A stretch of 64,000 bases of DNA from Aquimarina megaterium XH134 (GTDB lineage Bacteria > Bacteroidota > Bacteroidia > Flavobacteriales > Flavobacteriaceae). Positions 1 through 64,000 of the stretch are shown one piece after another. Each line of letters starts with the position of its first letter. The first letter of the stretch is position 1. The stretch spans positions 62,001 to 126,000 of the forward strand of contig NZ_JACB01000003.1 in assembly GCF_000520975.1 (NCBI RefSeq). The letters are read 5' to 3'. The notes beneath the pieces are model-generated. The model made no database searches. It saw only the letters and a list, made by a program, of their open reading frames with translations, and was not told the origin of the DNA. The position numbers and the translations under genes were made by a program.

Positions 1-258
1 CGATTAAGTGTACAGAAAGAAAGTACTGATCAATTTTTGATACATGCAAAAAAGATGGTTCGGGAAAGTAATTTAGAAGATGGTTGTATGACCTATCGTT
101 TATATCAAGAAATAGATGTCGATACAGAGTTTATTTTTTATGAAGAATATACAAATATGAATGCAGTTGATGCTCATAATTCTTCGAATCACTTTAAAGA
201 GTTTATCTCACTAGTATCTTCAATGCTTACATTAGAACCAGTAATAGAAGTCTTCTAA
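1..258 (+). CDS. ABM-family (YgiN-like) protein, 5' end cut by window
   Basis: The frame is open from the first base of the window, so the true start lies to the left; 85 residues are visible. The sequence (DQFLIHAKKMVRES, then FIFYEEYTNMNAVDAHNSSNHFKEF and a final LEPVIEVF) has the layout of the antibiotic biosynthesis monooxygenase family: a ferredoxin-like half barrel of about 95-100 residues, with the typical 'E.Y.n..A...H..S.HF..F' stretch. Known members are quinol or small-aromatic monooxygenases without cofactor; the substrate here cannot be inferred. The TTG at 37 is not a credible start because it would remove the first strand of the fold. The stop is one base before the TTG start of the AraC-type regulator, so the two are probably co-transcribed and the regulator may control this enzyme. 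Confidence 0.7.
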   Translation, partial: RLSVQKESTDQFLIHAKKMVRESNLEDGCMTYRLYQEIDVDTEFIFYEEYTNMNAVDAHNSSNHFKEFISLVSSMLTLEPVIEVF

Positions 259-259
259 A

Positions 260-1075
260 TTGTTAATCAATAAAACGTCATATAAACCTAATAAAAGTTT
301 GGCAATGTATGTTGATCGAATTTATGTGCTAAAACATTCGGGAGCATTTAAATTGCCTGCGATTTTGCCTGGCACTGGTTTAGAATTGTTGTTTCATACT
401 CATGAACCACTGCTAATAAATAATTATAAATGTGATAATGGGCATATTATTTGCCCTAGAAATTCAATATTACATATAGATGAGTTTAGTGATGTTTCTT
501 TCATATCGGTTCGATTTAAAAGTGGGGCTTTTCGTCACTTTTCTTCAATTCCATATATAGAGTTAAACAATCAGTTTGCTTCTGTCGAAGATATTTGGGG
601 TTTCAGAGGTAAAGATTTTTTAGAGAAACTAAATGAGCACCATACTATTGATGACAAAATTAAATGTATAGAATCCTTTTTGCTTAAGTGTTTGTATGAT
701 TATCATGATAAACAAAATGACAAATGGGATACTATCATACATTCTTTGTATAAGCAGTATAATTCAATTTCTTTAAAGGAATTAGCTGCTTATACTAATT
801 TGAGTTACCGCCAGTTTGAAAGAAATTTTAAATCTCAATTTGGGATTACACCAAAGAAAATCCAACGAATTATACGGTTTGAAGCTACAGTAAAAAAAAT
901 ACTATTAAACAGAAATCCTGGGTATTTGTCTACTGCATTAGATCATGGCTATTATGATCAAAGTCATTTTATTAACGAATTTCAGTTTTTTACAAAAGAA
1001 AAGCCTTCTAACTATTTTGTAACAAAAAATTATGATCATCATTTTTATGATAAATCAATAAAAACACTAGAATGA
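260..1075 (+). CDS. AraC-family transcriptional regulator
   Basis: A 271-residue regulator. The C-terminal 100 residues hold the paired helix-turn-helix of AraC/XylS proteins: the first around ISLKELAAYTNLSYRQFERNF, the second around ALDHGYYDQSHFINEFQFF followed by the P-S-x-Y-F ending. The N-terminal part (Y.P...LAMYVDRIYVL) resembles the cupin-like sensing domain common in Bacteroidota AraC proteins (DUF6597 type). The TTG start at 260 is chosen because the frame is closed by TAG at 245-247 and the next candidate, ATG at 305, would cut into the conserved N-terminal motif. It starts one base after the stop of the ABM-family gene, which suggests a two-gene operon and control of that gene or of a nearby pathway. 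The effector is unknown. Confidence 0.85.
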   Translation: MLINKTSYKPNKSLAMYVDRIYVLKHSGAFKLPAILPGTGLELLFHTHEPLLINNYKCDNGHIICPRNSILHIDEFSDVSFISVRFKSGAFRHFSSIPYIELNNQFASVEDIWGFRGKDFLEKLNEHHTIDDKIKCIESFLLKCLYDYHDKQNDKWDTIIHSLYKQYNSISLKELAAYTNLSYRQFERNFKSQFGITPKKIQRIIRFEATVKKILLNRNPGYLSTALDHGYYDQSHFINEFQFFTKEKPSNYFVTKNYDHHFYDKSIKTLE

Positions 1076-1077
1076 TA

Positions 1078-2049
1078 TTAGTTTTTTACGAAGTTGGTAT
1101 CTCTTAAATATTGGGTAATATCCTTTGCTATGATATCTCTACCGTGATTGTTCCAGTGTCTGTCATAGATCAAAGTGGTAGAACGATCAGAAGTTTCAAA
1201 AGAAGCAGAGAAATCAATGTAATTAAATTCATTTTTTTCTAAATACGATAAAAATAGAGGACTTGTTATTCTGGAGTCTAAAAGAAGCGTAAATCGTTTT
1301 TTATCATATCCATATTTAGAAATCAAACTTTTGAAGTTGGCCAGGTATTTTTCTTCATTTTCTTTTTTAATTCTCAAAATTTCGACATCATCTATCGAAA
1401 CTGTCTTTTTTTTAGGTTTAAGCATATTAAGGAATCGATACATTAGTTCCTGAGGAGGATCTAAAACCCCAATGCTTTTACAGTATACTATTAGTTTACT
1501 TTTTTTAAGCATTTTGTTTATGGGAGATTCTAAAGCTAATCGACTATTAACAACCCGATATTCTGCACGGGTTAAATCGTTAGAGAATTTTATGCCCAAA
1601 ATAACGTGGTCAATAAGGTCGAATTGAGAAGCATACGAATGTATCAGGTGCAGTTGATCTGCAAAATCATAGCCGGCATAACCATATTCATATACTTCAA
1701 TTTCAGGAATAGCATTTTCAATCTTTTTACCAATAGAGTTATAGTAGTTTTGATGAAACCCTTCTATAAATGAATCCCCAACCAATGCTACTTCTATTTT
1801 ATCTTTTGTTGGAGTAAATTCTCTATAAGAATTATACCCTGTTGTATTAATATGATATTCTGAAAAATTTTGCCTTCTGTTTCCGGTAACCGAAAAACCA
1901 TTTTGGTTTGGTTTCCATTTTTCTACTTTATATTCGTCGAGAAATCGGGTAGGAGTGTCTTTTCCTAAATGAAAAACACGCACTAATCCTTCTAATACGA
2001 TGAGTATTAAAAAAACATATAAGATACTTTTGATTATAAGTTTTTTCAT
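1078..2049 (-). CDS. SGNH/GDSL hydrolase-like membrane-anchored protein (AlgJ/AlgX-like)
   Basis: A 323-residue protein with one N-terminal signal anchor (residues about 4-24) and a periplasmic domain. It carries an SGNH block I, V-G-D-S-F, with the nucleophile Ser93, and near the end D-R-H-W (Asp296, His298), the Asp-x-His-Trp signature seen in AlgJ/AlgX and related O-acetyltransferases. It lies 54 bp downstream of an MBOAT acyltransferase on the same strand. MBOAT plus SGNH partners are the standard pair that moves acetyl groups across the membrane and puts them on an exported polysaccharide or other glycan. The polymer is not known here; the neighbouring capsule locus is the obvious candidate. 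Enzymatic activity is inferred from motifs only. Confidence 0.75.
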   Translation of the reverse strand: MKKLIIKSILYVFLILIVLEGLVRVFHLGKDTPTRFLDEYKVEKWKPNQNGFSVTGNRRQNFSEYHINTTGYNSYREFTPTKDKIEVALVGDSFIEGFHQNYYNSIGKKIENAIPEIEVYEYGYAGYDFADQLHLIHSYASQFDLIDHVILGIKFSNDLTRAEYRVVNSRLALESPINKMLKKSKLIVYCKSIGVLDPPQELMYRFLNMLKPKKKTVSIDDVEILRIKKENEEKYLANFKSLISKYGYDKKRFTLLLDSRITSPLFLSYLEKNEFNYIDFSASFETSDRSTTLIYDRHWNNHGRDIIAKDITQYLRDTNFVKN

Positions 2050-2103
2050 GCGACTTTAAAATTATATCATAACGCTTTTTTTATTGTCATTGCCTATTTT
2101 TAA

Positions 2104-3555
2104 TTAGAATTGGAAATAGATAAATGATCTGTCTATGTTGTCATCAAAGAACAGTAACATTCCTAAAATTACTAAAGTATATGCAACAAATCTCACGATT
2201 CTAGACTTAAATTTAAAAGGAGCACGCTCGTCTCTTCTAATTCTAAATTCATATAAAATAAAAAGACCTAACAAGATAAAATAATCTATCATACGATACC
2301 CTAAAGGATGTTGATAGGTTTCATAAGAAAAATTGACATATATCTGTTCTAAAAAACCAAAAGCATCTGTGATGGACTCAGATCTAAAGAATACTCTAGA
2401 AAATGTGACTAATAAAAAAGTGAGTAAAATTTGTGAGATTTCTGTTAAAGAGGGGAACCAACGATTTTCTGCTACCACAGTATTCATATAAATACGATTT
2501 CGCCCCATTAAAAAAACAGGAATGTATAAAACAGCATGAATTGCTCCCCATACGATAAAAGTCCAGTTTGCACCATGCCAAAAACCACTCACTAAGAAAA
2601 TGATAATAATATTTCTAACCGATTTAAGTTTACTTACTCTGCTTCCGCCAAGAGGGATGTATACGTAATGTCTAAACCAGGTAGATAAAGAAACGTGCCA
2701 TCGCTGCCAATATTCGGCAACATTTCTAGAAAATGTTGGAAACTTAAAGTTAGACATTAGTTCTATTCCAAATAGTTTGGCGGTTCCTATAGCAATATCA
2801 GAATATCCACTAAAATCTCCATAAACCTGAAAACTAAAAAGCGACACACCAAGGATTAAAGTAGAAGCAGAATAATCGTTATAATTAAGAAAGATGTCAT
2901 CTACAATTGGTGCAATAGAATCTGCAATAACTACTTTTTTAAATAATCCCCAAAGTATAAGTCTTAGACCTTCTGTACATTGTGTGTAATTAAAAATTCT
3001 TTTGGTGGTGATTTGTGATAAGAGATTAGAAGCTCTTTCTATGGGACCAGCAACCAATTGAGGGAAAAAGCTAACAAATGTAGCAAAAGCAATAAAATTC
3101 TTGGTTGGAGTTAATCTTTTGTAATAAATATCTAATGAATACGACATGGTCTGAAACGTATAAAAAGATATCCCTACAGGTAAAATAATCTGTAATGTCC
3201 ACGTGCTTTTAAGTTCGTATCCGAAAACAGAAAGAAAATCTACCCAGGATCCTATAAAGAAATTGTAGTATTTAAAGAAGCCTAAAAGACCGATGTTAAA
3301 AATTACACTTACCCATAACCAGACTTTTCTTTTTGAAGTAGAATCATTGGCGTGAATAGTTTGACCAATAAAAAAGTCAACAACTGTACTTGCCAGTATA
3401 AGAAATAGAAATCTCCAATCCCATAATCCATAAAAGATATAACTGGCGATAAGTATAAATAAATTCTGAACCTGATTTTTTTTATAGAACACAAACCAGT
3501 AAAGAACAAAAACGACTGGCAGGAATATAAAAAAATCTAAAGAATTGAATAACAT
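2104..3555 (-). CDS. MBOAT family O-acyltransferase (AlgI/DltB-like)
   Basis: A 483-residue polytopic membrane protein with about ten hydrophobic segments. It has the full MBOAT signature: W-Q-R-W-H-V-S-L-S-T-W-F-R at 283-295, Y-I-P-L-G-G at 299-304, and F-W-H-G with the presumed catalytic His327 followed by a second conserved His340. Length matches the AlgI family. These proteins pass an acyl group, usually acetyl, from the cytoplasm to a periplasmic or extracellular acceptor. The downstream SGNH protein on the same strand is the expected partner. A Bacteroidota-type promoter lies about 55 bases upstream of the start. The pair is divergent from the capsule genes beginning at 4236, which suggests, but does not prove, that the acceptor is the capsule. 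Confidence 0.9.
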   Translation of the reverse strand: MLFNSLDFFIFLPVVFVLYWFVFYKKNQVQNLFILIASYIFYGLWDWRFLFLILASTVVDFFIGQTIHANDSTSKRKVWLWVSVIFNIGLLGFFKYYNFFIGSWVDFLSVFGYELKSTWTLQIILPVGISFYTFQTMSYSLDIYYKRLTPTKNFIAFATFVSFFPQLVAGPIERASNLLSQITTKRIFNYTQCTEGLRLILWGLFKKVVIADSIAPIVDDIFLNYNDYSASTLILGVSLFSFQVYGDFSGYSDIAIGTAKLFGIELMSNFKFPTFSRNVAEYWQRWHVSLSTWFRHYVYIPLGGSRVSKLKSVRNIIIIFLVSGFWHGANWTFIVWGAIHAVLYIPVFLMGRNRIYMNTVVAENRWFPSLTEISQILLTFLLVTFSRVFFRSESITDAFGFLEQIYVNFSYETYQHPLGYRMIDYFILLGLFILYEFRIRRDERAPFKFKSRIVRFVAYTLVILGMLLFFDDNIDRSFIYFQF

Positions 3556-3608
3556 CTATACTGTATATAATTATAAAATTCGGAGAAGGGGTATATAAAG
3601 AAATATTG

Positions 3609-3639
3609 CAAAAATATCTCATTGCTATTGAAGGGCATA
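3609..3639 (-). promoter_or_regulatory. Bacteroidota-type promoter for the MBOAT/SGNH operon
   Basis: On the minus strand a perfect -7 element TATTTTTG (3609-3616, seen as CAAAAATA on the plus strand) is preceded, after a 19-base spacer, by TATG, a three-of-four match to the -33 box TTTG. Transcription would start about 50 bases before the MBOAT start codon. Prediction from consensus only. Confidence 0.5.
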
Positions 3640-3737
3640 AATTTTGTGTATTTAATTTTATAAATCAAATATTTATGAGATTATTTTTTATTTCATGCCA
3701 AATAATAGGTTTTGTTATAAAAAAAATGATGATAAGT

Positions 3738-3765
3738 GGGGGAAATCCCCCTATTCATAAATAGG
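3738..3765. promoter_or_regulatory. Two overlapping, mutually exclusive hairpins
   Basis: GGGGG (3738-3742), AAAT, CCCCC (3747-3751) form a five-pair GC-only stem. The last two C bases also begin CCTATT (3750-3755), which pairs perfectly with AATAGG (3760-3765) across CATA. The two stems cannot form together. The core GGAAATCC also occurs, on the opposite strand, in the palindrome at 3953-3967. It could be an operator or an RNA switch; nothing in the sequence tells which. Confidence 0.5.
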
Positions 3766-3952
3766 TGTTATCCCCATGAAATTAATTTATTATTAAGCTA
3801 TACTTGTACTACCCAAAATAGTTTACAAAAAAGTAATACAAAAAATGAATTTTGGTTATGCATTATGTATAATTTTGCGGTGAATTATGATTTTAGGTAT
3901 AAATTCGTTTTTTATTACAAGTAGTTTTATGGAGTATCTATAATACTTTTCT

Positions 3953-3967
3953 TACGGGATTTCCGTA
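3953..3967. promoter_or_regulatory. TACGG-N5-CCGTA palindrome upstream of the capsule locus
   Basis: TACGG, GATTT, CCGTA: perfect five-base arms, about 100 bases upstream of the predicted capsule promoter. A second TACGG-N5-CCGTA palindrome sits inside the predicted promoter of the secreted-protein gene at 20020-20388. A shared binding site for one regulator is inferred. Confidence 0.45.
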
Positions 3968-4051
3968 TTGTAAGACAATATTTAGGCAAACGTGAGTCAT
4001 TGAACGTTTTTTTTAAGTATTCTGTCTAAAAAATTAAATTTTGAATTGTTA

Positions 4052-4080
4052 ATTGATTTAACTAGACTATTTTAGCTTTG
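4052..4080 (+). promoter_or_regulatory. Candidate promoter for the aminotransferase/dehydratase operon
   Basis: ATTG (4052-4055), a 17-base spacer, then TAGCTTTG (4073-4080), a full match to the -7 consensus TAnnTTTG. A start near 4086 would give a leader of about 150 bases that includes the GGAAG/CTTCC hairpin. Confidence 0.45.
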
Positions 4081-4235
4081 GAAAACAAATTTAGAGTAAG
4101 TTCAAAAAAGGAAGTTCTACCCCCCTTCTTCCAGCGTTTTTTAGATTGTCATCAAAAAGATTTGACTAATTATTATACATGTTGTGTAATTGTTATGTCA
4201 ATAGGAAATTATTGTTCATTATTAATGGGAAAATT

Positions 4236-5369
4236 ATGAATATAATTGATTCAAAAAAAATATGGCTTTCTTCACCGCATATGGGTGGATCAGAGCAGAA
4301 ATTTGTGAAAGAAGCATTTGACACAAACTGGGTAGCACCTTTGGGTCCAAACGTTAATGGATTTGAGAGTGATATCGAAAGTTATCTTGGAGAAGATGTT
4401 TATGCTGCAGCATTAAGCTCTGGTACAGCTGCATTACACCTCGGGTTAAAACTACTTGGTGTTACAGTAGGTGATGAAGTGTTATGCCAAAGTATGACAT
4501 TTGCTGCTTCGGCCAATCCAATAGTATATCTTGGTGCTAAACCTATATTTATAGATAGCGAAAGAAGTACCTGGAATCTATGTCCAGATCAACTAGAAAT
4601 AGCAATAAAAGATAGAATAGCAAAAGGTAAAAAGCCTAAAGCAATTATTGCTGTCCATTTATATGGAATGCCATATAATGTAGAAGCTATCCATAAGATT
4701 GCTTCAGAATACAAAATCCCAATATTAGAAGATAGTGCAGAAGCTTTAGGGAGTTCTTATCAAGGAATTAACTGTGGAACTTTTGGTGATATTGCAATCC
4801 TTTCATTTAATGGGAATAAGATTATAACTACATCTGGTGGTGGAGCACTTGTTTCAAAAAAACAACAATATAAAAATAAGGCCATTTTCTTGGCAACTCA
4901 AGCCAGAGATAATGCACCTCATTATGAGCATTCTGAAATAGGATATAATTACAGGATGAGCAATATTACTGCAGGTATAGGAAGAGGGCAGATGGAAGTT
5001 TTAGATGCCCATGTAGCCAATAGACGTAGTAATTATGAATTTTACAAAAAGAATCTTGAAGATTCATCTGAAATAAAGTTTTTAGAAGAGCCTTCGGGAT
5101 ATCATTCTAATAGATGGTTAACTTGTATAGAAACCAGTTCTTATAAATTAAGAGAAGGAATACGGTTATCATTAGCAGAAGAAAACATAGAATCAAGACC
5201 GTTATGGAAGCCCATGCATCAACAAGCTGTATTTGCAGATTGTGATGCGTACCTCAATGGAATTTCTGATGACCTATTTGATCGAGGCCTTTGCTTACCC
5301 AGCGGGTCTAATCTTGAAGAAGATGATTTATATAGAATTGTATCAGTAATTAAAAATGTATTGAGATGA
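4236..5369 (+). CDS. DegT/DnrJ/EryC1/StrS-family PLP sugar aminotransferase
   Basis: A 377-residue aminotransferase of nucleotide-sugar biosynthesis. Visible family features: SSGTAALHLGL around 61-71 (phosphate-binding part of the PLP site), the cofactor-contacting ED-SAEA at 165-170, and FNGNK with the presumed Schiff-base Lys195 followed by TTSGGGA. Length fits the family (about 370-400). The ATG at 4236 is preferred over the earlier TTG at 4179, because the family begins directly with the I-W-L-S-P-P-H-M-like motif. The stop overlaps the next start as ATGA, so it is translationally coupled to a 4,6-dehydratase. Together they would turn UDP-GlcNAc into a 4-amino-4,6-dideoxy sugar, as PglF and PglE do in bacillosamine synthesis. 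Exact substrate is inferred. Confidence 0.9.
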   Translation: MNIIDSKKIWLSSPHMGGSEQKFVKEAFDTNWVAPLGPNVNGFESDIESYLGEDVYAAALSSGTAALHLGLKLLGVTVGDEVLCQSMTFAASANPIVYLGAKPIFIDSERSTWNLCPDQLEIAIKDRIAKGKKPKAIIAVHLYGMPYNVEAIHKIASEYKIPILEDSAEALGSSYQGINCGTFGDIAILSFNGNKIITTSGGGALVSKKQQYKNKAIFLATQARDNAPHYEHSEIGYNYRMSNITAGIGRGQMEVLDAHVANRRSNYEFYKKNLEDSSEIKFLEEPSGYHSNRWLTCIETSSYKLREGIRLSLAEENIESRPLWKPMHQQAVFADCDAYLNGISDDLFDRGLCLPSGSNLEEDDLYRIVSVIKNVLR

Positions 5370-7294
5370 TAAAGAGCTACCTTATAAATAATTCGCATAA
5401 ACACGCATCTAAATGGCTTGTTTTATCAATTGATGTGTTAATTACGATCTTTAATTTCTTTTTGGCGTATGTAATTAGATTTGGAATCACTTTAAATTTT
5501 GATACTACTAATTTAATATACCAATTACCAATTATAGCGGGGTTATCTACCTTAAGTTTTCTAATGATAGGCTCCTATAAAGGAGTGGTTAGACATACAG
5601 GAATGAGAGATGCTTATAACCTGTTTCTTGCTGTAACTATCTTAATTTGTTTAATGGGATTCTTTATGGCATCCAGTAGATTAGCACTAATGCCAGAATT
5701 GCTAAATATCCCTGTGTCTATAATTTGTGTGCATTATTTATTAAACATTATAACACTTACTACAAGTCGTTTGGTGTTTAAATATTGCTATTACTATGTG
5801 AAATCAAAAATAGGAGAGACTTCAAGAATATTGATTTATGGAGCAGGAGACTCTGGATTAATAACCCTTGCTGCAGTAACTAATGATTCTAATAGATCTT
5901 TGTCTGTAGTTGGTTTTATTGATGATAATTCTCAAAAAATAGGAAAAACCATTAATGGGATTAAGGTATATCCTTCGGGAATGATTGATCAAAGCTTTAT
6001 CACAAAAAATAATATTAAGGAGATTGTTGTATCAATTCCGCATATAAGTAAGAAAAGGCTTTCAGAAATTTCTGATAACTTGCTTAAGCTAAAAGTTACC
6101 GTTAAAATAATCCCTGCAGTAAATGATTGGATTGATGGTAAGCTAAAAGTTTCTCAGATTAAAGAAATTCAAATAGAAGACTTATTAGAAAGGGCTCCTA
6201 TTAGTATGGATAATCAGAATATCACACAAGAACTTAATGATAAAGTGATTTTGATAACAGGAGCAGCTGGATCAATAGGAAGCGAAATAGTAAGACAAGC
6301 TTCATTTTATAACTATAGACATCTTGTTTTGGTTGATCAGGCAGAATCTCCATTATATGATTTACAACAAGAACTTTTAAGTAAAGGAGTAACTAATTTT
6401 ACGCCAATTGTTGCCGATATAAGAGATCATCAAAGAGTAGAAACTATATTTGAAAAATATAGACCTAATATGGTCTTTCATGCAGCTGCTTATAAGCATG
6501 TACCTCTTATGGAGAATAATCCTTGTGAGGCAATTAAAATTAATGTACTTGGAACCAGGAAACTGGCAGATTTGTCATCTGAGTTTGGTGTAGATAAGTT
6601 TGTTTTTGTATCTACAGATAAAGCAGTGAATCCTACAAATGTAATGGGAGCAACCAAGAGAGTTGCCGAAATGTATATAAAATGTATTAATGGAACCAGT
6701 AAAACTAAATTTATTACCACTAGATTCGGAAATGTACTGGGGTCGAATGGATCTGTTATTCCATTATTTAAAAAACAAATTCAAAAAGGAGGACCGTTAA
6801 CAGTTACTCATAAAGATGTAACTCGCTTTTTTATGACTATACCAGAAGCTTCTCAATTGGTTATAGAAGCAGGAACAATGGGTAATGGAGGCGAAATATT
6901 TATCTTTGATATGGGAGAATCTGTAAAGATTTTTGACCTCGCAAAGAAAATGATACGATTATCTGGCCTTAGATATCCAGAAGATATAGATATAAAAATA
7001 ACAGGCCTTAGACCTGGAGAGAAATTGTATGAAGAACTCCTGGCTGATACAGAAAATACGTTGCCAACATATCACAAGAAAATAATGATAAGTAGATTTG
7101 ATGATAATGATTGTGTATTGGTAAAAGATAAAATTGATGACCTTTGTATTATGAATTTACTAAGTCAGGATCATCAAATTGTAGGGAAATTAAAAGAGAT
7201 AGTTCCAGAATTTATCTCCAATAATTCTACGTTCGAAAGTATTGATAAAATTAATAAAAAAAGTATTCAAGGCAAGCGAGAAGTTCTTGCATAG
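5366..7294 (+). CDS. PglF/WbpM/CapD-type nucleotide-sugar 4,6-dehydratase
   Basis: A 642-residue membrane-anchored dehydratase. Four hydrophobic segments lie in residues about 17-140, followed by a first Rossmann-like domain (YGAGDSG near 157-163) and a second, catalytic SDR domain with TGAAGSIGSE near 297-306. The active-site region reads STDKAVNPTNVMGATK (about 415-430): a Met takes the place of the usual SDR tyrosine while the lysine is kept, as known in FlaA1, WbpM and PglF. The C-terminal region has the G-L-R-P-G-E-K-L-Y-E-E-L motif of the family. Substrate is probably UDP-GlcNAc, converted to the 4-keto-6-deoxy form used by the upstream aminotransferase. The gene overlaps its partner by 4 bases; 236 bases with its own promoter separate it from wza. 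Confidence 0.9.
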   Translation: MIKSYLINNSHKHASKWLVLSIDVLITIFNFFLAYVIRFGITLNFDTTNLIYQLPIIAGLSTLSFLMIGSYKGVVRHTGMRDAYNLFLAVTILICLMGFFMASSRLALMPELLNIPVSIICVHYLLNIITLTTSRLVFKYCYYYVKSKIGETSRILIYGAGDSGLITLAAVTNDSNRSLSVVGFIDDNSQKIGKTINGIKVYPSGMIDQSFITKNNIKEIVVSIPHISKKRLSEISDNLLKLKVTVKIIPAVNDWIDGKLKVSQIKEIQIEDLLERAPISMDNQNITQELNDKVILITGAAGSIGSEIVRQASFYNYRHLVLVDQAESPLYDLQQELLSKGVTNFTPIVADIRDHQRVETIFEKYRPNMVFHAAAYKHVPLMENNPCEAIKINVLGTRKLADLSSEFGVDKFVFVSTDKAVNPTNVMGATKRVAEMYIKCINGTSKTKFITTRFGNVLGSNGSVIPLFKKQIQKGGPLTVTHKDVTRFFMTIPEASQLVIEAGTMGNGGEIFIFDMGESVKIFDLAKKMIRLSGLRYPEDIDIKITGLRPGEKLYEELLADTENTLPTYHKKIMISRFDDNDCVLVKDKIDDLCIMNLLSQDHQIVGKLKEIVPEFISNNSTFESIDKINKKSIQGKREVLA

Positions 7295-7370
7295 AGCTTG
7301 ATGTAACAAAAAAGTAGGGTATTATATAGTAAGGGAAAAAATACCTTCAAAATATTTTAGTAAGAAGAGA

Positions 7371-7428
7371 TAGGCTTGTTTAGGGGAATAAACTTGCCTA
7401 AATGTTTTATGGTGTTCTTTTGGAACAC
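7371..7428 (+). promoter_or_regulatory. Two consecutive hairpins between the dehydratase and wza
   Basis: TAGGCTTGTTTA (7371-7382) faces TAAACTTGCCTA (7389-7400): ten of twelve positions pair, around a GGGGAA loop. Directly downstream GTGTTC (7412-7417) and GAACAC (7423-7428) form a second stem. Neither is followed by a good T run, so they are not typical terminators. They lie just upstream of the predicted wza promoter and could be operators or 3' processing structures. Confidence 0.4.
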
Positions 7429-7463
7429 ATGAAAGGAAAATAGTATAGATAAAGCAAAATCTT

Positions 7464-7493
7464 ATTGCTAAACTAAATAAAGTTATATTTTTG
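7464..7493 (+). promoter_or_regulatory. Promoter for wza-wzc
   Basis: ATTG (7464-7467), an 18-base spacer and TATTTTTG (7486-7493), a full match to the Bacteroidota -7 box. The predicted leader is about 30 bases long. It would let the export and kinase genes be transcribed apart from the sugar-synthesis pair. Confidence 0.5.
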
Positions 7494-7530
7494 TAACTCA
7501 TTAAAAGGCTTACTTATAAAGTATTAAAAT

Positions 7531-8319
7531 ATGCGATGTAGATTTTTGTTATTATTTGTGGTATTAATATCAGTTTTTTCCTGTAAAGTACCTGAAAATG
7601 TGGTTTATTTTCAAAATTCTGCAAATTTGGAGAAGATTTCTTCTACAAATTCTTTCACCTCTGTTTTTAAAGTTGATGATATTGTTGGCATACAGGTTTC
7701 TGCAGCAGATATGGATGCGGCAAGACCATTTAATTTGATGCAAGGTTCTTCTATATCGCTAGGAGAAGGTGGAGGAGGAAATACAGCAAGTTCTGCTGGG
7801 TCAAGTGAACCTACGTATCTAATAAACGAAGAAGGGAATATTGATTTCCCAGTTTTGGGGGAGCTAAAAATTGCTGGCCTAACTCGAATCGAGGTTAAGG
7901 AAATGATTAAAGAAAAATTAAAAATTTATATCAATGATCCTATAGTAAGTGTACGGCTTAAAAATTTTAAAATTACCGTTATGGGAGAAGTGTCAAGACC
8001 TGGTTCTTATACAATACCCAATGAGAGAATTACTATTATTGAAGCCCTTGGTTTAGCAGGAGATATGACTATTAAAGGAAGAAGAGAAAACCTAATGGTT
8101 ATTAGAGAAAATGAAGGAGTAAATACATATCATCGTGTAGATCTTACTTCTAAATCAATTTTTGAATCCCCTGTATATTATCTAGCACAAAATGACGTTG
8201 TTTATGTTGAGCCAAATAACTCAAGAATAAAAGAATCCAAAACACGTAATAATACCCTTGGTGTCATTATTAGTATTGTTGGTGTAATTATATCTGTAGT
8301 AACTCTAGTTGTAAGATAA
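7531..8319 (+). CDS. wza: Wza-like polysaccharide export lipoprotein
   Basis: A 262-residue outer-membrane polysaccharide export protein. A short signal peptide ends in a lipobox with Cys18 (VFSC). The polysaccharide export (BexD/Wza) domain follows, with the characteristic YLINEEGNIDFPVLGELKIAGLT, and then an SLBB domain beginning around KITVMGEVSRPGSY. A hydrophobic segment at the end (about 240-260) resembles the C-terminal membrane helix of Wza, although most of Wza's extra domain is missing; this short form is usual in Bacteroidota. It would form the export channel with the tyrosine kinase encoded 7 bases downstream. Start ATG at 7531 puts the lipobox at the expected distance. Confidence 0.9.
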   Translation: MRCRFLLLFVVLISVFSCKVPENVVYFQNSANLEKISSTNSFTSVFKVDDIVGIQVSAADMDAARPFNLMQGSSISLGEGGGGNTASSAGSSEPTYLINEEGNIDFPVLGELKIAGLTRIEVKEMIKEKLKIYINDPIVSVRLKNFKITVMGEVSRPGSYTIPNERITIIEALGLAGDMTIKGRRENLMVIRENEGVNTYHRVDLTSKSIFESPVYYLAQNDVVYVEPNNSRIKESKTRNNTLGVIISIVGVIISVVTLVVR

Positions 8320-8326
8320 TAAGTAT

Positions 8327-10687
8327 ATGATTTCTAATACCAATAATACCTCTACAAAGAATACTAATTTTGATTCGTCTTCTGGATTTAGTTTTAATCT
8401 TAGAGATCAAATTTTAAAATACCTTAAACGTTGGTATTGGTTTGTATTAAGTGTCTTTATTTTTGTTGGTTTAGCATATCTTAAAGTAAGGTATACAATT
8501 CCTCAATATAATGTGTCTTCTAGTATTGTGATCTCTCAGGATGAAAGTATGAGTGAATCAGAGTTATCGGCATTTAAAGATCTTGGTTTATTAGATGATG
8601 GGCAGAATAAAATTGAAAATGAGATTCAGATTCTAAAATCAAGAACACTATTAACTAATGTGGTTAATAATTTAAAACTTAATGTTCGATATTTTAGTGA
8701 AGGAAGAATTCTGGAAGTAGAGAATTATCCAAAATCACTTATTGAAATCAATTTTTTATCAGATGATTCTATTGTACATAAAAAATCAAAAGTTTTTCAT
8801 GTGCAAATTGATTCTGATACCTCTTTCTCTTTTCTAGATGAAAAAAAGCAAAAAGTAAGTAATCATTCCTTCGGAAATACTATTAGTACTAGTATTGGTG
8901 ATATTATTATTACCCCAAGTATGGATACTATGAATGCTAGTATTGGCAAAATCATCAAAATTGTAGTGACGCCAGTAAAGTTTGTTGCCGAGTCATATAG
9001 AAATAGGTTATCCATTATTTCGGTTAAAAATTCAGGTATTGTTAGATTGTCGTTAAACGACCCGGTCAAGGAAAAAGCAAAAGATATTATTAATAACCTT
9101 GTCGAAGAATACAACAAGGCAACTATAGAGAATAAAAAACAAGCTTCGGCAAGAACAGCAGATTTTATAAATGATCGTTTAGAGCTTATTTCGGGAGATT
9201 TGACCCAGGTAGATGATCAAGCAGCGACATATCAATCCAGTAGAGGATTAACTAGTAGTGATGTGGCAGTTCAAGCGCAGCAATTTTCAGATTTAGATAC
9301 AAAAAACTCTCAAGAAATAGCACGATTAAATACGCAGCTTTACTTTATAGAATCCATGCGAAAGTTTGTGCTTAGCCAAGAGGGTAAGTTTGATCTTGTA
9401 CCACAATCTAATTCTGGATTTAGTGATCCAACAGTTGCTAGTACGATATCAAGATATAATGGATTAATTCTTCAGAGACAACGTTTATTAAAAACGTCGA
9501 GTATAAAGAATCCCGTTGTTGTAAATATAGATCAACAAATTGGTGGATTAAGACAGGTTCTAACAGGAAGTTTGAATAGCCTTAAAAATTCTATCAATGG
9601 GCAATTACGAAGCTTAAATACCCAGAATCAATATTTTGGAGGTCAAATATATAGCGCACCAACACGACAGAAAGATATTAGAGCTATTGAGAGGGAGCAG
9701 ACCATAAAAGAACAATTATATCTTTATCTACTTCAAAAAAGAGAAGAAGCAGAGATAAAGAGCCATATTACGCTTTCTAATGCCAGAGTAATCGATAAAG
9801 CATCTACATTAGGTTCATATCCAGTATCTCCAAATAAGAAAACAATATATGCAGGAGCTTTCTTTCTTGGTTTGATATTGCCTTTTCTTATTATTTATAC
9901 TTCAGATTTGTTGAATGTAAAAGTAAGCTCAAGAGAAGATCTGGAAAAAGTGCTTTCTATGCCAATTATTGGATCTATACCAAAAGTGAAATCTAAAAAT
10001 AAAATCATGATTTCGCAAAATGACAGATCAGGAATAGCGGAAGCATTTAGGATCTTAAGAACAAATTTAGACTTCTTAATGGCAGGAATTAACAAAGCTA
10101 AAGGGAAAGTTATTTTTGTTACATCTACTATTTCTGGGGAAGGAAAGACCTTAATCTCTTCAAATTTGGCTAAAACTTTGGCCATTTCAGGAAAAAAAGT
10201 AGCCTTTTTGGGTACAGATTTAAGAGATCCAAAATTGCATAAGTTTTTTGATCTGCCTAATGGGAAAGATTCTAAAGGACTTACTAATTTTATAATGAAT
10301 GATGACTTAACTCCAGAAGATATCATATATAAATATAAAAAAGAAGATGCATTTGATATTGTACCATCTGGAGCAATACCGCCTAACCCTGCAGAACTTT
10401 TAATGCAAGAAAGAGTAAATGTAATGTTTAAGTATCTAGAAGAACACTATGATTATATTATTGTAGATACTGCTCCTGTTAGCCTTGTAACCGATACACT
10501 TTTAATAGCAAAACACGCAGATTTAAGTATTTATATAGTAAGAGAAAATTACTCTGATAAAAGAGTATTACAGGTTCCAGAAAATTTTTATAGAGAAAAA
10601 CGTTTACCAAATATTGCAGTTTTACTTAATGCAGCTGGTAATAAGACTGGTTACAACTATGGATATGGTTACGGGAAAAAGAATTAA
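8327..10687 (+). CDS. wzc: Wzc-like polysaccharide co-polymerase / BY-type tyrosine autokinase
   Basis: A 786-residue inner-membrane protein. Order: cytoplasmic N-terminus, first membrane helix near 36-57, a long periplasmic Wzz-type region with coiled coil, second helix near 505-527, then a cytoplasmic kinase. The kinase has the BY-kinase Walker A STISGEGKT (about 602-610), Walker A' with FLGTDLRDPKL, and Walker B YIIVDTAPV. The tail GYNYGYGYGKKN is the tyrosine cluster that becomes phosphorylated in this family and controls polymer length and export. It is paired with the Wza-like protein upstream and faces a CpsB-type phosphatase whose stop codon overlaps its own, so kinase and phosphatase are physically linked but on opposite strands. 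Confidence 0.93.
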   Translation: MISNTNNTSTKNTNFDSSSGFSFNLRDQILKYLKRWYWFVLSVFIFVGLAYLKVRYTIPQYNVSSSIVISQDESMSESELSAFKDLGLLDDGQNKIENEIQILKSRTLLTNVVNNLKLNVRYFSEGRILEVENYPKSLIEINFLSDDSIVHKKSKVFHVQIDSDTSFSFLDEKKQKVSNHSFGNTISTSIGDIIITPSMDTMNASIGKIIKIVVTPVKFVAESYRNRLSIISVKNSGIVRLSLNDPVKEKAKDIINNLVEEYNKATIENKKQASARTADFINDRLELISGDLTQVDDQAATYQSSRGLTSSDVAVQAQQFSDLDTKNSQEIARLNTQLYFIESMRKFVLSQEGKFDLVPQSNSGFSDPTVASTISRYNGLILQRQRLLKTSSIKNPVVVNIDQQIGGLRQVLTGSLNSLKNSINGQLRSLNTQNQYFGGQIYSAPTRQKDIRAIEREQTIKEQLYLYLLQKREEAEIKSHITLSNARVIDKASTLGSYPVSPNKKTIYAGAFFLGLILPFLIIYTSDLLNVKVSSREDLEKVLSMPIIGSIPKVKSKNKIMISQNDRSGIAEAFRILRTNLDFLMAGINKAKGKVIFVTSTISGEGKTLISSNLAKTLAISGKKVAFLGTDLRDPKLHKFFDLPNGKDSKGLTNFIMNDDLTPEDIIYKYKKEDAFDIVPSGAIPPNPAELLMQERVNVMFKYLEEHYDYIIVDTAPVSLVTDTLLIAKHADLSIYIVRENYSDKRVLQVPENFYREKRLPNIAVLLNAAGNKTGYNYGYGYGKKN

Positions 10688-11421
10688 GAAAACTCGATAT
10701 TGTTTTTCATTAATGAAGTAATCTTTTTAGCAATTTTAAAATCAAATCCTTTCTCAAGAATCTCTAGTTGATGATAATTGTGAACATCTGTACCCGTAAA
10801 GTCAATATAGTCCTGATCTATCAGTTTTTTTGTAAAAGATTTGATTTGCTCACCATAATATCCAGATATTGATAATAGGTTAACCTGAAACAGAAACCCT
10901 GATGCTTTTAACTCATCATATTTTTTTAGGTCATTTAGATAAAAAGAATATCGTTCTGGATGTGCCAAAATAGGAATGTATCCTGCTAATTTAATTTCGA
11001 ATAAGATTTCGTTAAGATTAATAGGAGGAGCAAAAGTAGACATTTCGACCAGGATATAATTTTGGTGTAATGGTAAAATGTCATTGCTTTTTATACGTTC
11101 ATAAAACAAATCGTCCATCATATATTCTGCACTTGCCTGTAATTCGATTTTTGTTATTCCCAAAGGAACAAGAACTTCTTTAAGTTTTTTAAAAGTACTA
11201 GTTATAGTTTGCGAAGAATTTGGCCATATATCTTGCATTATATGAGGAGTAGTAATTACTTTTTTAAAGCCAAAATTTTCAAATTGTTCCAAGATATAAC
11301 CCGATTGATAAATTGTCTTTACTCCATCATCAATACCCGGAAGTAAATGTGAATGAATATCAATGTAACCATCGGGTACAATTTCTTTAAAAGGAACATC
11401 TTTTCTTGATAGGAACCGCAA
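10684..11421 (-). CDS. CpsB/CapC-type tyrosine-protein phosphatase (PHP domain)
   Basis: A 245-residue PHP-superfamily protein. The N-terminal metal-binding motif D-I-H-S-H-L-L-P-G-I-D-D-G (about 21-33) is diagnostic of CpsB/Wzb-type manganese-dependent phosphotyrosine phosphatases; further metal ligands appear in TTPHIMQ, AHPERY and G-T-D-V-H-N-Y. Its expected target is the tyrosine tail of the Wzc-like kinase. The gene is convergent with wzc and its last 4 bases overlap that reading frame. Head-to-head ends mean that the two are not in one operon, unlike the cps operons of Firmicutes. No clear promoter was found upstream. Confidence 0.88.
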   Translation of the reverse strand: MRFLSRKDVPFKEIVPDGYIDIHSHLLPGIDDGVKTIYQSGYILEQFENFGFKKVITTPHIMQDIWPNSSQTITSTFKKLKEVLVPLGITKIELQASAEYMMDDLFYERIKSNDILPLHQNYILVEMSTFAPPINLNEILFEIKLAGYIPILAHPERYSFYLNDLKKYDELKASGFLFQVNLLSISGYYGEQIKSFTKKLIDQDYIDFTGTDVHNYHQLEILEKGFDFKIAKKITSLMKNNIEFS

Positions 11422-11525
11422 TTTGATTTTTGTTTTGGGGTGAACGTAAAATAATATATCTGTTATAATAACATTATTAGTGCATTATAACAAATAAAAT
11501 GTAAAAATATAGATTTATTACACAT

Positions 11526-11562
11526 AAAAAACTGTTTAAGAACAGAGATTCTTAAACAGTTT
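11526..11562 (-). terminator. Rho-independent terminator of the sigma-factor operon
   Basis: Perfect 14-base arms AAACTGTTTAAGAA (11529-11542) and TTCTTAAACAGTTT (11549-11562) with a 6-base loop; read on the minus strand the stem is followed by a run of T. It lies 26 bases after the stop of the GIN-domain gene. Confidence 0.8.
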
Positions 11563-11587
11563 GATGTATTTAATAGTTATCTTAATG

Positions 11588-12322
11588 CTATCTTTTTGTA
11601 ATATCTCCTGACCCAGATACCTTTTTATCTTCTTTTTGAGGGTCTCCTTTATAAAATATATCACCAGATCCTGATACACGAGCCTTTAAGTAGGTAGTGG
11701 CCATTACTTCAATATCACCAGAGCCAGATACGGTTGCTGTTACATTTTTTGCATTTAAGTCATATGCAGAAAGGTCACCAGATCCAGATACATTTCCGTT
11801 AAAACTACCAGCACTTCCTTTTAAAGCCAGATCACCAGACCCAGATACTTGTCCCCATATATTTTCGGCATCAACAACAAGTTGAACATCACCAGACCCA
11901 GATACTCCGGTTTTAAAATCAGAAGCCTTAATTGTATCAGAACTATACACATCTCCTGATCCTGATAATGTAACTTGAGTTAGATCTTTAAAAGGAACGG
12001 TAATAATTAATTTTTTTCCTACAGAAGGTTTTAGGTAATACCCTTTTTTTACATAAATTCTAAGAGCATCTCCTTGGATCTCGGTTACTATATAATCAAT
12101 AAGGTTACTTTCTCCTTTGATTGTGATTTTTCCTTCTGTACCTGATATTAAGGATACATCTAGACTTCCTTTTACTTTTACTTGATCATAGTCTGATGTC
12201 GTTCTATTTTTGGTAACAGAATTGCCATTACCATTAATTTTTTTTCCATTTCCCCACCATTGTGCTTGTAAAGAAGTTATACTGCATAATGTAAGTCCTA
12301 TAATAAATGCTGCTGTTCTCAT
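11588..12322 (-). CDS. Secreted GIN-domain (DUF2807) protein with SGSGD repeats
   Basis: A 244-residue protein with a signal peptide (cleavage likely after SLQA, residue 20). The body is the 'head GIN' putative adhesin domain: residues DYDQVKVKGSLDVSL, then seven copies of [LV]SGSGD[VIL] about 15-25 residues apart, each at a turn of a beta-solenoid. The name adhesin is historical; the function is not established. It is the last gene of a sigma / anti-sigma / DUF4097 / GIN cluster on the minus strand, 29 bases after its neighbour, and ends in a strong terminator. The arrangement suggests an envelope-stress or surface protein made under control of the ECF sigma factor of the same operon. Confidence 0.85.
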   Translation of the reverse strand: MRTAAFIIGLTLCSITSLQAQWWGNGKKINGNGNSVTKNRTTSDYDQVKVKGSLDVSLISGTEGKITIKGESNLIDYIVTEIQGDALRIYVKKGYYLKPSVGKKLIITVPFKDLTQVTLSGSGDVYSSDTIKASDFKTGVSGSGDVQLVVDAENIWGQVSGSGDLALKGSAGSFNGNVSGSGDLSAYDLNAKNVTATVSGSGDIEVMATTYLKARVSGSGDIFYKGDPQKEDKKVSGSGDITKR

Positions 12323-12351
12323 TGTATTGATGTATTAATGTTTTGTATATA

Positions 12352-13443
12352 TTAGTTTTTTCTTAATTTGATCCCACCATAGCTAGAGGTTATATTAATT
12401 GTTTTCCCGCTATTAGCTTGGCCATTATATCCCTGATAATCCTTTTTAGAATCCTTAACGTATTTCTTTTGCACATTTATATTGTCATCTAGTTTAATGC
12501 CTCCATACGAAGTTTTGATTGCAAAATCAAAAGTACATCCGTCCTCATATCCTATATTCACACTGGTATAATCTGTTTTGATTCTTACGCTTTTAAAGGT
12601 TGGTTGTAGTGAACGAACTTCGATAGATCCATAATCAGAATCAATACTTAGTTCTTCAGAAATACTTCCAAATTTGGTATTTACATAATCTGAAAAGCCT
12701 ATTATTTTTCCTCCATTTTCTATTCGAATCCCGCCATAATCGCAGTTGTAGTTTAAGTTTTTTATAGATTTAAATTTTGATTGTGTATAATCTGCATTAA
12801 GATCAATCTTATCACCATTACCAACTTCAAAATCAGAATAATCGGCGTTTATTTTTCCATTTTTCATGTAAGAAATAGTACTGTTATTAGTGTAATCTAT
12901 GTTGATATAATTATTGTCGCCTAATAGTTCTCCGATAATGATTTGACCATAATCGCAGTTAATTTTAGCATTACCTTTTATTTTATCCAGAGTGATGCTT
13001 CCGTAATCATTATTAAAATCTACACTATTAGTCACAGGAACTTTTACGGTATAATTGATTTTCATATTCATATTGTTGTTCCATCCACTTGTCCATTTAT
13101 CCCACCAGGAGCTATTATTTTTATTAAAAGTGGTTTTGGCACTAACCATTTGAGAAGAAGAATCAAACTCAACATCGATAGATTCTAGTTTTTTGATCAC
13201 TTTTTCTTCATTGTTTCCACTTACTTTAATGGTAATCTCCATAACAATTCGATTTTCATTCCAGGAAGTAATATCCAGATTACCATAATCGTTACTAATT
13301 TTTAATAAAGCATCTGCGTTAACCGAGAAATCTTTTTTTAATGTTTTTTCTTTGGTGTATTTTCCTTTCAGGTCTCCGTTATTGGCTAATGCCAAAGCAG
13401 GGATCATCAATAGGAGGATTATTTTATAGTATAAAGTTTTCAT
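12352..13443 (-). CDS. Secreted DUF4097-like beta-solenoid protein
   Basis: A 363-residue protein with a signal peptide ending at LALA. After a short N-terminal region it is built of about twelve repeats, each near 20-22 residues, centred on D-Y-[GT] or S-Y-G-G (for example NNDYGSITLDKI, NCDYGGIRIENG, TSSYGGIKLRKN). The periodicity fits a beta-helix of the DUF4097 / putative adhesin family. The ATG at 13443 is preferred to the one at 13464, because it starts the signal peptide directly (MKTLYYKIILL). It overlaps the end of the anti-sigma gene by 20 bases, so translation is likely coupled. Function unknown; context suggests an envelope role. Confidence 0.8.
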   Translation of the reverse strand: MKTLYYKIILLLMIPALALANNGDLKGKYTKEKTLKKDFSVNADALLKISNDYGNLDITSWNENRIVMEITIKVSGNNEEKVIKKLESIDVEFDSSSQMVSAKTTFNKNNSSWWDKWTSGWNNNMNMKINYTVKVPVTNSVDFNNDYGSITLDKIKGNAKINCDYGQIIIGELLGDNNYINIDYTNNSTISYMKNGKINADYSDFEVGNGDKIDLNADYTQSKFKSIKNLNYNCDYGGIRIENGGKIIGFSDYVNTKFGSISEELSIDSDYGSIEVRSLQPTFKSVRIKTDYTSVNIGYEDGCTFDFAIKTSYGGIKLDDNINVQKKYVKDSKKDYQGYNGQANSGKTINITSSYGGIKLRKN

Positions 13444-13984
13444 TTTCTGATAATTTAAATTCATTAATGCTGTTAATTTTTTGTAGTACCTCTTCTAATA
13501 AATTTGCACGTTTCTGAAAGTTCTTAATCATAGCGCTAATTACACGTTTATCGTTTCCACTATGAAAAAGGTCTTTTTTTAATATTTCATAATCAGATTC
13601 CAGCTTTTCTAATTGATTCATAGCATCCAAAACCAATTCTTTGGTTTCTGCAGAAGAAACTTTGTCGATTTCTTCGAGTTGCAATTGAATGGCAGAGGTA
13701 AAAAAGCTTTGAGTTTCCTTCATTTGAGGAGATACATTTGCTAGATCTACTTCTTCTTTTGGATTAAACATAAAAGTCATTGCTGCCATTCCAAATACTA
13801 TAGCAATCGAAGCGGCTATTGCAAGTGGGGTATACCAATTCACCTTTTTAGGCTGCAATTGTACAACTTTGTTTTGTTGCTGCAACTTTTCTAAAAACCG
13901 AATTTGGTGATTAGCAGAAGGTTCGTGTATGTCTAATTGATCTTGCATACGTTTAAATAACTTTTCTATTTTATCGGTACTCAT
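13424..13984 (-). CDS. Single-pass anti-sigma-factor-like membrane protein
   Basis: A 186-residue protein with a cytoplasmic N-terminus of about 50 residues, one membrane helix (about 51-73, YTPLAIAASIAIVFGMAAMTF) and a periplasmic, helical, charged C-terminal domain. The start at 13984 gives a 4-base ATGA overlap with the sigma-factor gene; a longer frame from 14041 has no support. No zinc-finger anti-sigma motif (HxxxCxxC) is visible, so assignment as anti-sigma rests on topology, the coupling to an ECF sigma factor and the standard operon order in Flavobacteria. It probably holds the sigma factor at the membrane. Confidence 0.7.
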   Translation of the reverse strand: MSTDKIEKLFKRMQDQLDIHEPSANHQIRFLEKLQQQNKVVQLQPKKVNWYTPLAIAASIAIVFGMAAMTFMFNPKEEVDLANVSPQMKETQSFFTSAIQLQLEEIDKVSSAETKELVLDAMNQLEKLESDYEILKKDLFHSGNDKRVISAMIKNFQKRANLLEEVLQKINSINEFKLSENENFIL

Positions 13985-14529
13985 ACAAATTGTATTTTTT
14001 TTCGTAAGCTTTCTTTTGCGCGCGAAATAAGCGTACGACAATTAGAATATGATATATTCATAATTTGACAGATTTCTTCATAATCATAACCTTCTATAAG
14101 GTGTAATGATAATGCAGTACTATAGCTGTCTTTAAGTTGAGTTAGTGTATTTAGCACTGTTTTTACTTTTACAGAAGAAAGGTCTTCTTCTACAATTCCG
14201 TTACTATCTGTAAGAGCATACTCAACAGTTTCTAGGGCTATTTCACGATGAACATCTTTTTTACGTGCTGCGGTTAAACTGGCGTTAATTACAATCCTTT
14301 TTAACCAAGCCCCAAACATATTATTGTCTTCTAGCATTGATAATTTTGTAAAAGCAGTTAAAAAGGCTTCTTGCATAATATCTTCAGCTTCTGCTGTGTC
14401 CTTTATGATTCTCAATGCTGTATTGTACATTGCCTTATAATAACGATTATATGTTTCGAGCTGCGCATTTTGATCTCGCTCGCGACATTTCGCAATTAAT
14501 TGCTCTGTATTTAGTTGGGTTAGTGACAA
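13981..14529 (-). CDS. ECF-type RNA polymerase sigma factor
   Basis: A 182-residue extracytoplasmic-function sigma factor. Region 2 is seen as YNRYYKAMYNTALRIIKDTAEAEDIMQEAFLTAF (about 28-61), with the D-x-x-Q-E-x-F motif; region 4 as YSTALSLHLIEGYDYEEICQIMNISYSNCRTLISRAKESLRK near the end. The only start that keeps region 2 intact is a TTG at 14529 (no ATG upstream in frame). It is the first gene of a four-gene minus-strand operon with a membrane anti-sigma protein and two secreted beta-solenoid proteins. It is divergent from lon. Confidence 0.9.
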   Translation of the reverse strand: MSLTQLNTEQLIAKCRERDQNAQLETYNRYYKAMYNTALRIIKDTAEAEDIMQEAFLTAFTKLSMLEDNNMFGAWLKRIVINASLTAARKKDVHREIALETVEYALTDSNGIVEEDLSSVKVKTVLNTLTQLKDSYSTALSLHLIEGYDYEEICQIMNISYSNCRTLISRAKESLRKKIQFV

Positions 14530-14710
14530 AAAAAATAATTTACTTTAACATAAAGATATATATTGCAACGCATTGTTACAGTTTTTTAATTTTTTTTTTA
14601 AAACTTGTGGCATAACAATTGAAATGTAAATAATGAATCTATAATAAAGCCACTGTATTAATGGGTTTTATAAGGTTTTTAATCAGTTTCATTAAATTCT
14701 AAAAAAAAAT

Positions 14711-14741
14711 GTTGTTTTGTCGTGATGACAAAATGACTTTG
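14711..14741 (+). promoter_or_regulatory. lon promoter region with a perfect inverted repeat
   Basis: TTTTGTC (14715-14721), GTGAT, GACAAAA (14727-14733) form perfect 7-base arms. The repeat lies between GTTG (14711-14714) and TGACTTTG (14734-14741), a near match to the -7 box, with a 19-base spacer. The start codon of lon is 10 bases after. An operator between the promoter elements would fit repression or heat-shock control; both are inferred. Confidence 0.45.
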
Positions 14742-14751
14742 ATATATACTT

Positions 14752-17202
14752 ATGGCTAAAACCAAATTTACAACACTTGACAGTTTGTCATTTCAAGGGA
14801 TAGATGAAGATGCAGAATTAATTCCTTTAATGACGCCAGAAGATGAAGAAGAAATAGACAAAGAAGATTTACCCGAAATATTACCGATATTACCTTTAAG
14901 AAATACTGTATTATTTCCTGGAGTTGTTATCCCTATTACTGCTGGAAGAGATAAATCGATTAAACTTCTTAACGAAGCTAATAATGGTAACAAAACAATT
15001 GGTGTAGTTTCTCAGAAAGAAGAGGGTATAGAAAACCCATCTTTAAAAGATATTAATAGAGTAGGTGTAGTAGCTCGTATTCTAAGAGTTTTAAAAATGC
15101 CTGACGGTAATACTACGGTAATATTACAAGGAAAAAAACGATTTCATATAGACGAAGTTGTAGAAGAAGTACCTTATATTAAAGCTAAGGTTAGAGAAGT
15201 TCCCGAAGCCAGACCGGCAAAAGAAAATAAAGAATTTAGTGCTATAATTGATTCTATCAAAGATTTGGCTCTAGAAATTATAAAAGAAAGCCCAACAATA
15301 CCTTCTGAAGCTTCGTTTGCTATAAAGAATATAGAGAGTAATTCTTTTCTTATCAATTTTGTGTCTTCTAATTTAAACCTTCCTGTAGAAGAAAAACAAA
15401 AGTTATTAGAGATTAATGATCTTAAGAAAAGAGCTTTAGCTACTCTAAAATATATGAATGTAGAGTTTCAGAAACTGGAACTCAAAAATGTCATTCAAAG
15501 TAAGGTTCAGCATGACATGAGTCAGCAACAGCGAGAATATTTCTTACATCAACAGATGAAAACCATACAAGAAGAACTTGGTGGTGTTTCACATGAAGAT
15601 GAAATCGAAGAAATGCGTGTACGCAGTAAGGATAAGAAATGGGACGAAAAAGTGAAGAAACACTTTGATAAAGAGCTATCCAAAATGCAACGTATGAATC
15701 CTCAGGTTGCAGAATATTCTATACAACGTAATTATTTAGATCTATTTCTGGATTTACCCTGGAATGAGTTTAGTACAGATAAATTTGATCTAAAAAGAGC
15801 TATGAAGATTTTGGATAGAGATCATTATGGTTTAGATGAAGTAAAGCGAAGAATTATAGAATATCTCGCAGTGTTAAAACTGCGTAATGATATGAAATCA
15901 CCTATATTATGCCTATATGGCCCTCCTGGTGTAGGTAAGACTTCATTAGGAAAATCTATTGCAGAAGCTCTTGGAAGAGAATATGTGAGAATATCATTAG
16001 GGGGATTGCGTGATGAAGCAGAAATAAGAGGCCATCGAAAAACGTATATAGGAGCAATGCCAGGTAGAATTATCCAAAGTCTTAAAAAAGCAGGAACCAG
16101 TAACCCTGTATTTGTATTAGACGAAATAGATAAATTATCTGTCGGTAATCAAGGTGATCCATCTTCTGCTTTATTAGAGGTTTTAGATCCTGAGCAAAAT
16201 TCTGAATTTCATGATAATTTCCTTGAAATGGGATTTGATCTCTCTAAAGTAATGTTTATAGCCACTTCTAATAGCTTAGGAACAATACAACCTGCTCTTA
16301 GAGATCGTATGGAGATTATTAATGTTACAGGATATACAATTGAAGAAAAAATAGAGATCGCTAAGCAACATTTGTTACCAAAACAGTTAGAAGAGCACGG
16401 GCTGGATAAGTCTCATATTAAAATAGGAAAACAGCAACTAGAAAAAATAGTTGAAGGATATACAAGAGAATCTGGAGTACGAGGCCTAGAAAAACAAATT
16501 GCTAAAATGGTACGTTATGCTGCGAAAAATATAGCAATGGAGGAGGAGTATAATGTAAAAATTAGTAATGAAGATATTGTAGAAGTTCTTGGAGCACCAA
16601 AGTTAGAACGCGATAAGTATGAAAATAATGATGTTGCAGGTGTAGTAACAGGACTTGCGTGGACAAGTGTAGGTGGAGATATTCTATTTATAGAATCAAT
16701 TCTGTCTAAAGGAAAAGGAAACCTAACTATTACAGGAAACTTAGGAAAGGTGATGAAAGAATCTGCTACCATTGCCATGGAATATATTAAAGCTAATGCT
16801 GCAGAACTGAGTATTAATCCAGACATTTTTGATACTTACAATGTACACATACATGTGCCAGAAGGAGCTACACCAAAAGATGGTCCTAGTGCGGGAGTTA
16901 CCATGCTAACATCTCTGGTTTCTTTATTTACACAACGTAAAGTTAAGAAAAGCCTGGCGATGACAGGAGAGATTACACTACGTGGAAAAGTATTACCTGT
17001 TGGTGGAATTAAAGAAAAGATCCTTGCTGCAAAAAGAGCGCATATAAAAGAGATATTACTTTGTGAAGATAATAGAAGAGATATTAATGAAATTAAAGAA
17101 GAATATTTGAAAGGACTTAAATTTCATTATGTTAAAGATATGGAAGATGTATTAAAACTTGCAATTACCAATACCAAGGTTAAGAATGCAAAGAAATTAT
17201 AA
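14752..17202 (+). CDS. lon: ATP-dependent Lon protease
   Basis: An 816-residue LonA protease of normal length. N-terminal substrate-binding domain ([18 protein letters not shown] near 45-62), AAA+ domain with Walker [10 protein letters not shown] (about 390-398) and Walker [10 protein letters not shown], then the C-terminal protease domain with the catalytic serine in [11 protein letters not shown] (about 708-718) and the catalytic lysine in [12 protein letters not shown] (about 750-761). It degrades misfolded and regulatory proteins in the cytoplasm. It is a single gene with a strong bidirectional terminator downstream, and its upstream region carries a 7+7 inverted repeat. Confidence 0.98.
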
Positions 17203-17224
17203 GAATATAGCTTAACATGATTAC

Positions 17225-17262
17225 AAAAACAAAGCAGCATTTTTAAATGCTGCTTTGTTTTT
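17225..17262. terminator. Bidirectional terminator between lon and mreB-like gene
   Basis: Perfect 18-base arms (17225-17242 and 17245-17262), including AAAGCAGCATTT and AAATGCTGCTTT, with A and T runs on both outer sides. It serves both convergent genes. Confidence 0.9.
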
Positions 17263-17265
17263 AAA

Positions 17266-18303
17266 TTATCTTCTCTTTTTAATCAGGACATCTTTATACA
17301 ATTCCATATTTTTTAAAACAATATCACTTCCTTTTACCACAGTTTTTAGTGGCTGATCTCCAAGATGTACTGGGAGTTCTGTAGCTCTGGATAATCGATC
17401 ATCTAACCCTCTTAACATTGACCCACCACCTGTTAAATAGATTCCAGAATTATAAATATCAGCAGAGATTTCTGGTGGGATTTCAGAAAGCGTTTCCATA
17501 ATTGCATTTTCTATCTGTATGATAGATTTGTCCAGGCTTTTTTCTATCTCTTTATATGATAACTGTATTTGCTTAGGTTTTCCGGTAAGAATATCTCTTC
17601 CTTCTACCCGCATTTTTTCTGGAGGTGATGCCAAGGTATCAATTGCAGAACCGATCTTAATTTTTATTTTCTCTGCCATAGATTCACCAATATGTAGATT
17701 TCGAGATTCTCGCACATATTGAGTAATATCTTCATTAAAAACATTTCCGGCAATTTTTACAGATTGCCCACTAATTATTCTACCCAAAGAGATTACTGCA
17801 ATTTCTGTAGTTCCTCCACCTATATCTACAACCATGTTTCCTTTTGGCTCTAAAACATCTATCCCTCCACCTATAGCTGCTGCTATAGGTTCTGGTATAA
17901 GAAATATATTTTTTGCATTGAGTCGTTTTGCAGATTCTTGCACAGCTCGCATTTCAACTTCGGTACTTCCGCAGGGGATAGATATAATCATATTATAAGA
18001 AGTAGAAAAAGCAGAAGTATTAAAAACAGATAATCCTTTAATAAATGTTTTGAGCATTTTCTCTGCTGCATCAAAATTAGAAATAACGCCATTGTTAAAC
18101 GGAGATATTGTTTTTATGTTCTTGTTAATTTTGCCACGCATCATACCAGCTTCTTTACCTACTGCAATAATTTTTCCGGTAATTTGATGAATTGATATGA
18201 TAGAAGGATTGTCTACTGCTATTTTTCCTTTATAGGTAATAAGCGTATTTGAGGTGCCAAGATCTATTGCTATTTTTTCGTTTAAAAAATCAAAAAAGCC
18301 CAT
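17266..18303 (-). CDS. MreB-family actin-like rod-shape protein
   Basis: A 345-residue member of the MreB/Mbl family. ATP-binding motifs: phosphate 1 IAIDLGTSNTLI (residues 11-22), phosphate 2 VVDIGGGTTEIAV (about 158-170) and the adenosine motif YLTGGGSMLRGL near 288-299. MreB forms membrane-bound filaments that direct wall synthesis. Unlike the usual mreB this copy is not followed by mreC, mreD or rodA; it is alone between lon and cmk. Its N-terminal MGFFDFLNEK resembles the membrane-binding amphipathic end of MreB. It may be a second paralogue of the organism, as found in several Flavobacteria; whether another copy exists cannot be seen here. Confidence 0.9.
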   Translation of the reverse strand: MGFFDFLNEKIAIDLGTSNTLITYKGKIAVDNPSIISIHQITGKIIAVGKEAGMMRGKINKNIKTISPFNNGVISNFDAAEKMLKTFIKGLSVFNTSAFSTSYNMIISIPCGSTEVEMRAVQESAKRLNAKNIFLIPEPIAAAIGGGIDVLEPKGNMVVDIGGGTTEIAVISLGRIISGQSVKIAGNVFNEDITQYVRESRNLHIGESMAEKIKIKIGSAIDTLASPPEKMRVEGRDILTGKPKQIQLSYKEIEKSLDKSIIQIENAIMETLSEIPPEISADIYNSGIYLTGGGSMLRGLDDRLSRATELPVHLGDQPLKTVVKGSDIVLKNMELYKDVLIKKRR

Positions 18304-18628
18304 GATTTGTGTGTACTTATTAGATTAGTGTGTGATGATTTAAGGTGTGATAAAGTAGCTTATATTCATGCAGTTATGGTTTAAAGGTAAATAACTTCGA
18401 TAAAACGTAATTATTGTATTTATAAATAAGTTTTACATTATTTCTTGTAGTGTCAAATGATAACATGCCCTTGCTGTAGCACAGTAACCCTGTATATTTT
18501 AATAAATAATTTATAAGATATCATGCGATATAATTATTTTATTAATAATAACTTTTTTTGTATAATCTGTATTTTCCAAATAGTTTGGTTTATTTTTGAT
18601 TTTTAATACAAATAGTATTTCTCGTAAA
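18304..18628. other. 325-base gap between divergent mreB-like gene and cmk
   Basis: No gene seen. The right end holds TTTG (18557-18560) and two possible -7 boxes, TAGTTTG (18581-18587, 20-base spacer) and TATTTTTG (18591-18598), either of which could serve cmk. The rest is AT-rich without clear repeats, and no promoter could be assigned to the mreB-like gene. Confidence 0.4.
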
Positions 18629-19333
18629 TTGGAAGACAATAAGATAATAATAGCTATAGATGGACATTCCTCTACAGGAAAAAGTACCGTCGCGAAACAA
18701 TTGGCCAAAGCATTAGGGTATATTTATGTAGATACTGGAGCAATGTATCGAGCGGTTTCTTTATATGCTATGAGGAAAGAAATTATTGATGAGTTTCATT
18801 TTGATCAAGAAGAACTAGAAAAAGATCTTTCTGAAATAGATCTTAGATTTAAGATAAACCCAGAAACAGGCTTGGCAGAAATCTTACTTAATGGAGAAAA
18901 TGTAGAAAGAGAAATCAGAACCCTTAAAGTTTCTAAATATGTAAGCAAAATTGCTGCTATCTCGAGTGTTCGTAAAAAATTAGTCGAACAACAACAAAAA
19001 ATGGGGATAGATAAAGGGATTGTTATGGACGGAAGAGATATAGGAACTGTTGTTTTTCCAAATGCCGAACTTAAACTATTCATGACAGCAACCGCCAAGG
19101 ATCGTGCAGAACGTAGATTTCTAGAACTTAGAGAAAGGGGAGAAGATGTAACTTATGAAGATGTTTTAAAAAATGTCGTAAATCGAGATCACATAGATAG
19201 TACAAGAAAAGATTCACCACTTAAGAAAGCAGAAGATGCTATCAAAATTGATAATTCTAATCTTACCTTAAAAGAACAATTTGAACAGATTATAGAATTG
19301 GCAAATAGTACAATACTAAAGGTTAGTTTTTAA
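18629..19333 (+). CDS. cmk: Cytidylate kinase
   Basis: A 234-residue (d)CMP kinase. P-loop G-H-S-S-T-G-K-S-T directly after the N-terminal IIIAIDG; the family motif YVDTGAMYRAV, the CMP-binding VMDGRDIGTVVFPNAELK and the lid-like ERRFLELRERGEDVTYEDV are all present. It phosphorylates CMP and dCMP with ATP in the cytoplasm. The TTG start at 18629 (MEDNKIIIAIDG) is chosen: the frame also offers a TTG at 18596, but that codon lies inside a TATTTTTG promoter element and would add eleven residues that the family lacks. The last 11 bases overlap the end of a convergent secreted-protein gene. Confidence 0.9.
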   Translation: MEDNKIIIAIDGHSSTGKSTVAKQLAKALGYIYVDTGAMYRAVSLYAMRKEIIDEFHFDQEELEKDLSEIDLRFKINPETGLAEILLNGENVEREIRTLKVSKYVSKIAAISSVRKKLVEQQQKMGIDKGIVMDGRDIGTVVFPNAELKLFMTATAKDRAERRFLELRERGEDVTYEDVLKNVVNRDHIDSTRKDSPLKKAEDAIKIDNSNLTLKEQFEQIIELANSTILKVSF

Positions 19334-19691
19334 GTCTTTTTTCTTTGATAATTGAAATAGAAATTTTTTTTGCGGCTATATTATTTACATCTCTGTATTC
19401 ATAATATTTATAACCTTTCTCTGTCCATTCAACTAATCTTTTGAATCTCTGATTATTTTTAAGCAGTAATACACGGTTAATTCTTAATACTTGATTTTTT
19501 GCCGAAATGTATTTAGGGATTGAAGGATCGTTAACCCTGTAGAAAGGTTTGATTGTTGATATTTGATATTGCTCGCCATTATTCATAACTATTAGACTCG
19601 TATCTTCAAAGATTAATTGTACTTTAGAAAGACACTGGGCATAGTTATTAAATGAGAACAATAAAAATAATAATAGTATAATTTTTATCAT
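19323..19691 (-). CDS. Small secreted protein of unknown function (paralogue 1 of 2)
   Basis: A 122-residue protein with a clear signal peptide (MIKIILLLFLLFSFNNYAQ). The mature part contains MNNGEQYQI, KPFYRVND, RINRVLLL and LVEWTEK, all shared with the next gene upstream (20020-20388; MNNGKQYKI, KPFYSVSD, RLNRVLIL, LIEWVKE). The two are tandem duplicates. I do not recognise a family; a small periplasmic or outer-membrane-associated protein is likely. A 22-base motif 24-45 bases upstream (19715-19736) is almost the same as one upstream of the T9SS protease gene. The last 11 bases overlap the end of cmk. Confidence 0.7.
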   Translation of the reverse strand: MIKIILLLFLLFSFNNYAQCLSKVQLIFEDTSLIVMNNGEQYQISTIKPFYRVNDPSIPKYISAKNQVLRINRVLLLKNNQRFKRLVEWTEKGYKYYEYRDVNNIAAKKISISIIKEKRLKN

Positions 19692-20019
19692 AACTCATTG
19701 ATTTAGTTGTTTTAACGTAATTAATTTACGGTTTTAAAGTAAGAAATCAAAAAATAATAAGATAAATTTTATTTGTGATAATGTAGCCGATGTATACAAG
19801 CCAGAAAAGTAAGAAGTAGGTTTTTACCAAATTACATGATTAAAATACAAGCACAAGCTTTATTTTCTATGTGATTGTTAATCATTGTTTTATGTGTTTA
19901 ACTCTTTGTTGAAAATAAAAAGTGTTTATTATGATTAACTAATACTCGTATGTATTAATCAATAAAATAGTCTTTAGGTAAATTCTATACCTATTTAAAG
20001 CTAACATTATAATAAGAAA
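19692..20019. other. 328-base gap between the tandem secreted paralogues
   Basis: No gene seen. It holds the motif at 19715-19736, starting ACGTAATTAA and ending ACGGTTTTA, which also forms CGTAA-N5-TTACG. It agrees at 19 of 22 positions with 24008-24029 in front of the protease gene. The remaining AT-rich stretch shows no further structure. Confidence 0.45.
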
Positions 20020-20388
20020 TTAATTTCTTGGGGCAACAAGAGAACCCGAGATATTATTTTCCTGTAAATTTAAATCAGAAAGCTCACGAGATTCGTATAA
20101 TTTCATTTCTTCTTTTACCCATTCGATTAATTGTATATACTCTTCATCATTACTAAGAATAAGGACACGATTTAATCGTAAAAGATGGTGATTAGCGTAT
20201 TGCTTGTATTTTTTTATCGTAGTATCAGAAACTGAATAAAATGGTTTGTCAACCAGTATTTTATATTGTTTTCCGTTATTCATTACTATTTGATCCTTAT
20301 GCTCGTATATAATCCTTGTTTTGGATAAGGATTGTGCGTAATTATGTAATGAAATAAATAAGAAAACTAAAAGTAATAATTTTTTCAT
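20020..20388 (-). CDS. Small secreted protein of unknown function (paralogue 2 of 2)
   Basis: A 122-residue protein, signal peptide MKKLLLLVFLFISLHNYAQ, same length and layout as its neighbour at 19323-19691. Conserved positions include SLSK near the mature N-terminus, MNNGKQYKI, KPFYSVSD, LLRLNRVLIL and EW. No catalytic motif, no cysteine pairs and no T9SS sorting domain are seen. It has its own promoter (20414-20444) with a perfect palindrome in the spacer, so it is likely regulated. Function unknown. Confidence 0.7.
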   Translation of the reverse strand: MKKLLLLVFLFISLHNYAQSLSKTRIIYEHKDQIVMNNGKQYKILVDKPFYSVSDTTIKKYKQYANHHLLRLNRVLILSNDEEYIQLIEWVKEEMKLYESRELSDLNLQENNISGSLVAPRN

Positions 20389-20413
20389 ATAAATATTCTA
20401 TCGATTCGGAAAG

Positions 20414-20444
20414 CAAAAATACGGTAAAACCGTAAAACAACAAG
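20414..20444 (-). promoter_or_regulatory. Promoter with TACGG/CCGTA operator-like palindrome
   Basis: Minus strand: CTTG (20441-20444), a 19-base spacer and a full -7 box TATTTTTG (20414-20421). Inside the spacer lies TACGGT-AAA-ACCGTA (20420-20434), a perfect palindrome overlapping the -7 box, as expected for a repressor or a close activator. The arms match those at 3953-3967. Confidence 0.55.
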
Positions 20445-20517
20445 GTTTGTAGTGCTTAGATCGTTGTTTTTTCGATGAAATGCATGATTTTTACCTTTTA
20501 ACTAACTTAAAATGGAA

Positions 20518-20553
20518 AAAAAGCCATTAAAAAATATTTTTTAATGGCTTTTT
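20518..20553 (-). terminator. Terminator of the T9SS metalloprotease gene
   Basis: 17-base perfect arms (20518-20534 and 20537-20553) around the stem core AGCCATTAAA / TTTAATGGCT, with T run on the minus strand. It starts 33 bases after the stop codon. Confidence 0.8.
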
Positions 20554-20585
20554 ATTCATGTTATATTAATGAAATTGATTCATAA

Positions 20586-23500
20586 TTAGTTCATAATTAG
20601 CTTATGAACAGATGTTTTATGATCAGTTTTTAGCTTAACCAAATATGCTCCATTGGCAAGATTTCCAGGATTAAATGATTTATTACTTACATTATCATTT
20701 TTGTATACACTTCTTCCAAATAGATCGAAAATGATAACCGAAATATTATCTGTAGGAGCAGTAACTCTAAGGATTGTGTTAGTACCACTTACTACTGGAT
20801 TTGGTGCTATTGAAACTTGAGAAGCTTTTGTAGTATTAAAACTCTCTACTGTTACGCCTCTAGCAGTACCACCTATCGTGAATGAAGTACTTTCTGAACT
20901 ACCAAAAGAACCACCAGATGCTAATGTTGTACTACCTGCTGTTAATGAGTACGATCCGTTACCATATTGACAGCAAATTCCATCTCCATAAACATCACTT
21001 ATTGTAAATGTATAAGTACCAGCAGCCAAACATTCTGTAAGAGTTAATGTAGAACCATCGGCCTGAGAACCATATGTTCCTCCAGAAGCTACAACTTGAT
21101 TGCTACTATTAGTAATTTGCCAGCTTGTTTCTTCTGGGTAATTATCGAATGTAAAAGATAAATTTACATCAGTACAAGAAGGGGTTGTTCCTGTAGATAG
21201 TTTAACGTCATCAAAAGTGATATCACCACTCCAGGATGTGCTGGTAATACCATTAAATCTTAATTTTACTGTAGCTCCGGTATAGGATGCTAAATCAACA
21301 CTTGCTGATTTCCAAGAATTACCTTGATTACCAGATTTGGTCCATAAAGAAGTCCAATTAGATCCATTATCTGTACTCGCTTCTAGTGTTAATGTTCCTA
21401 TGCTAGTACCATACATATGATATTGAAAAGTAAATGTTGCTTGAGAAGCAGCACTAAGATCAAAACAAGGAGAGTTTAATATTGCTCTTTTGTTAGGGAA
21501 TCCTGAACCGTTTCCTGAAGCTTCTGTATATACATAGTATGTACCTTCTGCCGCACTTGATGGCCCGGTGTTATTTGATGGAGTTCCGTTAGCATCTATA
21601 GTCCAGTTAATATCATCACTAGTAGCTTGAGACCATGCTCCAAGTGTATTTTCGAATCCTTCAGCATAAGGGAAAGACGAAATCTCTCCTGTACATCCTC
21701 CGCCAGTATTTCCTGGTAGTGTAGTTGCAGTTGCAGTATTACTAAAACCAGATTGGTTTCCTGCAGCATCTTTAGCTTTTACTCTAAAAGAATATGATGT
21801 ATTAGCAGATAATCCAGTAGCTTGATAGGTTGTAGTTGTAGCTGTTCCTATAACTGTATTACCTTGATAAACATCGTATCCACTTACTCCAACATTATCT
21901 GTAGAAGCGCTCCAGGATAGATCAATGGTAGTTTGCGTTGCGTTAGAAGTAGCCAAACTTGCAGGAGTAGTAGGTGCTTGTGTATCTCCACCTGTTCCTC
22001 CGGTAATTTCGAAGTTAGCATTAGAGATATCAAAGAATATGTTTCCAGATCCTCTTACCATGATTCTGTTTTGTGTTCCTTGAGAATTCGGAACTGTTAT
22101 GCTATGCGAACCGTCGTTTGGTACCGCTGTAGCGATAACGGTTGGATATGTATTTCCTCCATCTGTAGATAATAAAATATCTACATTAGCAGCATTAATT
22201 CCATTTCCAGTTGTACCAGCAACATCCCAGGTTACAGTTTGCGTAGAACCTGCAGACCAGCTAACATTAGTATTCGGAGTGTTAACTACAAAAGGCCCAG
22301 CAGAAGCAGTAACATTAACTTTCATGTTATCACTATTATTTGCTCCACCACCAGCTTTGTTATCTCTAACAGTTAACCTGAAGTTTAAAGCTCTCGTTAC
22401 ATCTGGTACAGCTTCCCATTTCCATGAGGTAGCACCAGTTTTAATAGTTTGTAATCTTGGAAAATACCTTTGATTAGATGCAGTAGGAGTATAAGATCTG
22501 AAAGCAACACCAGAAGTTACAGTTGGTCCAGGATATGTTCCTACACGATTATCCATTTGTTCCCAGCAGTAAGTAAGTGCGTCTCCACTATTAGCATCAG
22601 TACTTTGTCCAGTTAATACAAATGGAGTTCCTTTTGGAACCGTATAATCTGCTCCTGCATTAGCAGTAGGAACAGCATTACCTGTATTGGTATTGGTCTG
22701 ACAGCTTGTTGATTTTACATAATTTGTAATCTGCTGGATTGTTGCTGCATGAAAATAAGGATCACTATTCTGTTGTACATCCGTAGCACCAGTAATTCCT
22801 GCATACCCCATTATAGTAGTACCACTTCCTGGTTCCATTTGTACGTTTGTTCCTTCACTACGGAATGTATACGTATGATTTCCTCCAAATTGATGTCCCA
22901 TTTCGTGTGCTACATAATCTACATCATAAATATCTCCCTGAGGCGTATTTCTTGAAGAAAACGCACTTCCTTTTTTTCCATCTACACATACACATCCGAT
23001 ACATCCGGCATTACCATTTTTTGGAGCAAGAACAAATACATGGCCAACATCATAATTAGCTTCTCCAATTACACTGGTTAATGTAGATTGTAATTGGCTG
23101 TTGTAACTTCCTGTATAGGGATCTGTATTTGCATTTGTATACACAACATCATCATTGTTTGCAATGAGAACCATTGTAACTCCAAAATCGGTTTCATATA
23201 TTCCGTTTACACGAGTCATAGTAGCATTAATTGCTGCCATGGCTCCAGCCTTAGTACCTCCGTGAAATTGAGCATACTCCCCAGTAGTCGAAACGGCTAA
23301 TCTATACGTTCTTAAAACACCATCATCGGCATTTTTTTGATTGATTGCACCACTATTAGAAAAGTTAGGTGTATTCTCATTAACAGAACAATTTAACCTA
23401 TCAACAGTACCTGATCTCTGATCTCTAGAGTAAATAGTATATACAGAACCACTGGTTGTATAAGGCTCTATAAATACAGTTTTAGAATTACCAGATAGAC

Positions 23501-23906
23501 GCATACTTTGTAACCCAGAAGGAGCAACACTAAATCTGATTGTAGCTGTTGGGTCGTCAATTCCCTGGCCAGCATACGATTTAATCTCAGGATATTTGGC
23601 TGCAAGATCAGGGTGCATTACAGGAGCTTCTACTATTCTAAAAGATTCCATAGCACCTTCCGCATTCGGAAACTGCATAATAACAGTAGAGCCATTTGAT
23701 GATTTTCCTCGCAATTGAGAGTTCTGAAGTGCTTTTTTCAGAGCTTTGATATTAAGATCAAAAAGAGTGTTTGATGGTAAATCGGTCTTTGTTTTTATAA
23801 CATTAAGACTTTTTGAGGAATTAGTTCTTTGCCAAGGATTATTACCTTGTGCGAATACGTGGCCTACAATAAATAAGCCCACGAATAAAAATAATCGCGT
23901 TTTCAT
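20586..23906 (-). CDS. Secreted reprolysin-like (M12B-type) metalloprotease with T9SS sorting domain
   Basis: A 1106-residue secreted, multidomain zinc protease. Order: signal peptide (MKTRLFLFVGLFIVGHVFAQ); pro-region; metallopeptidase with H-E-M-G-H-Q-F-G-G-N-H (about 335-345), a full HExxHxxGxxH zinc site, followed by a Met-turn-like GIMGYAG-type sequence (TTIMGYAG); a fibronectin type III domain (about 640-725); a MAM-like domain (about 745-905); a glycine/serine-rich domain with SDVYGDGICC; and a C-terminal type A sorting domain (APNPV...FDLFGRSVYK...GAYLVKLKTD...HKLIMN) that directs export by the type IX system. The ATG at 23906 is used because it begins the signal peptide. Substrates are unknown; a role in degrading extracellular protein is likely. 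Confidence 0.93.
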   Translation of the reverse strand: MKTRLFLFVGLFIVGHVFAQGNNPWQRTNSSKSLNVIKTKTDLPSNTLFDLNIKALKKALQNSQLRGKSSNGSTVIMQFPNAEGAMESFRIVEAPVMHPDLAAKYPEIKSYAGQGIDDPTATIRFSVAPSGLQSMRLSGNSKTVFIEPYTTSGSVYTIYSRDQRSGTVDRLNCSVNENTPNFSNSGAINQKNADDGVLRTYRLAVSTTGEYAQFHGGTKAGAMAAINATMTRVNGIYETDFGVTMVLIANNDDVVYTNANTDPYTGSYNSQLQSTLTSVIGEANYDVGHVFVLAPKNGNAGCIGCVCVDGKKGSAFSSRNTPQGDIYDVDYVAHEMGHQFGGNHTYTFRSEGTNVQMEPGSGTTIMGYAGITGATDVQQNSDPYFHAATIQQITNYVKSTSCQTNTNTGNAVPTANAGADYTVPKGTPFVLTGQSTDANSGDALTYCWEQMDNRVGTYPGPTVTSGVAFRSYTPTASNQRYFPRLQTIKTGATSWKWEAVPDVTRALNFRLTVRDNKAGGGANNSDNMKVNVTASAGPFVVNTPNTNVSWSAGSTQTVTWDVAGTTGNGINAANVDILLSTDGGNTYPTVIATAVPNDGSHSITVPNSQGTQNRIMVRGSGNIFFDISNANFEITGGTGGDTQAPTTPASLATSNATQTTIDLSWSASTDNVGVSGYDVYQGNTVIGTATTTTYQATGLSANTSYSFRVKAKDAAGNQSGFSNTATATTLPGNTGGGCTGEISSFPYAEGFENTLGAWSQATSDDINWTIDANGTPSNNTGPSSAAEGTYYVYTEASGNGSGFPNKRAILNSPCFDLSAASQATFTFQYHMYGTSIGTLTLEASTDNGSNWTSLWTKSGNQGNSWKSASVDLASYTGATVKLRFNGITSTSWSGDITFDDVKLSTGTTPSCTDVNLSFTFDNYPEETSWQITNSSNQVVASGGTYGSQADGSTLTLTECLAAGTYTFTISDVYGDGICCQYGNGSYSLTAGSTTLASGGSFGSSESTSFTIGGTARGVTVESFNTTKASQVSIAPNPVVSGTNTILRVTAPTDNISVIIFDLFGRSVYKNDNVSNKSFNPGNLANGAYLVKLKTDHKTSVHKLIMN

Positions 23907-23930
23907 ATAAGTTGAGTTTGAGTTAGGGGG

Positions 23931-23938
23931 CAAAAGTA
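23931..23938 (-). promoter_or_regulatory. -7 element of the metalloprotease promoter
   Basis: TACTTTTG on the minus strand (CAAAAGTA on plus), a full match to TAnnTTTG, about 25 bases upstream of the start codon. No good -33 box is seen, which may mean dependence on an activator. Upstream, 24008-24029 carries the ACGTAAT...ACGGTTTTA motif shared with the gene at 19323-19691. Confidence 0.45.
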
Positions 23939-24143
23939 GAAATATTATCTAAATTTTTGCTAAATGTTTGAGGATTTGTTGGTGTTATGTTGTTATTTAT
24001 GGTTTTTACGTAATCAGTTAACGGTTTTAGTGAAGAATTTTGCAATAAATGCGATTCTGTAATAGGTTTCTAGTACGCAAAATTTGGAAAGATTAATTTA
24101 GGAAGGAGAATTTTTAAAAAAAGCAGAGTTCAAAAAGAAGAAT

Positions 24144-24177
24144 AAAAAAAGACCACTATAATAAGTGGTCTTTTTTT
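24144..24177 (-). terminator. Terminator of the BON-LysM gene
   Basis: AAAAAAAGACCACT (24144-24157), loop ATAATA, AGTGGTC plus seven T (24164-24177). On the minus strand it follows the stop codon of the LysM gene by about 20 bases. Confidence 0.88.
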
Positions 24178-24196
24178 ATTTTAAATATGTATAATA

Positions 24197-24574
24197 TTAT
24201 AAATTAGGAATAACAAGCTCCTGATCTGGGTGAATAACGTCAGGATTTTTAAGAATATTTGTATTTGCTTCAAAAATAGCCTTGTATTTCATTGCATCAC
24301 CATAATAGTGCTTTGCAATTTTGCTTAATGATTCACCGCTTTTTACTGTATGTCTATGATATACAGAAGTATCAGCAACTTTAATATCCGCCATAATATC
24401 AGAAGGAGAATTACCACCTATTTCTTTTATTTTATCCCAAAGTTGGTTTTTTTCATACTGTGTTTTTGCAGTACCTTTTATCTTAAGAGTTCCATTTTCT
24501 TCAGATACATCACCATCCTGGATATTTAATTCTTGTCCTAAATCCAGAACACTTTGATATTTTGACTTCACCAT
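24197..24574 (-). CDS. BON-LysM domain protein (Kbp/YgaU-like)
   Basis: A 125-residue protein without a signal peptide. An N-terminal BON-like domain (about 1-65, VLDLGQELNIQDGDVSEENG then LKIKGTAKTQYEKNQLWDKIKEI) is followed by one LysM domain (about 75-124, HTVKSGESLSKIAKHYYGDAMKYKAIFEAN ... HPDQELVIP). This domain order and size match E. coli Kbp (YgaU), a cytoplasmic potassium-binding protein; peptidoglycan binding is the other known role of LysM. The homology to Kbp suggests a role in potassium or osmotic stress, but that is inferred. Single gene with its own promoter and terminator. Confidence 0.85.
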   Translation of the reverse strand: MVKSKYQSVLDLGQELNIQDGDVSEENGTLKIKGTAKTQYEKNQLWDKIKEIGGNSPSDIMADIKVADTSVYHRHTVKSGESLSKIAKHYYGDAMKYKAIFEANTNILKNPDVIHPDQELVIPNL

Positions 24575-24610
24575 AACTAAGTTGATTTTAAATTATTAAT
24601 TAGCTTTACC

Positions 24611-24642
24611 CAAATATAACAAATAATAGAATGGTGTTCACA
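24611..24642 (-). promoter_or_regulatory. Promoter of the BON-LysM gene
   Basis: TATATTTG on the minus strand (24611-24618), a full match to the -7 consensus, about 37 bases before the start codon. The -33 region (TGTG at 24639-24642, 20-base spacer) is weak. Confidence 0.45.
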
Positions 24643-24724
24643 TAATTTTAGGATTAAAAATTGATCAATTATCGTTGAAATGCATAATTTATCTATATCC
24701 GGACACTTTTTAATACTATATTCA

Positions 24725-25513
24725 ATGTTCCGTAAACGTTATTATTATATCATTCAGTTGCAATACCTTGGTTTTAGATATCATGGTTGGCAGAAACAAC
24801 CTACAGTAAATACTCTTCAGCGAATGGTAGAGCGAACAATCGCTTTTGTTCTGGAACATAAAGACTTTAAGGTCTTGGCTACAGGAAGAACAGATGCCAA
24901 GGTATCGGCTAATGAAACCTATATTGAGTTATTTGTAGACCATCAACCTTTGGATATTGAAGTGTTTTATCCTTTATTGAATCAAAATCTTCCTCAGGAT
25001 ATTAGGGCTTTGGGTATTGAAGAAACTAATGAGCAGTTTAATATTATTCAATCCCCAAAGAGTAAAGAATATTTGTATTTATTCTCCTTTGGAGAGAAAT
25101 TTCATCCATTTTGCGCTCCGTTTATGTACAATATTGCAGAAGAACTTGATATAAATTTAATGCAAGAAGCAGCTGCGTTATTTGTAGGAAAACATAATTT
25201 TAGATCGTATTGTCACAGGCCTACAAAAAATACGATTTTAGAAGGTGAGGTAACACATTGCGAAATTGAAAAAAATGAAGTGTATACTGCTAGTTTTTTC
25301 CCTAAAGAAAGTTATCTTTTACGAGTAAAAGGTGAAGGGTTTAAAAGAAACCAAATTCGTTTAATGATGGGAGCATTATTGGATTTAGGAAAAGGAAAAA
25401 TAAATCTTGATTTCATTAGACAAACCCTGGATCCTGAATCAGAAGAAATTATATTAGAGCATATAGTTCCTGGCTCCGGATTAATATTAAACTCTGTTGA
25501 ATTTAAAACATAA
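24725..25513 (+). CDS. TruA-family tRNA pseudouridine synthase-like protein
   Basis: A 262-residue TruA-fold protein. The catalytic aspartate motif reads A-T-G-R-T-D-A-K-V-S-A (Asp57), where classical TruA has G-R-T-D-A-G-V-H-A; the N-terminal YLGFRYHGWQKQP and the later G-E-G-F-K-R-N-Q-I-R-L-M family motifs are present. TruA makes pseudouridine at positions 38-40 of tRNA. The K-V-S replacement suggests the second, less-studied TruA-like paralogue of Bacteroidota. The ATG at 24725 is chosen over that at 24680, whose extra residues do not match the family. It leads a tight cluster with MOSC and aldose-epimerase-like genes (gaps of 3 bases). Confidence 0.85.
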   Translation: MFRKRYYYIIQLQYLGFRYHGWQKQPTVNTLQRMVERTIAFVLEHKDFKVLATGRTDAKVSANETYIELFVDHQPLDIEVFYPLLNQNLPQDIRALGIEETNEQFNIIQSPKSKEYLYLFSFGEKFHPFCAPFMYNIAEELDINLMQEAAALFVGKHNFRSYCHRPTKNTILEGEVTHCEIEKNEVYTASFFPKESYLLRVKGEGFKRNQIRLMMGALLDLGKGKINLDFIRQTLDPESEEIILEHIVPGSGLILNSVEFKT

Positions 25514-25516
25514 AAT

Positions 25517-26164
25517 ATGAAAGTTTTATCTACTAATATCGCAACACCACGTAGTATACTTTGGAAAGGAAGAGAAGAAAAAACAGGGATCTATAAACTT
25601 CCTGTAGAAGATTCTATATATTTAGAAAAAGAAGATGTTCGAAATGATCATGTTGTAGATAGAAAATATCATGGTGGCGTTGATAAAGCTTGTTATTTAT
25701 ATTCGGCAGATCATTATCCCTATTGGAAAACAAAATATCCAGATTTAGAATGGAATTACGGAATGTTTGGTGAGAATGTTACAGTAAAAGGGTTTGACGA
25801 AAAAAATATAAAAATAGGATCTATTTATCAACTTGGAAGCGCTACAATACAGATTTCACGCCCCAGGCAACCTTGTTACAAACTAGGTATTCGTTTTGGT
25901 AATCAAGCAGTGTTAAAGCAAATGATAGACTCATTGCTTTCTGGAGTTTATGTAAGAGTCATTCACCCGGGATCTGTTACTGCCAATGATGAATTACAGC
26001 TAACAAAAGAAAATGATGATGGAATATCTATTGCCGAATTAAATACATTATTATTTCATTATGATGAAAACACACACTTAGAACTTGCTAAGAAAGCACT
26101 TAGTGATACTTTGGTTTCTGATAGTGATAAAAAATATTTTAGAAAAAAAATAAAAGCTTATTAG
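25517..26164 (+). CDS. MOSC domain protein (YiiM-like)
   Basis: A 215-residue MOSC-domain protein. Conserved features: KYHGGVDKACYLYSADHYPYW (about 50-70), YGMFGENVTVKGF, and S-R-P-R-Q-P-C-Y-K with the invariant Cys120 of the domain, which in molybdenum-cofactor sulfurases and in YiiM binds cofactor or sulfur. The length matches YiiM, a cytosolic protein linked to molybdenum-dependent reduction of N-hydroxylated bases. It starts 3 bases after the TruA-like gene and ends 3 bases before the epimerase-like gene, so all three are one transcription unit. Function beyond the domain is inferred. Confidence 0.88.
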   Translation: MKVLSTNIATPRSILWKGREEKTGIYKLPVEDSIYLEKEDVRNDHVVDRKYHGGVDKACYLYSADHYPYWKTKYPDLEWNYGMFGENVTVKGFDEKNIKIGSIYQLGSATIQISRPRQPCYKLGIRFGNQAVLKQMIDSLLSGVYVRVIHPGSVTANDELQLTKENDDGISIAELNTLLFHYDENTHLELAKKALSDTLVSDSDKKYFRKKIKAY

Positions 26165-26167
26165 CAT

Positions 26168-26968
26168 ATGCCAGATAAGACAAGATTGTATAGTCCTGAT
26201 AAAAATACTATAGTTACTATTGATAATGGAGAGTTAATAAGTTACCAGGTCGATGGTATAGAAGTAATGCACCAAAAAGGAGATTTAGGATGGGGAAATA
26301 CAGAAATCGAAATGTTTCCTACGATTGGCTCGACTAAAGAAAATCAATTTTCGGTACAAACTCCAAAAGGAGAAGCAAAACTGGATCAGCACGGGATTTT
26401 AAGAGTTATGGACTATCTTCCTTTAACAATTGAGAAAAGTAGTGCTTGTTTTCATAAAAAATACGTAGCGAATACCCAGTTGTCTAATCATAAATTTCCT
26501 AATAAATCTTCACAACAATGGCTTAATTGGCCATATGATTTTGAGTTTATTAAAACTTTTGAATTATCGAATGAAGCTTTAAAAATTGTCTTTGAGATAA
26601 AATCAGAAAGAAATATGCCATTGATGTTAGGGTTTCATCCTGCATTTAAGATTTATAACCAGAATATCATATTGAAAACTGCAGATCAGCATATTTCTTT
26701 GGATACGATTTTAAAAGCAGGAGCATCTGCTTTTTTATTAGAAAATTGTAAAGAAATATCTATCACCAACAATGGTAGTCTTGCTATTAATATAAAGACA
26801 AATGGTTTTAGACATATCATGCTATGGAGTGAAGTAACAAATATGGTTTGTATAGAACCCATTACTTTTTATCCTGCCAGCGTTCCTGTACACAAATTAC
26901 ATACAGGGTTTGATTATAGTTCTGGGTATGAAAAATATGAAGTTATTATTTCTCCAGACTCTAATTAG
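26168..26968 (+). CDS. Aldose 1-epimerase family protein
   Basis: A 266-residue galactose-mutarotase-like protein. It has the YeaD/aldose-epimerase layout: I-D-N-G-E-L-I-S-Y-Q at the N-terminus, W-G-N-T-E-I-E-M-F-P near 42-51, D-Q-H-G-I-L-R near 74-80, and L-G-F-H-P-A-F-K in the middle with the conserved histidine. Members interconvert anomers of hexoses or act on sugar phosphates; no substrate can be read from the sequence. Third gene of the TruA-like/MOSC/epimerase cluster. A gap of 284 bases follows. Confidence 0.8.
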   Translation: MPDKTRLYSPDKNTIVTIDNGELISYQVDGIEVMHQKGDLGWGNTEIEMFPTIGSTKENQFSVQTPKGEAKLDQHGILRVMDYLPLTIEKSSACFHKKYVANTQLSNHKFPNKSSQQWLNWPYDFEFIKTFELSNEALKIVFEIKSERNMPLMLGFHPAFKIYNQNIILKTADQHISLDTILKAGASAFLLENCKEISITNNGSLAINIKTNGFRHIMLWSEVTNMVCIEPITFYPASVPVHKLHTGFDYSSGYEKYEVIISPDSN

Positions 26969-27252
26969 TATTTCTTTTGTTTTAAACTTTTAAATCTATT
27001 ATAAAATTGTGATTTGCGATTTTTGAATAGTAAAACACAATTAATTCATAAAATTTTAGTTACTATAGGGTTGATTCTTAAAAAATTAAGTTTTATTAAC
27101 GCTCCAAAATTTTACAATAGAGATCGCTCTATAATTGTTAATATTTTAGTTTAACTATTTCAAGAGTCTTAACTATGATACATTACAGCCCTTCTATTTT
27201 TGTAATGATTATATGGTAGGCTATAAAAAGTAATAACACAAACTCAGTATTT

Positions 27253-28197
27253 TTGAAAAGGGGCCTTTACATACTAATTTTAATCTATACTATTCTCCTA
27301 TCCTGCAGTAATGATGATAAACTTTTAGACGATAAATATGTTCGTGGTGTTCGGCTAACGAATAATTATGCAGAAAAAACAAATGATGATACCTTTTTAA
27401 GGTACATACTTAATGATGATTATATAATTACAGGGGTGCATAAAGTTAGAATAAAACCGAGTGTCTCAAAAAAAGAAGATACTATATCGGTAAAGAAAGA
27501 AAAATCTCCTGAAAAAAAGCCAAAGGAAAATACTAAAAAAATAAAGAAGAAAGTAAAGAAAGAAATAGAAAGTGATTCTATCGAAATTAAGTATAGAAGG
27601 TATCATTTTATTGGGTTACCACAAGAAGTCACGAACCAAATAGTAACGCTACCCAAAAGAGAAGGCTTTGACAGGTTGATACAACAACAAGAAGCAACAT
27701 TAGAAATATTAGAAGAAAAGTTAATAAGCAGAGAAGATATTGGTGGTAAAGTATATAAAGATATAGCAATTGACTACCTTGTAGAAATTGACAATCATTT
27801 AAAATTTGTAGAATTTTATAATGAAAGATTGTACGATGCATATTTAAAATTGGTAATAGAAGCAAAACAACTCGATCGTTCGATAGAAGAAGAATACAAT
27901 ACTGTATATGGGAGAATCAATAGCAGTACCGTTAAAGATTCTTTAGATGTAGAAAAACTGGTAATTTTAGAAAAAAAATATACATCACATAAAGAATTAT
28001 TACAGACGCTCTTGGACTGGAATTTGAAGTTAGAAGATTTTCAAAATTCTACTGATGACTTTAAGATATTAAAAGATCGTAATATTGCAGAGACATTCGA
28101 GATGTACAAAAATAAAACTTCGCAAAAAGAAGTAATTCATTATTTAGAAATACGATTAGCAGATTTATTTCATAATGCTATGCGATCTCCAGAATAA
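27253..28197 (+). CDS. Lipoprotein with Lys-rich linker and coiled-coil C-terminus, unknown function
   Basis: A 314-residue protein. The N-terminus MKRGLYILILIYTILLSC is a lipoprotein signal with lipobox Cys18. The residues after it, S-N-D-D, resemble the acidic export signal that sends Bacteroidota lipoproteins to the cell surface. Residues about 70-105 are a lysine- and proline-rich linker (EKSPEKKPKENTKKIKKKVKK), and the C-terminal two thirds are helical with probable coiled coil. No domain recognised. The only usable start is the TTG at 27253; it coincides with a TATTTTTG sequence (27248-27255). A second TATTTTTG at 27195-27202 would be better placed as the promoter. Convergent with recQ, two bases apart. 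Confidence 0.65.
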   Translation: MKRGLYILILIYTILLSCSNDDKLLDDKYVRGVRLTNNYAEKTNDDTFLRYILNDDYIITGVHKVRIKPSVSKKEDTISVKKEKSPEKKPKENTKKIKKKVKKEIESDSIEIKYRRYHFIGLPQEVTNQIVTLPKREGFDRLIQQQEATLEILEEKLISREDIGGKVYKDIAIDYLVEIDNHLKFVEFYNERLYDAYLKLVIEAKQLDRSIEEEYNTVYGRINSSTVKDSLDVEKLVILEKKYTSHKELLQTLLDWNLKLEDFQNSTDDFKILKDRNIAETFEMYKNKTSQKEVIHYLEIRLADLFHNAMRSPE

Positions 28198-28199
28198 CA

Positions 28200-30329
28200 T
28201 TAAGATTTTGAGTTTTCTTCTTCCAAAATTGTTAGTACTAATTTAATAGTATTGTACGCTATAGCCCCTTCAAAATGTTCAAAATATGGTTTTAAGGTTT
28301 CTGGGTTGTCCAATTCTTTTTTAGCATTTTTTACGGCATTAATATCTTCTTTATTTACAAATTGTTTTAAATCAATACTTTCACCATTTTCATAGAGTTT
28401 CATTATATGTGAGAAGATAGTAGATTGTGCCAATTGGCGTTGCAGTGCTATTTCTTCTATAGAAAGTCCTTGTTGATACAAGGTTAAAGTTTCTAAATGT
28501 GTATTTCCTTTTTTAGTGCTTTTCTTTTTTTTCTTTTTTGTTTTTTCGGCAGAAAAATCAATAATAGCTTTAATAAATTGGTATCCGTAGTTTTGCATCT
28601 TTTGTCGTCCAACCCCATTAATCTGCATAAATTCTTCATCACTCATCGGGCGAAACTTCTCCATTTCTTTAAGAGTTGCATCACTAAAAATCTGATAGGC
28701 AGGAATACCAGCTTCTTTTGCTAATTCTAACCGCAGTTGACGTAATTTCTCAAATAGGTTAGGTGCGGCTCCCTGATCTACCTGCTTTACAATAGCCGCT
28801 TGTTTTGCTTTTTCAAACTCTTTTAAATGTGCCAGACTTACTTTTTCTCCTTCGAATAGTACTTTTTTAGAAAGTGAAGTAAGTTTTAATTTGTTATTTT
28901 GATGAAAAGCAATTTCCAGATATCCTTGATTGATTAATTGTATAATGTATTGTTGCCAATCTCTCCACGCTATATCCTTACCAATACCATATGTTTTTAT
29001 ATTTTGATATTCTTTATCATATACAGCTGCATTTTGCGCACCTCTTAATATATCAATCACAGTACCGATAGGTTCCTGTTCTTTGATTCGGGTTACTGTA
29101 GATAATGCTTTTTGGGTAATAATAGTTCCATCTATAAAAGTTGGAGGATTTTTACACACATCACAATTACCACAATTTTCTTCGATTAATTCTCCGAAAT
29201 AACTAAGCAGAATTTTACGTCGACAACTCAGCGAATCAGCATATTGTTTCATGCGATCCAATTTCGCTAATTGTACTTCTTGATTACCAGACATGTTAGC
29301 AAATTTTTGCAATTGTACTACATCTGCATAGCTATGAAAGAGTAGAGTAGAGGATGGTAAGCTATCTCGACCGGCACGTCCGATTTCCTGATAATACCCT
29401 TCGATATTTTTTGGTAAATTATAATGAATCACCCAGCGTACATTAGATTTATCTATACCCATACCAAAAGCGATGGTAGCACAAACAATTTGAATAGTAT
29501 CATTAATAAAACCTTCTTGCACATAGGATCTCTTTTGATGATCTACTCCTGCATGATATGCTTCTGCATTAAATCCCTGGTTTTGCAGTTTTTCTGATAG
29601 CATTTCGGTAGTTTTTCTACTTAAGCAATAGATAATCCCACTATCATTTGGTTTGTCTTTTAGAAATTCGATGATTTGCTCAATTCTTTTGTTTCCTGGT
29701 CGTACTTCGAGGCTAAGGTTTTTACGATCAAAAGAAGCAAGATGTTGTTTGGCATTAGAAATATTTAACTGGTCACAAATATCTTGACGTGTCGCTTTAT
29801 CCGCAGTAGCAGTTAGAGCGATAACCGGAGTTTTAGGAAACCTGTTTTTAAGATACCCCAGTTGTGTATATGCAGGTCTAAAATCATGACCCCAGGCAGA
29901 AATACAATGCGCTTCATCTATTGCAATTAAGCTAATCTCTATTTGCGAGAATATCACATCTAAAAAAGATAAACTCTCTGGAGCGATATATAATAGTTTG
30001 ATTTCTTTATCCGATAATTGTTGATAAATTTCCTGTTGCTCGGTTTCGGTTTGGCTGCTATTGATAAAAGCTGCTTTAATACCGTTTGCCAATAAGCCAT
30101 CTACCTGATCTTTCATTAAAGCAATTAAAGGAGAAATAACCAAAGTCACCCCAGGCAATAATAGCGCTGGTAGCTGGTAACATATAGATTTACCACCTCC
30201 TGTAGGCATAATAACAAGGTTATCATCTCCGGCAAAAACAGAGGTAATGATATCTTGCTGTAATGGACGAAAGCTGTCGTACCCAAAATATTCTTTTAAG
30301 GTATGTGAAATGAGTTGTTGATCTGGCAT
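28200..30329 (-). CDS. recQ: ATP-dependent DNA helicase RecQ
   Basis: A 709-residue RecQ-family helicase. Walker A MPTGGGKSICYQ (about 41-52), DEAH box in I-D-E-A-H-C-I-S-A-W-G-H-D-F-R-P, helicase motif VI around Q-E-I-G-R-A-G-R-D, the zinc-binding cysteines in SCRRKILL...NCGNCDVC, the RQC winged helix, an HRDC domain (IPAYQIFSDATLKEMEKFRP) and a C-terminal helix-turn-helix-like extension. RecQ unwinds DNA in recombination and fork repair. The ATG at 30329 is chosen because the family starts close to the S-x-x-L-K-x-x-F-G-Y motif; the longer frame from 30404 would add a hydrophobic stretch foreign to RecQ. Single gene. Confidence 0.96.
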   Translation of the reverse strand: MPDQQLISHTLKEYFGYDSFRPLQQDIITSVFAGDDNLVIMPTGGGKSICYQLPALLLPGVTLVISPLIALMKDQVDGLLANGIKAAFINSSQTETEQQEIYQQLSDKEIKLLYIAPESLSFLDVIFSQIEISLIAIDEAHCISAWGHDFRPAYTQLGYLKNRFPKTPVIALTATADKATRQDICDQLNISNAKQHLASFDRKNLSLEVRPGNKRIEQIIEFLKDKPNDSGIIYCLSRKTTEMLSEKLQNQGFNAEAYHAGVDHQKRSYVQEGFINDTIQIVCATIAFGMGIDKSNVRWVIHYNLPKNIEGYYQEIGRAGRDSLPSSTLLFHSYADVVQLQKFANMSGNQEVQLAKLDRMKQYADSLSCRRKILLSYFGELIEENCGNCDVCKNPPTFIDGTIITQKALSTVTRIKEQEPIGTVIDILRGAQNAAVYDKEYQNIKTYGIGKDIAWRDWQQYIIQLINQGYLEIAFHQNNKLKLTSLSKKVLFEGEKVSLAHLKEFEKAKQAAIVKQVDQGAAPNLFEKLRQLRLELAKEAGIPAYQIFSDATLKEMEKFRPMSDEEFMQINGVGRQKMQNYGYQFIKAIIDFSAEKTKKKKKKSTKKGNTHLETLTLYQQGLSIEEIALQRQLAQSTIFSHIMKLYENGESIDLKQFVNKEDINAVKNAKKELDNPETLKPYFEHFEGAIAYNTIKLVLTILEEENSKS

Positions 30330-30413
30330 AACTACAAAGAAAAGAAAATAGCATGTGAAAATGAATTTGTATGTATTATATGTTAATTGCTTTATAAAAA
30401 ACATTAAAAGAAT

Positions 30414-30449
30414 AAAAAAAAGAGATTACTAAAAATGTAATCCCTTTTT
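30414..30449 (-). terminator. Terminator of the downstream lipoprotein paralogue
   Basis: GATTAC (30424-30429) pairs with GTAATC (30437-30442), continued past one mismatch by AAAAG / CTTTT; a long T run follows on the minus strand. It lies about 30 bases after the stop of the gene at 30481. Confidence 0.75.
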
Positions 30450-30480
30450 AACTATTATGTCTGATTAAATAATTTCTGCT

Positions 30481-30945
30481 TTACTTTAATAAAACACTTC
30501 CAAAAATAGGGGCATTGTTATTACAGTTGGTATATCGTCTGGTTTCAAAACTAAATTGTAATACAAAATCAGAAGGGATATTACCATTTATAGATAATCG
30601 AACTAATCCGTTTCGAGTTTGCCCAGCAGTCTGAAATGTTCCTAGGGACCCTCCATTAGCACTAATATTAAGTCCAGAAGGGAGGTTTAAAAATTTAAAA
30701 TTCCTCGCTTGAGGATATACTGCATTAACACCTGATATGTTTGTGGTGGTCAATTGTAGAAACGCAAACCCATTTCCATAATTCTGAAAAGAAGTTTGAT
30801 CCAAAGTAATACAGTTACCATTACTGTTTTTTTCGAAAACTTTTGTTTGTGGTAATTCTTTAGATACATTATTTTTTTCACATGCTATAATAATAGTAGC
30901 TAAAAAGAATAATGAAATCACTTTTTTAAATGCATTGTAGTTCAT
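30481..30945 (-). CDS. Putative lipoprotein, tandem paralogue 1 of 2
   Basis: A 154-residue protein with a lipoprotein signal (ISLFFLATIIIAC). The mature part contains LDQTSF, FKFLNLPSGL, RNGLVRLSINGNIPSDFVLQFSF and a terminal GSVLLK. The neighbour at 31200-31676 repeats this pattern (LDQTSF, FKFLNLPLGL, IPIQIRGDIPPGFVLQFSF, GNVLLK). The pattern suggests an all-beta, immunoglobulin-like fold. I recognise no family and no catalytic site. Followed by a good terminator; 254 bases separate the two paralogues, so each may have its own promoter. Confidence 0.65.
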   Translation of the reverse strand: MNYNAFKKVISLFFLATIIIACEKNNVSKELPQTKVFEKNSNGNCITLDQTSFQNYGNGFAFLQLTTTNISGVNAVYPQARNFKFLNLPSGLNISANGGSLGTFQTAGQTRNGLVRLSINGNIPSDFVLQFSFETRRYTNCNNNAPIFGSVLLK

Positions 30946-31199
30946 GTGTGTAAGTTTTAAAAGTTTAAAACTAAGTTAGTTATGTTTTGCTTGGAAATTT
31001 TACACAAAAAAACAAAACAGTTACACTTTTTGAAGAAAAGAGTTATTTGTCCGATATCTTCTTCAAGGATGATATGAAACCCTTATTCTACAATAAAGAT
31101 ATTATTTCCTTATTCCTAATCTTTTCTAGAAGAAAGGTTAGAATAATATGTGTTGCAATTAAATTGGTTACAAATCTATTCTTATAAGTCGCAAGTAGT

Positions 31200-31676
31200 T
31201 TATTTTAATAATACATTTCCGGAAATTGAATTATAACAACTGGTGTCTCTATGACAGATATTAAAACTAAATTGTAATACGAATCCAGGGGGGATATCAC
31301 CTCTTATCTGAATTGGTATTATTTCGGTTTTATTCTGTCCAGAATTTTGAAGTATGTTTAGTGATTCTTGTGAATATTTGGTAGTGATAGAAAGTCCTAG
31401 TGGAAGATTTAGAAATTTAAAATCTTTCGCTCTTAAGTATGAAATATCAATATCCGGAATATTTGTGATGCTTAGTTTTATATATGTTAGGTCGTTTCCT
31501 AATTTTATAAATGAAGTTTGATCTAGCAAATAACAGCTGTTGTTGCAATTCTTTTTAAATATTTTGGGAACTTGTTCTGTAGCAGAATAACTATATGTAC
31601 AGGCTATAGTACATACCATAATAATAGTTAATAAGGAACATAGTAAAATTCCTCTTTTCAGCGTATTGTTAATCAT
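31200..31676 (-). CDS. Putative lipoprotein, tandem paralogue 2 of 2
   Basis: A 158-residue protein, paralogue of the gene at 30481-30945. The hydrophobic signal GILLCSLLTIIMVCTIAC has the lipobox cysteine at residue 26. Four further cysteines occur in the mature part (NCNNSC near 43-48 and C-H-R-D-T-S-C near the end), more than in its partner, so disulfides are possible. Same LDQTSF / FKFLNLP / FVLQFSF / NVLLK framework. Function unknown; tandem duplication and divergence suggest a surface protein under changing selection. Confidence 0.65.
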   Translation of the reverse strand: MINNTLKRGILLCSLLTIIMVCTIACTYSYSATEQVPKIFKKNCNNSCYLLDQTSFIKLGNDLTYIKLSITNIPDIDISYLRAKDFKFLNLPLGLSITTKYSQESLNILQNSGQNKTEIIPIQIRGDIPPGFVLQFSFNICHRDTSCYNSISGNVLLK

Positions 31677-31816
31677 TATAAAGATTTTGGGGTTTATATT
31701 ATATAGAACAGTTTAAAATATATTTACCCTACTTTTTATAAAAAGAAAATGTTTATTTCTAATTCTTTTTCAGCAATGCTTACATAGTTTTTAATGTAGT
31801 TTGGAGAGATTTCCCC

Positions 31817-32224
31817 TTAATGCTCATTGCCTTTATAAATCCACATGGGTTCGGTTTCACCAGCTCTAACGAATCCTACTTTTTGATAAAAATCAATTGC
31901 TTTGCCATCTGCTGTTAACATTTGCATATGAAAATGGCCATATTTTTCCTGCATTTTGTCTACTATCATTTTTCCAATACCTTTTCCCTGATAATCAGGA
32001 TGGATAAGTAAATGAGGATAATACACAACCAAATATCCATCAGAAATTGCATTACCCAGTCCAACCAGATGATCTCCGCTCCAGGCAGAAACTAATGAAT
32101 GGGAATTCAGTAAGGCATTATGTAATTCTATAGGCCTATCTGCAGAACTCCATTTATTAGCTTTATATAAATCAATGATTTGTTTTAACTCAATATTTTT
32201 TGTTTCTGAGATTTTTATTTCCAT
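31817..32224 (-). CDS. GNAT-family N-acetyltransferase
   Basis: A 135-residue GNAT protein. Motif A, the acetyl-CoA pyrophosphate loop, is seen in LLIHPDYQGKGIGKMIVDKM (about 75-94: Q-G-K-G-I-G), and motif B in AIDFYQKVGFVRAGE. Size is typical of stand-alone GNAT enzymes. The acceptor substrate cannot be deduced. It lies just downstream of a methyltransferase gene on the same strand (26-base gap), which may be an operon of small modifying enzymes. Confidence 0.85.
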   Translation of the reverse strand: MEIKISETKNIELKQIIDLYKANKWSSADRPIELHNALLNSHSLVSAWSGDHLVGLGNAISDGYLVVYYPHLLIHPDYQGKGIGKMIVDKMQEKYGHFHMQMLTADGKAIDFYQKVGFVRAGETEPMWIYKGNEH

Positions 32225-32250
32225 TTTATTTGTACTAGTATTCTACAGTG

Positions 32251-32889
32251 TTATTTGTTTATTTTTTCTACGATAAGTATAGTATGAATTTCTTCAATAT
32301 CATCTGCTTTTTTATATTTTTTTTGAAATGATTCTTTGATCTCTAAGGATGCTGTCGTTAAATCTTTTTCAATATTTTTTAAATCATGATAGTAAAAATA
32401 TACTCTATCTCCACTACTTCCTGATAGATATCCAGAGTCACTTGGGTTTCCGGCAATAAAACTTATATAAAATATTCCTGAATCATTAAGTAATTTATTA
32501 CAATCCATTATCATTTTCGTACAATCTGATTGTGATAAATAGGGGATACAGAAACCGCAAATAATGGCATCAAATTTATTTGGTATGGTATGTAGATCTC
32601 TGCTATCCATTACCTGTACTTTGGCTGTTGGATTATTTTTTTTAGCCAGCTCTATCATATTTACCGAATTATCTATGGCTGTTATTCTAAAATTAGGATT
32701 TTTAGTTAGAAGATACTGGGTAATATTCCCCGGGCCACAACCAATTTCGAGAATATTAGGATTAATTTTAGGAATTAATTCGCAGAATATGTCATAGGTA
32801 TCATTGTACAAATCCAGATTCATGAATTTATCTTCATAAACCTGAGCTATTTTATCCCAAGTTTTAAATGTTTCCTGATATCTATCCAT
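32251..32889 (-). CDS. Class I SAM-dependent methyltransferase
   Basis: A 212-residue methyltransferase of the Rossmann class. Motif I I-L-E-I-G-C-G-P-G-N (about 46-55) binds S-adenosylmethionine; the acidic residue of motif II is in ITAIDNS; motif IV is in FDAIICGFCIPYL. Substrate unknown; the protein is soluble and small-molecule methylation is likely. It precedes the GNAT gene by 26 bases on the same strand. Confidence 0.85.
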   Translation of the reverse strand: MDRYQETFKTWDKIAQVYEDKFMNLDLYNDTYDIFCELIPKINPNILEIGCGPGNITQYLLTKNPNFRITAIDNSVNMIELAKKNNPTAKVQVMDSRDLHTIPNKFDAIICGFCIPYLSQSDCTKMIMDCNKLLNDSGIFYISFIAGNPSDSGYLSGSSGDRVYFYYHDLKNIEKDLTTASLEIKESFQKKYKKADDIEEIHTILIVEKINK

Positions 32890-32926
32890 TTTTTCTTTTT
32901 AGAAGTACATGAAGAATACTTTCATT

Positions 32927-33265
32927 TCAAATCTCGATTATGGTAGATTCTCCAGAACTAAAATCGTTACAAGTCCATTGCCAAAATTCGTTTAATTTTA
33001 TTTTTCCCTCTTCCATATATTCAATGTATGATTTGCATTTTCCGGTCATTAATTCATGCTCTTTGTTTATGTGTTGATATACAAATTCTAAGTGATCATT
33101 AACCCATTTTCCTACCAAATGCCCTTTTATAATTTGCCCACCGTCATAATTAGCCCAAATGATGTTTTCATTTTGGTTATATCTAAAAATAGTTTCATCT
33201 GATACTTCTCCATTATTGGTATTAGACTGTGTCTTGAATTTTTTATTGTTTAAATCAATCTTCAT
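32927..33265 (-). CDS. Small conserved protein, probable beta-barrel
   Basis: A 112-residue soluble protein. It alternates short strands with polar turns (ETIFRYNQNENIIWANYDGGQIIKGHLVGKW, then FVYQHINKEHELMTGKC and NEFWQWTC), suggesting an avidin-like small barrel. From memory, proteins of this sort in Bacteroidota carry the database name 'n-acetylglutamate synthase', but nothing here supports that activity. It lies 37 bases upstream of the methyltransferase gene on the same strand. Function unknown. Confidence 0.6.
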   Translation of the reverse strand: MKIDLNNKKFKTQSNTNNGEVSDETIFRYNQNENIIWANYDGGQIIKGHLVGKWVNDHLEFVYQHINKEHELMTGKCKSYIEYMEEGKIKLNEFWQWTCNDFSSGESTIIEI

Positions 33266-33426
33266 TGTTTTACTTTATCGTGTTCATGAGTGGCAATATA
33301 CCTGATACAAAGTATTACTTACTCTGTTTTTACGTTTTAAAATTTGTCGATTAGAGAGGGTAACTTTAGGTGAAATGTATTGAAAATAGATTTTTGGAAT
33401 AAAAAAACTATTCATGATGGAGCGAC

Positions 33427-33708
33427 TTACTTTTCTATTAATCGATATCTTTTTCTGTCAAATTCATCTTTCATTTCATTTTGATTATAAACTTTCAAAA
33501 GTTCAATAAAGCCATTTTTGCACAATCGATCTAAATCATTTTGAGAAATATCGTTTGCCGTAAAATACATCGATTCTCCATTTACTTCAATAAACCATGG
33601 CATCCACAAAACGCCCCACATTTCCCAAAAATATTCAAATTCACTACTATTATTTTCAGAACACCTTTCTTTTAATTCACTCAAGAATAATTCTAAACGA
33701 TCATCCAT
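33427..33708 (-). CDS. Hypothetical 93-residue acidic protein
   Basis: A 93-residue protein without signal peptide or membrane segment. It is acidic and aromatic-rich in the middle (FEYFWEMWGVLWMPWFIEVNGESMYF), a composition unlikely for a random frame. No known family recognised. It is separated from its neighbours by more than 150 bases on both sides. Start ATG at 33708 is the first in frame. Confidence 0.5.
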   Translation of the reverse strand: MDDRLELFLSELKERCSENNSSEFEYFWEMWGVLWMPWFIEVNGESMYFTANDISQNDLDRLCKNGFIELLKVYNQNEMKDEFDRKRYRLIEK

Positions 33709-33937
33709 AAATAATTTGAATTTTTAAAATTATCAACATCAATAGTATCAATTCCTATTTGTATCCTAAGGGTAATCTAAGATAATGAAAGAGAAGTATA
33801 TGTAGCATGTTATAATTCTAATTTTTTGGCCCCTATTTCTTATTTTTTAGAACTAAAGAAATTAGGCGTGATATGCATCTAAACTAGAAAAACTTATATA
33901 AAAAAATTATGAAGTATATGATAAGAAAAAACAGGTA

Positions 33938-34822
33938 TTACTCAAATAAATCAGAACTTAGATACCTATCTCCACGATCACAAATAATAGCAACGAGCAC
34001 GCCGCTTTTTAGCGTTTTTGCTAATTTTATAGCAGCAGTAACAGCTCCGCCGCTACTCATGCCAGAGAAAACACCTTCTTCTTTTGCTAATCGTTTTGCC
34101 ATATCAGTGGCTTCTTCCTGGCTTACTTCGATAACCTGGTCTACTTTATTTGGATTAAAGATTTTAGGAAGATATTCTTTTGGCCATTTACGTATTCCGG
34201 GAATTCTGGATTCGTCTGTAGGTTGTACTCCAACAATTTGTATATCTTTTGATTGTTCTTTGAGATAAGTCGATGTTCCCATAATTGTTCCTGTAGTTCC
34301 CATGGAGGATACAAAATGTGTAATTTTACCTTGCGTATCTTTCCAGATTTCTGGTCCGGTAGTTTTATAATGAGCACGCCAATTATCATCGTTAGCAAAT
34401 TGATTAAGCATTACATACCCTTCTTTATTAACTTTATCTTCTGCATAATCTCTAGAACCTTCTATTCCTATATCTGATGAGGTAAGTGTTACCTTTGCAC
34501 CAAAAGCACGCATAGTCTGTACTCGTTCTTTGGTAGAATTTTCGGGCATTACCAATTCAATATCCAGTTTAAAAATTCCTGCAATCATCGCCAAAGCAAT
34601 TCCTGTGTTACCGCTTGTTGCTTCGATAAGCTTAGTATTTTGATTAATATCACCACGATCCAGTGCAGATTTAATCATATTATAAGCGGCACGATCTTTA
34701 ACACTTCCTCCTGGGTTATGCCCTTCTAGTTTTAGATATAATGTAATATTGGGATTGTCTATTAGGGAAGTAACCTTTACCAAAGGGGTATTTCCTATCA
34801 GGTCTAAAATACGATGTGACAT
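33938..34822 (-). CDS. cysM: Cysteine synthase (O-acetylserine sulfhydrylase)
   Basis: A 294-residue PLP enzyme of the cysteine synthase family. N-P-G-G-S-V-K-D-R-A holds the Schiff-base lysine (Lys42), T-S-G-N-T-G (about 70-75) is the substrate loop and G-T-T-G-T-I-M-G binds the PLP phosphate. The sequence is closest to the CysM branch (S-V-K-D-R, shorter C-terminus). It turns O-acetylserine and sulfide, or thiosulfate, into cysteine. The start codon overlaps the stop of cysE by one base (TAATG), so the two steps of cysteine synthesis are translationally coupled. Confidence 0.95.
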   Translation of the reverse strand: MSHRILDLIGNTPLVKVTSLIDNPNITLYLKLEGHNPGGSVKDRAAYNMIKSALDRGDINQNTKLIEATSGNTGIALAMIAGIFKLDIELVMPENSTKERVQTMRAFGAKVTLTSSDIGIEGSRDYAEDKVNKEGYVMLNQFANDDNWRAHYKTTGPEIWKDTQGKITHFVSSMGTTGTIMGTSTYLKEQSKDIQIVGVQPTDESRIPGIRKWPKEYLPKIFNPNKVDQVIEVSQEEATDMAKRLAKEEGVFSGMSSGGAVTAAIKLAKTLKSGVLVAIICDRGDRYLSSDLFE

Positions 34823-35613
34823 TAGATAACTTTTTTGATCTTAATTTCTGCTGTATTTGAAATAATTGAATTTTCGGAAACCGAAGAGGTAATCCATGCA
34901 TTACCACCAATGGTACTATTGGCTCCAATAACAGTACTTCCACCTAGTATTGTTGCATTAGCATAGATAGTTACATTGTTTTCTACAGTTGGGTGACGTT
35001 TTACATTACGAAGTTTTCTGTCTACATATAATCCACCAAGAGTTACACCTTGATATATCTTAACATTGTCTTTTATGATTACTGTTTCTCCGATAACAAT
35101 ACCAGTTGCATGATCAATAAAAAACGATTCTCCGATTTCTGCTCCTGGGTTAATGTCAGTACCTGTTAATCGATGTGAATATTCTGTCATTAATCGAGGG
35201 ACAAGGGGTAAACCAAATTTAAGAAGCTCGTGACTTAATCTATAGATTGCTATAGCATAAAACCCAGGATAGGCCATATATATTTCTTCTATAGAATTTG
35301 CTGCCGGATCACTTTTCATAAAGGCCTGAGCATCCAGATTTAATTTTTCTAGTATACCAGGTAACTTCTCTAGATAGGATTGCCATAGTTTACTACATGG
35401 TTTATCGGTTTCCCAACACGATAGATCAACAAGCGTTTCGAAAGTTTTTTCAAGACGATCTATATTCTTAGCTACTTCTGTGTCTGTATCGAATAATGTA
35501 TAGAAAAGTAATTTCGTAAAATATTCGGTTTTTTCCTTTAGCTCAAGCTTAAGATTCGGATTCTTTTTCAGCTCTTTTATCTCATCGATAATTTGATCTC
35601 TTTCTTTAGTCAT
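34822..35613 (-). CDS. cysE: Serine O-acetyltransferase
   Basis: A 263-residue serine acetyltransferase. An N-terminal helical region (to about 130) precedes a left-handed beta-helix with hexapeptide repeats, including [25 protein letters not shown], where the histidine in D-H-A-T-G is catalytic. Product O-acetylserine is used by the adjoining cysteine synthase. The C-terminus is short and ends in I-K-I-K-K-V-I; it is not the usual G-x-G-I tail that binds CysK. The gene is divergent from norC across 285 bases. Confidence 0.94.
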
Positions 35614-35775
35614 TGTAGTTTGTTTGAAAACTCTAGTAAATATATAGAATAAAAGGTATAAAAGTCTTTTTAAACCATAAATACTTACATTTTTAAAATA
35701 ATAATAACATTAGAAGGGTATAATTGGTTGTATTCTGTAATTTTTAGTTAAACTTTCATCAGTATAGGATATGTG

Positions 35776-35845
35776 AATAATGAATCATTATTGATCGGTT
35801 TATGATTTAAATCATATTTGGAGGCATTGTGTTTATTTATTTTTA
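35776..35845 (+). promoter_or_regulatory. nor operon control region: FNR-type box and -7 element
   Basis: TATGATTTAAATCATA (35801-35816) is a perfect 16-base palindrome with the CRP/FNR core TGAT-N4-ATCA. Its centre (35808.5) is 36.5 bases from the end of TATTTTTA (35838-35845), a seven-of-eight -7 box, which would put the box at about -41.5, the class II activator position. A second palindrome, AATAATG-AAT-CATTATT (35776-35792), lies just upstream. Control by a CRP/FNR/DNR-type regulator that senses nitric oxide or low oxygen is inferred. Confidence 0.65.
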
Positions 35846-35898
35846 CATCAATAAAAGATAAAAAGATCTTTTTATAATAAATTAAATTAATTATCACT

Positions 35899-36333
35899 AT
35901 GTTATCTAAAAAACAAGCGCGAAATTTCTTTCTGGGAGGAACATTGGTCACTTTTTTGGCATTTATTGGGTTAACGATCTATTCTTTTAGTGAAGAACAA
36001 GATCAATCCAACTATACCAACATAACAGAACAAGTTGTGCGTGGAAAACAGTTATGGGAGACAAATAATTGTATGGGATGTCATACTCTTTTAGGAGAAG
36101 GAGGATATTATGCTCCAGAACTAACCAAGGTTCTCGATAGAAGAGGAGAAGGGTATGTAAAAGCAGTGTTAATGACTCCTGTTCCCTGGGCACCAAATGG
36201 CAGAAAGATGGTAGCTTATGGTTTCTCTGAAGAAGAAGCAAAAGATCTTATCGCCTTTTTTGATTGGATTGATGATATTGATCTAAATGGCTTTGATAGA
36301 GTTGTGTCTCCATTAGCAAAAGATGAAAACTAA
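35899..36333 (+). CDS. norC: Nitric oxide reductase cytochrome c subunit (NorC)
   Basis: A 144-residue membrane-anchored cytochrome c. One N-terminal helix (about 9-30) anchors it on the outer side of the inner membrane; the single heme site is C-M-G-C-H (Cys58, Cys61, His62) and the distal Met is probably in G-R-K-M-V-A-Y-G. Size and sequence match NorC, which passes electrons to NorB. First gene of the nor operon, 90 bases downstream of a FNR-type box; norB follows after 21 bases. Confidence 0.93.
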   Translation: MLSKKQARNFFLGGTLVTFLAFIGLTIYSFSEEQDQSNYTNITEQVVRGKQLWETNNCMGCHTLLGEGGYYAPELTKVLDRRGEGYVKAVLMTPVPWAPNGRKMVAYGFSEEEAKDLIAFFDWIDDIDLNGFDRVVSPLAKDEN

Positions 36334-36354
36334 ATAACTTAAAAATATAAATAG

Positions 36355-37695
36355 ATGAAATACAAATCTCAAAAAGTAGCATACTGGTTCTTTGCCTTAT
36401 CCATGTTACTATTGGTCTTACAAATTACCTATGGATTTATTATGGGTTTTGCTCGTATTGGTATGGATGGGTTACATGATTTTATTCCCTTTAATACAGC
36501 TAGAGCCGTACATACAAATTTATTAGTAGTCTGGTTATTATCAGGCTTTATGGGGGCTGCATATTATATTATTCCCGAAGAAGCTCAACGTGAACTTGTA
36601 AATGTAAAATTGGCTTATGTACAATTAATTTCACTAGCACTGGTTGGTGTTACTGCCATTATAGGATATCACTTTAATTGGTGGGAAGGACGTAAATTTT
36701 TAGAAATACCAAGACAATTAGATTTTTTGGTTGTTATTAATGTTCTATTATTTTTAGGATTAATACTCATAACTCTTTTTAAAGGAAAACGTAGGACAAC
36801 TACAGCATTAGTACTTTCTATGGGATTACTGTTTGCTGCCTTATTGTATTTGCCAGGAATGTTACCATTTGATAGCCAGGTGACGGATTCATTTTTTCGT
36901 TGGTGGGTAGTACATTTATGGGTAGAAGGAGTTTGGGAACTTATTATGGGAGGTATTCTTTCCTTCTTGCTAATAAAACTTACCGGAGTTGATAGAGAGG
37001 TTATAGAGAAATGGTTGTATGTTATTGTGGGGTTAACTTTTTTATCAGGAGTATTAGGTACTGGTCACCATTATTATTACATAGGAGTTAACAAAATATG
37101 GTTAATTGTTGGAGGTATATTTTCTGCTTTAGAGCCTCTGGCCTTTTTAGCAATGGCACTTTTTGCAGTAAATATGTATCGAAAAGGAGAGAAAAAACAC
37201 CCTAATACCATAGCGTTATTCTGGACTATAGGATCGGCAATTGTGTCTTTTGTAGGAGCAGGGCTATTAGGTTTCGCTCATACATTACCTCAAACTAATT
37301 TATATACGCATGGTACTCTGGTTACGGCCATGCATGGTCACCTTGCTTTTTGGGGAGCATATGCAATGATTGTACTTGCAATTATTAGTTATTCTTTACC
37401 AAATCTAACAGGTAGAAAATTGTACAATAGTGTAAGAGGAAGAACTTCATTCTGGACATCAAATATAGGTATGATAGGTATGACAGTTGCTTTTGGTGTC
37501 GCTGGTGTTGCTCAGGTATATTTAGAACGTAAGTTTAAAATGGAATTTATGGCTGTACAAAAAGAGATTAGCATTCACTTCGTTGTATTGATTCTCTGTG
37601 CATCATTATTTACTATCGGAATCATATTATATATAATTGATTTCATAAAGCATGGTCGCCCTAATGATGAAGCTATGGAAGTTCGAGAAGTCTAA
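36355..37695 (+). CDS. norB: Nitric oxide reductase catalytic subunit (NorB)
   Basis: A 446-residue heme-copper oxidase superfamily protein with about 12 membrane helices. It reduces two NO to N2O. The non-heme iron site is visible as H-L-W-V-E (His187, Glu191) and G-H-H (His238, His239), the NorB pattern; oxidases would show the His-Tyr crosslink motif. Heme ligands are His53 (A-V-H-T-N) and histidines near 322-332 (MHGHLAFWG). There is no N-terminal quinol-oxidising extension, so with NorC upstream it is a cytochrome-c-type cNor. The next gene, norQ, follows after 188 bases. Confidence 0.95.
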   Translation: MKYKSQKVAYWFFALSMLLLVLQITYGFIMGFARIGMDGLHDFIPFNTARAVHTNLLVVWLLSGFMGAAYYIIPEEAQRELVNVKLAYVQLISLALVGVTAIIGYHFNWWEGRKFLEIPRQLDFLVVINVLLFLGLILITLFKGKRRTTTALVLSMGLLFAALLYLPGMLPFDSQVTDSFFRWWVVHLWVEGVWELIMGGILSFLLIKLTGVDREVIEKWLYVIVGLTFLSGVLGTGHHYYYIGVNKIWLIVGGIFSALEPLAFLAMALFAVNMYRKGEKKHPNTIALFWTIGSAIVSFVGAGLLGFAHTLPQTNLYTHGTLVTAMHGHLAFWGAYAMIVLAIISYSLPNLTGRKLYNSVRGRTSFWTSNIGMIGMTVAFGVAGVAQVYLERKFKMEFMAVQKEISIHFVVLILCASLFTIGIILYIIDFIKHGRPNDEAMEVREV

Positions 37696-37883
37696 TTGAT
37701 ATAAAATATAGTTTTCTTTTTTCAAGATAAGGTCTAAAAAGACATGTTGCGTTTATGTATCTACCTTTCCCCCATATACTGTAGATGTACGATTGATGTT
37801 ACAGTGATAAAACGATTCGAAAGACTTCATTTATTACTACTCATAACTTTTTAGGCCTTTTTCAATTTAAAAACAATAAAATT

Positions 37884-38720
37884 ATGGATCATAATGCTAC
37901 CAACGGAAACAAAACAATACTATCTAAAATAGCTGTAGAAGTACCACTAAATCCACCTTTTTATAAGCCCATTGCCAAGGAGATAGAAGTTTTTGAGCAT
38001 ACTTATAAAAATAAACTTCCTGTTCTTTTAAAAGGACCTACAGGAACAGGAAAGACAAGATTTATTGAATATATGGCATATCAATTAGGGAAAAAGCTAA
38101 TTACGATTTCTTGTCATGAAGAGACGTCATCTACAGATTTGATAGGTCGTTACATAATTAAAGGAGCAGAAACTATATGGATAGATGGTCCTTTGACAAA
38201 AGCGGTAAAAGAAGGAGCTATTATTTATCTCGACGAAATAGCAGAAGCCAGGCCAGATGTTATCGTGGCAATTCATGCATTAACAGACCATCGAAGAGAG
38301 TTGTTTATTGATAAATTAGGAGAGACTATAAAAGCACATCGGGATTTTATGTTGGTTGCTTCTTTTAATCCAGGGTATCAAAAAGGATTTAAAGAGTTAA
38401 AACCATCTACAAGACAACGATTTATTGCAGTATCATTTCAATATCCATCTCCAAAGATAGAGTCTGAAATTATAGAAAATGAAACAGGTGTTACCGAGGC
38501 ATTAGCAAGAAAACTGGTGAATATTGCCAATAAGATCAGAAATCTTACAGAATTAGGGTTAACAGAAACGGTTTCAACACGATTATTGGTTGATGCTGCA
38601 AAATTGATTCATTCTGGATTGCCAAAACGATTATCGGTTAAGGTAGCTGTAGTAGAACCACTAACAGATGATGAGGAAATAACAACTGCATTGACAGACC
38701 TATGTGATTTAATGATATAA
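37884..38720 (+). CDS. norQ: NorQ/CbbQ-type AAA+ ATPase
   Basis: A 278-residue MoxR/CbbQ-like AAA+ ATPase. Walker A G-P-T-G-T-G-K-T-R (51-59), Walker B A-I-I-Y-L-D-E-I and sensor ASFNPGYQKGFKELKPSTRQRF are all seen. NorQ works with NorD to insert the non-heme iron in NorB and so activates the reductase. It lies 188 bases after norB and 9 bases before norD. In the gap an imperfect long-range repeat (37729-37741 with 37847-37859) may weaken transcription of the accessory genes. Confidence 0.92.
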   Translation: MDHNATNGNKTILSKIAVEVPLNPPFYKPIAKEIEVFEHTYKNKLPVLLKGPTGTGKTRFIEYMAYQLGKKLITISCHEETSSTDLIGRYIIKGAETIWIDGPLTKAVKEGAIIYLDEIAEARPDVIVAIHALTDHRRELFIDKLGETIKAHRDFMLVASFNPGYQKGFKELKPSTRQRFIAVSFQYPSPKIESEIIENETGVTEALARKLVNIANKIRNLTELGLTETVSTRLLVDAAKLIHSGLPKRLSVKVAVVEPLTDDEEITTALTDLCDLMI

Positions 38721-38729
38721 CAGAATCTT

Positions 38730-40499
38730 ATGTTTGAGCCTGATGAATACATATATAGCAAAGTAGTTAGTTTTTTAAAAAGACGGAAAAAAAAGTCTCA
38801 GGAAAAAAATCAATTTGCAGTAAAGTTAGAAGATATAAAACCACGATTAACGATTCTGGCTCGAGCAATAACTGGAGAAGCAATAGAGCTTTTTGAAGCC
38901 GAAAGAGAAGGCGGATATAAGAATAATAATTTCTTTCTACCAACTCGTTTTTCAGAATTTTTAACGATAGAAGAAAATATTTCATTTTATGTATTTAGAA
39001 CAGTCTATTTATCGATGCAAAAAAAACTGGGATTTAATTTTACTCCAGCAGATGAATATGCTATAGAAGAGGCTCAAAAAAAAGCAAGAGAAACCTCTGA
39101 TAAGGTTTTGATTGAAGTACAGGGTCAATTTCCTTTTGTACTAGAGATATATCAGAAACTAAAAACCTGTTTTGAAGCAATAACACCAAAAGAAAAACAG
39201 CCAGATTTTACCTATATCTATGGAAAATGGATGAGCAATGATCCATTTTTAAAACCAAAATATGAGCTAAAGAATTTTTCTGAGAAAGCAAAAGAAGCAA
39301 TTCTGGATGAAATCAAAACTACGCTAAAGGCTAATGCCGTAGAAGAGATCGTAAATATAGAAGTAGACAAAAAGACACAGGAAGATTATGTACTTACCCA
39401 TAATTTTGAAAAAGTAGAAACAGCAGAGGAGTATGATGGGGGATGGCGTGATTTTGATGGAGATGATGAACTAGAGGAGCATGGCAATGCACTAGAAGAG
39501 CTTACTATGAAACATACGGTAAGGGTTGATGATCCCACACACTCTATATATCAGGCTGATTTTATAGAAAATACAACAATTTCAGAAAGCATTGAAGCAG
39601 ATACCAAAGGATACCATATATCTTATGACGAATGGGATTGTTCTAAACGAGACTATAAACCAGATTTTTGTAAGGTTTATCCTAAAAATCAAATCGAAAC
39701 CGACATTGAGTATTATAAAAAAACATTAAAAGAAAATGCTTCGACTTTAATGGGACTTCGTAAAATGCTTACCTCTGTTAATAATAAATACCAACAACAA
39801 CGAAGACAGGTACAAGGAGAAGAATTCGACTTAGACATGATTACAGACTTATTTACCGATGTGCATTCTGGACATACACCTTCGGATAAAGTGTATGTGT
39901 CTAAACGGAAAAAAGAAAAAGATCTTTCTATTTTATTATTGTTAGATGTTAGCTTATCTAGTGATGGATATGCTGCTGGGAATAAAGTAATTGATGTAGA
40001 AAAACAGGTGTCCATAATTTTTGGAGAAATCCTGAATGAGTTTGGAGTCGACTTTTCTATACAATGTTTTTATTCTAAAACCAGAAACTATTCTACTTAT
40101 ATCACTCTAAAAGGATTTGAAGATGACTGGAATACATCCAAGTTTAAGATAGGAGCAGTATCGCCTTGTGGATATACTCGTATTGGTGCTGCACTAAGAC
40201 ATTCTGGAATGCTGATGGATCAGCGTACTACCAAAAATAAATGGGTAATTCTTATTTCTGATGGGAAACCTAATGATTATGACAAATACGAAGGGAAATA
40301 TGGCATTAACGATGTGAAACAAGCACTTAGAGAACTAAACCAAAGACAAATAAATTCGTATGCATTAGCTATAGAAGCTCAGGCAAAATACTACCTACCA
40401 CAAATGTTCGGGCAGAATCATTATCAGATTTTAACAACACCGGTAGAACTCTTACAATCATTAGTACAGCTTTATGAAAAAATAAAATACCAAAATTAA
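38730..40499 (+). CDS. norD: NorD-like VWA-domain activation protein
   Basis: A 589-residue soluble protein. The long N-terminal part is helical and charged; the C-terminal von Willebrand A domain starts near 400 with the MIDAS motif L-L-D-V-S-L-S-S-D (D-x-S-x-S) and ends in V-I-L-I-S-D-G-K-P-N-D-Y. It is the usual partner of NorQ. Nine bases separate it from norQ, and the next gene starts on the base after its stop codon, so translation is tightly linked. Confidence 0.92.
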   Translation: MFEPDEYIYSKVVSFLKRRKKKSQEKNQFAVKLEDIKPRLTILARAITGEAIELFEAEREGGYKNNNFFLPTRFSEFLTIEENISFYVFRTVYLSMQKKLGFNFTPADEYAIEEAQKKARETSDKVLIEVQGQFPFVLEIYQKLKTCFEAITPKEKQPDFTYIYGKWMSNDPFLKPKYELKNFSEKAKEAILDEIKTTLKANAVEEIVNIEVDKKTQEDYVLTHNFEKVETAEEYDGGWRDFDGDDELEEHGNALEELTMKHTVRVDDPTHSIYQADFIENTTISESIEADTKGYHISYDEWDCSKRDYKPDFCKVYPKNQIETDIEYYKKTLKENASTLMGLRKMLTSVNNKYQQQRRQVQGEEFDLDMITDLFTDVHSGHTPSDKVYVSKRKKEKDLSILLLLDVSLSSDGYAAGNKVIDVEKQVSIIFGEILNEFGVDFSIQCFYSKTRNYSTYITLKGFEDDWNTSKFKIGAVSPCGYTRIGAALRHSGMLMDQRTTKNKWVILISDGKPNDYDKYEGKYGINDVKQALRELNQRQINSYALAIEAQAKYYLPQMFGQNHYQILTTPVELLQSLVQLYEKIKYQN

Positions 40500-41474
40500 A
40501 TGAATTCTTTTTTACCAGAAGTAGAGAAATTACCCGAGGGACACCCGGTAAAAGTGTATTATCAGGAAAGTGAACTCATCCAGAAATTACTATCAGAATT
40601 ATATGAAGCAGATGCGATAGAAGACTTTCAACAGTACTTCAATATATTTAACCAATTAACAACTATAGAAAAACGATTTGCTCGAAAAGAGAACCAGCTA
40701 TTTCCGTATTTAGAGAAACATGGTTGGAATGGCCCCAGCAGGGGTATGTGGTCTTTTCATGACAATTTAAGAGACCAGATTAGGCTGCTAAATACACATA
40801 ATGCAGAGAGAAATACTACTAAAATCATAGAAAACCTTCCGTATTTGATAGAAGGAATAAAGCGCCTTCTCACTCTTGAAGATATGAGATTGTTTCCTAT
40901 TGCCATGCAAATACTTAGTGAAGAAGATTGGAAAGAATTTTATGAAGGAGATGAAGAAATGGGGTGGATGTTACCCCAGAAACCAAAGCCATATCCCGCA
41001 ATAGAAACAGCATATATTCACCCAAGCGAAGATTTTACCGAACGTGATTTACCATTTTCTTTAGAAGATACCTTTCATTATGATGAGGGTTACATGACCC
41101 CAAATCAGGTAAACCTATTGCTTTGCTATTTACCGGTTGATATTACTTATGTAGACGAAAACGATAAAGTTATTTTTTATAATCGGGGAGAAGATCGCGT
41201 TTTTCCCAGAAGCAAAGGAATTATAGGAAGAGAAGTTCGTTTTTGTCACCCTCCCAAAAGTGTAGATATGGTACTACGTATAGTAGATGAGTTTAGAGCT
41301 GGTACAAAAGACGTGGCAGAATTCTGGTTTAATTACAGAGGTCAGGTAATTCATATCCGATACTTTGCCATTAGAGATAAACACAAAAATTATAAAGGAG
41401 TTATCGAAATGTCCCAGGATGTAACCGAAATTCAAAAACTGAAAGGAGAAAAACGACTGTTGGATTGGGATTAA
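40500..41474 (+). CDS. Hemerythrin-like and PAS domain protein (DUF438/COG2461 type)
   Basis: A 324-residue soluble protein. The N-terminal half is a hemerythrin-like four-helix domain with ordered metal-ligand candidates: His15 (E-G-H-P), Glu64, Glu72/His74 (LFPYLEKHGW) and His87 (MWSFHDNLR), then further acidic and His residues. The C-terminal half (about 205-315) is a PAS domain (DITYVDENDKVIFYNRGEDRVFP, then VIEMSQDVTEIQKLK). No output domain is attached. Its start immediately follows the norD stop, so it belongs to the nor operon; a di-iron centre that binds NO or oxygen, or supports iron repair, would fit. Role inferred. Confidence 0.85.
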   Translation: MNSFLPEVEKLPEGHPVKVYYQESELIQKLLSELYEADAIEDFQQYFNIFNQLTTIEKRFARKENQLFPYLEKHGWNGPSRGMWSFHDNLRDQIRLLNTHNAERNTTKIIENLPYLIEGIKRLLTLEDMRLFPIAMQILSEEDWKEFYEGDEEMGWMLPQKPKPYPAIETAYIHPSEDFTERDLPFSLEDTFHYDEGYMTPNQVNLLLCYLPVDITYVDENDKVIFYNRGEDRVFPRSKGIIGREVRFCHPPKSVDMVLRIVDEFRAGTKDVAEFWFNYRGQVIHIRYFAIRDKHKNYKGVIEMSQDVTEIQKLKGEKRLLDWD

Positions 41475-41541
41475 AAATATAAAGAAAAGTACAATTGTTA
41501 GATAGAACTCTATACAAGTAGTGAAGGATTAAAGAAGATAA

Positions 41542-42117
41542 ATGAAACAAACAACTATTAACTATAGCAATATATACTACCCGCCAGGAGGAATTCTTAT
41601 GTGGATCATAATTTCTTTAGAATTAATAACTTTTGGAATGGCTATAATAGCAATGGTATATTGTGGCAAACAAGAACCTGATCTTTTTCATCAATCAAGG
41701 ATGCTGTTAAATCCGGTTTATGGAATTCTTAATACTATTCTTTTGCTTACCAGCGGTTTTTGTATGGCAATTTCGGTTCATTATCTAAAAATTAATATCC
41801 CACAAAAATCTAAAATACTGTTATTAGTAACCATGCTGTTTGGAATACTATTTTTACTAATAAAGACCTTTGAATATAACGAGAAAATAAATCTAGGCCT
41901 TGATATTAATCATAATTTGTTTTTTACATTTTATTGGTTACTCACTTTATTTCATGTCATACATGTTATTGTTGGTTTGGTGATATTAGGCTCTGTTTAC
42001 TTCGGACTAAGAAAAGAGAAAACAAATATAGAAGATGTTGAAGCAAGTGCTTCATTTTGGCATATGTGTGATTTGATATGGTTATTTATTTTTCCTATCA
42101 TTTATTTATTTTTTTGA
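41542..42117 (+). CDS. norE: NorE-like cytochrome c oxidase subunit III family protein
   Basis: A 191-residue membrane protein with five hydrophobic segments and the subunit III layout (N-terminal YPPGGILMWIIISLELITFGM, then FFTFYWLLTLFHVIHVIVGL and a final W-x-x-C-D-x-I-W-L-F-I-F-P). NorE is an accessory subunit in many nor operons; it improves activity or assembly but is not catalytic. 67 bases after the hemerythrin/PAS gene and 55 before norF. Confidence 0.85.
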   Translation: MKQTTINYSNIYYPPGGILMWIIISLELITFGMAIIAMVYCGKQEPDLFHQSRMLLNPVYGILNTILLLTSGFCMAISVHYLKINIPQKSKILLLVTMLFGILFLLIKTFEYNEKINLGLDINHNLFFTFYWLLTLFHVIHVIVGLVILGSVYFGLRKEKTNIEDVEASASFWHMCDLIWLFIFPIIYLFF

Positions 42118-42172
42118 TAAAAAAGAGACATGTCTGTTTTAAGTGATGTACACTAATTTTAAAAGATATCCC

Positions 42173-42406
42173 ATGAAAAAAAGTATAACTATTACCTATG
42201 TGTTTTTAATATTGCTAACCGTTATTTCGGGAATAATATCAGGTGCAATAAATAAAAATATTTCTTTTATCATTTTACTATTATCTGCATTAAAATTTAT
42301 TGGCGTATCGTTTTATTTTATGGACTTAAAAAAAGCACATACTTTTTGGCAATCTATTATAATAGGTTATGCAATAGCATTGGTTATCATTGTTTTAATG
42401 ATTTGA
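42173..42406 (+). CDS. norF: NorF-like small membrane protein (cytochrome c oxidase subunit IV family)
   Basis: A 77-residue protein with two or three membrane helices (TITYVFLILLTVISGIISG, FIILLLSALKFIGVSFYFMDL, FWQSIIIGYAIALVIIVLMI). The motif A-L-K-F-I-x-V-x-F-Y-F-M-x-L-x-x-A-H is typical of the subunit IV / NorF family. The ATG at 42173 is preferred to 42143. It is the last gene of the nor operon. Confidence 0.75.
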   Translation: MKKSITITYVFLILLTVISGIISGAINKNISFIILLLSALKFIGVSFYFMDLKKAHTFWQSIIIGYAIALVIIVLMI

Positions 42407-42494
42407 TGATGTTATCATTTTATAACTGTGAATCGATCTGCAATTGATAGGAATAATGTATTGAAATATCGACACAAATTTTGAATACATGAAC

Positions 42495-42537
42495 TGATAT
42501 TTATCATAATTTTTTTATGAGTTTGATCCTATCTTTA
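42495..42537 (+). promoter_or_regulatory. FNR-type box and -7 element before the CBS gene
   Basis: TGATATTTATCA (42495-42506) has the core TGAT-N4-ATCA; its centre is at 42500.5. The -7 element TATCTTTA (42530-42537) ends 36.5 bases downstream, exactly the distance seen in front of norC. No -33 box is present, as expected when an activator takes its place. Confidence 0.6.
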
Positions 42538-42560
42538 GTATAGAATTTAAACCTAATAGA

Positions 42561-42980
42561 ATGAAAAAAAGAACACCTGTTTCCAAAATTATGACTTCCG
42601 ATGTAATTACCTTAAATCACACTAATGGTTTAGAAACAGCGGAAAAGCTATTTAAAGAAAATAATATTCGTCATATTCCTGTAGTTAGTGGCGATGCCAT
42701 TATTGGTATGTTAAGTTATACAGATTTACTACGTATAAGTTTTGCCGATGCCGTAGAAATAGATGAGCAAGATGTTGACACGGTAGTTTACGAAATGTTT
42801 ACTATAGAACAGGTAATGGCAAAAAATCTGATAAGTGTAAGTTCTAGTACAACAATCAAAGAAGTTGCAGAAATATTGTCAAAAAAAGAATTTCATGCAT
42901 TACCCGTAGTAGATAATGATAAACTGGTAGGTATAGTAACCACAACAGATTTGATAAATTATTTATTAGATCAATTCTAA
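42561..42980 (+). CDS. Two-CBS-domain protein
   Basis: A 139-residue protein made of two CBS domains (about 8-62 and 77-136; V-S-K-I-M-T-S-D-V-I-T-L and I-E-Q-V-M-A-K-N-L-I-S-V begin each), together a Bateman module that binds adenine nucleotides or SAM. No catalytic domain. It lies after the nor operon but has its own FNR-type promoter, so it may be a signalling protein used when oxygen is low or nitric oxide is present. A strong terminator follows. Confidence 0.9.
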   Translation: MKKRTPVSKIMTSDVITLNHTNGLETAEKLFKENNIRHIPVVSGDAIIGMLSYTDLLRISFADAVEIDEQDVDTVVYEMFTIEQVMAKNLISVSSSTTIKEVAEILSKKEFHALPVVDNDKLVGIVTTTDLINYLLDQF

Positions 42981-43002
42981 TAACCCAGTTTTTAGAAAAT
43001 GC

Positions 43003-43034
43003 AAAAAAGGGAAGCAATGTGCTTCTCTTTTTTG
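43003..43034 (+). terminator. Terminator of the CBS gene
   Basis: AAAAAAGGGAAGCA (43003-43016), loop ATG, TGCTTCTCTTTTTT (43020-43033) with one G-T pair, then T run. 23 bases after the stop codon. Confidence 0.88.
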
Positions 43035-43134
43035 TTGAAATAAAGTAAAGTTTGATCTACTGTATTCCATAAAATTTAGTTAAACTTCTATAGAGAAAAC
43101 AGATTTTAGTATTTTTAAGATCAAAGTATATTAT

Positions 43135-43812
43135 ATGAGTACCATACCAAAAACAATATTTGAATTTTTAAAAGATCTAAAAGAAAACAATCATCGAGAT
43201 TGGATGACAGAAAATAAGAAACAGTATCAAAGTAATGAAAAAATACTCAAAGCGTTTTATGCATCTGTTGCAGAACGATTAAATGAGAAAGACGAGATCG
43301 AAAAAACTAAAGTATTTAGAATTAATCGAGATGTTCGTTTTAGTAAAAATAAAACACCGTATAATGTGCATCGCAGCGCAAGTTTTAGTAGGGCAGGAGC
43401 ACATAGGAGAGGAGGGTATTATTTGCGATTAGAACCAGGTAATTCACTTATGGCAGGAGGTTTTTTTAGCCCAGAACCAGCAGATTTATTACGAGTTAGG
43501 AAAGAATTCGAAATGGATGACCAAGAGATTCGTGAAATATTATCAAATGCAGATTTCAAGAAAGCATTTAATGGTTTTGACTCTTCAAACCAGGTAAAAA
43601 CAGCTCCAAAAGGATTTAGTAAAGATCACCCTAATATTGATTTGATCAAAAACAAATCATTTTTTGTCGCTCATAACTTTACAGATGATGAGGTTTTTGC
43701 ACCTGATTTTCTAGATAAAGTAGTATACCATTATGAATTGCTAAGACCATTTTTTGATTACATGAGTGATGTGCTTACTACGGACCTTAATGGTGTTTCT
43801 TTAATTGATTAG
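43135..43812 (+). CDS. DUF2461 (TIGR02453) family protein
   Basis: A 225-residue protein of the DUF2461 family. Typical stretches are F-L-K-D-L-K-E-N-N-H-R-D-W-M (about 9-22), R-I-N-R-D-V-R-F-S-K-N-K-T-P-Y-N near 62-77, and G-G-Y-Y-L-R-L-E-P-G-N with G-G-F-F-S-P-E. The family is widespread in Bacteroidota and Actinobacteria and lacks a proven function. It is followed after 6 bases by a gene of unknown function on the same strand. Confidence 0.9.
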   Translation: MSTIPKTIFEFLKDLKENNHRDWMTENKKQYQSNEKILKAFYASVAERLNEKDEIEKTKVFRINRDVRFSKNKTPYNVHRSASFSRAGAHRRGGYYLRLEPGNSLMAGGFFSPEPADLLRVRKEFEMDDQEIREILSNADFKKAFNGFDSSNQVKTAPKGFSKDHPNIDLIKNKSFFVAHNFTDDEVFAPDFLDKVVYHYELLRPFFDYMSDVLTTDLNGVSLID

Positions 43813-43818
43813 AGAATA

Positions 43819-44274
43819 ATGGAAATACGAATCATAAAAGATAATAGAAGAAATGTATTGTCTTGTATTAGAGAAGATGGCAGTATAACCAGTACTGGTT
43901 TAGGCCCTGATCTTCCTAATCATGATATGGCACATTTTGTTGTAGAATCTTATTTTGGTTTAAAACAAGGGTTTTATGGAATGATAAAATCAGGGATGAC
44001 TATAGAAGACCTTTCTAATAAAGAAATTATTAAAACCTTAGGAAAAGAATCTTGGCTTGCCGAGGTCTTAGCAAGAAATCTTCAAGCATTAGGTTCGGGT
44101 TCTAGTACGATAGAAGAATTTATTTCTTTGGTTATTTGGGAAACAAATACGATGTCAATTCAACCTCCAAAAATGAAATTATCCGATGTTAAAAAAATCA
44201 AATCCAGTTTTAATGAGCTATGTAAACAATGGAAACAATTATCTGATCAGGATTGTCTGAGCTTGACGTTTTAA
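43819..44274 (+). CDS. Conserved hypothetical 151-residue protein
   Basis: A 151-residue soluble protein with no family I can name. The middle is mainly helical; a short motif L-P-N-H-D-M-A-H-F-V-V-E-S (about 31-43) has two close histidines that could bind metal. Six bases separate it from the DUF2461 gene, so it is probably co-transcribed. A hairpin at 44302-44350 ends the unit. Confidence 0.65.
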   Translation: MEIRIIKDNRRNVLSCIREDGSITSTGLGPDLPNHDMAHFVVESYFGLKQGFYGMIKSGMTIEDLSNKEIIKTLGKESWLAEVLARNLQALGSGSSTIEEFISLVIWETNTMSIQPPKMKLSDVKKIKSSFNELCKQWKQLSDQDCLSLTF

Positions 44275-44301
44275 AAAATTATATTATTAACATTGGAAAA
44301 T

Positions 44302-44350
44302 TCTGTGAGGTTTTTAAACTTAAAATGATTTATTAATAAAACCTCACAGA
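44302..44350. terminator. Hairpin between convergent genes, probable terminator
   Basis: TCTGTGAGGTTTT (44302-44314) and AAAACCTCACAGA (44338-44350), perfect 13-base arms with a 23-base AT-rich loop. It lies between a plus-strand and a minus-strand gene end; T runs inside the arms could work in both directions, but the loop is unusually long. Confidence 0.5.
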
Positions 44351-44426
44351 TATATTGATCAGTAAACAACAAACTCTTCGATCTTGATTTAATGTAGTTT
44401 ATGTCGTGATAGAATAGATAAGGAAA

Positions 44427-45179
44427 TTAAACCTGAGTCATTCCTCCATCAACTTCTAATTCTATACCATTAATATAAGATGCATCATCAGATGCCAGAA
44501 ATAAAGCAGATTTAGCTATTTCTTCTGGAGTCCCAAAACGACCTAAAGGTACTTGACTGGCAAAACCTTTTCCCATTTCTTCTGAAACATCTTTTGGTAG
44601 CCCCATTTTACTAAAAATAGGAGTTGTAATAGGCCCTGGAGAAATAGAATTAACGCGAATACTTCTGGACTTTACTTCTGATGTTAAAACCCTTTGGTAA
44701 GCACGTAATGCACCCTTGGTGGCAGAATATATCGCTAGACCGTCAAAAGCTCGATGTGTTACTACAGAGTTATTAAAAAGGATTGTTCCTTCATCATTAA
44801 TATGTGGTAATGCTTCTTTAACGGCTAATATTGGTCCTTTTACATTAATATTAAAAATCTCTTCATAATGTGCTTCTGTGATTTCATGAGTTGGAGTGGG
44901 ACGTAAAACAACGCCAGCATTAAGGAATAGAATATCAATTTTACCATATTTATTTATAGCTTCTTTAATCAATCTTTTATTATCTTCTGGTTTGGCTACA
45001 TCTGCTGTAACGGTTATAAAATCCCCTACAAGTGTTTCTGAAACTTCATCCAATGCTTCCTGGCGTCTTCCTGAGAGTACCACTTTGGCACCTTCTTGTA
45101 AATACAGCTTGGCCGTTGCTAATCCGATTCCGCTGTTTGCTCCTGTAATAACAGCTACTTTGTTGTGCAGTTTTTTCAT
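44427..45179 (-). CDS. Short-chain dehydrogenase/reductase (copy 1)
   Basis: A 250-residue classical SDR. Cofactor motif T-G-A-N-S-G-I-G-L-A (12-21), N-A-G near 88, catalytic Ser in FNNSVVTHRA, Tyr and Lys in Y-S-A-T-K (about 152-156), and P-G-P-I-T-T-P. The Arg near S-G-R-R-Q suggests NADPH. Its sequence is very close to the SDR at 45825-46574. The ATG at 45179 begins the family N-terminus (KKLHNKVAVITG); an in-frame ATG further upstream (45218) is not supported. Substrate unknown. No TetR-type operator is seen in front of this copy. Confidence 0.92.
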   Translation of the reverse strand: MKKLHNKVAVITGANSGIGLATAKLYLQEGAKVVLSGRRQEALDEVSETLVGDFITVTADVAKPEDNKRLIKEAINKYGKIDILFLNAGVVLRPTPTHEITEAHYEEIFNINVKGPILAVKEALPHINDEGTILFNNSVVTHRAFDGLAIYSATKGALRAYQRVLTSEVKSRSIRVNSISPGPITTPIFSKMGLPKDVSEEMGKGFASQVPLGRFGTPEEIAKSALFLASDDASYINGIELEVDGGMTQV

Positions 45180-45265
45180 CTTAATTGATTTTTTGTTAAT
45201 AAATTTTACTTGAGGCAATTATTTCGAATATGCTAAACGATACATATGACAATCCGATAACTCCC

Positions 45266-45577
45266 TTATAGGGTTTCTACTGGGGAAGTAGAACTAGAAT
45301 TATTTTTATCGAATATACGGTAGAAATCATCATTGTAGTAATATACATGATGTATACCATTAGAATTATGTGTATGTGTTAAGAAATTTTTAGAATTGAA
45401 GAATAAACGATATCCCGAAAAGAATATATCTGAGGTTGACTTGTTATTTTGAAGCGTTATTGCTTTATGATAAGTATAGCTATGTCTATTTGTAGTAACA
45501 GGTATTATTTTTTTGAAGAAATTTCTATATAATTCTGTTTGACAGAACCATTTGCGAGTATCATTTTTTTCTCCCAT
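45266..45577 (-). CDS. Hypothetical 103-residue protein between the two SDR genes
   Basis: A 103-residue open frame rich in Asn, Tyr, Phe and His (YTYHKAITLQNNKSTSDIFFSGYRLFFNSKNF). No signal peptide, no family, no clear promoter. The codon use is plausible but the composition could also come from AT-rich non-coding DNA. It is kept as a possible gene because it fills the space between duplicated SDR genes on the same strand and ends well. Confidence 0.35.
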   Translation of the reverse strand: MGEKNDTRKWFCQTELYRNFFKKIIPVTTNRHSYTYHKAITLQNNKSTSDIFFSGYRLFFNSKNFLTHTHNSNGIHHVYYYNDDFYRIFDKNNSSSTSPVETL

Positions 45578-45774
45578 AGTATAGTGGTTTTAAGAAGTAT
45601 ATACCAGATGGGATTTGTCTGGAAATTACGCAAAAAAAGTAGGTTTTTTTTATACGTATCATTAATTTTCGGATGATAATATACAAATAATCAATGTGTT
45701 ATGCAAAACCTAATATTTTGAGTTTTATAGAGTTTTGATACTAAAAAGAACGATAAAAGAATTGAGACATATTT

Positions 45775-45810
45775 AAAAAGGCTGATTTTGATAGAAATCA
45801 GCCTTTTTTT
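45775..45810 (-). terminator. Terminator of SDR copy 2
   Basis: AAAAAGGCTGATTT (45775-45788), loop TGATAG, AAATCAGCCTTTTT (45795-45808) plus more T. Perfect 14-base arms, with T run on the minus strand, 15 bases after the stop codon. Confidence 0.88.
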
Positions 45811-45824
45811 CACGAAGAAGTATT

Positions 45825-46574
45825 TTATATTTGACTTAGCCCACCATCAATTTCTAAATCCACACCATTAATAAAAGATGCATCTTCTGAGGCTAGAAAT
45901 AAAGCTGATTTTGCAACTTCTTCAGAAGTTCCGAAACGGCCTAATGGTACTTGTTGAGCAAAACCTTTACCCATTTCTTCTACAACATCTTCTGGTAATC
46001 CCATTTTACCGTAAAGAGGTGTTTCGATAGGTCCCGGCGCAATAGAATTAACACGAATACCTCTAGATTTCACCTCAGAGGTTAAAACACGTTGATAGGC
46101 TCGTAATGCTCCTTTGGTCGCAGAATAAACACCTAATCCATCAAACCCTTTTTGAGAAACAATAGAGTTTGTAAATAATATAGCCCCACCGTCATTGATA
46201 TGAGGTAATGCTTCTTTGGTAGCTAATATTGGCCCTTTTACATTGGTATTAAATAAAGTATCGTAATGCTCTTCTGTTATTTCGTGTGTAGGAGCTACTG
46301 GTGCAATTCCGGCATTTAGAAATAACACATCAATTTTTCCATATTTAGTGGTTGCTTCCTCAATTAATCTTTTGTTATCTTCTGCTTTTGCTACATCTGC
46401 TTTTACGGTAATAAAATCGCCTTCAAGTGCTTCTGCAGCTTCGTCTAGTGCTTCTTGACGCCTTCCCGAAAGTACCACTTTGGCTCCTTCCTGTAAATAT
46501 AGCTTTGCTGTTGCCAATCCTATTCCGCTATTGGCCCCTGTAATAACTGCAACTTTGTTTTGTAACTTTTTCAT
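45825..46574 (-). CDS. Short-chain dehydrogenase/reductase (copy 2, TetR-linked)
   Basis: A 249-residue SDR, near-duplicate of the gene at 44427-45179; the first 40 residues differ in only a few positions. Motifs T-G-A-N-S-G-I-G-L-A, N-A-G-I-A, FTNSIVSQKG with the catalytic serine, Y-S-A-T-K and P-G-P-I-E-T-P are complete. It directly follows a TetR-family gene on the same strand (65 bases), with an operator-like palindrome in between. Induction by a ligand of the repressor, and a role in detoxifying or modifying an aldehyde or ketone, is inferred. Confidence 0.93.
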   Translation of the reverse strand: MKKLQNKVAVITGANSGIGLATAKLYLQEGAKVVLSGRRQEALDEAAEALEGDFITVKADVAKAEDNKRLIEEATTKYGKIDVLFLNAGIAPVAPTHEITEEHYDTLFNTNVKGPILATKEALPHINDGGAILFTNSIVSQKGFDGLGVYSATKGALRAYQRVLTSEVKSRGIRVNSIAPGPIETPLYGKMGLPEDVVEEMGKGFAQQVPLGRFGTSEEVAKSALFLASEDASFINGVDLEIDGGLSQI

Positions 46575-46604
46575 TGTATTATTTTTGTATTTATAAATAG
46601 TTTA

Positions 46605-46624
46605 TTTGAAACAATCGTTTCAAA
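46605..46624. promoter_or_regulatory. TetR-type operator in front of SDR copy 2
   Basis: TTTGAAAC, AATC, GTTTCAAA: perfect 8-base arms. Fourteen of the central sixteen bases match the site just upstream of the tetR start codon (47230-47245). It lies about 30-50 bases before the SDR start. Confidence 0.65.
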
Positions 46625-46639
46625 ATAGGTTAAAAAAAA

Positions 46640-47221
46640 TTAGTATAGTACTTTGAGTACAGTACGAGTGAGATTCCTTAAATCATTTTCATTTTTATTT
46701 AGTATTCCTGTCATTCTAAGTCCTTGTATAGACGAAAAGAGGTATAATGCATATTGGCCAGCTGTCTGATTTTGGTTAAATATCTTTTCCATTTGCCCTT
46801 TGGTCACAATATCTTCGAGCATTGCAATCATTCTATCTTGATTTTTTTCCATAAAGGATTTAATCAAAGGCTCCTGGTTTGTCATTTCTGATTTACAATT
46901 AATAACCAAACAACCTTTACGATCATTATCATTAATAATTTCGTGAATATATAAATCAAAAATAGCTTCAATGGCTTCGGTTGCATTATAAGATTGTGCT
47001 AACTTTTGGCTAAAACTGTTTCCGTATATAGATTGATAATGCGAAAGAACTTCGAGAAACATATTTAATTTACTTCCAAAAGAGTTGTAAATACTAGATC
47101 GATTTAAATCAGTAGCATCTACCAAATCTTGCATAGAAGTACCATTATATCCCTTTTTATGAAATACTTCGGTAGCTTTTTGCAAAACTGTGTTTCTATT
47201 AAATGTTTCTACTTTTGGCAT
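46640..47221 (-). CDS. TetR/AcrR-family transcriptional repressor
   Basis: A 193-residue TetR-family protein. The N-terminal HTH is complete: V-L-Q-K-A-T-E-V-F-H-K-K-G-Y-N-G-T-S-M-Q-D-L-V-D-A-T-D-L-N-R-S-S-I-Y-N-S-F-G-S-K (about 11-50). The C-terminal ligand-binding helices include C-L-V-I-N near 100, typical of the YxaF/AcrR branch. A palindrome 9 bases upstream of its start (47230-47245) and an almost identical one before the SDR gene suggest autorepression and control of the SDR. Ligand unknown. Confidence 0.93.
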   Translation of the reverse strand: MPKVETFNRNTVLQKATEVFHKKGYNGTSMQDLVDATDLNRSSIYNSFGSKLNMFLEVLSHYQSIYGNSFSQKLAQSYNATEAIEAIFDLYIHEIINDNDRKGCLVINCKSEMTNQEPLIKSFMEKNQDRMIAMLEDIVTKGQMEKIFNQNQTAGQYALYLFSSIQGLRMTGILNKNENDLRNLTRTVLKVLY

Positions 47222-47229
47222 ACTTATAG

Positions 47230-47245
47230 TGAAATGATCGTTTCA
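47230..47245. promoter_or_regulatory. Autoregulatory TetR-type operator
   Basis: TGAAATGATCGTTTCA, near-perfect palindrome, 8 to 24 bases upstream of the tetR start on the minus strand. Same half sites as 46605-46624. Confidence 0.6.
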
Positions 47246-47292
47246 AAAATAATTAAAATTAGCAATGTGTATTGTTATAAAAATCATAAAGT

Positions 47293-47820
47293 TTATAAAA
47301 TGAGTTTCATCATCATATCTGTTTGAAGATCTGTTCCTAACATAAATCGGTGAGTATCAAAGATTTTAAAACCATTTCTTTTATAAAACTTGATAGCCCC
47401 GGGATTTTTCTCCCAGACACCTAACCAGATAAACTCTATAGATTTTTCTTTTGCTATTTGTAAGATTTTTTGAAATAGCAATTGCCCAATTTTTTTGCCC
47501 TGATGCTCCTTTACGACATATATTCGTTCTATTTCTAGAGTGTTACCTTCTACGGGTTCTGTTTGAGCATTACTAAAATTTATTTTAATATACCCAGCTA
47601 TATCATTATTTATTGTCGCAAAGTAAAACTTAGAGTTTGGATTTTGAAGTTCTTGTGTAATGTTATCCAAGGTGAATTTTTCATTAAGGTACCCATTGAT
47701 ATTTTCTTCTGTATTATGAGGAGGACCAAAGGCATCATAAAATGTCTGACGTCCGATATCCAATAACTTACGGTTATCTTCTGGTTGCACTGGTTTGATT
47801 AGAACTTCTGGTAATTCCAT
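47293..47820 (-). CDS. GNAT-family N-acetyltransferase (PaiA-like)
   Basis: A 175-residue GNAT protein. Acetyl-CoA site in I-E-R-I-Y-V-V-K-E-H-Q-G-K-K-I-G-Q-L-L-F (about 96-115) and motif B in A-I-K-F-Y-K-R-N-G-F-K-I-F. Length and the N-terminal D-I-G-R-Q-T-F-Y-D-A-F-G resemble polyamine acetyltransferase PaiA and other small-amine acetylases. Substrate not proven. Single gene. Confidence 0.87.
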   Translation of the reverse strand: MELPEVLIKPVQPEDNRKLLDIGRQTFYDAFGPPHNTEENINGYLNEKFTLDNITQELQNPNSKFYFATINNDIAGYIKINFSNAQTEPVEGNTLEIERIYVVKEHQGKKIGQLLFQKILQIAKEKSIEFIWLGVWEKNPGAIKFYKRNGFKIFDTHRFMLGTDLQTDMMMKLIL

Positions 47821-47975
47821 TTTGATACTGAATTAATTGGATACTAATTTTTTAAAAACCTAGATAAGATCATCACTACATTTACAGCTATCAAGTTCTG
47901 GGAACTTAGAAAATAAAGATTATGATTGCAGCAATTAATTAATAAGTATAAAAGATCAAAGCGAATGTATCTTAA

Positions 47976-48725
47976 CTAGATAATTCGTTTGATTACTCTT
48001 AATTTATGTGTGTGTGTACGTTTCTCGGCATTATAAATCCCAGTATGATCGATACGATCTACACGTACTTTACCATGCGCATGAATGATATAGTTGTCCT
48101 TCATTATAATACCTACATGGGTAATTGCCCCTTCTTCATTATCAAAAAATGCAAGATCTCCAGGTTCACTTTCTTCTATAAAACTTAACGGATCTCCTTG
48201 AGTTGCTTGTTGAGATGCGTCTCGTAATAATTTATACCCATTAAGTTTATATACCATTTGAGAAAAGCCACTACAATCAATACCAAAATTTGTTTTTCCA
48301 CCCCATAGGTACGGCGCATTAAGAAATAGAAAAGCGGTATTTATGATATTATCTTTAGGTTGTTTTTCTGTAATTCGAGCCCCTTCATAGTGATGTTTAA
48401 AAAAGTCTAATGCTTTCAGAGAAGATCCAAGAGGAATAAGCATTAGTTGGTTCTCATCACAGCTTACAAATTCGACCATATCTCCCACCATGCAAAGCGG
48501 TTTTTTATCGAAATTAGTATATTCTTCTTCGGTGATTTCTATATATTGTTTGTTATCAATCCAGCCTTCATAACGATCAAAAGCCAATCGAATTTTACTC
48601 CATTTTTTACGTTTTTCTAACACTTTAAAATGTTCACCGTATAATATTTGGGAAACCATTTCACTAGGGTCTTGAGGTTCAAAACGTAACGGGACAATAC
48701 TTAAATTACAAATACCGTATTGCAT
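47976..48725 (-). CDS. NlpC/P60 (C40) cell-wall peptidase with SH3 domains
   Basis: A 249-residue peptidase of the YkfC/C40 type. Two bacterial SH3-like regions fill the N-terminal half (GICNLSIVPLRFEPQDPSEMVSQILYGEHFKVLEK, then ITEEEYTNF...VGDMVEFV); the catalytic domain has the cysteine in F-G-I-D-C-S-G-F (about 155-162) and the histidine in I-T-H-V-G-I-I-M. No signal peptide is seen, so it may act on cytoplasmic muropeptides, as dipeptidyl-peptidase VI does. Single gene. Confidence 0.9.
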   Translation of the reverse strand: MQYGICNLSIVPLRFEPQDPSEMVSQILYGEHFKVLEKRKKWSKIRLAFDRYEGWIDNKQYIEITEEEYTNFDKKPLCMVGDMVEFVSCDENQLMLIPLGSSLKALDFFKHHYEGARITEKQPKDNIINTAFLFLNAPYLWGGKTNFGIDCSGFSQMVYKLNGYKLLRDASQQATQGDPLSFIEESEPGDLAFFDNEEGAITHVGIIMKDNYIIHAHGKVRVDRIDHTGIYNAEKRTHTHKLRVIKRII

Positions 48726-48793
48726 GAATTTTTTATAGGAAAAAGACGAATAAACGTCAGATTATTATATGATTAGATTGAAATTCAGAAAAT

Positions 48794-48834
48794 CGAAGTT
48801 AAGGGGAATAGCTTTCGGCCCTTAACTTCGGTTT
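48794..48834 (-). terminator. Terminator of the thiolase gene
   Basis: CGAAGTTAAGGG (48794-48805) and CCCTTAACTTCG (48819-48830), perfect 12-base arms with a 13-base loop, flanked by short A/T runs. 13 bases after the thiolase stop on the minus strand. Confidence 0.7.
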
Positions 48835-48846
48835 TCTAATGTACAA

Positions 48847-50025
48847 CTATACTCTTTCGATTACCATAGCCGATGCACCACCACCACCATTACAGATAGC
48901 TGCAGCACCGATTTTGGCGTCGTTTTGTTCTAATACGTTGATTAAGGTAATTAATATTCGTACACCTGAACATCCTAGTGGATGTCCTAAAGAAACAGCA
49001 CCCCCATTTACATTGGTATTGGTGTCATTAAGTCCCAGAATTTTTTGATTTGCTAGCCCAACAACAGAGAAAGCTTCATTAAATTCAAAGAAATCTACAT
49101 CATCAAGAGAGATTCCTGCTTTTTCTATTGCTTTTGGTAATGCTTTTGCTGGCGCAGTAGTAAACCATTTCGGCTCTTGTGCAGCATCTGCATAACTTTT
49201 TATTCTTACAAGAGGCTCTAATCCAAGTTCTTGAGCTTTTTCGGCACTCATAACAACAACAGCCCCTGCACCATCATTAATTGTAGAAGCATTTGCAGCA
49301 GTAACTGTTCCTTCTTTAGAAAAAGCAGGACGTAAAGCAGGTATTTTTTCCATTTTTACGTTTTTATACTCTTCGTCTTCTGTAATCATAATAGGCTCTC
49401 CACGACGTTGTGGTACTGCTACAGGTACTACTTCATTATTGAATTTACCATCTGCCCAAGCTTTTGCAGAACGTTCATAAGATTGAATAGCAAAAGCATC
49501 CTGATCTTCTCTGCTAAAATTATGTTCTGTAGCACAAAGATCTGCACAAACTCCCATTGCATTATGATCATAAGCATCTACTAATCCATCTTTTTGCATA
49601 CCATCATCCATAGTCTGAGGTCCAAATTTATGCCCTGCTCTTAATCGCACATAATGAGGTATTAAACTCATATTTTCCATCCCTCCAGCAACTACAATAT
49701 CTGCATCACCCAAAGCAATAGTTTGTGCAGCATGCATAACAGCTTTCATACCACTCGAGCATACTTTATTTACGGTTGTACAAGGAACAGTGTCGTTGAT
49801 ACCTGCTCCTAATGCAGCTTGCCTGGCAGGAGCTTGTCCATTTCCAGCCTGAACTGCATTACCCATATATACCTCTTGAACTAGTGAAGGATCCAGATTT
49901 ATTTTATCTAATGCACCTTTGATTGCAGTAGCTCCCAATTGGGTAGCCGGAACAGTAGATAAGCTTCCCATAAAACTTCCTATTGGTGTACGTGCTGCAG
50001 ATACGATTACTACTTCTTTACTCAT
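48847..50025 (-). CDS. Acetyl-CoA C-acetyltransferase (thiolase)
   Basis: A 392-residue thiolase of the biosynthetic length. The nucleophile is Cys89 in N-K-V-C-S-S-G; the H-E-A-F-region equivalent is N-E-A-F-S-V; catalytic histidine in G-G-A-V-S-L-G-H-P-L-G-C-S-G and the second cysteine in A-A-I-C-N-G-G-G-G-A-S. It joins or splits acetyl-CoA and acetoacetyl-CoA, or longer chains; chain preference is not visible. Single gene, divergent from the HD-domain gene across 290 bases. Confidence 0.95.
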   Translation of the reverse strand: MSKEVVIVSAARTPIGSFMGSLSTVPATQLGATAIKGALDKINLDPSLVQEVYMGNAVQAGNGQAPARQAALGAGINDTVPCTTVNKVCSSGMKAVMHAAQTIALGDADIVVAGGMENMSLIPHYVRLRAGHKFGPQTMDDGMQKDGLVDAYDHNAMGVCADLCATEHNFSREDQDAFAIQSYERSAKAWADGKFNNEVVPVAVPQRRGEPIMITEDEEYKNVKMEKIPALRPAFSKEGTVTAANASTINDGAGAVVVMSAEKAQELGLEPLVRIKSYADAAQEPKWFTTAPAKALPKAIEKAGISLDDVDFFEFNEAFSVVGLANQKILGLNDTNTNVNGGAVSLGHPLGCSGVRILITLINVLEQNDAKIGAAAICNGGGGASAMVIERV

Positions 50026-50139
50026 TATTTATGTTTTAAAAATGTGTGTATTGTTTTTTGCGAATTTAGTGATTTTTAAAGGATATGCATAGTGAAGTTA
50101 CTAACAAGAGTTATAATGAGGTGCTGACTTATTTTTTAT

Positions 50140-50147
50140 TACTTTTG
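50140..50147 (+). promoter_or_regulatory. Candidate -7 element for the HD-phosphohydrolase gene
   Basis: TACTTTTG, full match to TAnnTTTG, about 170 bases upstream of the start codon in the 290-base divergent gap 50026-50315. No good -33 box is seen and the rest of the gap shows no gene. Confidence 0.3.
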
Positions 50148-50315
50148 AGTAATTTATATAATACTACTTGTAGGGTACATAAATAAAGTTTTAGTTATTG
50201 GATTTTATGAATTATGAACTAAAATGTTTGATAGAGAAACAATGCTGAAAAGACATTACAAGTAATATTGAATTTTTAATCAGTGAATTGGGATTGATTA
50301 AAAAAAAATAGGATC

Positions 50316-52361
50316 ATGAAAAGTTTTTTGAACAAATTATATAAAAGACAATCCTCTATATATAGGATTTTTCTTTTTATATGCACTACAGCACTCATTG
50401 TATATTTATTTCCTAAAGGGGGGATATTTAAATATGAATTTACAAAAGGTAAACCTTGGCAATATGAGAATTTATACGCTCCTTTTGATTTTGCTATTGC
50501 AAAAACTGAAGCAGAAATAGAGGAAGAGAAAAAACGAATTAATGATAATGTAATTCCCTATTTTGAGTATGATACTATAATTGCTAATTCTGCTAAAGAA
50601 TCTTATGATACTACATTTTCTAATTATTTAAAAGTACTTGATCAAAGTAGCAGTAGAGACCAAGCAAAGCTTTTTGGTAGAATATTGTTAAATGATATAT
50701 ATAGACATGGAGTGCTGCAAGAAAAATACTCTTATGGCAGTGATAGACAAATTTTTTTAAATAAAGGAAATACTGCAGAAGCAATAACATATGGCCAAAT
50801 TCTAACCTCTGATGCCCTAACTAAAACTATTAATTCTCGTATTGATAAAAGTGAATATACAAAGTTTAAAAGCGATTACGTCGCACTGTTTTATGATTTG
50901 ATAAAGCCAAATGTAAGATTAAACAAAAGGCTAACAGAGAGCACTTTAGAAATTGAACTAGAGAAAGTTCTTACTACAAGAGGAGGAGTGTCCAGGGGGA
51001 GCAGAATTATAGCCAAAGGAGAGGTAGTAGAAGGAGATAAATTACAAATATTAAATTCGTTAAAAGCAGAATATGAATCCCAGGTATGGAGTGATAAAAA
51101 CTTCTACTGGATTGTATTAGGATATTGCTTATTGGTTTCATTAGCACTTATGATGCTACTATTGTTTATTAAAAAATATAGAACAGATATATATGAAAAC
51201 AATACTCAGGTAACTTTTATTTTTTTCAATGTTCTTTTTCTGGTATTGATAACCACTTTGGTGGTTAAATATCGATCAGAATATATCTATGTTGTTCCTT
51301 TGTGTATTCTTCCTCTGGTTCTTAAAGCATTTTTTGATTCGAGATTGGGGTTGTTTACTCATGTTATTACAGTACTTATACTGGGGTTTGTTGTTCCTAA
51401 TAGTTATGAGTATACCTTTTTGCAGATTATTGCAGGAATTGTAACGATATTAACAATTTCAGAATCTTTTAAGAGAGCTAATTTGTTTATTTCTGTGGGC
51501 CAGATCACACTAATTTATATCCTGGCATATATTGCATTTCATATTATTCATGAAGGAAGTATAAGTAATATCGACTGGGTAACGGTTGGGTTGTTTGTGA
51601 TAAGTGGATTTGCAACTCTTATAGTGCATCCTTTAATCTATGCTTATGAAAAGGTTTTTGGATTAATTTCTGATGTTTCATTATTAGAACTTAGTGATAC
51701 AAATTCGGTTTTACTTAAAGAATTGTCTAATAAAGCTCCAGGAACATTTCACCATTCACTTAATGTGGCTAATATTGCAGAGGCTGCCGCTAATGAAATA
51801 GGAGCTAATGCTATGTTGGTAAGAGTAGGAGCATTATATCATGATATTGGTAAGATGGCAAACCCTACATATTTTACCGAAAATCAATCTGCCTCGGGTA
51901 ATGCACATGATGTGTTATCCCCGAAAGAGAGTGCAAAAATTATCATTAACCATGTGATACGAGGCATAGAGATTGCTAAAAAAAATAACTTACCTGATCG
52001 TGTTATCGATTTCATTAGAACTCACCACGGTACTAGTACCGTTTATTATTTTTATAGTAAAGAAAAAGAAACTAATGAAAATGTGAATATTGAGGATTTT
52101 AGGTATCCCGGTCCGAAACCATTTTCTAAAGAAACTGCTATTTTAATGATGAGTGATAGTGTAGAAGCTGCTTCAAAAAGCCTTAAAAATCCTACAAGTA
52201 GTTTGATCGATTCTTTTGTAGAAAAAATTGTTAGTAAACAAATGGAAGATGATCAGTTTCTGAACGCCAATATTACTTTTAAAGAAATCCAACAGATTAA
52301 AAAAGTCTTTAAACGTAAACTAACTAATATTTACCACCTTAGGATAGAGTATCCAGAGTAA
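50316..52361 (+). CDS. pgpH: Seven-TM HD-domain phosphohydrolase (PgpH-type)
   Basis: A 681-residue protein of the 7TMR-HDED / PgpH family. First helix near 18-36, a large extracytoplasmic domain (to about 265), then six or seven membrane helices (about 266-445) and a cytoplasmic HD domain with H-H-S-L-N-V-A near 477, A-L-Y-H-D-I-G-K near 507 and further His in R-T-H-H-G-T. In Firmicutes PgpH hydrolyses cyclic di-AMP; the same role is likely here. Single gene. Confidence 0.92.
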   Translation: MKSFLNKLYKRQSSIYRIFLFICTTALIVYLFPKGGIFKYEFTKGKPWQYENLYAPFDFAIAKTEAEIEEEKKRINDNVIPYFEYDTIIANSAKESYDTTFSNYLKVLDQSSSRDQAKLFGRILLNDIYRHGVLQEKYSYGSDRQIFLNKGNTAEAITYGQILTSDALTKTINSRIDKSEYTKFKSDYVALFYDLIKPNVRLNKRLTESTLEIELEKVLTTRGGVSRGSRIIAKGEVVEGDKLQILNSLKAEYESQVWSDKNFYWIVLGYCLLVSLALMMLLLFIKKYRTDIYENNTQVTFIFFNVLFLVLITTLVVKYRSEYIYVVPLCILPLVLKAFFDSRLGLFTHVITVLILGFVVPNSYEYTFLQIIAGIVTILTISESFKRANLFISVGQITLIYILAYIAFHIIHEGSISNIDWVTVGLFVISGFATLIVHPLIYAYEKVFGLISDVSLLELSDTNSVLLKELSNKAPGTFHHSLNVANIAEAAANEIGANAMLVRVGALYHDIGKMANPTYFTENQSASGNAHDVLSPKESAKIIINHVIRGIEIAKKNNLPDRVIDFIRTHHGTSTVYYFYSKEKETNENVNIEDFRYPGPKPFSKETAILMMSDSVEAASKSLKNPTSSLIDSFVEKIVSKQMEDDQFLNANITFKEIQQIKKVFKRKLTNIYHLRIEYPE

Positions 52362-52455
52362 TGGTTGAGTAAATAGTTAGAATTTAATTGTTTTCATTTA
52401 TGGCATAACGTTTGATAAAATTGTTTGAGAAATAATAAAGACAATTTCTATCAGC

Positions 52456-53031
52456 ATGAAAAAATATTATATTCCTTTCGTATTTTTAATATTAATAGTA
52501 ATGTTTCCGGTTTCTGCTCAAATTAGGATTGTAGGAAAAGTATCTGTAAATATAAATCATCCTATCCCAGAAGTTGTGATTGTAAAAGGAAGATCAAAAC
52601 GCCCTATGCCAAGGCAAAGACGTAAACCTCCTGTAATTGTGTCAACTTGTAATCCATGTAACCATAGTTTTGGAGCAATAAATAATCAAAATGGTCCAAG
52701 CGGAAGATATGTATATCAAGTGACTAATGCTTCTTTATTACCTTCCGAAAATGAGGGAGAACGTATAATATATAACTTAGATACAGGCGAGGTACTTGAG
52801 ATAATTATTGTTACCGCTCATTCTAATGATTATAATTATCATTATAATAAGCCTGATTGTAATTGTGTGCAACATAATAATACTATTTTAGCAATACTCC
52901 TCAATGGAAAGGAGATTCCTTTACGAGATGGAAGTTTATCTTTACAACCAAGGAGTAATGGGAAATTCCATAGTGTTATTAATTTGCATAGTATTTACCA
53001 TGGTGATTTTAATGGCACAATAAACTTTTAG
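52456..53031 (+). CDS. Secreted protein of unknown function
   Basis: A 191-residue protein with a signal peptide (MKKYYIPFVFLILIVMFPVSA). The mature part begins with a basic stretch (KGRSKRPMPRQRRKPP) and has four cysteines: C-N-P-C near 72-75 and C-N-C near 142-144, which could bind metal or form disulfides. It has no known domain. It lies 95 bases downstream of the HD-phosphohydrolase gene and overlaps the end of the DUF3817 gene on the other strand by 4 bases. Confidence 0.7.
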   Translation: MKKYYIPFVFLILIVMFPVSAQIRIVGKVSVNINHPIPEVVIVKGRSKRPMPRQRRKPPVIVSTCNPCNHSFGAINNQNGPSGRYVYQVTNASLLPSENEGERIIYNLDTGEVLEIIIVTAHSNDYNYHYNKPDCNCVQHNNTILAILLNGKEIPLRDGSLSLQPRSNGKFHSVINLHSIYHGDFNGTINF

Positions 53032-53300
53032 CGTAAATACTTTCGATCCATCCAAAAAGTTCCGAAAGGGATAATAGAGCAAACTAAGACAATCATAAGT
53101 GTTTTGTTGTTCCATTGTTTTTCTGGTTTCACAAGAAATGCAAATACAATATAAATTAGAAAAAGAAACCCGTGAGCCATTCCTATTATTTTATTAGGCT
53201 CTGGAGATTCGAAAATATATTTTAAAGGCATGGTTACAAAGAGAATAAGTAGGTATGAAATACCCTCAAGATAGCTGATTATTCTAAAGCTTGAAATCAT
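53028..53300 (-). CDS. DUF3817 small membrane protein
   Basis: A 90-residue membrane protein with three hydrophobic segments. E-G-x-S-Y-L-x-L-L-F-V-T-M-P-L-K-Y near the N-terminus, G-M-A-H-G-F-L-F in the middle and P-F-G-T-F-W-x-D at the end are the DUF3817 family signature (integral membrane protein; also fused to MFS transporters). Function unknown. It starts 18 bases after the mechanosensitive channel gene, on the same strand. Confidence 0.85.
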   Translation of the reverse strand: MISSFRIISYLEGISYLLILFVTMPLKYIFESPEPNKIIGMAHGFLFLIYIVFAFLVKPEKQWNNKTLMIVLVCSIIPFGTFWMDRKYLR

Positions 53301-53318
53301 AAAATTATTGGTGTTACG

Positions 53319-54557
53319 TTATTTTTCAGGAGTATAATTTAGTTCGAATACCTCTAGATTAAAATAGGGTATTGCAGATAGTAAATGATCAAAAATGTCT
53401 GCCATTATCTGTTCATAGTTTTTCCAAACTTTGTTATTACTAAAGGCATATATTTCTAAAGGTGTTCCTTGTGCAGAAGGTGGTAATTGACGACTCATAA
53501 TTGTCATTTCCTTATTGATAAACGGGTGGTTTTCTAGGTATAACTCTACATACATTCTAAAAACGCCCATGTTGGTCAGGTTTCTTCCGTTCATCAACAC
53601 GCTTTTATCAATCTTAGATTCATGATTGTAAGAGTCTATTTTTTGTTGAGTTGTAGTAAGATACCCTTCAATAAGTTCAATTTTTTTTAATTTATTGAGA
53701 TCATCTTCAGATAAAAATGAAATACTCGATGTTTTGATTAACAATGCTCTTTTAATTCTTCTTCCACCAGAATTCATCATACCTCGCCAGTTTTTAAATG
53801 ATTGCGATGTAAGATAATACGTTGGGATTGTCGTGATCGTTTTATCAAAATTCTGAACTTTTACCGAAGATAGGTTAATCTCGATCACATCTCCATCTGC
53901 TCCATATTTTTGCATAGTGATCCAATCCCCAATTCTCACGGTATCATTTACTGCTACTTGTATACTTGCAACAAACCCCAGGATAGTATCTTTAAAAATT
54001 AGAAGGATAACGGCAGACATAGCTCCAAGTGCTGTTAAAAATGTCCATATTGATTTGCCCGTCATTGATGAGAATACCAGAATAGCCCCTATAAACCATA
54101 CAAATATCATAAACACCTGTACATAACTGTCAATAGGTTTATCTTTAAAGGAGTCTAAAGATTTTAAAAAATCTCTAAACGTTCTAAGGATACTTCTTAA
54201 AATCCATATCGTTAAAACAATAACCATAATATTGAATAGGGTTTCCAGATATTTTTCTGCTGTAGGAAAAGCAATAAACAGCATGGGAACAATCCATATG
54301 GTTAGCGATAATGGTACTATATGTGCCAGGTAATCAAAGGTTTTATTTTTTACCAAATGATCATCGAAGGTATTTTTAGATTTTGAAGCATAGCTTTTAA
54401 AGATCGTTACAATAACTTTTTTCATTACAAAATCTAATACAAAAAGAACAACTACCAGGATACATATCCCAATAAGAAGGTTTAAGTATTCTGCTGTATG
54501 TTCTGAAATACCTTTTGAAACTAAAAGGTTGTAAAAGTAACGAGTTAAATCTTTCAT
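53319..54557 (-). CDS. MscS-family mechanosensitive ion channel
   Basis: A 412-residue channel of the MscS family, YbdG-like in length. Five membrane helices lie between about 20 and 200; the pore helix and cytoplasmic beta domain follow (A-L-G-A-M-S-A-V-I-L-L-I-F-K-D-T-I-L-G-F, then V-R-I-G-D-W-I, T-T-I-P-T-Y-Y). It releases solutes on osmotic downshock. It has a good Bacteroidota promoter about 25 bases upstream, and is followed by the DUF3817 gene in one unit. Confidence 0.93.
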   Translation of the reverse strand: MKDLTRYFYNLLVSKGISEHTAEYLNLLIGICILVVVLFVLDFVMKKVIVTIFKSYASKSKNTFDDHLVKNKTFDYLAHIVPLSLTIWIVPMLFIAFPTAEKYLETLFNIMVIVLTIWILRSILRTFRDFLKSLDSFKDKPIDSYVQVFMIFVWFIGAILVFSSMTGKSIWTFLTALGAMSAVILLIFKDTILGFVASIQVAVNDTVRIGDWITMQKYGADGDVIEINLSSVKVQNFDKTITTIPTYYLTSQSFKNWRGMMNSGGRRIKRALLIKTSSISFLSEDDLNKLKKIELIEGYLTTTQQKIDSYNHESKIDKSVLMNGRNLTNMGVFRMYVELYLENHPFINKEMTIMSRQLPPSAQGTPLEIYAFSNNKVWKNYEQIMADIFDHLLSAIPYFNLEVFELNYTPEK

Positions 54558-54581
54558 GAATATCTATTACTAAAATTCATG

Positions 54582-54611
54582 CAAAAATAGGATTCTAGCT
54601 TTTGATACAAT
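54582..54611 (-). promoter_or_regulatory. Promoter of the MscS-type channel gene
   Basis: Minus strand: ATTG (54608-54611), an 18-base spacer and TATTTTTG (54582-54589). The predicted leader is about 20 bases. Confidence 0.6.
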
Positions 54612-54690
54612 ACATAAAGTGAAAGATTTAACTTTTTTAAAAGATATAGAGCAAATAAGAGGGGCAGAAAAGTTTATTTTTTTGACATGT

Positions 54691-54746
54691 AAAGCAGAGC
54701 CGAAAGACAATCATCTTTTACTCTAGGTATATTTCGACTCTGCTTT
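54691..54746 (-). terminator. Hairpin after TonB-dependent receptor 1
   Basis: AAAGCAGAGCCGAAA (54691-54705) pairs with TTTCGACTCTGCTTT (54732-54746) with one mismatch, loop 26 bases. A nearer second stem, AGAATGGAT (54754-54762) with ATCCATTCT (54786-54794), encloses a run of T. The two may work together as terminator. Confidence 0.5.
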
Positions 54747-54805
54747 ATATGACAGAATGGATGTTTTTTAGCTGTTATTTAAACAATCCATTCTAATTTA
54801 ATTAA

Positions 54806-57775
54806 CTATAATTTATAGTTTAGTGATACATTAAACATAGTACCTAATTGACTAAAATGAAAACCATTATATGTCATTTGAGAATACCTTTGATTAAAAG
54901 TGATTAAATTAGAACGGGTTTTTAATTCTGCCGGATCATTAAGAAGTGCATCACCAGCAGCGTTAAGAGATTTAAATTCCCATTCTGGTAAAACGTTTAA
55001 TAGATTGTTAACGTTTACAGACACAGTAAATTTATCTGTTGCATTAAAATCAATACCTAAATCCGTAACAATTTTTGGGATAAACTCAGTTTTTAAATTA
55101 GGACCTAAACCTTGTTGTCTAAATTCTGTTTTTCCGAAATATGTATTATTTAGGTTAAACCCAAATTTACCGATATTGTAATTGGTTCCCAAAATCCATT
55201 TGGTCTTAGGCCTAGAGGTAAAGAATAGAGCTTCCTGAGTTAGGTTAACGACAGATTGTCCTGCATTCGCAACAATTTCCGGATTCTTAACATCTCCATC
55301 TCTTTCGTTTTCTATTGTATAATTACCAGATAAACTAAACCCAAGAGAACCACCGGCAAGATCTATATTTTTATAATTTGCAACGACATCTATCCCAGAA
55401 GTTCTGGTGTCTAATGCATTAACAAAAAAGCTTAGATCATTTAGGTTATTATTATTTAGTAATTGATCAAGGTTTGTATTACCAATACTATTACCAACGG
55501 CATCGGTGGCAGTTTTTCCAATTTCGGTACTAAGTACAATTCTATCTTCAACCTGAATATTGTAATAATCAATTGTGAAGTTTATATTGTTGTTGATTTT
55601 AGCTCCAATACCTACAGTTATATTTGTAGATTCTTCTGCATCTAATTGTGGAATATCTAATAATTTTGCTTGAGGAGAAACATTATTTATTAGTCCGCCA
55701 ACTTGAATTCCTGCTCCCGGAACAAAACTATATTGCGCTTTTTGAGTATAAATTTGATGAAGTGTTGGTGCTCTAAATCCTGTAGAGATAGAGGCTCTTA
55801 ACGTTAATTTATCTTCTAAAAATTTGTAGCGTGAACTCAATTTCCACACAAAAGCGTCACCAAAATCACTATAATCTTCTAATCTAACTGTACCGTTAAC
55901 CAGAAAATCTTCGGTAATATCATACGCTATATCCAAATATCCTCCAAAATTATAACGGTTAAAAGTTCCTGAATTTTCGGGACTATTCCCGGCAAATGAA
56001 TCGGCACCACCGCCATCATACGAGGCAAGATCTCCTTCAATAATTTCAAAGGTTTCTGTTCTAAATTCTGCTCCAAAAGCAATACTGATTTTATCGGTAA
56101 GTAATTTTGCGATATCAATATTTCCTACGCTATGTCTGAATCCAGTTCCTCCGGGATCAAATGATATAGGACTATTTTCTCTATACAATTCAGAACCTTG
56201 TGTGAGTTCACCAGGATCTACAGTACCATTGTCATTAGAGTCAATCCATGTAGATGGAGAATATACCGTATTACGATTGTGCGAGTTATTTACTTTATAG
56301 GTTTGTGTGTTACCCCCAGTAGTATAACTTAGATCATAATTCCAGCCATTTCTTTTAGTTTTAAAACCAATGGTTGCATTATAATCATTAAGATCTCCTT
56401 CAAAAGTAGGTACATACCCTATATATTGACCATTTGGCCCATCAGGGAAAAAATCTGCCAGATACGGAAAGTCTGTCAATGTTCTCCAATATGGAGTCCT
56501 ATAATTAGCAAAACTATTTACTTTTTTATACACATAAGCGGCATTCATATAGATCTGTGTATTTTTACTGATATCATATCCACCGTTTACCAAAAATTTT
56601 GCTGCAGATGTTTCTGGCGACCCGTTAATATTTCCGGCATCTGGTTTAAGAGCCAAAAATTGATCAACATCTGCTCTTCCTTGTGTATTGGCAGCATTGA
56701 TTTCTGCAAGCCTGGTAGTATGATTAGGAGTGCCTACATAGTTATCAATAAATTCTTGCTGAGCTTGCTCTGCCGTAAGACCTGTTAGTGTAGCTCCCCC
56801 GTCTAAAGCTTGTCCTCCAGCATCTAAATAGCTGCTATAGCTATCTGGATTTGTGAATACAAAATCATCAAATTCCCCTTGTGCATCTACAGTTCCTGGT
56901 CTGTTGGCCAAGCTTACCTTAGAGAAATCTACAGTATAGTTAAAAAAACCTTTATCTTCTCCTATAGAACTACCATTATTTAAACTAATACCAATCGTTT
57001 CTCCGTCTCCTTCAGATGTAATTCCTGATCTAATGGTCACCGAACCTTCTTCGGGATTGTCTTTTAGAATAATATTCATCACACCTGCGATAGCATCAGA
57101 ACCATATTGTGCAGATGCACCATCTCTTAATATTTCTACTCGTTTTATAGCATCTGTTGGTATTGCAGAAATATCTGAGCCGGTTTCCCCTCTTCCCGGA
57201 GAGGTTTGAGTATATAATAAAGCACTTAAGTTTTTACGTTTTCCGTTAATAAGAATTAAGGTCCTACTCGGTCCCATATTTCTAATCTCGTAAGGATCTA
57301 ATAATGAAGTAGCATCATTTACTGGTGTTTGAACGGTATTAAATGATGGTATTTTATATTGTAACGCTTTATCGAATGTAATTTGACCAGTAGAAGTTAG
57401 TTCTTTTGCTGGTAATACATCAACAGGAAGCGAAGAAGTAGTATTACTTCTTGGTAGGGCTCTGGATCCTACTAAGATAATCTCTTCTAGTTCTGCTCCA
57501 CTATTTAGTGAGATATTGATGATCGTTTGAGAATTTACAGATACTTCTTTAGAATTAAAGCCTACATAGCTGAAAACCAGAATGCTTTCTGGATTAACTT
57601 CGATGCTGTATTTACCATCAAAATCGGTTGTAGAACCATTACTGGTTCCTTTTTCAATAATATTTACTCCAGGTAAAGGAGAACCATCTGCATCCGAGAC
57701 GACTCCAGTTACTGTCTGTTGCGAAAAGCACAGACTTGTGGATAGTACGATTAAAATAAATGCGAGTTTTTTCAT
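54806..57775 (-). CDS. TonB-dependent outer-membrane receptor 1
   Basis: A 989-residue receptor. Signal peptide of about 18 residues; N-terminal carboxypeptidase-regulatory-like domain (VTGVVSDADGSPLPGVNIIEKG, 22-43, then F-S-Y-V-G-F); plug domain with R-N-M-G-P-S-R-T-L-I-L-I-N-G-K-R and V-E-I-L-R-D-G-A-S-A-Q-Y-G-S-D-A-I-A-G-V; 22-strand barrel region; C-terminus L-N-Y-K-L. It has no SusD partner beside it, so it is not a standard polysaccharide-utilisation pair; metal chelates, peptides or oligosaccharides are all possible. It shares promoter and domain layout with receptor 2, but the barrels differ. Confidence 0.92.
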   Translation of the reverse strand: MKKLAFILIVLSTSLCFSQQTVTGVVSDADGSPLPGVNIIEKGTSNGSTTDFDGKYSIEVNPESILVFSYVGFNSKEVSVNSQTIINISLNSGAELEEIILVGSRALPRSNTTSSLPVDVLPAKELTSTGQITFDKALQYKIPSFNTVQTPVNDATSLLDPYEIRNMGPSRTLILINGKRKNLSALLYTQTSPGRGETGSDISAIPTDAIKRVEILRDGASAQYGSDAIAGVMNIILKDNPEEGSVTIRSGITSEGDGETIGISLNNGSSIGEDKGFFNYTVDFSKVSLANRPGTVDAQGEFDDFVFTNPDSYSSYLDAGGQALDGGATLTGLTAEQAQQEFIDNYVGTPNHTTRLAEINAANTQGRADVDQFLALKPDAGNINGSPETSAAKFLVNGGYDISKNTQIYMNAAYVYKKVNSFANYRTPYWRTLTDFPYLADFFPDGPNGQYIGYVPTFEGDLNDYNATIGFKTKRNGWNYDLSYTTGGNTQTYKVNNSHNRNTVYSPSTWIDSNDNGTVDPGELTQGSELYRENSPISFDPGGTGFRHSVGNIDIAKLLTDKISIAFGAEFRTETFEIIEGDLASYDGGGADSFAGNSPENSGTFNRYNFGGYLDIAYDITEDFLVNGTVRLEDYSDFGDAFVWKLSSRYKFLEDKLTLRASISTGFRAPTLHQIYTQKAQYSFVPGAGIQVGGLINNVSPQAKLLDIPQLDAEESTNITVGIGAKINNNINFTIDYYNIQVEDRIVLSTEIGKTATDAVGNSIGNTNLDQLLNNNNLNDLSFFVNALDTRTSGIDVVANYKNIDLAGGSLGFSLSGNYTIENERDGDVKNPEIVANAGQSVVNLTQEALFFTSRPKTKWILGTNYNIGKFGFNLNNTYFGKTEFRQQGLGPNLKTEFIPKIVTDLGIDFNATDKFTVSVNVNNLLNVLPEWEFKSLNAAGDALLNDPAELKTRSNLITFNQRYSQMTYNGFHFSQLGTMFNVSLNYKL

Positions 57776-57822
57776 GTAATAATTTGTGTTTAAATGAATG
57801 TTGGTTTAAAATGATTGTCGGC

Positions 57823-57855
57823 TAAATATATTTAAAAATGATAGTATTTAACATA
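57823..57855 (-). promoter_or_regulatory. Promoter of TonB-dependent receptor 1
   Basis: Minus strand: TTTATG (the -33 region; TATG at 57852-57855), a 21-base spacer and TATATTTA (57823-57830), a seven-of-eight -7 box. The block TTTATG-YTAAATAC, then TATATTTA is conserved in the leader of receptor 2. Confidence 0.45.
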
Positions 57856-58138
57856 AAGTATTATGAATTTTTCAAAATATATGTGAAAAAATCATAAAAA
57901 AATGTGTTTTTTTTACTTTGAAAACCTTAAGAATTGATACTTAAAATATGTAGTAATAGAAGTTGTTCTGGTGGGATGTTAGCCAAATTCGGCTGCTATA
58001 TTTTAGGCTCAAAACGATGAGCAGATGTAGGAAAACACTATAAGTTATTATTAAGAAGATAAGAGTTATGTTGTATTTAAGAAAGTTCTAGTTTTATGTT
58101 TAAACAAGAAAAAAAGAAAGGATGTACAAATGAAAAGT

Positions 58139-58164
58139 AAAAAGACCGCTTTAAGCGGTCTTTT
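58139..58164 (-). terminator. Terminator of TonB-dependent receptor 2
   Basis: AAAAGACCGCTT (58140-58151) and AAGCGGTCTTTT (58153-58164), perfect arms around a single T, so the real loop takes a few inner bases. About 30 bases after the stop codon. Confidence 0.82.
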
Positions 58165-58192
58165 AGTATATACTTTTAGGTGTTTTGTTGTT

Positions 58193-60814
58193 TTAGAAAT
58201 TAAAATCTAATCTAGCATAGTAATAAGCTCCACCAAATCCCATTTGAACAGCATCCCAGTATCCACCAGCTTCTGTTTCTCCGTCATTCTGTTGATCAGG
58301 ATACTCATTAAAGATATTGTTTCCTCCAATAGTAAATTTTAGATTTTCTGTTAACTTGTATCCTAGATTTAGATCAGCAGTAATTTTAGCACCATATACA
58401 TCTTCTGTATCTGCAAAATCGATAAGAACAATCTCACTAAAATGTGTCAAGCCAAGTCCTGCATTAAATTTGTTTTTGCTATAATTAGCATTAAAAGCAA
58501 ATTTACTTTCTGGAGCAGAGGCTAATAAGAATGCTTTTTCTCTTTCTCCGAAGAAGGTAGCTTCGTCTAGGCTTCCATTGTTTACATCTTCAATAGTCAT
58601 ATTATTAATATTTCCGGCTAATGTTGCTGATATATTACCAAAATCAAAGTTTCCTTTCCAGGATAGTATTAAATCTAAACCAATAGTTTCTGTATCCACA
58701 CCATTGGCGAAGAATTGTGCTTCTGCTACATTTGGTATTTGAGGAGCCGCAAATGTTCCTGTCAATACAATTCTATCTTTAACATTAATATAGTACCCAT
58801 CTACTGTAGCTGTAAACCCTCCAAAAGTTGCTGTTGCACCTAAGGCTCCATTTAGCGCTGTTTCTTCATCGAGTTGGTCAATTCCAAAAGAAGCTGTTAC
58901 AGGGCTATTATTAGCAGATAATAAGGTTTCGGTTGCAATACCCCCCTGGAAATCAGTGAACCTAAGGTTGTAGTATATCTGAGCTAGGGAAGGAGCTCTA
59001 AAACCGGTACTTACAGATCCACGAATATTAATAGCTTCTGTAGCTTTAATTCTAAAAGCTAATTTACCATTAGTGGTACTTCCAAAATCACTATATTCTT
59101 CAAACCTTCCTGCAACTCCTAATAAAAAACTATCAGAAATATCTAATTCCGCATCTGCATATATAGAAAGGTTAGACCTTGAGCGATCCACCTCGTTTGC
59201 AGGACTATATCCTGGGAACCCTTGTGACCCACCAGGCCTCAATTCTCCAGAAAGAGGATCCGTAGGCTGTGTTTGATTTGCAGGATCTGTAATCGGCAGA
59301 CCATTTACATCATACGTTGCATAAGATCCTTCTTCACCAGCAAAAATTACGAAATTTTCGGTTCTGTATTCTGTACCAAAAGCAATGTTTAATCCTTTAA
59401 GGATGTTTGGATAATATCTAGAAAGGTCAAGACTGGTTGTATTTTGACTTAAACTATGTCCACCAGCATCAAAATCTGTTGGTGAAGAACCTTGTAACGA
59501 TGCATTTAAAGTTCCTTTGATGAAATAGTGAAAATTATTTTTACCCCAGGTATTATTAATATCAATTTTCCAACCGTCTTTGGTTTCGGTTCTAACACCG
59601 GCAGAAACAGAGTTATCGATGATATTTGATGTTATCCTTGGTGTAAAGCCATTCGAATAAATTGATGGTATCACACGCTCTCCGTCGTTACGCGTAAATG
59701 CAAAAGCGTCTGTGTCACGATAATTTCTTCCTCCAAAAGCATATATCTCAGTTTTTTCAGATATTGGGATTGCGGCATTAGCAAAGAAATTAAAACCATC
59801 TATAGCAGCTTCACCAAAACCTCTTCTGAAATCAAAACCAGGACGTAATGTTTTGTGTTTACTAAGATATTCTGTAGTAAAGTTTGCATAGCCTCTTTCT
59901 CCAATCTCTACCCCATAATTGGCAGTTATTTTTACAGATCCTCCATCAAAATTTTTATCATCAGCAATCATGTTTCCATCATTTTCTGTATCCAAACGAT
60001 TTCCATCGGTATTAGGTGTTCCTGCTGGAAAATCTCCTTTGGCATTCGCATTATAAGCGCCATAACTAATACTTCCTGTTAATTTATTAACATTATCTTT
60101 TAGAACAATATTAATAACACCTGCGATAGCATCAGAACCATATTGTGCAGCAGCACCGTCTCTTAAGACTTCAATTCTTTTAATAGCAGATGCAGGAATA
60201 GCATTAAGATCTGTTCCAGAGTTTCCCCTTCCACGGGTTCCAAAAACATTAATTAAAGAAGAAGAATGTCTTCTTTTTCCGTTTATTAAAACCAAAGTTT
60301 GATCTGGTCCAAGACCACGTAATGTTGCCGGGTCGATATGATCAGCTCCATCTGATCCTGATTGCTTATTTGCATTAAAAGAAGGAGCAGTATATTGCAG
60401 AAGTTCATTAATTTCTATTTTACCACTTTTGGTAATAATATCTTGCATATCGATAATATCAATTGCTACAGGAGTATCGGTTGCAGTTCTTTTTGGGCTT
60501 CTGGACCCAACCACAATAATTGTGCTTAGTGATTCTCCTTCGAGGAGGGTGACATCTATTTTTTCTTGTGTTCCTACTTCTATTTCTTGTGTCTCAAAAC
60601 CAATAAAGCTAAATACAAGAATAGCATTTGCGTCTACAGCAATTGAGTAGTTTCCTTGATTATCTGTTGTCGTACCTTTTGCAGATCCTTTTTCTATAAT
60701 ATTTACATAAGGTAACGGAGATCCCGAAGAGTCAGTAACTGTCCCTGTTATTACTTGTTGGCTAAAGCACCAACTAGTGAATAAGCAAAATAAAATGAGT
60801 GTGATTTTTTTCAT
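58193..60814 (-). CDS. TonB-dependent outer-membrane receptor 2
   Basis: An 873-residue receptor, same layout as receptor 1: signal peptide (MKKITLILFCLFTSWCFS), carboxypeptidase-regulatory-like domain (ITGTVTDSSGSPLPYVNIIEKG), plug with L-R-G-L-G-P-D-Q-T-L-V-L-I-N-G-K-R-R-H and V-E-V-L-R-D-G-A-A-A-Q-Y-G-S-D-A-I-A-G-V, barrel, and a final Y-Y-A-R-L-D-F-N-F with the C-terminal phenylalanine expected by the BAM machinery. No SusD partner. The next gene upstream is the small leader-type peptide gene, separated by a hairpin. Substrate unknown. Confidence 0.92.
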   Translation of the reverse strand: MKKITLILFCLFTSWCFSQQVITGTVTDSSGSPLPYVNIIEKGSAKGTTTDNQGNYSIAVDANAILVFSFIGFETQEIEVGTQEKIDVTLLEGESLSTIIVVGSRSPKRTATDTPVAIDIIDMQDIITKSGKIEINELLQYTAPSFNANKQSGSDGADHIDPATLRGLGPDQTLVLINGKRRHSSSLINVFGTRGRGNSGTDLNAIPASAIKRIEVLRDGAAAQYGSDAIAGVINIVLKDNVNKLTGSISYGAYNANAKGDFPAGTPNTDGNRLDTENDGNMIADDKNFDGGSVKITANYGVEIGERGYANFTTEYLSKHKTLRPGFDFRRGFGEAAIDGFNFFANAAIPISEKTEIYAFGGRNYRDTDAFAFTRNDGERVIPSIYSNGFTPRITSNIIDNSVSAGVRTETKDGWKIDINNTWGKNNFHYFIKGTLNASLQGSSPTDFDAGGHSLSQNTTSLDLSRYYPNILKGLNIAFGTEYRTENFVIFAGEEGSYATYDVNGLPITDPANQTQPTDPLSGELRPGGSQGFPGYSPANEVDRSRSNLSIYADAELDISDSFLLGVAGRFEEYSDFGSTTNGKLAFRIKATEAINIRGSVSTGFRAPSLAQIYYNLRFTDFQGGIATETLLSANNSPVTASFGIDQLDEETALNGALGATATFGGFTATVDGYYINVKDRIVLTGTFAAPQIPNVAEAQFFANGVDTETIGLDLILSWKGNFDFGNISATLAGNINNMTIEDVNNGSLDEATFFGEREKAFLLASAPESKFAFNANYSKNKFNAGLGLTHFSEIVLIDFADTEDVYGAKITADLNLGYKLTENLKFTIGGNNIFNEYPDQQNDGETEAGGYWDAVQMGFGGAYYYARLDFNF

Positions 60815-60845
60815 AAAAAATGTTTATTTAAGGTGATTGTGTCCT

Positions 60846-60877
60846 TAAATATATCTAAAAGGTTGGTATTTAGCATA
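60846..60877 (-). promoter_or_regulatory. Promoter of TonB-dependent receptor 2
   Basis: Minus strand: TTTATG (TATG at 60874-60877), a 20-base spacer and TATATTTA (60846-60853). Same two elements and the same TAAATAC block as in front of receptor 1; leader of about 27 bases. Confidence 0.45.
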
Positions 60878-60988
60878 AACTCTCACGTGTTTTTTAATTG
60901 AATCCCTAGTTTCATTGGCGATTGCAGTTTAAAAAAAGAAGTATTAAAATTGCTTATAAAACCAAAAAAGATGAACATTATTTATAAA

Positions 60989-61029
60989 TTAAGGGTGTAA
61001 GGATTTACGTCGATATTTTACACCCTTAA
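60989..61029 (-). terminator. Long hairpin after the peptide gene
   Basis: TTAAGGGTGTAA (60989-61000) and TTACACCCTTAA (61018-61029), perfect 12-base arms with a 17-base loop. It lies 29 bases after the peptide stop codon. It lacks a good T run on the minus strand, so it may protect the 3' end of a small mRNA as well as terminate it. Confidence 0.5.
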
Positions 61030-61058
61030 GTTTCGAAATATTTAATTACTTTTACTAC

Positions 61059-61226
61059 TTATGCACATGGAGAATTCCATGGTAGTGCACATAAGGGAGC
61101 ACTCCATTCACCACCACAAGCTAGGCAATCTTGTTCGTTTCTCGGCCATCCAGAACCCTTAATAACCTGAAGTTGTTTTCTGTTAAGTTTCTGGACTCCT
61201 TTAAAATTTAAAATTGTTTGTAACAT
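61059..61226 (-). CDS. Double-glycine-type leader peptide with Cys/Trp-rich core (bacteriocin/RiPP-like precursor)
   Basis: A 55-codon gene. The N-terminal half has the layout of Bacteroidota natural-product leaders: I-L-N-F-K-G-V-Q-K-L-N-R-K-Q-L-Q-V-I-K-G, then S-G (residues 5-26), with a G-S-G in place of the usual G-G cleavage site. The presumed core (27-55) has three tryptophans, four prolines and four cysteines: W27-P, C34-L-A-C37-G-G, W41, C46, W50 and a final P-C54-A. No peptidase-containing ABC exporter or modifying enzyme lies in the window. Terminators or hairpins on both sides make it monocistronic. Its upstream DNA has two palindromes and a FNR-type box. Product class and function are inferred; a small unmodified Cys-rich peptide is an alternative. 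Confidence 0.75.
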   Translation of the reverse strand: MLQTILNFKGVQKLNRKQLQVIKGSGWPRNEQDCLACGGEWSAPLCALPWNSPCA

Positions 61227-61251
61227 AATTTTTGGTTTTAAGATTTATACT

Positions 61252-61281
61252 ATGATTTTAAATCATCACCTAAATTTAGGT
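61252..61281. promoter_or_regulatory. Two adjacent perfect palindromes in the peptide leader
   Basis: ATGATTT-T-AAATCAT (61252-61266) and ACCTAAATTTAGGT (61268-61281) are separated by one base, 26-55 bases upstream of the peptide start codon. They could be operators or fold in the mRNA leader. Confidence 0.5.
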
Positions 61282-61352
61282 TTTTCAAATAAAGCTGTGC
61301 CTATTATTTATCATAAATTATTTATAAATAGAAGTTTACATAGAAAGATCTA

Positions 61353-61368
61353 TATGATATACATCATA
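61353..61368 (-). promoter_or_regulatory. FNR-type box upstream of the peptide gene
   Basis: TATGATATACATCATA: perfect 6-base arms TATGAT/ATCATA around ATAC, the same twelve arm bases as the nor box at 35801-35816. On the minus strand a weaker -7 candidate, TATTTATA (61323-61330), ends 37.5 bases from the centre, one base more than at norC and the CBS gene. Confidence 0.5.
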
Positions 61369-61400
61369 AAAAAACCGAATCTTATTAGAGATCCGGTTTT
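61368..61400 (-). terminator. Terminator of the secreted-protein gene at 61427
   Basis: AAAACCG (61371-61377) and CGGTTTT (61394-61400), extended by ATC/GAT after one mismatch; a T run follows on the minus strand. It ends exactly where the FNR-type box begins. Confidence 0.75.
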
Positions 61401-61426
61401 AATTGTAAATTAATATTGTTTAATAT

Positions 61427-61951
61427 TTAGTTTTCTTGATATTTATATACAATTTTGGTTACCTCATCTATTTTGGAATCATACATTTCTAGGATGAAAT
61501 TTTTGTTTTCATCAAAATACCCTAGACAGTTATCGTTACCTCCAGAGTTCACAATATAAAGTCCCTTTCTAAGTGGTCTTACTTTAGCTACTTTATCTCC
61601 TGATTTATTTAAAAAAGTCATTATAAAACCTTTTTCATCAGCAACTTTAGTATAACCTACCATATCAGAAGTGGTTTCAAACTTTTGTACTACTACTTCA
61701 TCATCTTCATAAATAGCAGATTGATTAATTTGATCTTCACCGTCAGGGCTAAACTTTATTTTGCCTTTTTTAGTAATAACTTCTTGTTTTTTAATAACTT
61801 TTTCTTCACCATTAGGCCCTTTGATACGAATCGTCTTAGTTACTGTTTCTTGTGAAGAATTTTGTTGGTCTTTTTTTTCGTCAGATTGCGCGTGGTTAAC
61901 AGCGGTAAACATCAAAAATACCACTACGATTAGAGTTTTTAAAGTTTTCAT
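61427..61951 (-). CDS. Secreted protein of unknown function
   Basis: A 174-residue protein with a signal peptide (MKTLKTLIVVVFLMFTAVNHAQ). The first mature 50 residues are hydrophilic and repeat K-x-I-R-I-K-G-P-N-G-E-E-K-V-I-K-K / I-T-K-K-G-K-I-K-F; the rest looks like short beta strands ending in Y-K-Y-Q-E-N. No domain recognised, no cysteines beyond one. Possibly periplasmic. It has a terminator directly after it and is divergent from ychF. Confidence 0.7.
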   Translation of the reverse strand: MKTLKTLIVVVFLMFTAVNHAQSDEKKDQQNSSQETVTKTIRIKGPNGEEKVIKKQEVITKKGKIKFSPDGEDQINQSAIYEDDEVVVQKFETTSDMVGYTKVADEKGFIMTFLNKSGDKVAKVRPLRKGLYIVNSGGNDNCLGYFDENKNFILEMYDSKIDEVTKIVYKYQEN

Positions 61952-62065
61952 TTGTGTATTTATTAGGTATAAATTTACAAAAAAACTAAAATATGCTAAA
62001 ATCTAAATATCTTAATTGGTAATTTTTGCTATAAACTATTTATTAAATAATCTTATGAATCTGTA

Positions 62066-62098
62066 CTTGTTTACTATAGATGAATAGCATTATCTTTG
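62066..62098 (+). promoter_or_regulatory. Promoter of ychF
   Basis: TATCTTTG (62091-62098), a full match to the -7 consensus, with CTTG (62066-62069) 21 bases upstream as a loose -33 box. Leader about 57 bases. Confidence 0.55.
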
Positions 62099-62159
62099 CA
62101 CTCTTAAAAATTGGGAGCGAACTATAGAATATATCCCAGCCATTATTAATATACGTACC

Positions 62160-63254
62160 ATGAAAGCAGGAATCGTAGGGTTACCAAATGTTGGAAAATC
62201 AACATTGTTTAATTGTTTATCTAATGCAAAAGCACAAAGTGCAAATTTTCCATTTTGTACCATAGAACCCAATATTGGGGTGGTGAATGTACCAGACCCC
62301 AGGCTAGAGAAACTAGAGGAATTAGTAGTGCCCGAACGAGTAATCCCCGCAACGGTAGAAATTGTGGATATTGCAGGTTTAGTAAAAGGAGCAAGTAAAG
62401 GAGAAGGATTAGGGAATCAATTTTTAGGCAATATTAGAGAAACAGATGCTATAATACATGTATTACGTTGTTTTGATAATGATAATATTGTTCATGTAGA
62501 TGGCTCGGTAGATCCAATTAGAGATAAGGAAACGATCGATATAGAATTGCAGCTTAAAGATCTGGAAAGTGTAGAGAAAAAACTAGATAAAGTAAAAAGG
62601 GCAGCCAAAACCGGTAATAAAGAAGCACAAAAGGAAGAAGCAATTTTACTAAAACTTAGAGAAGGGCTAGAAGCTGGGATATCGATTAGAGCAATCGACA
62701 TCTCTGAAGATGATCATACCGCGTATGTTAAACCATTACAGTTTATAACAGATAAACCAGTACTTTATGTCTGTAACGTTGATGAAGGGGCTGCGGTCGA
62801 TGGAAATGATTATGTAAAAAAAGTAAAAGAAACTGTAGCATCAGAAAGAGCAGAAGTAATAGTATTAGCCGTAGGTACCGAAGCTGATATCACCGAGTTA
62901 GATGATTATGAAGAGCGCCAATTATTTTTACAGGATATGGGGTTAGAAGAAGCGGGGGCATCAGTATTAATTCGCGCAGCATATAAATTATTAAACCAGC
63001 AAACTTATTTTACTGCTGGCGAGAAAGAAGTAAGAGCATGGACGGTTAATATAGGAGCTACAGCACCACAAGCTGCAGGAGTGATTCATACCGATTTTGA
63101 GAAAGGTTTTATACGAGCAGAAGTTATTAAATACGATGATTTTGTAAAGTATGGTAGCGAATCCAAGGTGAGAGAAGCTGGAAAGCTAGGAGTAGAAGGA
63201 AAGGCATATGTCGTAAATGATGGAGATGTAATGCATTTCTTATTTAATGTATAA
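62160..63254 (+). CDS. ychF: Redox-regulated ATPase/GTPase YchF (Obg family)
   Basis: A 364-residue Obg-family P-loop protein of the usual YchF length. G1 G-L-P-N-V-G-K-S-T-L-F-N (7-18), G3 D-I-A-G-L-V-K-G-A near 69-77, the altered G4 (N-x-D-E) in YVCNVDEGA that shifts preference from GTP to ATP, and the C-terminal TGS domain with L-N-Q-Q-T-Y-F-T-A-G and final D-V-M-H-F-L-F-N-V. YchF binds the ribosome and is linked to oxidative-stress responses. Single gene with a strong promoter and terminator. Confidence 0.97.
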   Translation: MKAGIVGLPNVGKSTLFNCLSNAKAQSANFPFCTIEPNIGVVNVPDPRLEKLEELVVPERVIPATVEIVDIAGLVKGASKGEGLGNQFLGNIRETDAIIHVLRCFDNDNIVHVDGSVDPIRDKETIDIELQLKDLESVEKKLDKVKRAAKTGNKEAQKEEAILLKLREGLEAGISIRAIDISEDDHTAYVKPLQFITDKPVLYVCNVDEGAAVDGNDYVKKVKETVASERAEVIVLAVGTEADITELDDYEERQLFLQDMGLEEAGASVLIRAAYKLLNQQTYFTAGEKEVRAWTVNIGATAPQAAGVIHTDFEKGFIRAEVIKYDDFVKYGSESKVREAGKLGVEGKAYVVNDGDVMHFLFNV

Positions 63255-63273
63255 AAATATCTTGTTGATTTAT

Positions 63274-63308
63274 AAAACCCTTTCTGGTAATACTAGAAAG
63301 GGTTTTTT
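63274..63308 (+). terminator. Terminator of ychF
   Basis: AAAACCCTTTCT (63274-63285) and AGAAAGGGTTTT (63295-63306), perfect 12-base arms with a 9-base loop and T run, 20 bases after the stop codon. Confidence 0.9.
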
Positions 63309-63337
63309 GTTGGGTATCGTAATTAGAAAGTACTTAG

Positions 63338-63375
63338 ATTTTTCAAAAATAACAATACTACTATTTTTGAAAAAT
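63338..63375. promoter_or_regulatory. 14-base perfect inverted repeat covering promoter and start of the EamA gene
   Basis: ATTTTTCAAAAATA (63338-63351) and TATTTTTGAAAAAT (63362-63375) are exact reverse complements, spacer 10 bases. The right arm includes a -7 box TATTTTTG and the first two bases of the start codon. It may be an operator or an RNA hairpin hiding the start. Confidence 0.55.
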
Positions 63376-64000
63376 GCAAAATAGTAAGTTATCCTCCTAC
63401 GGAATTGTACTGGCAATTGTTGGTATCGTTTTATTCTCTGCAAAAGCAGTATTAGTCAAATTAGCGTATAAATTTGAAATAAGCTCAGAGCACCTATTAT
63501 TGTTTAGAATGTTGTTTTCTTTACCAATATACATTGTATTGGCCTTGTATAAAAAGCCAGTCGAGAAAAATAAAATTAGAAGAATAGATTACCTGTGGAT
63601 TTTATTTTTTGGGTTCGTTGGGTATTATTTAGCGAGTTATTTTGATTTCCTTGGATTGCAATACATTAAGGCAGGATTAGAACGAATAATTCTTTTTATT
63701 TATCCAACACTGGTTATTATTATTTCACGTATTTTTTTGAAGAATATAATAACGAAGCAACAACTATTGGCTATTTTGCTAACTTATATAGGTGTAATCG
63801 TTACATTTTGGGGAGAGCTTCAAATTGAAACTACGCATGTCATTCTTGGTGGCACTTTGGTTTTCTTAAGTGCATTAACCTATGCTATTTATCTCGTGGG
63901 GAGCGGATGGTTAATTCCTAAGTTTGGTGTTGTAACTTTTACTTCATACGCAATGATAGTTTCATCTCTATGTATAATTATTCAATATTTGGTTTTTGAT
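63374..64000 (+). CDS. EamA-family (DMT) membrane transporter, 3' end cut by window
   Basis: 209 codons are visible and the frame is open to the window edge. The protein starts M-Q-N-S-K-L-S-S-Y-G-I-V-L-A-I-V-G-I-V-L and has about seven hydrophobic helices in this part, typical of the ten-helix EamA/drug-metabolite transporters; F-S-A-K-A-V-L-V-K-L-A-Y and A-L-x-R-I-I-L-F-I-Y-P-T-like (GLERIILFIYPTLV) match the family's first repeat. It probably exports a small metabolite. The -7-like TATTTTTG ends five bases before the ATG, so a very short leader or another promoter is used. Confidence 0.85.
   Translation, partial: MQNSKLSSYGIVLAIVGIVLFSAKAVLVKLAYKFEISSEHLLLFRMLFSLPIYIVLALYKKPVEKNKIRRIDYLWILFFGFVGYYLASYFDFLGLQYIKAGLERIILFIYPTLVIIISRIFLKNIITKQQLLAILLTYIGVIVTFWGELQIETTHVILGGTLVFLSALTYAIYLVGSGWLIPKFGVVTFTSYAMIVSSLCIIIQYLVFD

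Follow-up and report, generated by a model that had tools for sequence, protein, structure and literature searches.

A Cys-rich peptide gene of Aquimarina megaterium XH134 belongs to a large leader-sharing precursor family with a predicted link to a C39-like/VKOR/thioredoxin fusion

A gene of 55 codons in Aquimarina megaterium XH134 probably encodes the precursor of an exported, bacteriocin-like peptide. The precursor would consist of a double-glycine leader, removed by a cut after Gly-Ser, and of a core whose four Cys form two disulfides. We assign this reading a probability of about 0.6. The gene is located in a stretch of 64 kb, which is called the window below. The preliminary description of this DNA missed the main point: The gene is one of 47 precursors in the same genome that share a leader, and relatives of it lie beside the gene for a membrane protein composed of a C39-like domain, a VKOR domain and a thioredoxin.

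In the mechanism we propose, the common leader would dock on the catalytically dead C39-like domain of the membrane VKOR-thioredoxin fusion. The fusion would oxidise the core cysteines and pass the electrons to quinone. Next, the same leader would dock on a stand-alone C39 ABC exporter of 734 aa that has an HlyD partner, and the exporter would remove the leader and export the folded core. This means, the leader would be a passport that is checked first by the oxidase, at its dead C39-like domain, and again by the exporter, at its live C39 domain. Since the leader is shared and the machinery central, lone precursor genes could be situated anywhere in the genome. Disulfide formation, docking, orientation, cleavage and export are all steps predicted from sequence. 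By analogy with the bacteroidetocins (see below), the likeliest use of the peptide is competition with related bacteria, in which it might kill rivals; signalling is the main alternative.

Should this be right, about 47 disulfide-rich secreted peptides would be encoded in a single Gram-negative genome, and 43 of the 52 Aquimarina genomes would hold one such gene or more. The leader profile together with the VKOR fusion would provide a search handle for similar repertoires, and a leader-docking oxidase could be put to use in the bacterial production of disulfide-rich peptides. More tentative is the wider idea that flavobacteria possess a combinatorial disulfide-peptide factory, in which a cytoplasm-facing C39-dead/VKOR/thioredoxin oxidase folds dozens of hypervariable Cys-rich cores, brought to it by a single common leader, and a C39 exporter cuts and secretes them. 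Such a factory would imply leader-guided disulfide formation in the bacterial cytoplasm and would be a counterpart of cone-snail venom. It raises the question whether VKOR-mediated disulfide formation is possible on the cytoplasmic side in Bacteroidota.

The gene and its surroundings

The frame is present as the preliminary description had reported it, including the positions of the four Cys; the strand, which had not been given, is minus. Its product is MLQTILNFKGVQKLNRKQLQVIKGSGWPRNEQDCLACGGEWSAPLCALPWNSPCA. The gene order is TonB-dependent receptor, peptide gene, 174-aa gene and ychF-type gene (Table 1).

Table 1. Features of the peptide gene region, with positions in the window
Feature	Position	Strand	Remarks
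Precursor peptide gene, 55 codons/55 aa	61059..61226	minus	ATG at 61226, stop 61059-61061
Double-glycine leader, residues 1-25, MLQTILNFKGVQKLNRKQLQVIKGS	61152..61226	minus	predicted cut after G24-S25
Core of 30 aa, GWPRNEQDCLACGGEWSAPLCALPWNSPCA, with C34, C37, C46, C54	61062..61151	minus	contains residues invariant in orthologs
Hairpin 3' of the peptide gene, 12-bp stem	60985..61030	minus	-14.2 kcal/mol, z -4.2
Terminator-like hairpin closing the upstream 174-aa gene	61371..61400	minus	terminator scan: 1 found, shuffles mean 0.2
Neighbour, 174-aa protein	61427..61951	minus	kept beside the peptide gene in relatives; no Pfam match
Neighbour, YchF-type GTPase, syntenic anchor	62160..63254	plus	Pfam and synteny
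Neighbour, TonB-dependent receptor	58193..60814	minus	Pfam; linkage lost in L028 and L030

The gene had been described as a separate transcription unit with a downstream hairpin, an upstream terminator and control sites of its own. Both hairpins were found. The downstream one is terminator-like but has a weak U tract and is absent from the output of the terminator scan; a comparable 3' hairpin, judged by eye, follows the ortholog at locus L023. The control sites are unsupported: On the minus strand, neither a sigma-70 scan nor a search for a Bacteroidota promoter pattern yielded a match.

The window peptide has no Pfam match, and PHROGs returned nothing convincing. In NCBIfam, it matches leader_Chryseo (NF047798, 'bacteriocin-like protein') with 12.2 bits, below the cut-off of 23.5, and does not match CCPGW (NF047792). 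As had been stated before, the window contains no exporter, as far as C39 exporters are concerned: A C39 domain search of the 64 kb was empty. None of the genes beside the peptide gene was recognisable as one for an exporter, an oxidase or immunity. The gene is an orphan, and its tie to the machinery therefore runs through the common leader alone.

A functional link between the peptide and the TonB receptor was considered and rejected. In the orthologous loci L028 and L030 the YchF side is kept and a different gene is found at the receptor side, so that the receptor is probably unrelated to the peptide. Of the two possibilities raised in the preliminary description, an unrelated receptor is thus favoured over a target or uptake system.

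A leader of the C39 double-glycine type

According to the consulted part of PMC6363468, C39 peptidases recognise hydrophobic residues at -12, -7 and -4 and Gly-Gly, Gly-Ala or Gly-Ser at -2/-1. The window leader, earlier named double-glycine-type, has L14 (-12), L19 (-7), I22 (-4), G24 (-2) and S25 (-1) and agrees with this pattern at all these positions; position -8 is Gln, not Glu. A profile built from 46 leaders finds it with E 1.7e-11, a value to be read with the window leader itself being among the 46 rows. In these rows, position -12 is Leu in 43, position -4 Ile or Val in 45, position -2 Gly or Ala in 46, and position -1 Gly, Ser, Ala or Thr in 45. Position -7 is Gln in 39 rows, against the classical Leu, which the window peptide itself retains. 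The residue pattern supports a leader of the C39 double-glycine type, with cleavage and export as predicted consequences.

Conservation and selection

A set of 91 genomes was searched, 52 from the genus Aquimarina and 39 from other members of the same order. Matches at E ≤ 0.01 were obtained in 31 genomes, 31/52 within the genus and 0/39 outside it. An ortholog of nearly full length and at least 50% identity is present in 14 of the 52 Aquimarina genomes, the own genome counted. It is 91-100% identical among the closest species, and peptides in named Aquimarina records are 95-98% identical to the window peptide. At 10 of 15 inspected loci, receptor, peptide, 174-aa gene and YchF occur together; two retain the 174-aa gene and YchF only and three retain neither. 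Not all of the genus shares the exact locus: The ortholog is found within 1.5 kb of YchF at only 12 of 50 YchF loci, and the tree requires 7 changes.

In ten orthologs, 27, 21 and 44 of 55 columns vary at codon positions 1, 2 and 3, respectively, and the comparison of L001 with L023 gave dN 0.039 and dS 0.88. Judged by these substitutions, selection on the peptide gene is purifying. The preliminary description had named lack of conservation in relatives and lack of codon-position bias as findings that would speak against the gene; leader and frame are conserved, and the bias is present. Its further argument, that the GC-richer codons for Trp, Cys, Gly and Pro indicate selection, falls away as circular because these codons are GC-rich by the genetic code itself. 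In an alignment of 12 of the 15 ortholog-type sequences, near-identical ones having been left out, P28, C34, C37, G38, G39, L45, C46, S52 and C54 are invariant.

At E ≤ 0.001, 45 relatives were obtained in a protein search. Among those with an organism name are Aquimarina, Kordia, Tenacibaculum, Dokdonia and Flavobacterium; where a product name is shown, it is hypothetical or uncharacterized protein. Taken together, the sequence comparisons indicate that the 55-codon gene is real, beyond chance. A match of 55% to core residues 26-47 only was observed on a contig from a metagenome-assembled genome labelled Acidobacteria (L053:2185-2250). It might reflect mis-binning or a core without this leader.

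A family with one leader and many Cys-rich cores

With the window peptide as query, 13 further places were found in the own genome (E ≤ 10), where the frames share the leader and have mostly different cores. The leader profile (E ≤ 0.01) has 46 matches in the own genome and 907 in 43 of the 52 Aquimarina genomes. From the fetched DNA of the own genome, 47 distinct precursors were read. Mean pairwise identity is 0.475 for their leaders, 0.218 for their cores and 0.200 for cores against shuffled cores. This means, the 47 cores are barely more alike than shuffled sequence.

Cys residues are absent from all 47 leaders and make up 14.7% of the cores, compared to 0.66% in long frames of five own-genome loci. 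The Cys count is even in 46 of the 47 cores. The fetched loci included in this count provide 149 distinct precursors, 138 with even and 11 with odd counts and none Cys-free; when the cores are clustered at 60% identity, the count is even in 79 of the 86 clusters (binomial p = 1.5e-16). Pairing into disulfides predicts such parity and thioether chemistry does not, so the core cysteines are likely locked in disulfides.

Pfam and NCBIfam scans covered 24 of the 47 own-genome precursors. At E ≤ 0.5, eight of the 24 match leader_Chryseo (best E 0.018) and two match CCPGW, 'putative bacteriocin' (best E 3.4e-5).

Two further observations concern the arrangement of the family. At the end of one contig of the own genome (C62, L114:9360-10934), five leader-sharing precursors with two core types form an array; two of them encode an identical protein, which suggests a recent duplication. 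At L150 and L177, diverged VKOR loci adjoin precursors with longer leaders, MKKLNLKKLELTDQEM...GG and RSFNKLRFNEIEMLERDQLKNVLGG, which perhaps constitute a second leader class.

C39 exporters and the C39-like/VKOR/thioredoxin fusion

The preliminary description had proposed a search for a C39 exporter in the rest of the genome, and exporters are indeed encoded there. C39 domains occur at four places in the own genome. One is the stand-alone 734-aa exporter with its HlyD partner (L109). Two others are exporters near peptides with other leaders (L111 and L112), one of them together with a lantibiotic dehydratase pair. The fourth is the fusion of C39-like domain, VKOR and thioredoxin (L110). Cys15, His88 and Asp109, by their motif presumably the C39 catalytic triad, are conserved in all three exporters. 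The genome thus holds catalytically complete C39 ABC exporters.

The surroundings of the two other exporters are as follows. On contig C6 (L112:2274-15637), the lantibiotic dehydratase pair, the C39 exporter and an HlyD-like gene are located about 4 kb from a diverged VKOR fusion, which is adjoined by a 51-aa GG frame (MKNQVISQYTLLSSKEITTINGG...). On contig C69 (L111:695-4267), the C39 exporter gene follows a 61-aa double-glycine peptide of a different leader type.

The fusion scores 64.8 bits against Pfam VKOR (cut-off 27.5). In all 73 aligned fusions the four VKOR redox cysteines are present, and the thioredoxin CxxC is conserved, too; this alignment comprises 73 of 74 VKOR places, one 360-aa frame having been left out. 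Both the score and the cysteines assign the fusion to the VKOR family. By contrast to the exporters, a C39 catalytic Cys was not found in the 73 fusions, where no column before residue 197 contains at least 90% Cys, and hhalign left the exporter His and Asp positions unmatched. In the fold comparison, the matches were taken up by the thioredoxin and C39 folds, with the VKOR part outside it. According to these alignments and models, the N-terminal C39-like domain is peptidase-dead with its fold kept.

Positive-inside counts (K+R 15.0 vs 1.2) favour a cytoplasm-facing active site in 73/73 fusions, but this orientation remains a prediction, since the side-A segments of the fusion are far longer and homologous loops in the canonical solved VKOR-like chain also carry Lys/Arg.

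Linkage and co-occurrence

A VKOR search in the 52 Aquimarina genomes found 74 places in 44 genomes, all of which were fetched. A leader-profile frame on the same strand is located within 2.5 kb 3' of the fusion at 38 of the 74 loci and 5' of it at 8, and on the opposite strand, either side of the fusion, at 0/74. At 36 loci there is no profile-positive peptide 3' of the fusion; some of these have Cys-rich GG frames missed by the profile. An exporter-like ABC frame lies in the fetched stretch at 18 of these 36 loci and at 1 of the 38 with a 3' peptide, a count that could include other ABC transporters because the query was a whole ABC protein.

Among 246 genomes of the order, the fusion profile was found in 37 (E ≤ 1e-40) and in 4 of 82 genera, own genome and genus counted. 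DNA loci were available for 29 of the 51 non-own matches and were inspected for frames with GG and three or more Cys, a looser pattern than the leader profile. A small Cys-rich GG frame is located on the same strand 3' of the fusion at 11 of the 29 loci and 5' at three; this pattern was found at none on the opposite strand, and 15 loci have no such frame. The fusions in three other genera thus adjoin similar peptides, with leaders unlike those of Aquimarina. In one other genus (L268:1-4554 and L269:1-4533), six-cysteine peptides of the CNCNSQYC type, which end in CC and have leaders unlike those of Aquimarina, follow the VKOR fusion.

The fusion is present in all 43 leader-positive genomes and absent from 8 of the 9 leader-negative ones. 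The 734-aa exporter at 83% identity or more, a cut-off set post hoc once the matches were known, occurs in 41/43 leader-positive and 0/9 leader-negative genomes. The two leader-positive genomes missing it are 78% and 55% complete. In genomes at least 90% complete, the figures are 40/40 and 0/6. At E ≤ 1e-100, 46 of 52 genomes have an exporter-like match, among them the leader-negative G002, G004, G006 and G035; exporters of lower identity in leader-negative genomes include those of G002 (73%) and G006 (74%). Fisher tests on presence and absence gave p values from 4e-6 to 1e-8. On a YchF tree of 50 of the 52 genomes, leader, VKOR and exporter require 2, 1 and 1 changes. As the leader-negative genomes are essentially one clade, the co-occurrence amounts to one or two events and not to independent proof, and a phylogeny-aware test on these genomes is powerless.

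G002 has a VKOR fusion and no leader at E ≤ 0.01 genome-wide. In this single-contig genome, a local scan found one weak leader frame just 3' of the fusion (L153, E 0.005), so the profile probably misses diverged leaders.

Alternative readings

That the frame arose by chance is extremely improbable. It has only 55 codons and no Pfam match, but orthologs, synteny, codon-position bias and the 47-member family all speak against a chance ORF. A different matter is the use of the peptide. It might be a secreted signal or self-regulatory peptide, with leader, disulfides and export unchanged, which we regard as unlikely. The 91-100% identity in the closest species is unlike typical arms-race toxins, and no immunity gene was recognised beside the window gene. 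In addition, a VKOR fusion with peptide genes on contig C39 of the own genome (L110:10460-13040) has as neighbours a LytTR response regulator and a histidine kinase. Such pairs take part in peptide signalling, and this one may serve regulation or signalling. However, relatives of this pair occur at only 3 of the 74 VKOR loci (L110, L115 and L127), and a genome with 47 cores of nearly random similarity is better explained by a repertoire of weapons or binders than by one signal. The bacteroidetocin regions, as far as covered by the consulted part of PMC6671954, are likewise without obvious immunity genes.

Other alternatives concern the chemistry of the core. Instead of disulfides, a RiPP enzyme could introduce lanthipeptide-type thioethers or ATP-grasp ester or amide links. 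The lantibiotic dehydratase pair and C39 exporter on contig C6 make this conceivable. The three Pfam-scanned neighbours of the window gene itself are the TonB receptor, the 174-aa protein without match and YchF, none of them LanB or LanC. The linkage of the leader family to the VKOR fusion speaks against such a modification. Furthermore, parity would be unexpected for Cys-Ser/Thr thioethers and Cys richness for ATP-grasp links, yet the counts are even in 79 of the 86 core clusters and a Cys-free core does not occur. We consider RiPP modification improbable. Quite improbable, too, is a Cys-rich peptide with a metal-binding or structural role that would be exported by means of the leader: The CxxC and the GG after it in the core could bind metal, but the diverse cores with even Cys counts and the linkage to a thiol-oxidising fusion favour disulfides, and the Pfam-scanned neighbours are the three named above. 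The disulfide-containing, bacteriocin-like precursor is therefore preferred.

Comparison with known systems

Among the nearest parallels are the bacteroidetocins, proposed class IIf bacteriocins of Bacteroidetes. In the consulted part of PMC6671954, their regions encode, besides a double-glycine peptide with four Cys, a C39 transporter and usually a thiol oxidoreductase, together with a five-TM protein whose deletion attenuates activity. The window gene resembles them in its double-glycine leader, its small mature peptide with four Cys, which is a prediction here, and the C39 ABC exporter. In contrast, their leaders have 15-16 aa and the window leader has 25 aa, their regions are compact with four genes and the window gene is a scattered orphan, and their separate oxidoreductase and TM genes are replaced in Aquimarina by a single C39-like/VKOR/thioredoxin fusion. 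A bacteroidetocin-type region does not surround the window gene; analogous functions are encoded elsewhere in the genome. The prochlorosins, as far as the consulted part of PMC10783134 describes them, likewise combine a conserved leader, many divergent cores and one central enzyme. There, the promiscuous lanthipeptide synthetase ProcM forms thioethers; here, disulfides are predicted, with a C39-like-domain oxidase.

Names such as 'bacteriocin-like' or 'putative bacteriocin' are already in use for related leaders and cores. The families concerned, leader_Chryseo and CCPGW, share with the window peptide short leaders ending in Leu-(x)7-[IV]-x-Gly-Gly. In the titles and abstract beginnings of the open-access literature, among the matches listed, none links the C39-like/VKOR/thioredoxin fusion to such peptides, and in the main text of a VKOR phylogeny paper (PMC4555120) the words C39 and Bacteroidetes are absent.

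The fusion itself resembles VKOR-thioredoxin enzymes in its four VKOR Cys and thioredoxin CxxC, with the VKOR part aligning weakly (E 0.04) to chain 4nv6, presumably the Synechococcus VKOR-thioredoxin disulfide-forming enzyme. It differs from them by the peptidase-dead C39 fold and one additional predicted membrane helix; with this helix, the thioredoxin and the C39-like domain would share one side of the membrane.

Conotoxins and knottins provide an analogy only, and no common ancestry is claimed: They, too, combine a conserved pre-region with a hypervariable core on a Cys framework. The window core has a four-Cys C-C-C-C framework. The order C-C-CC-C-C, which we take to be the knottin framework, is found in 10 of the 86 core clusters. 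Pfam matches of the 24 scanned precursors are weak and scattered, the best one being Conotoxin in one member (E 4.7e-4).
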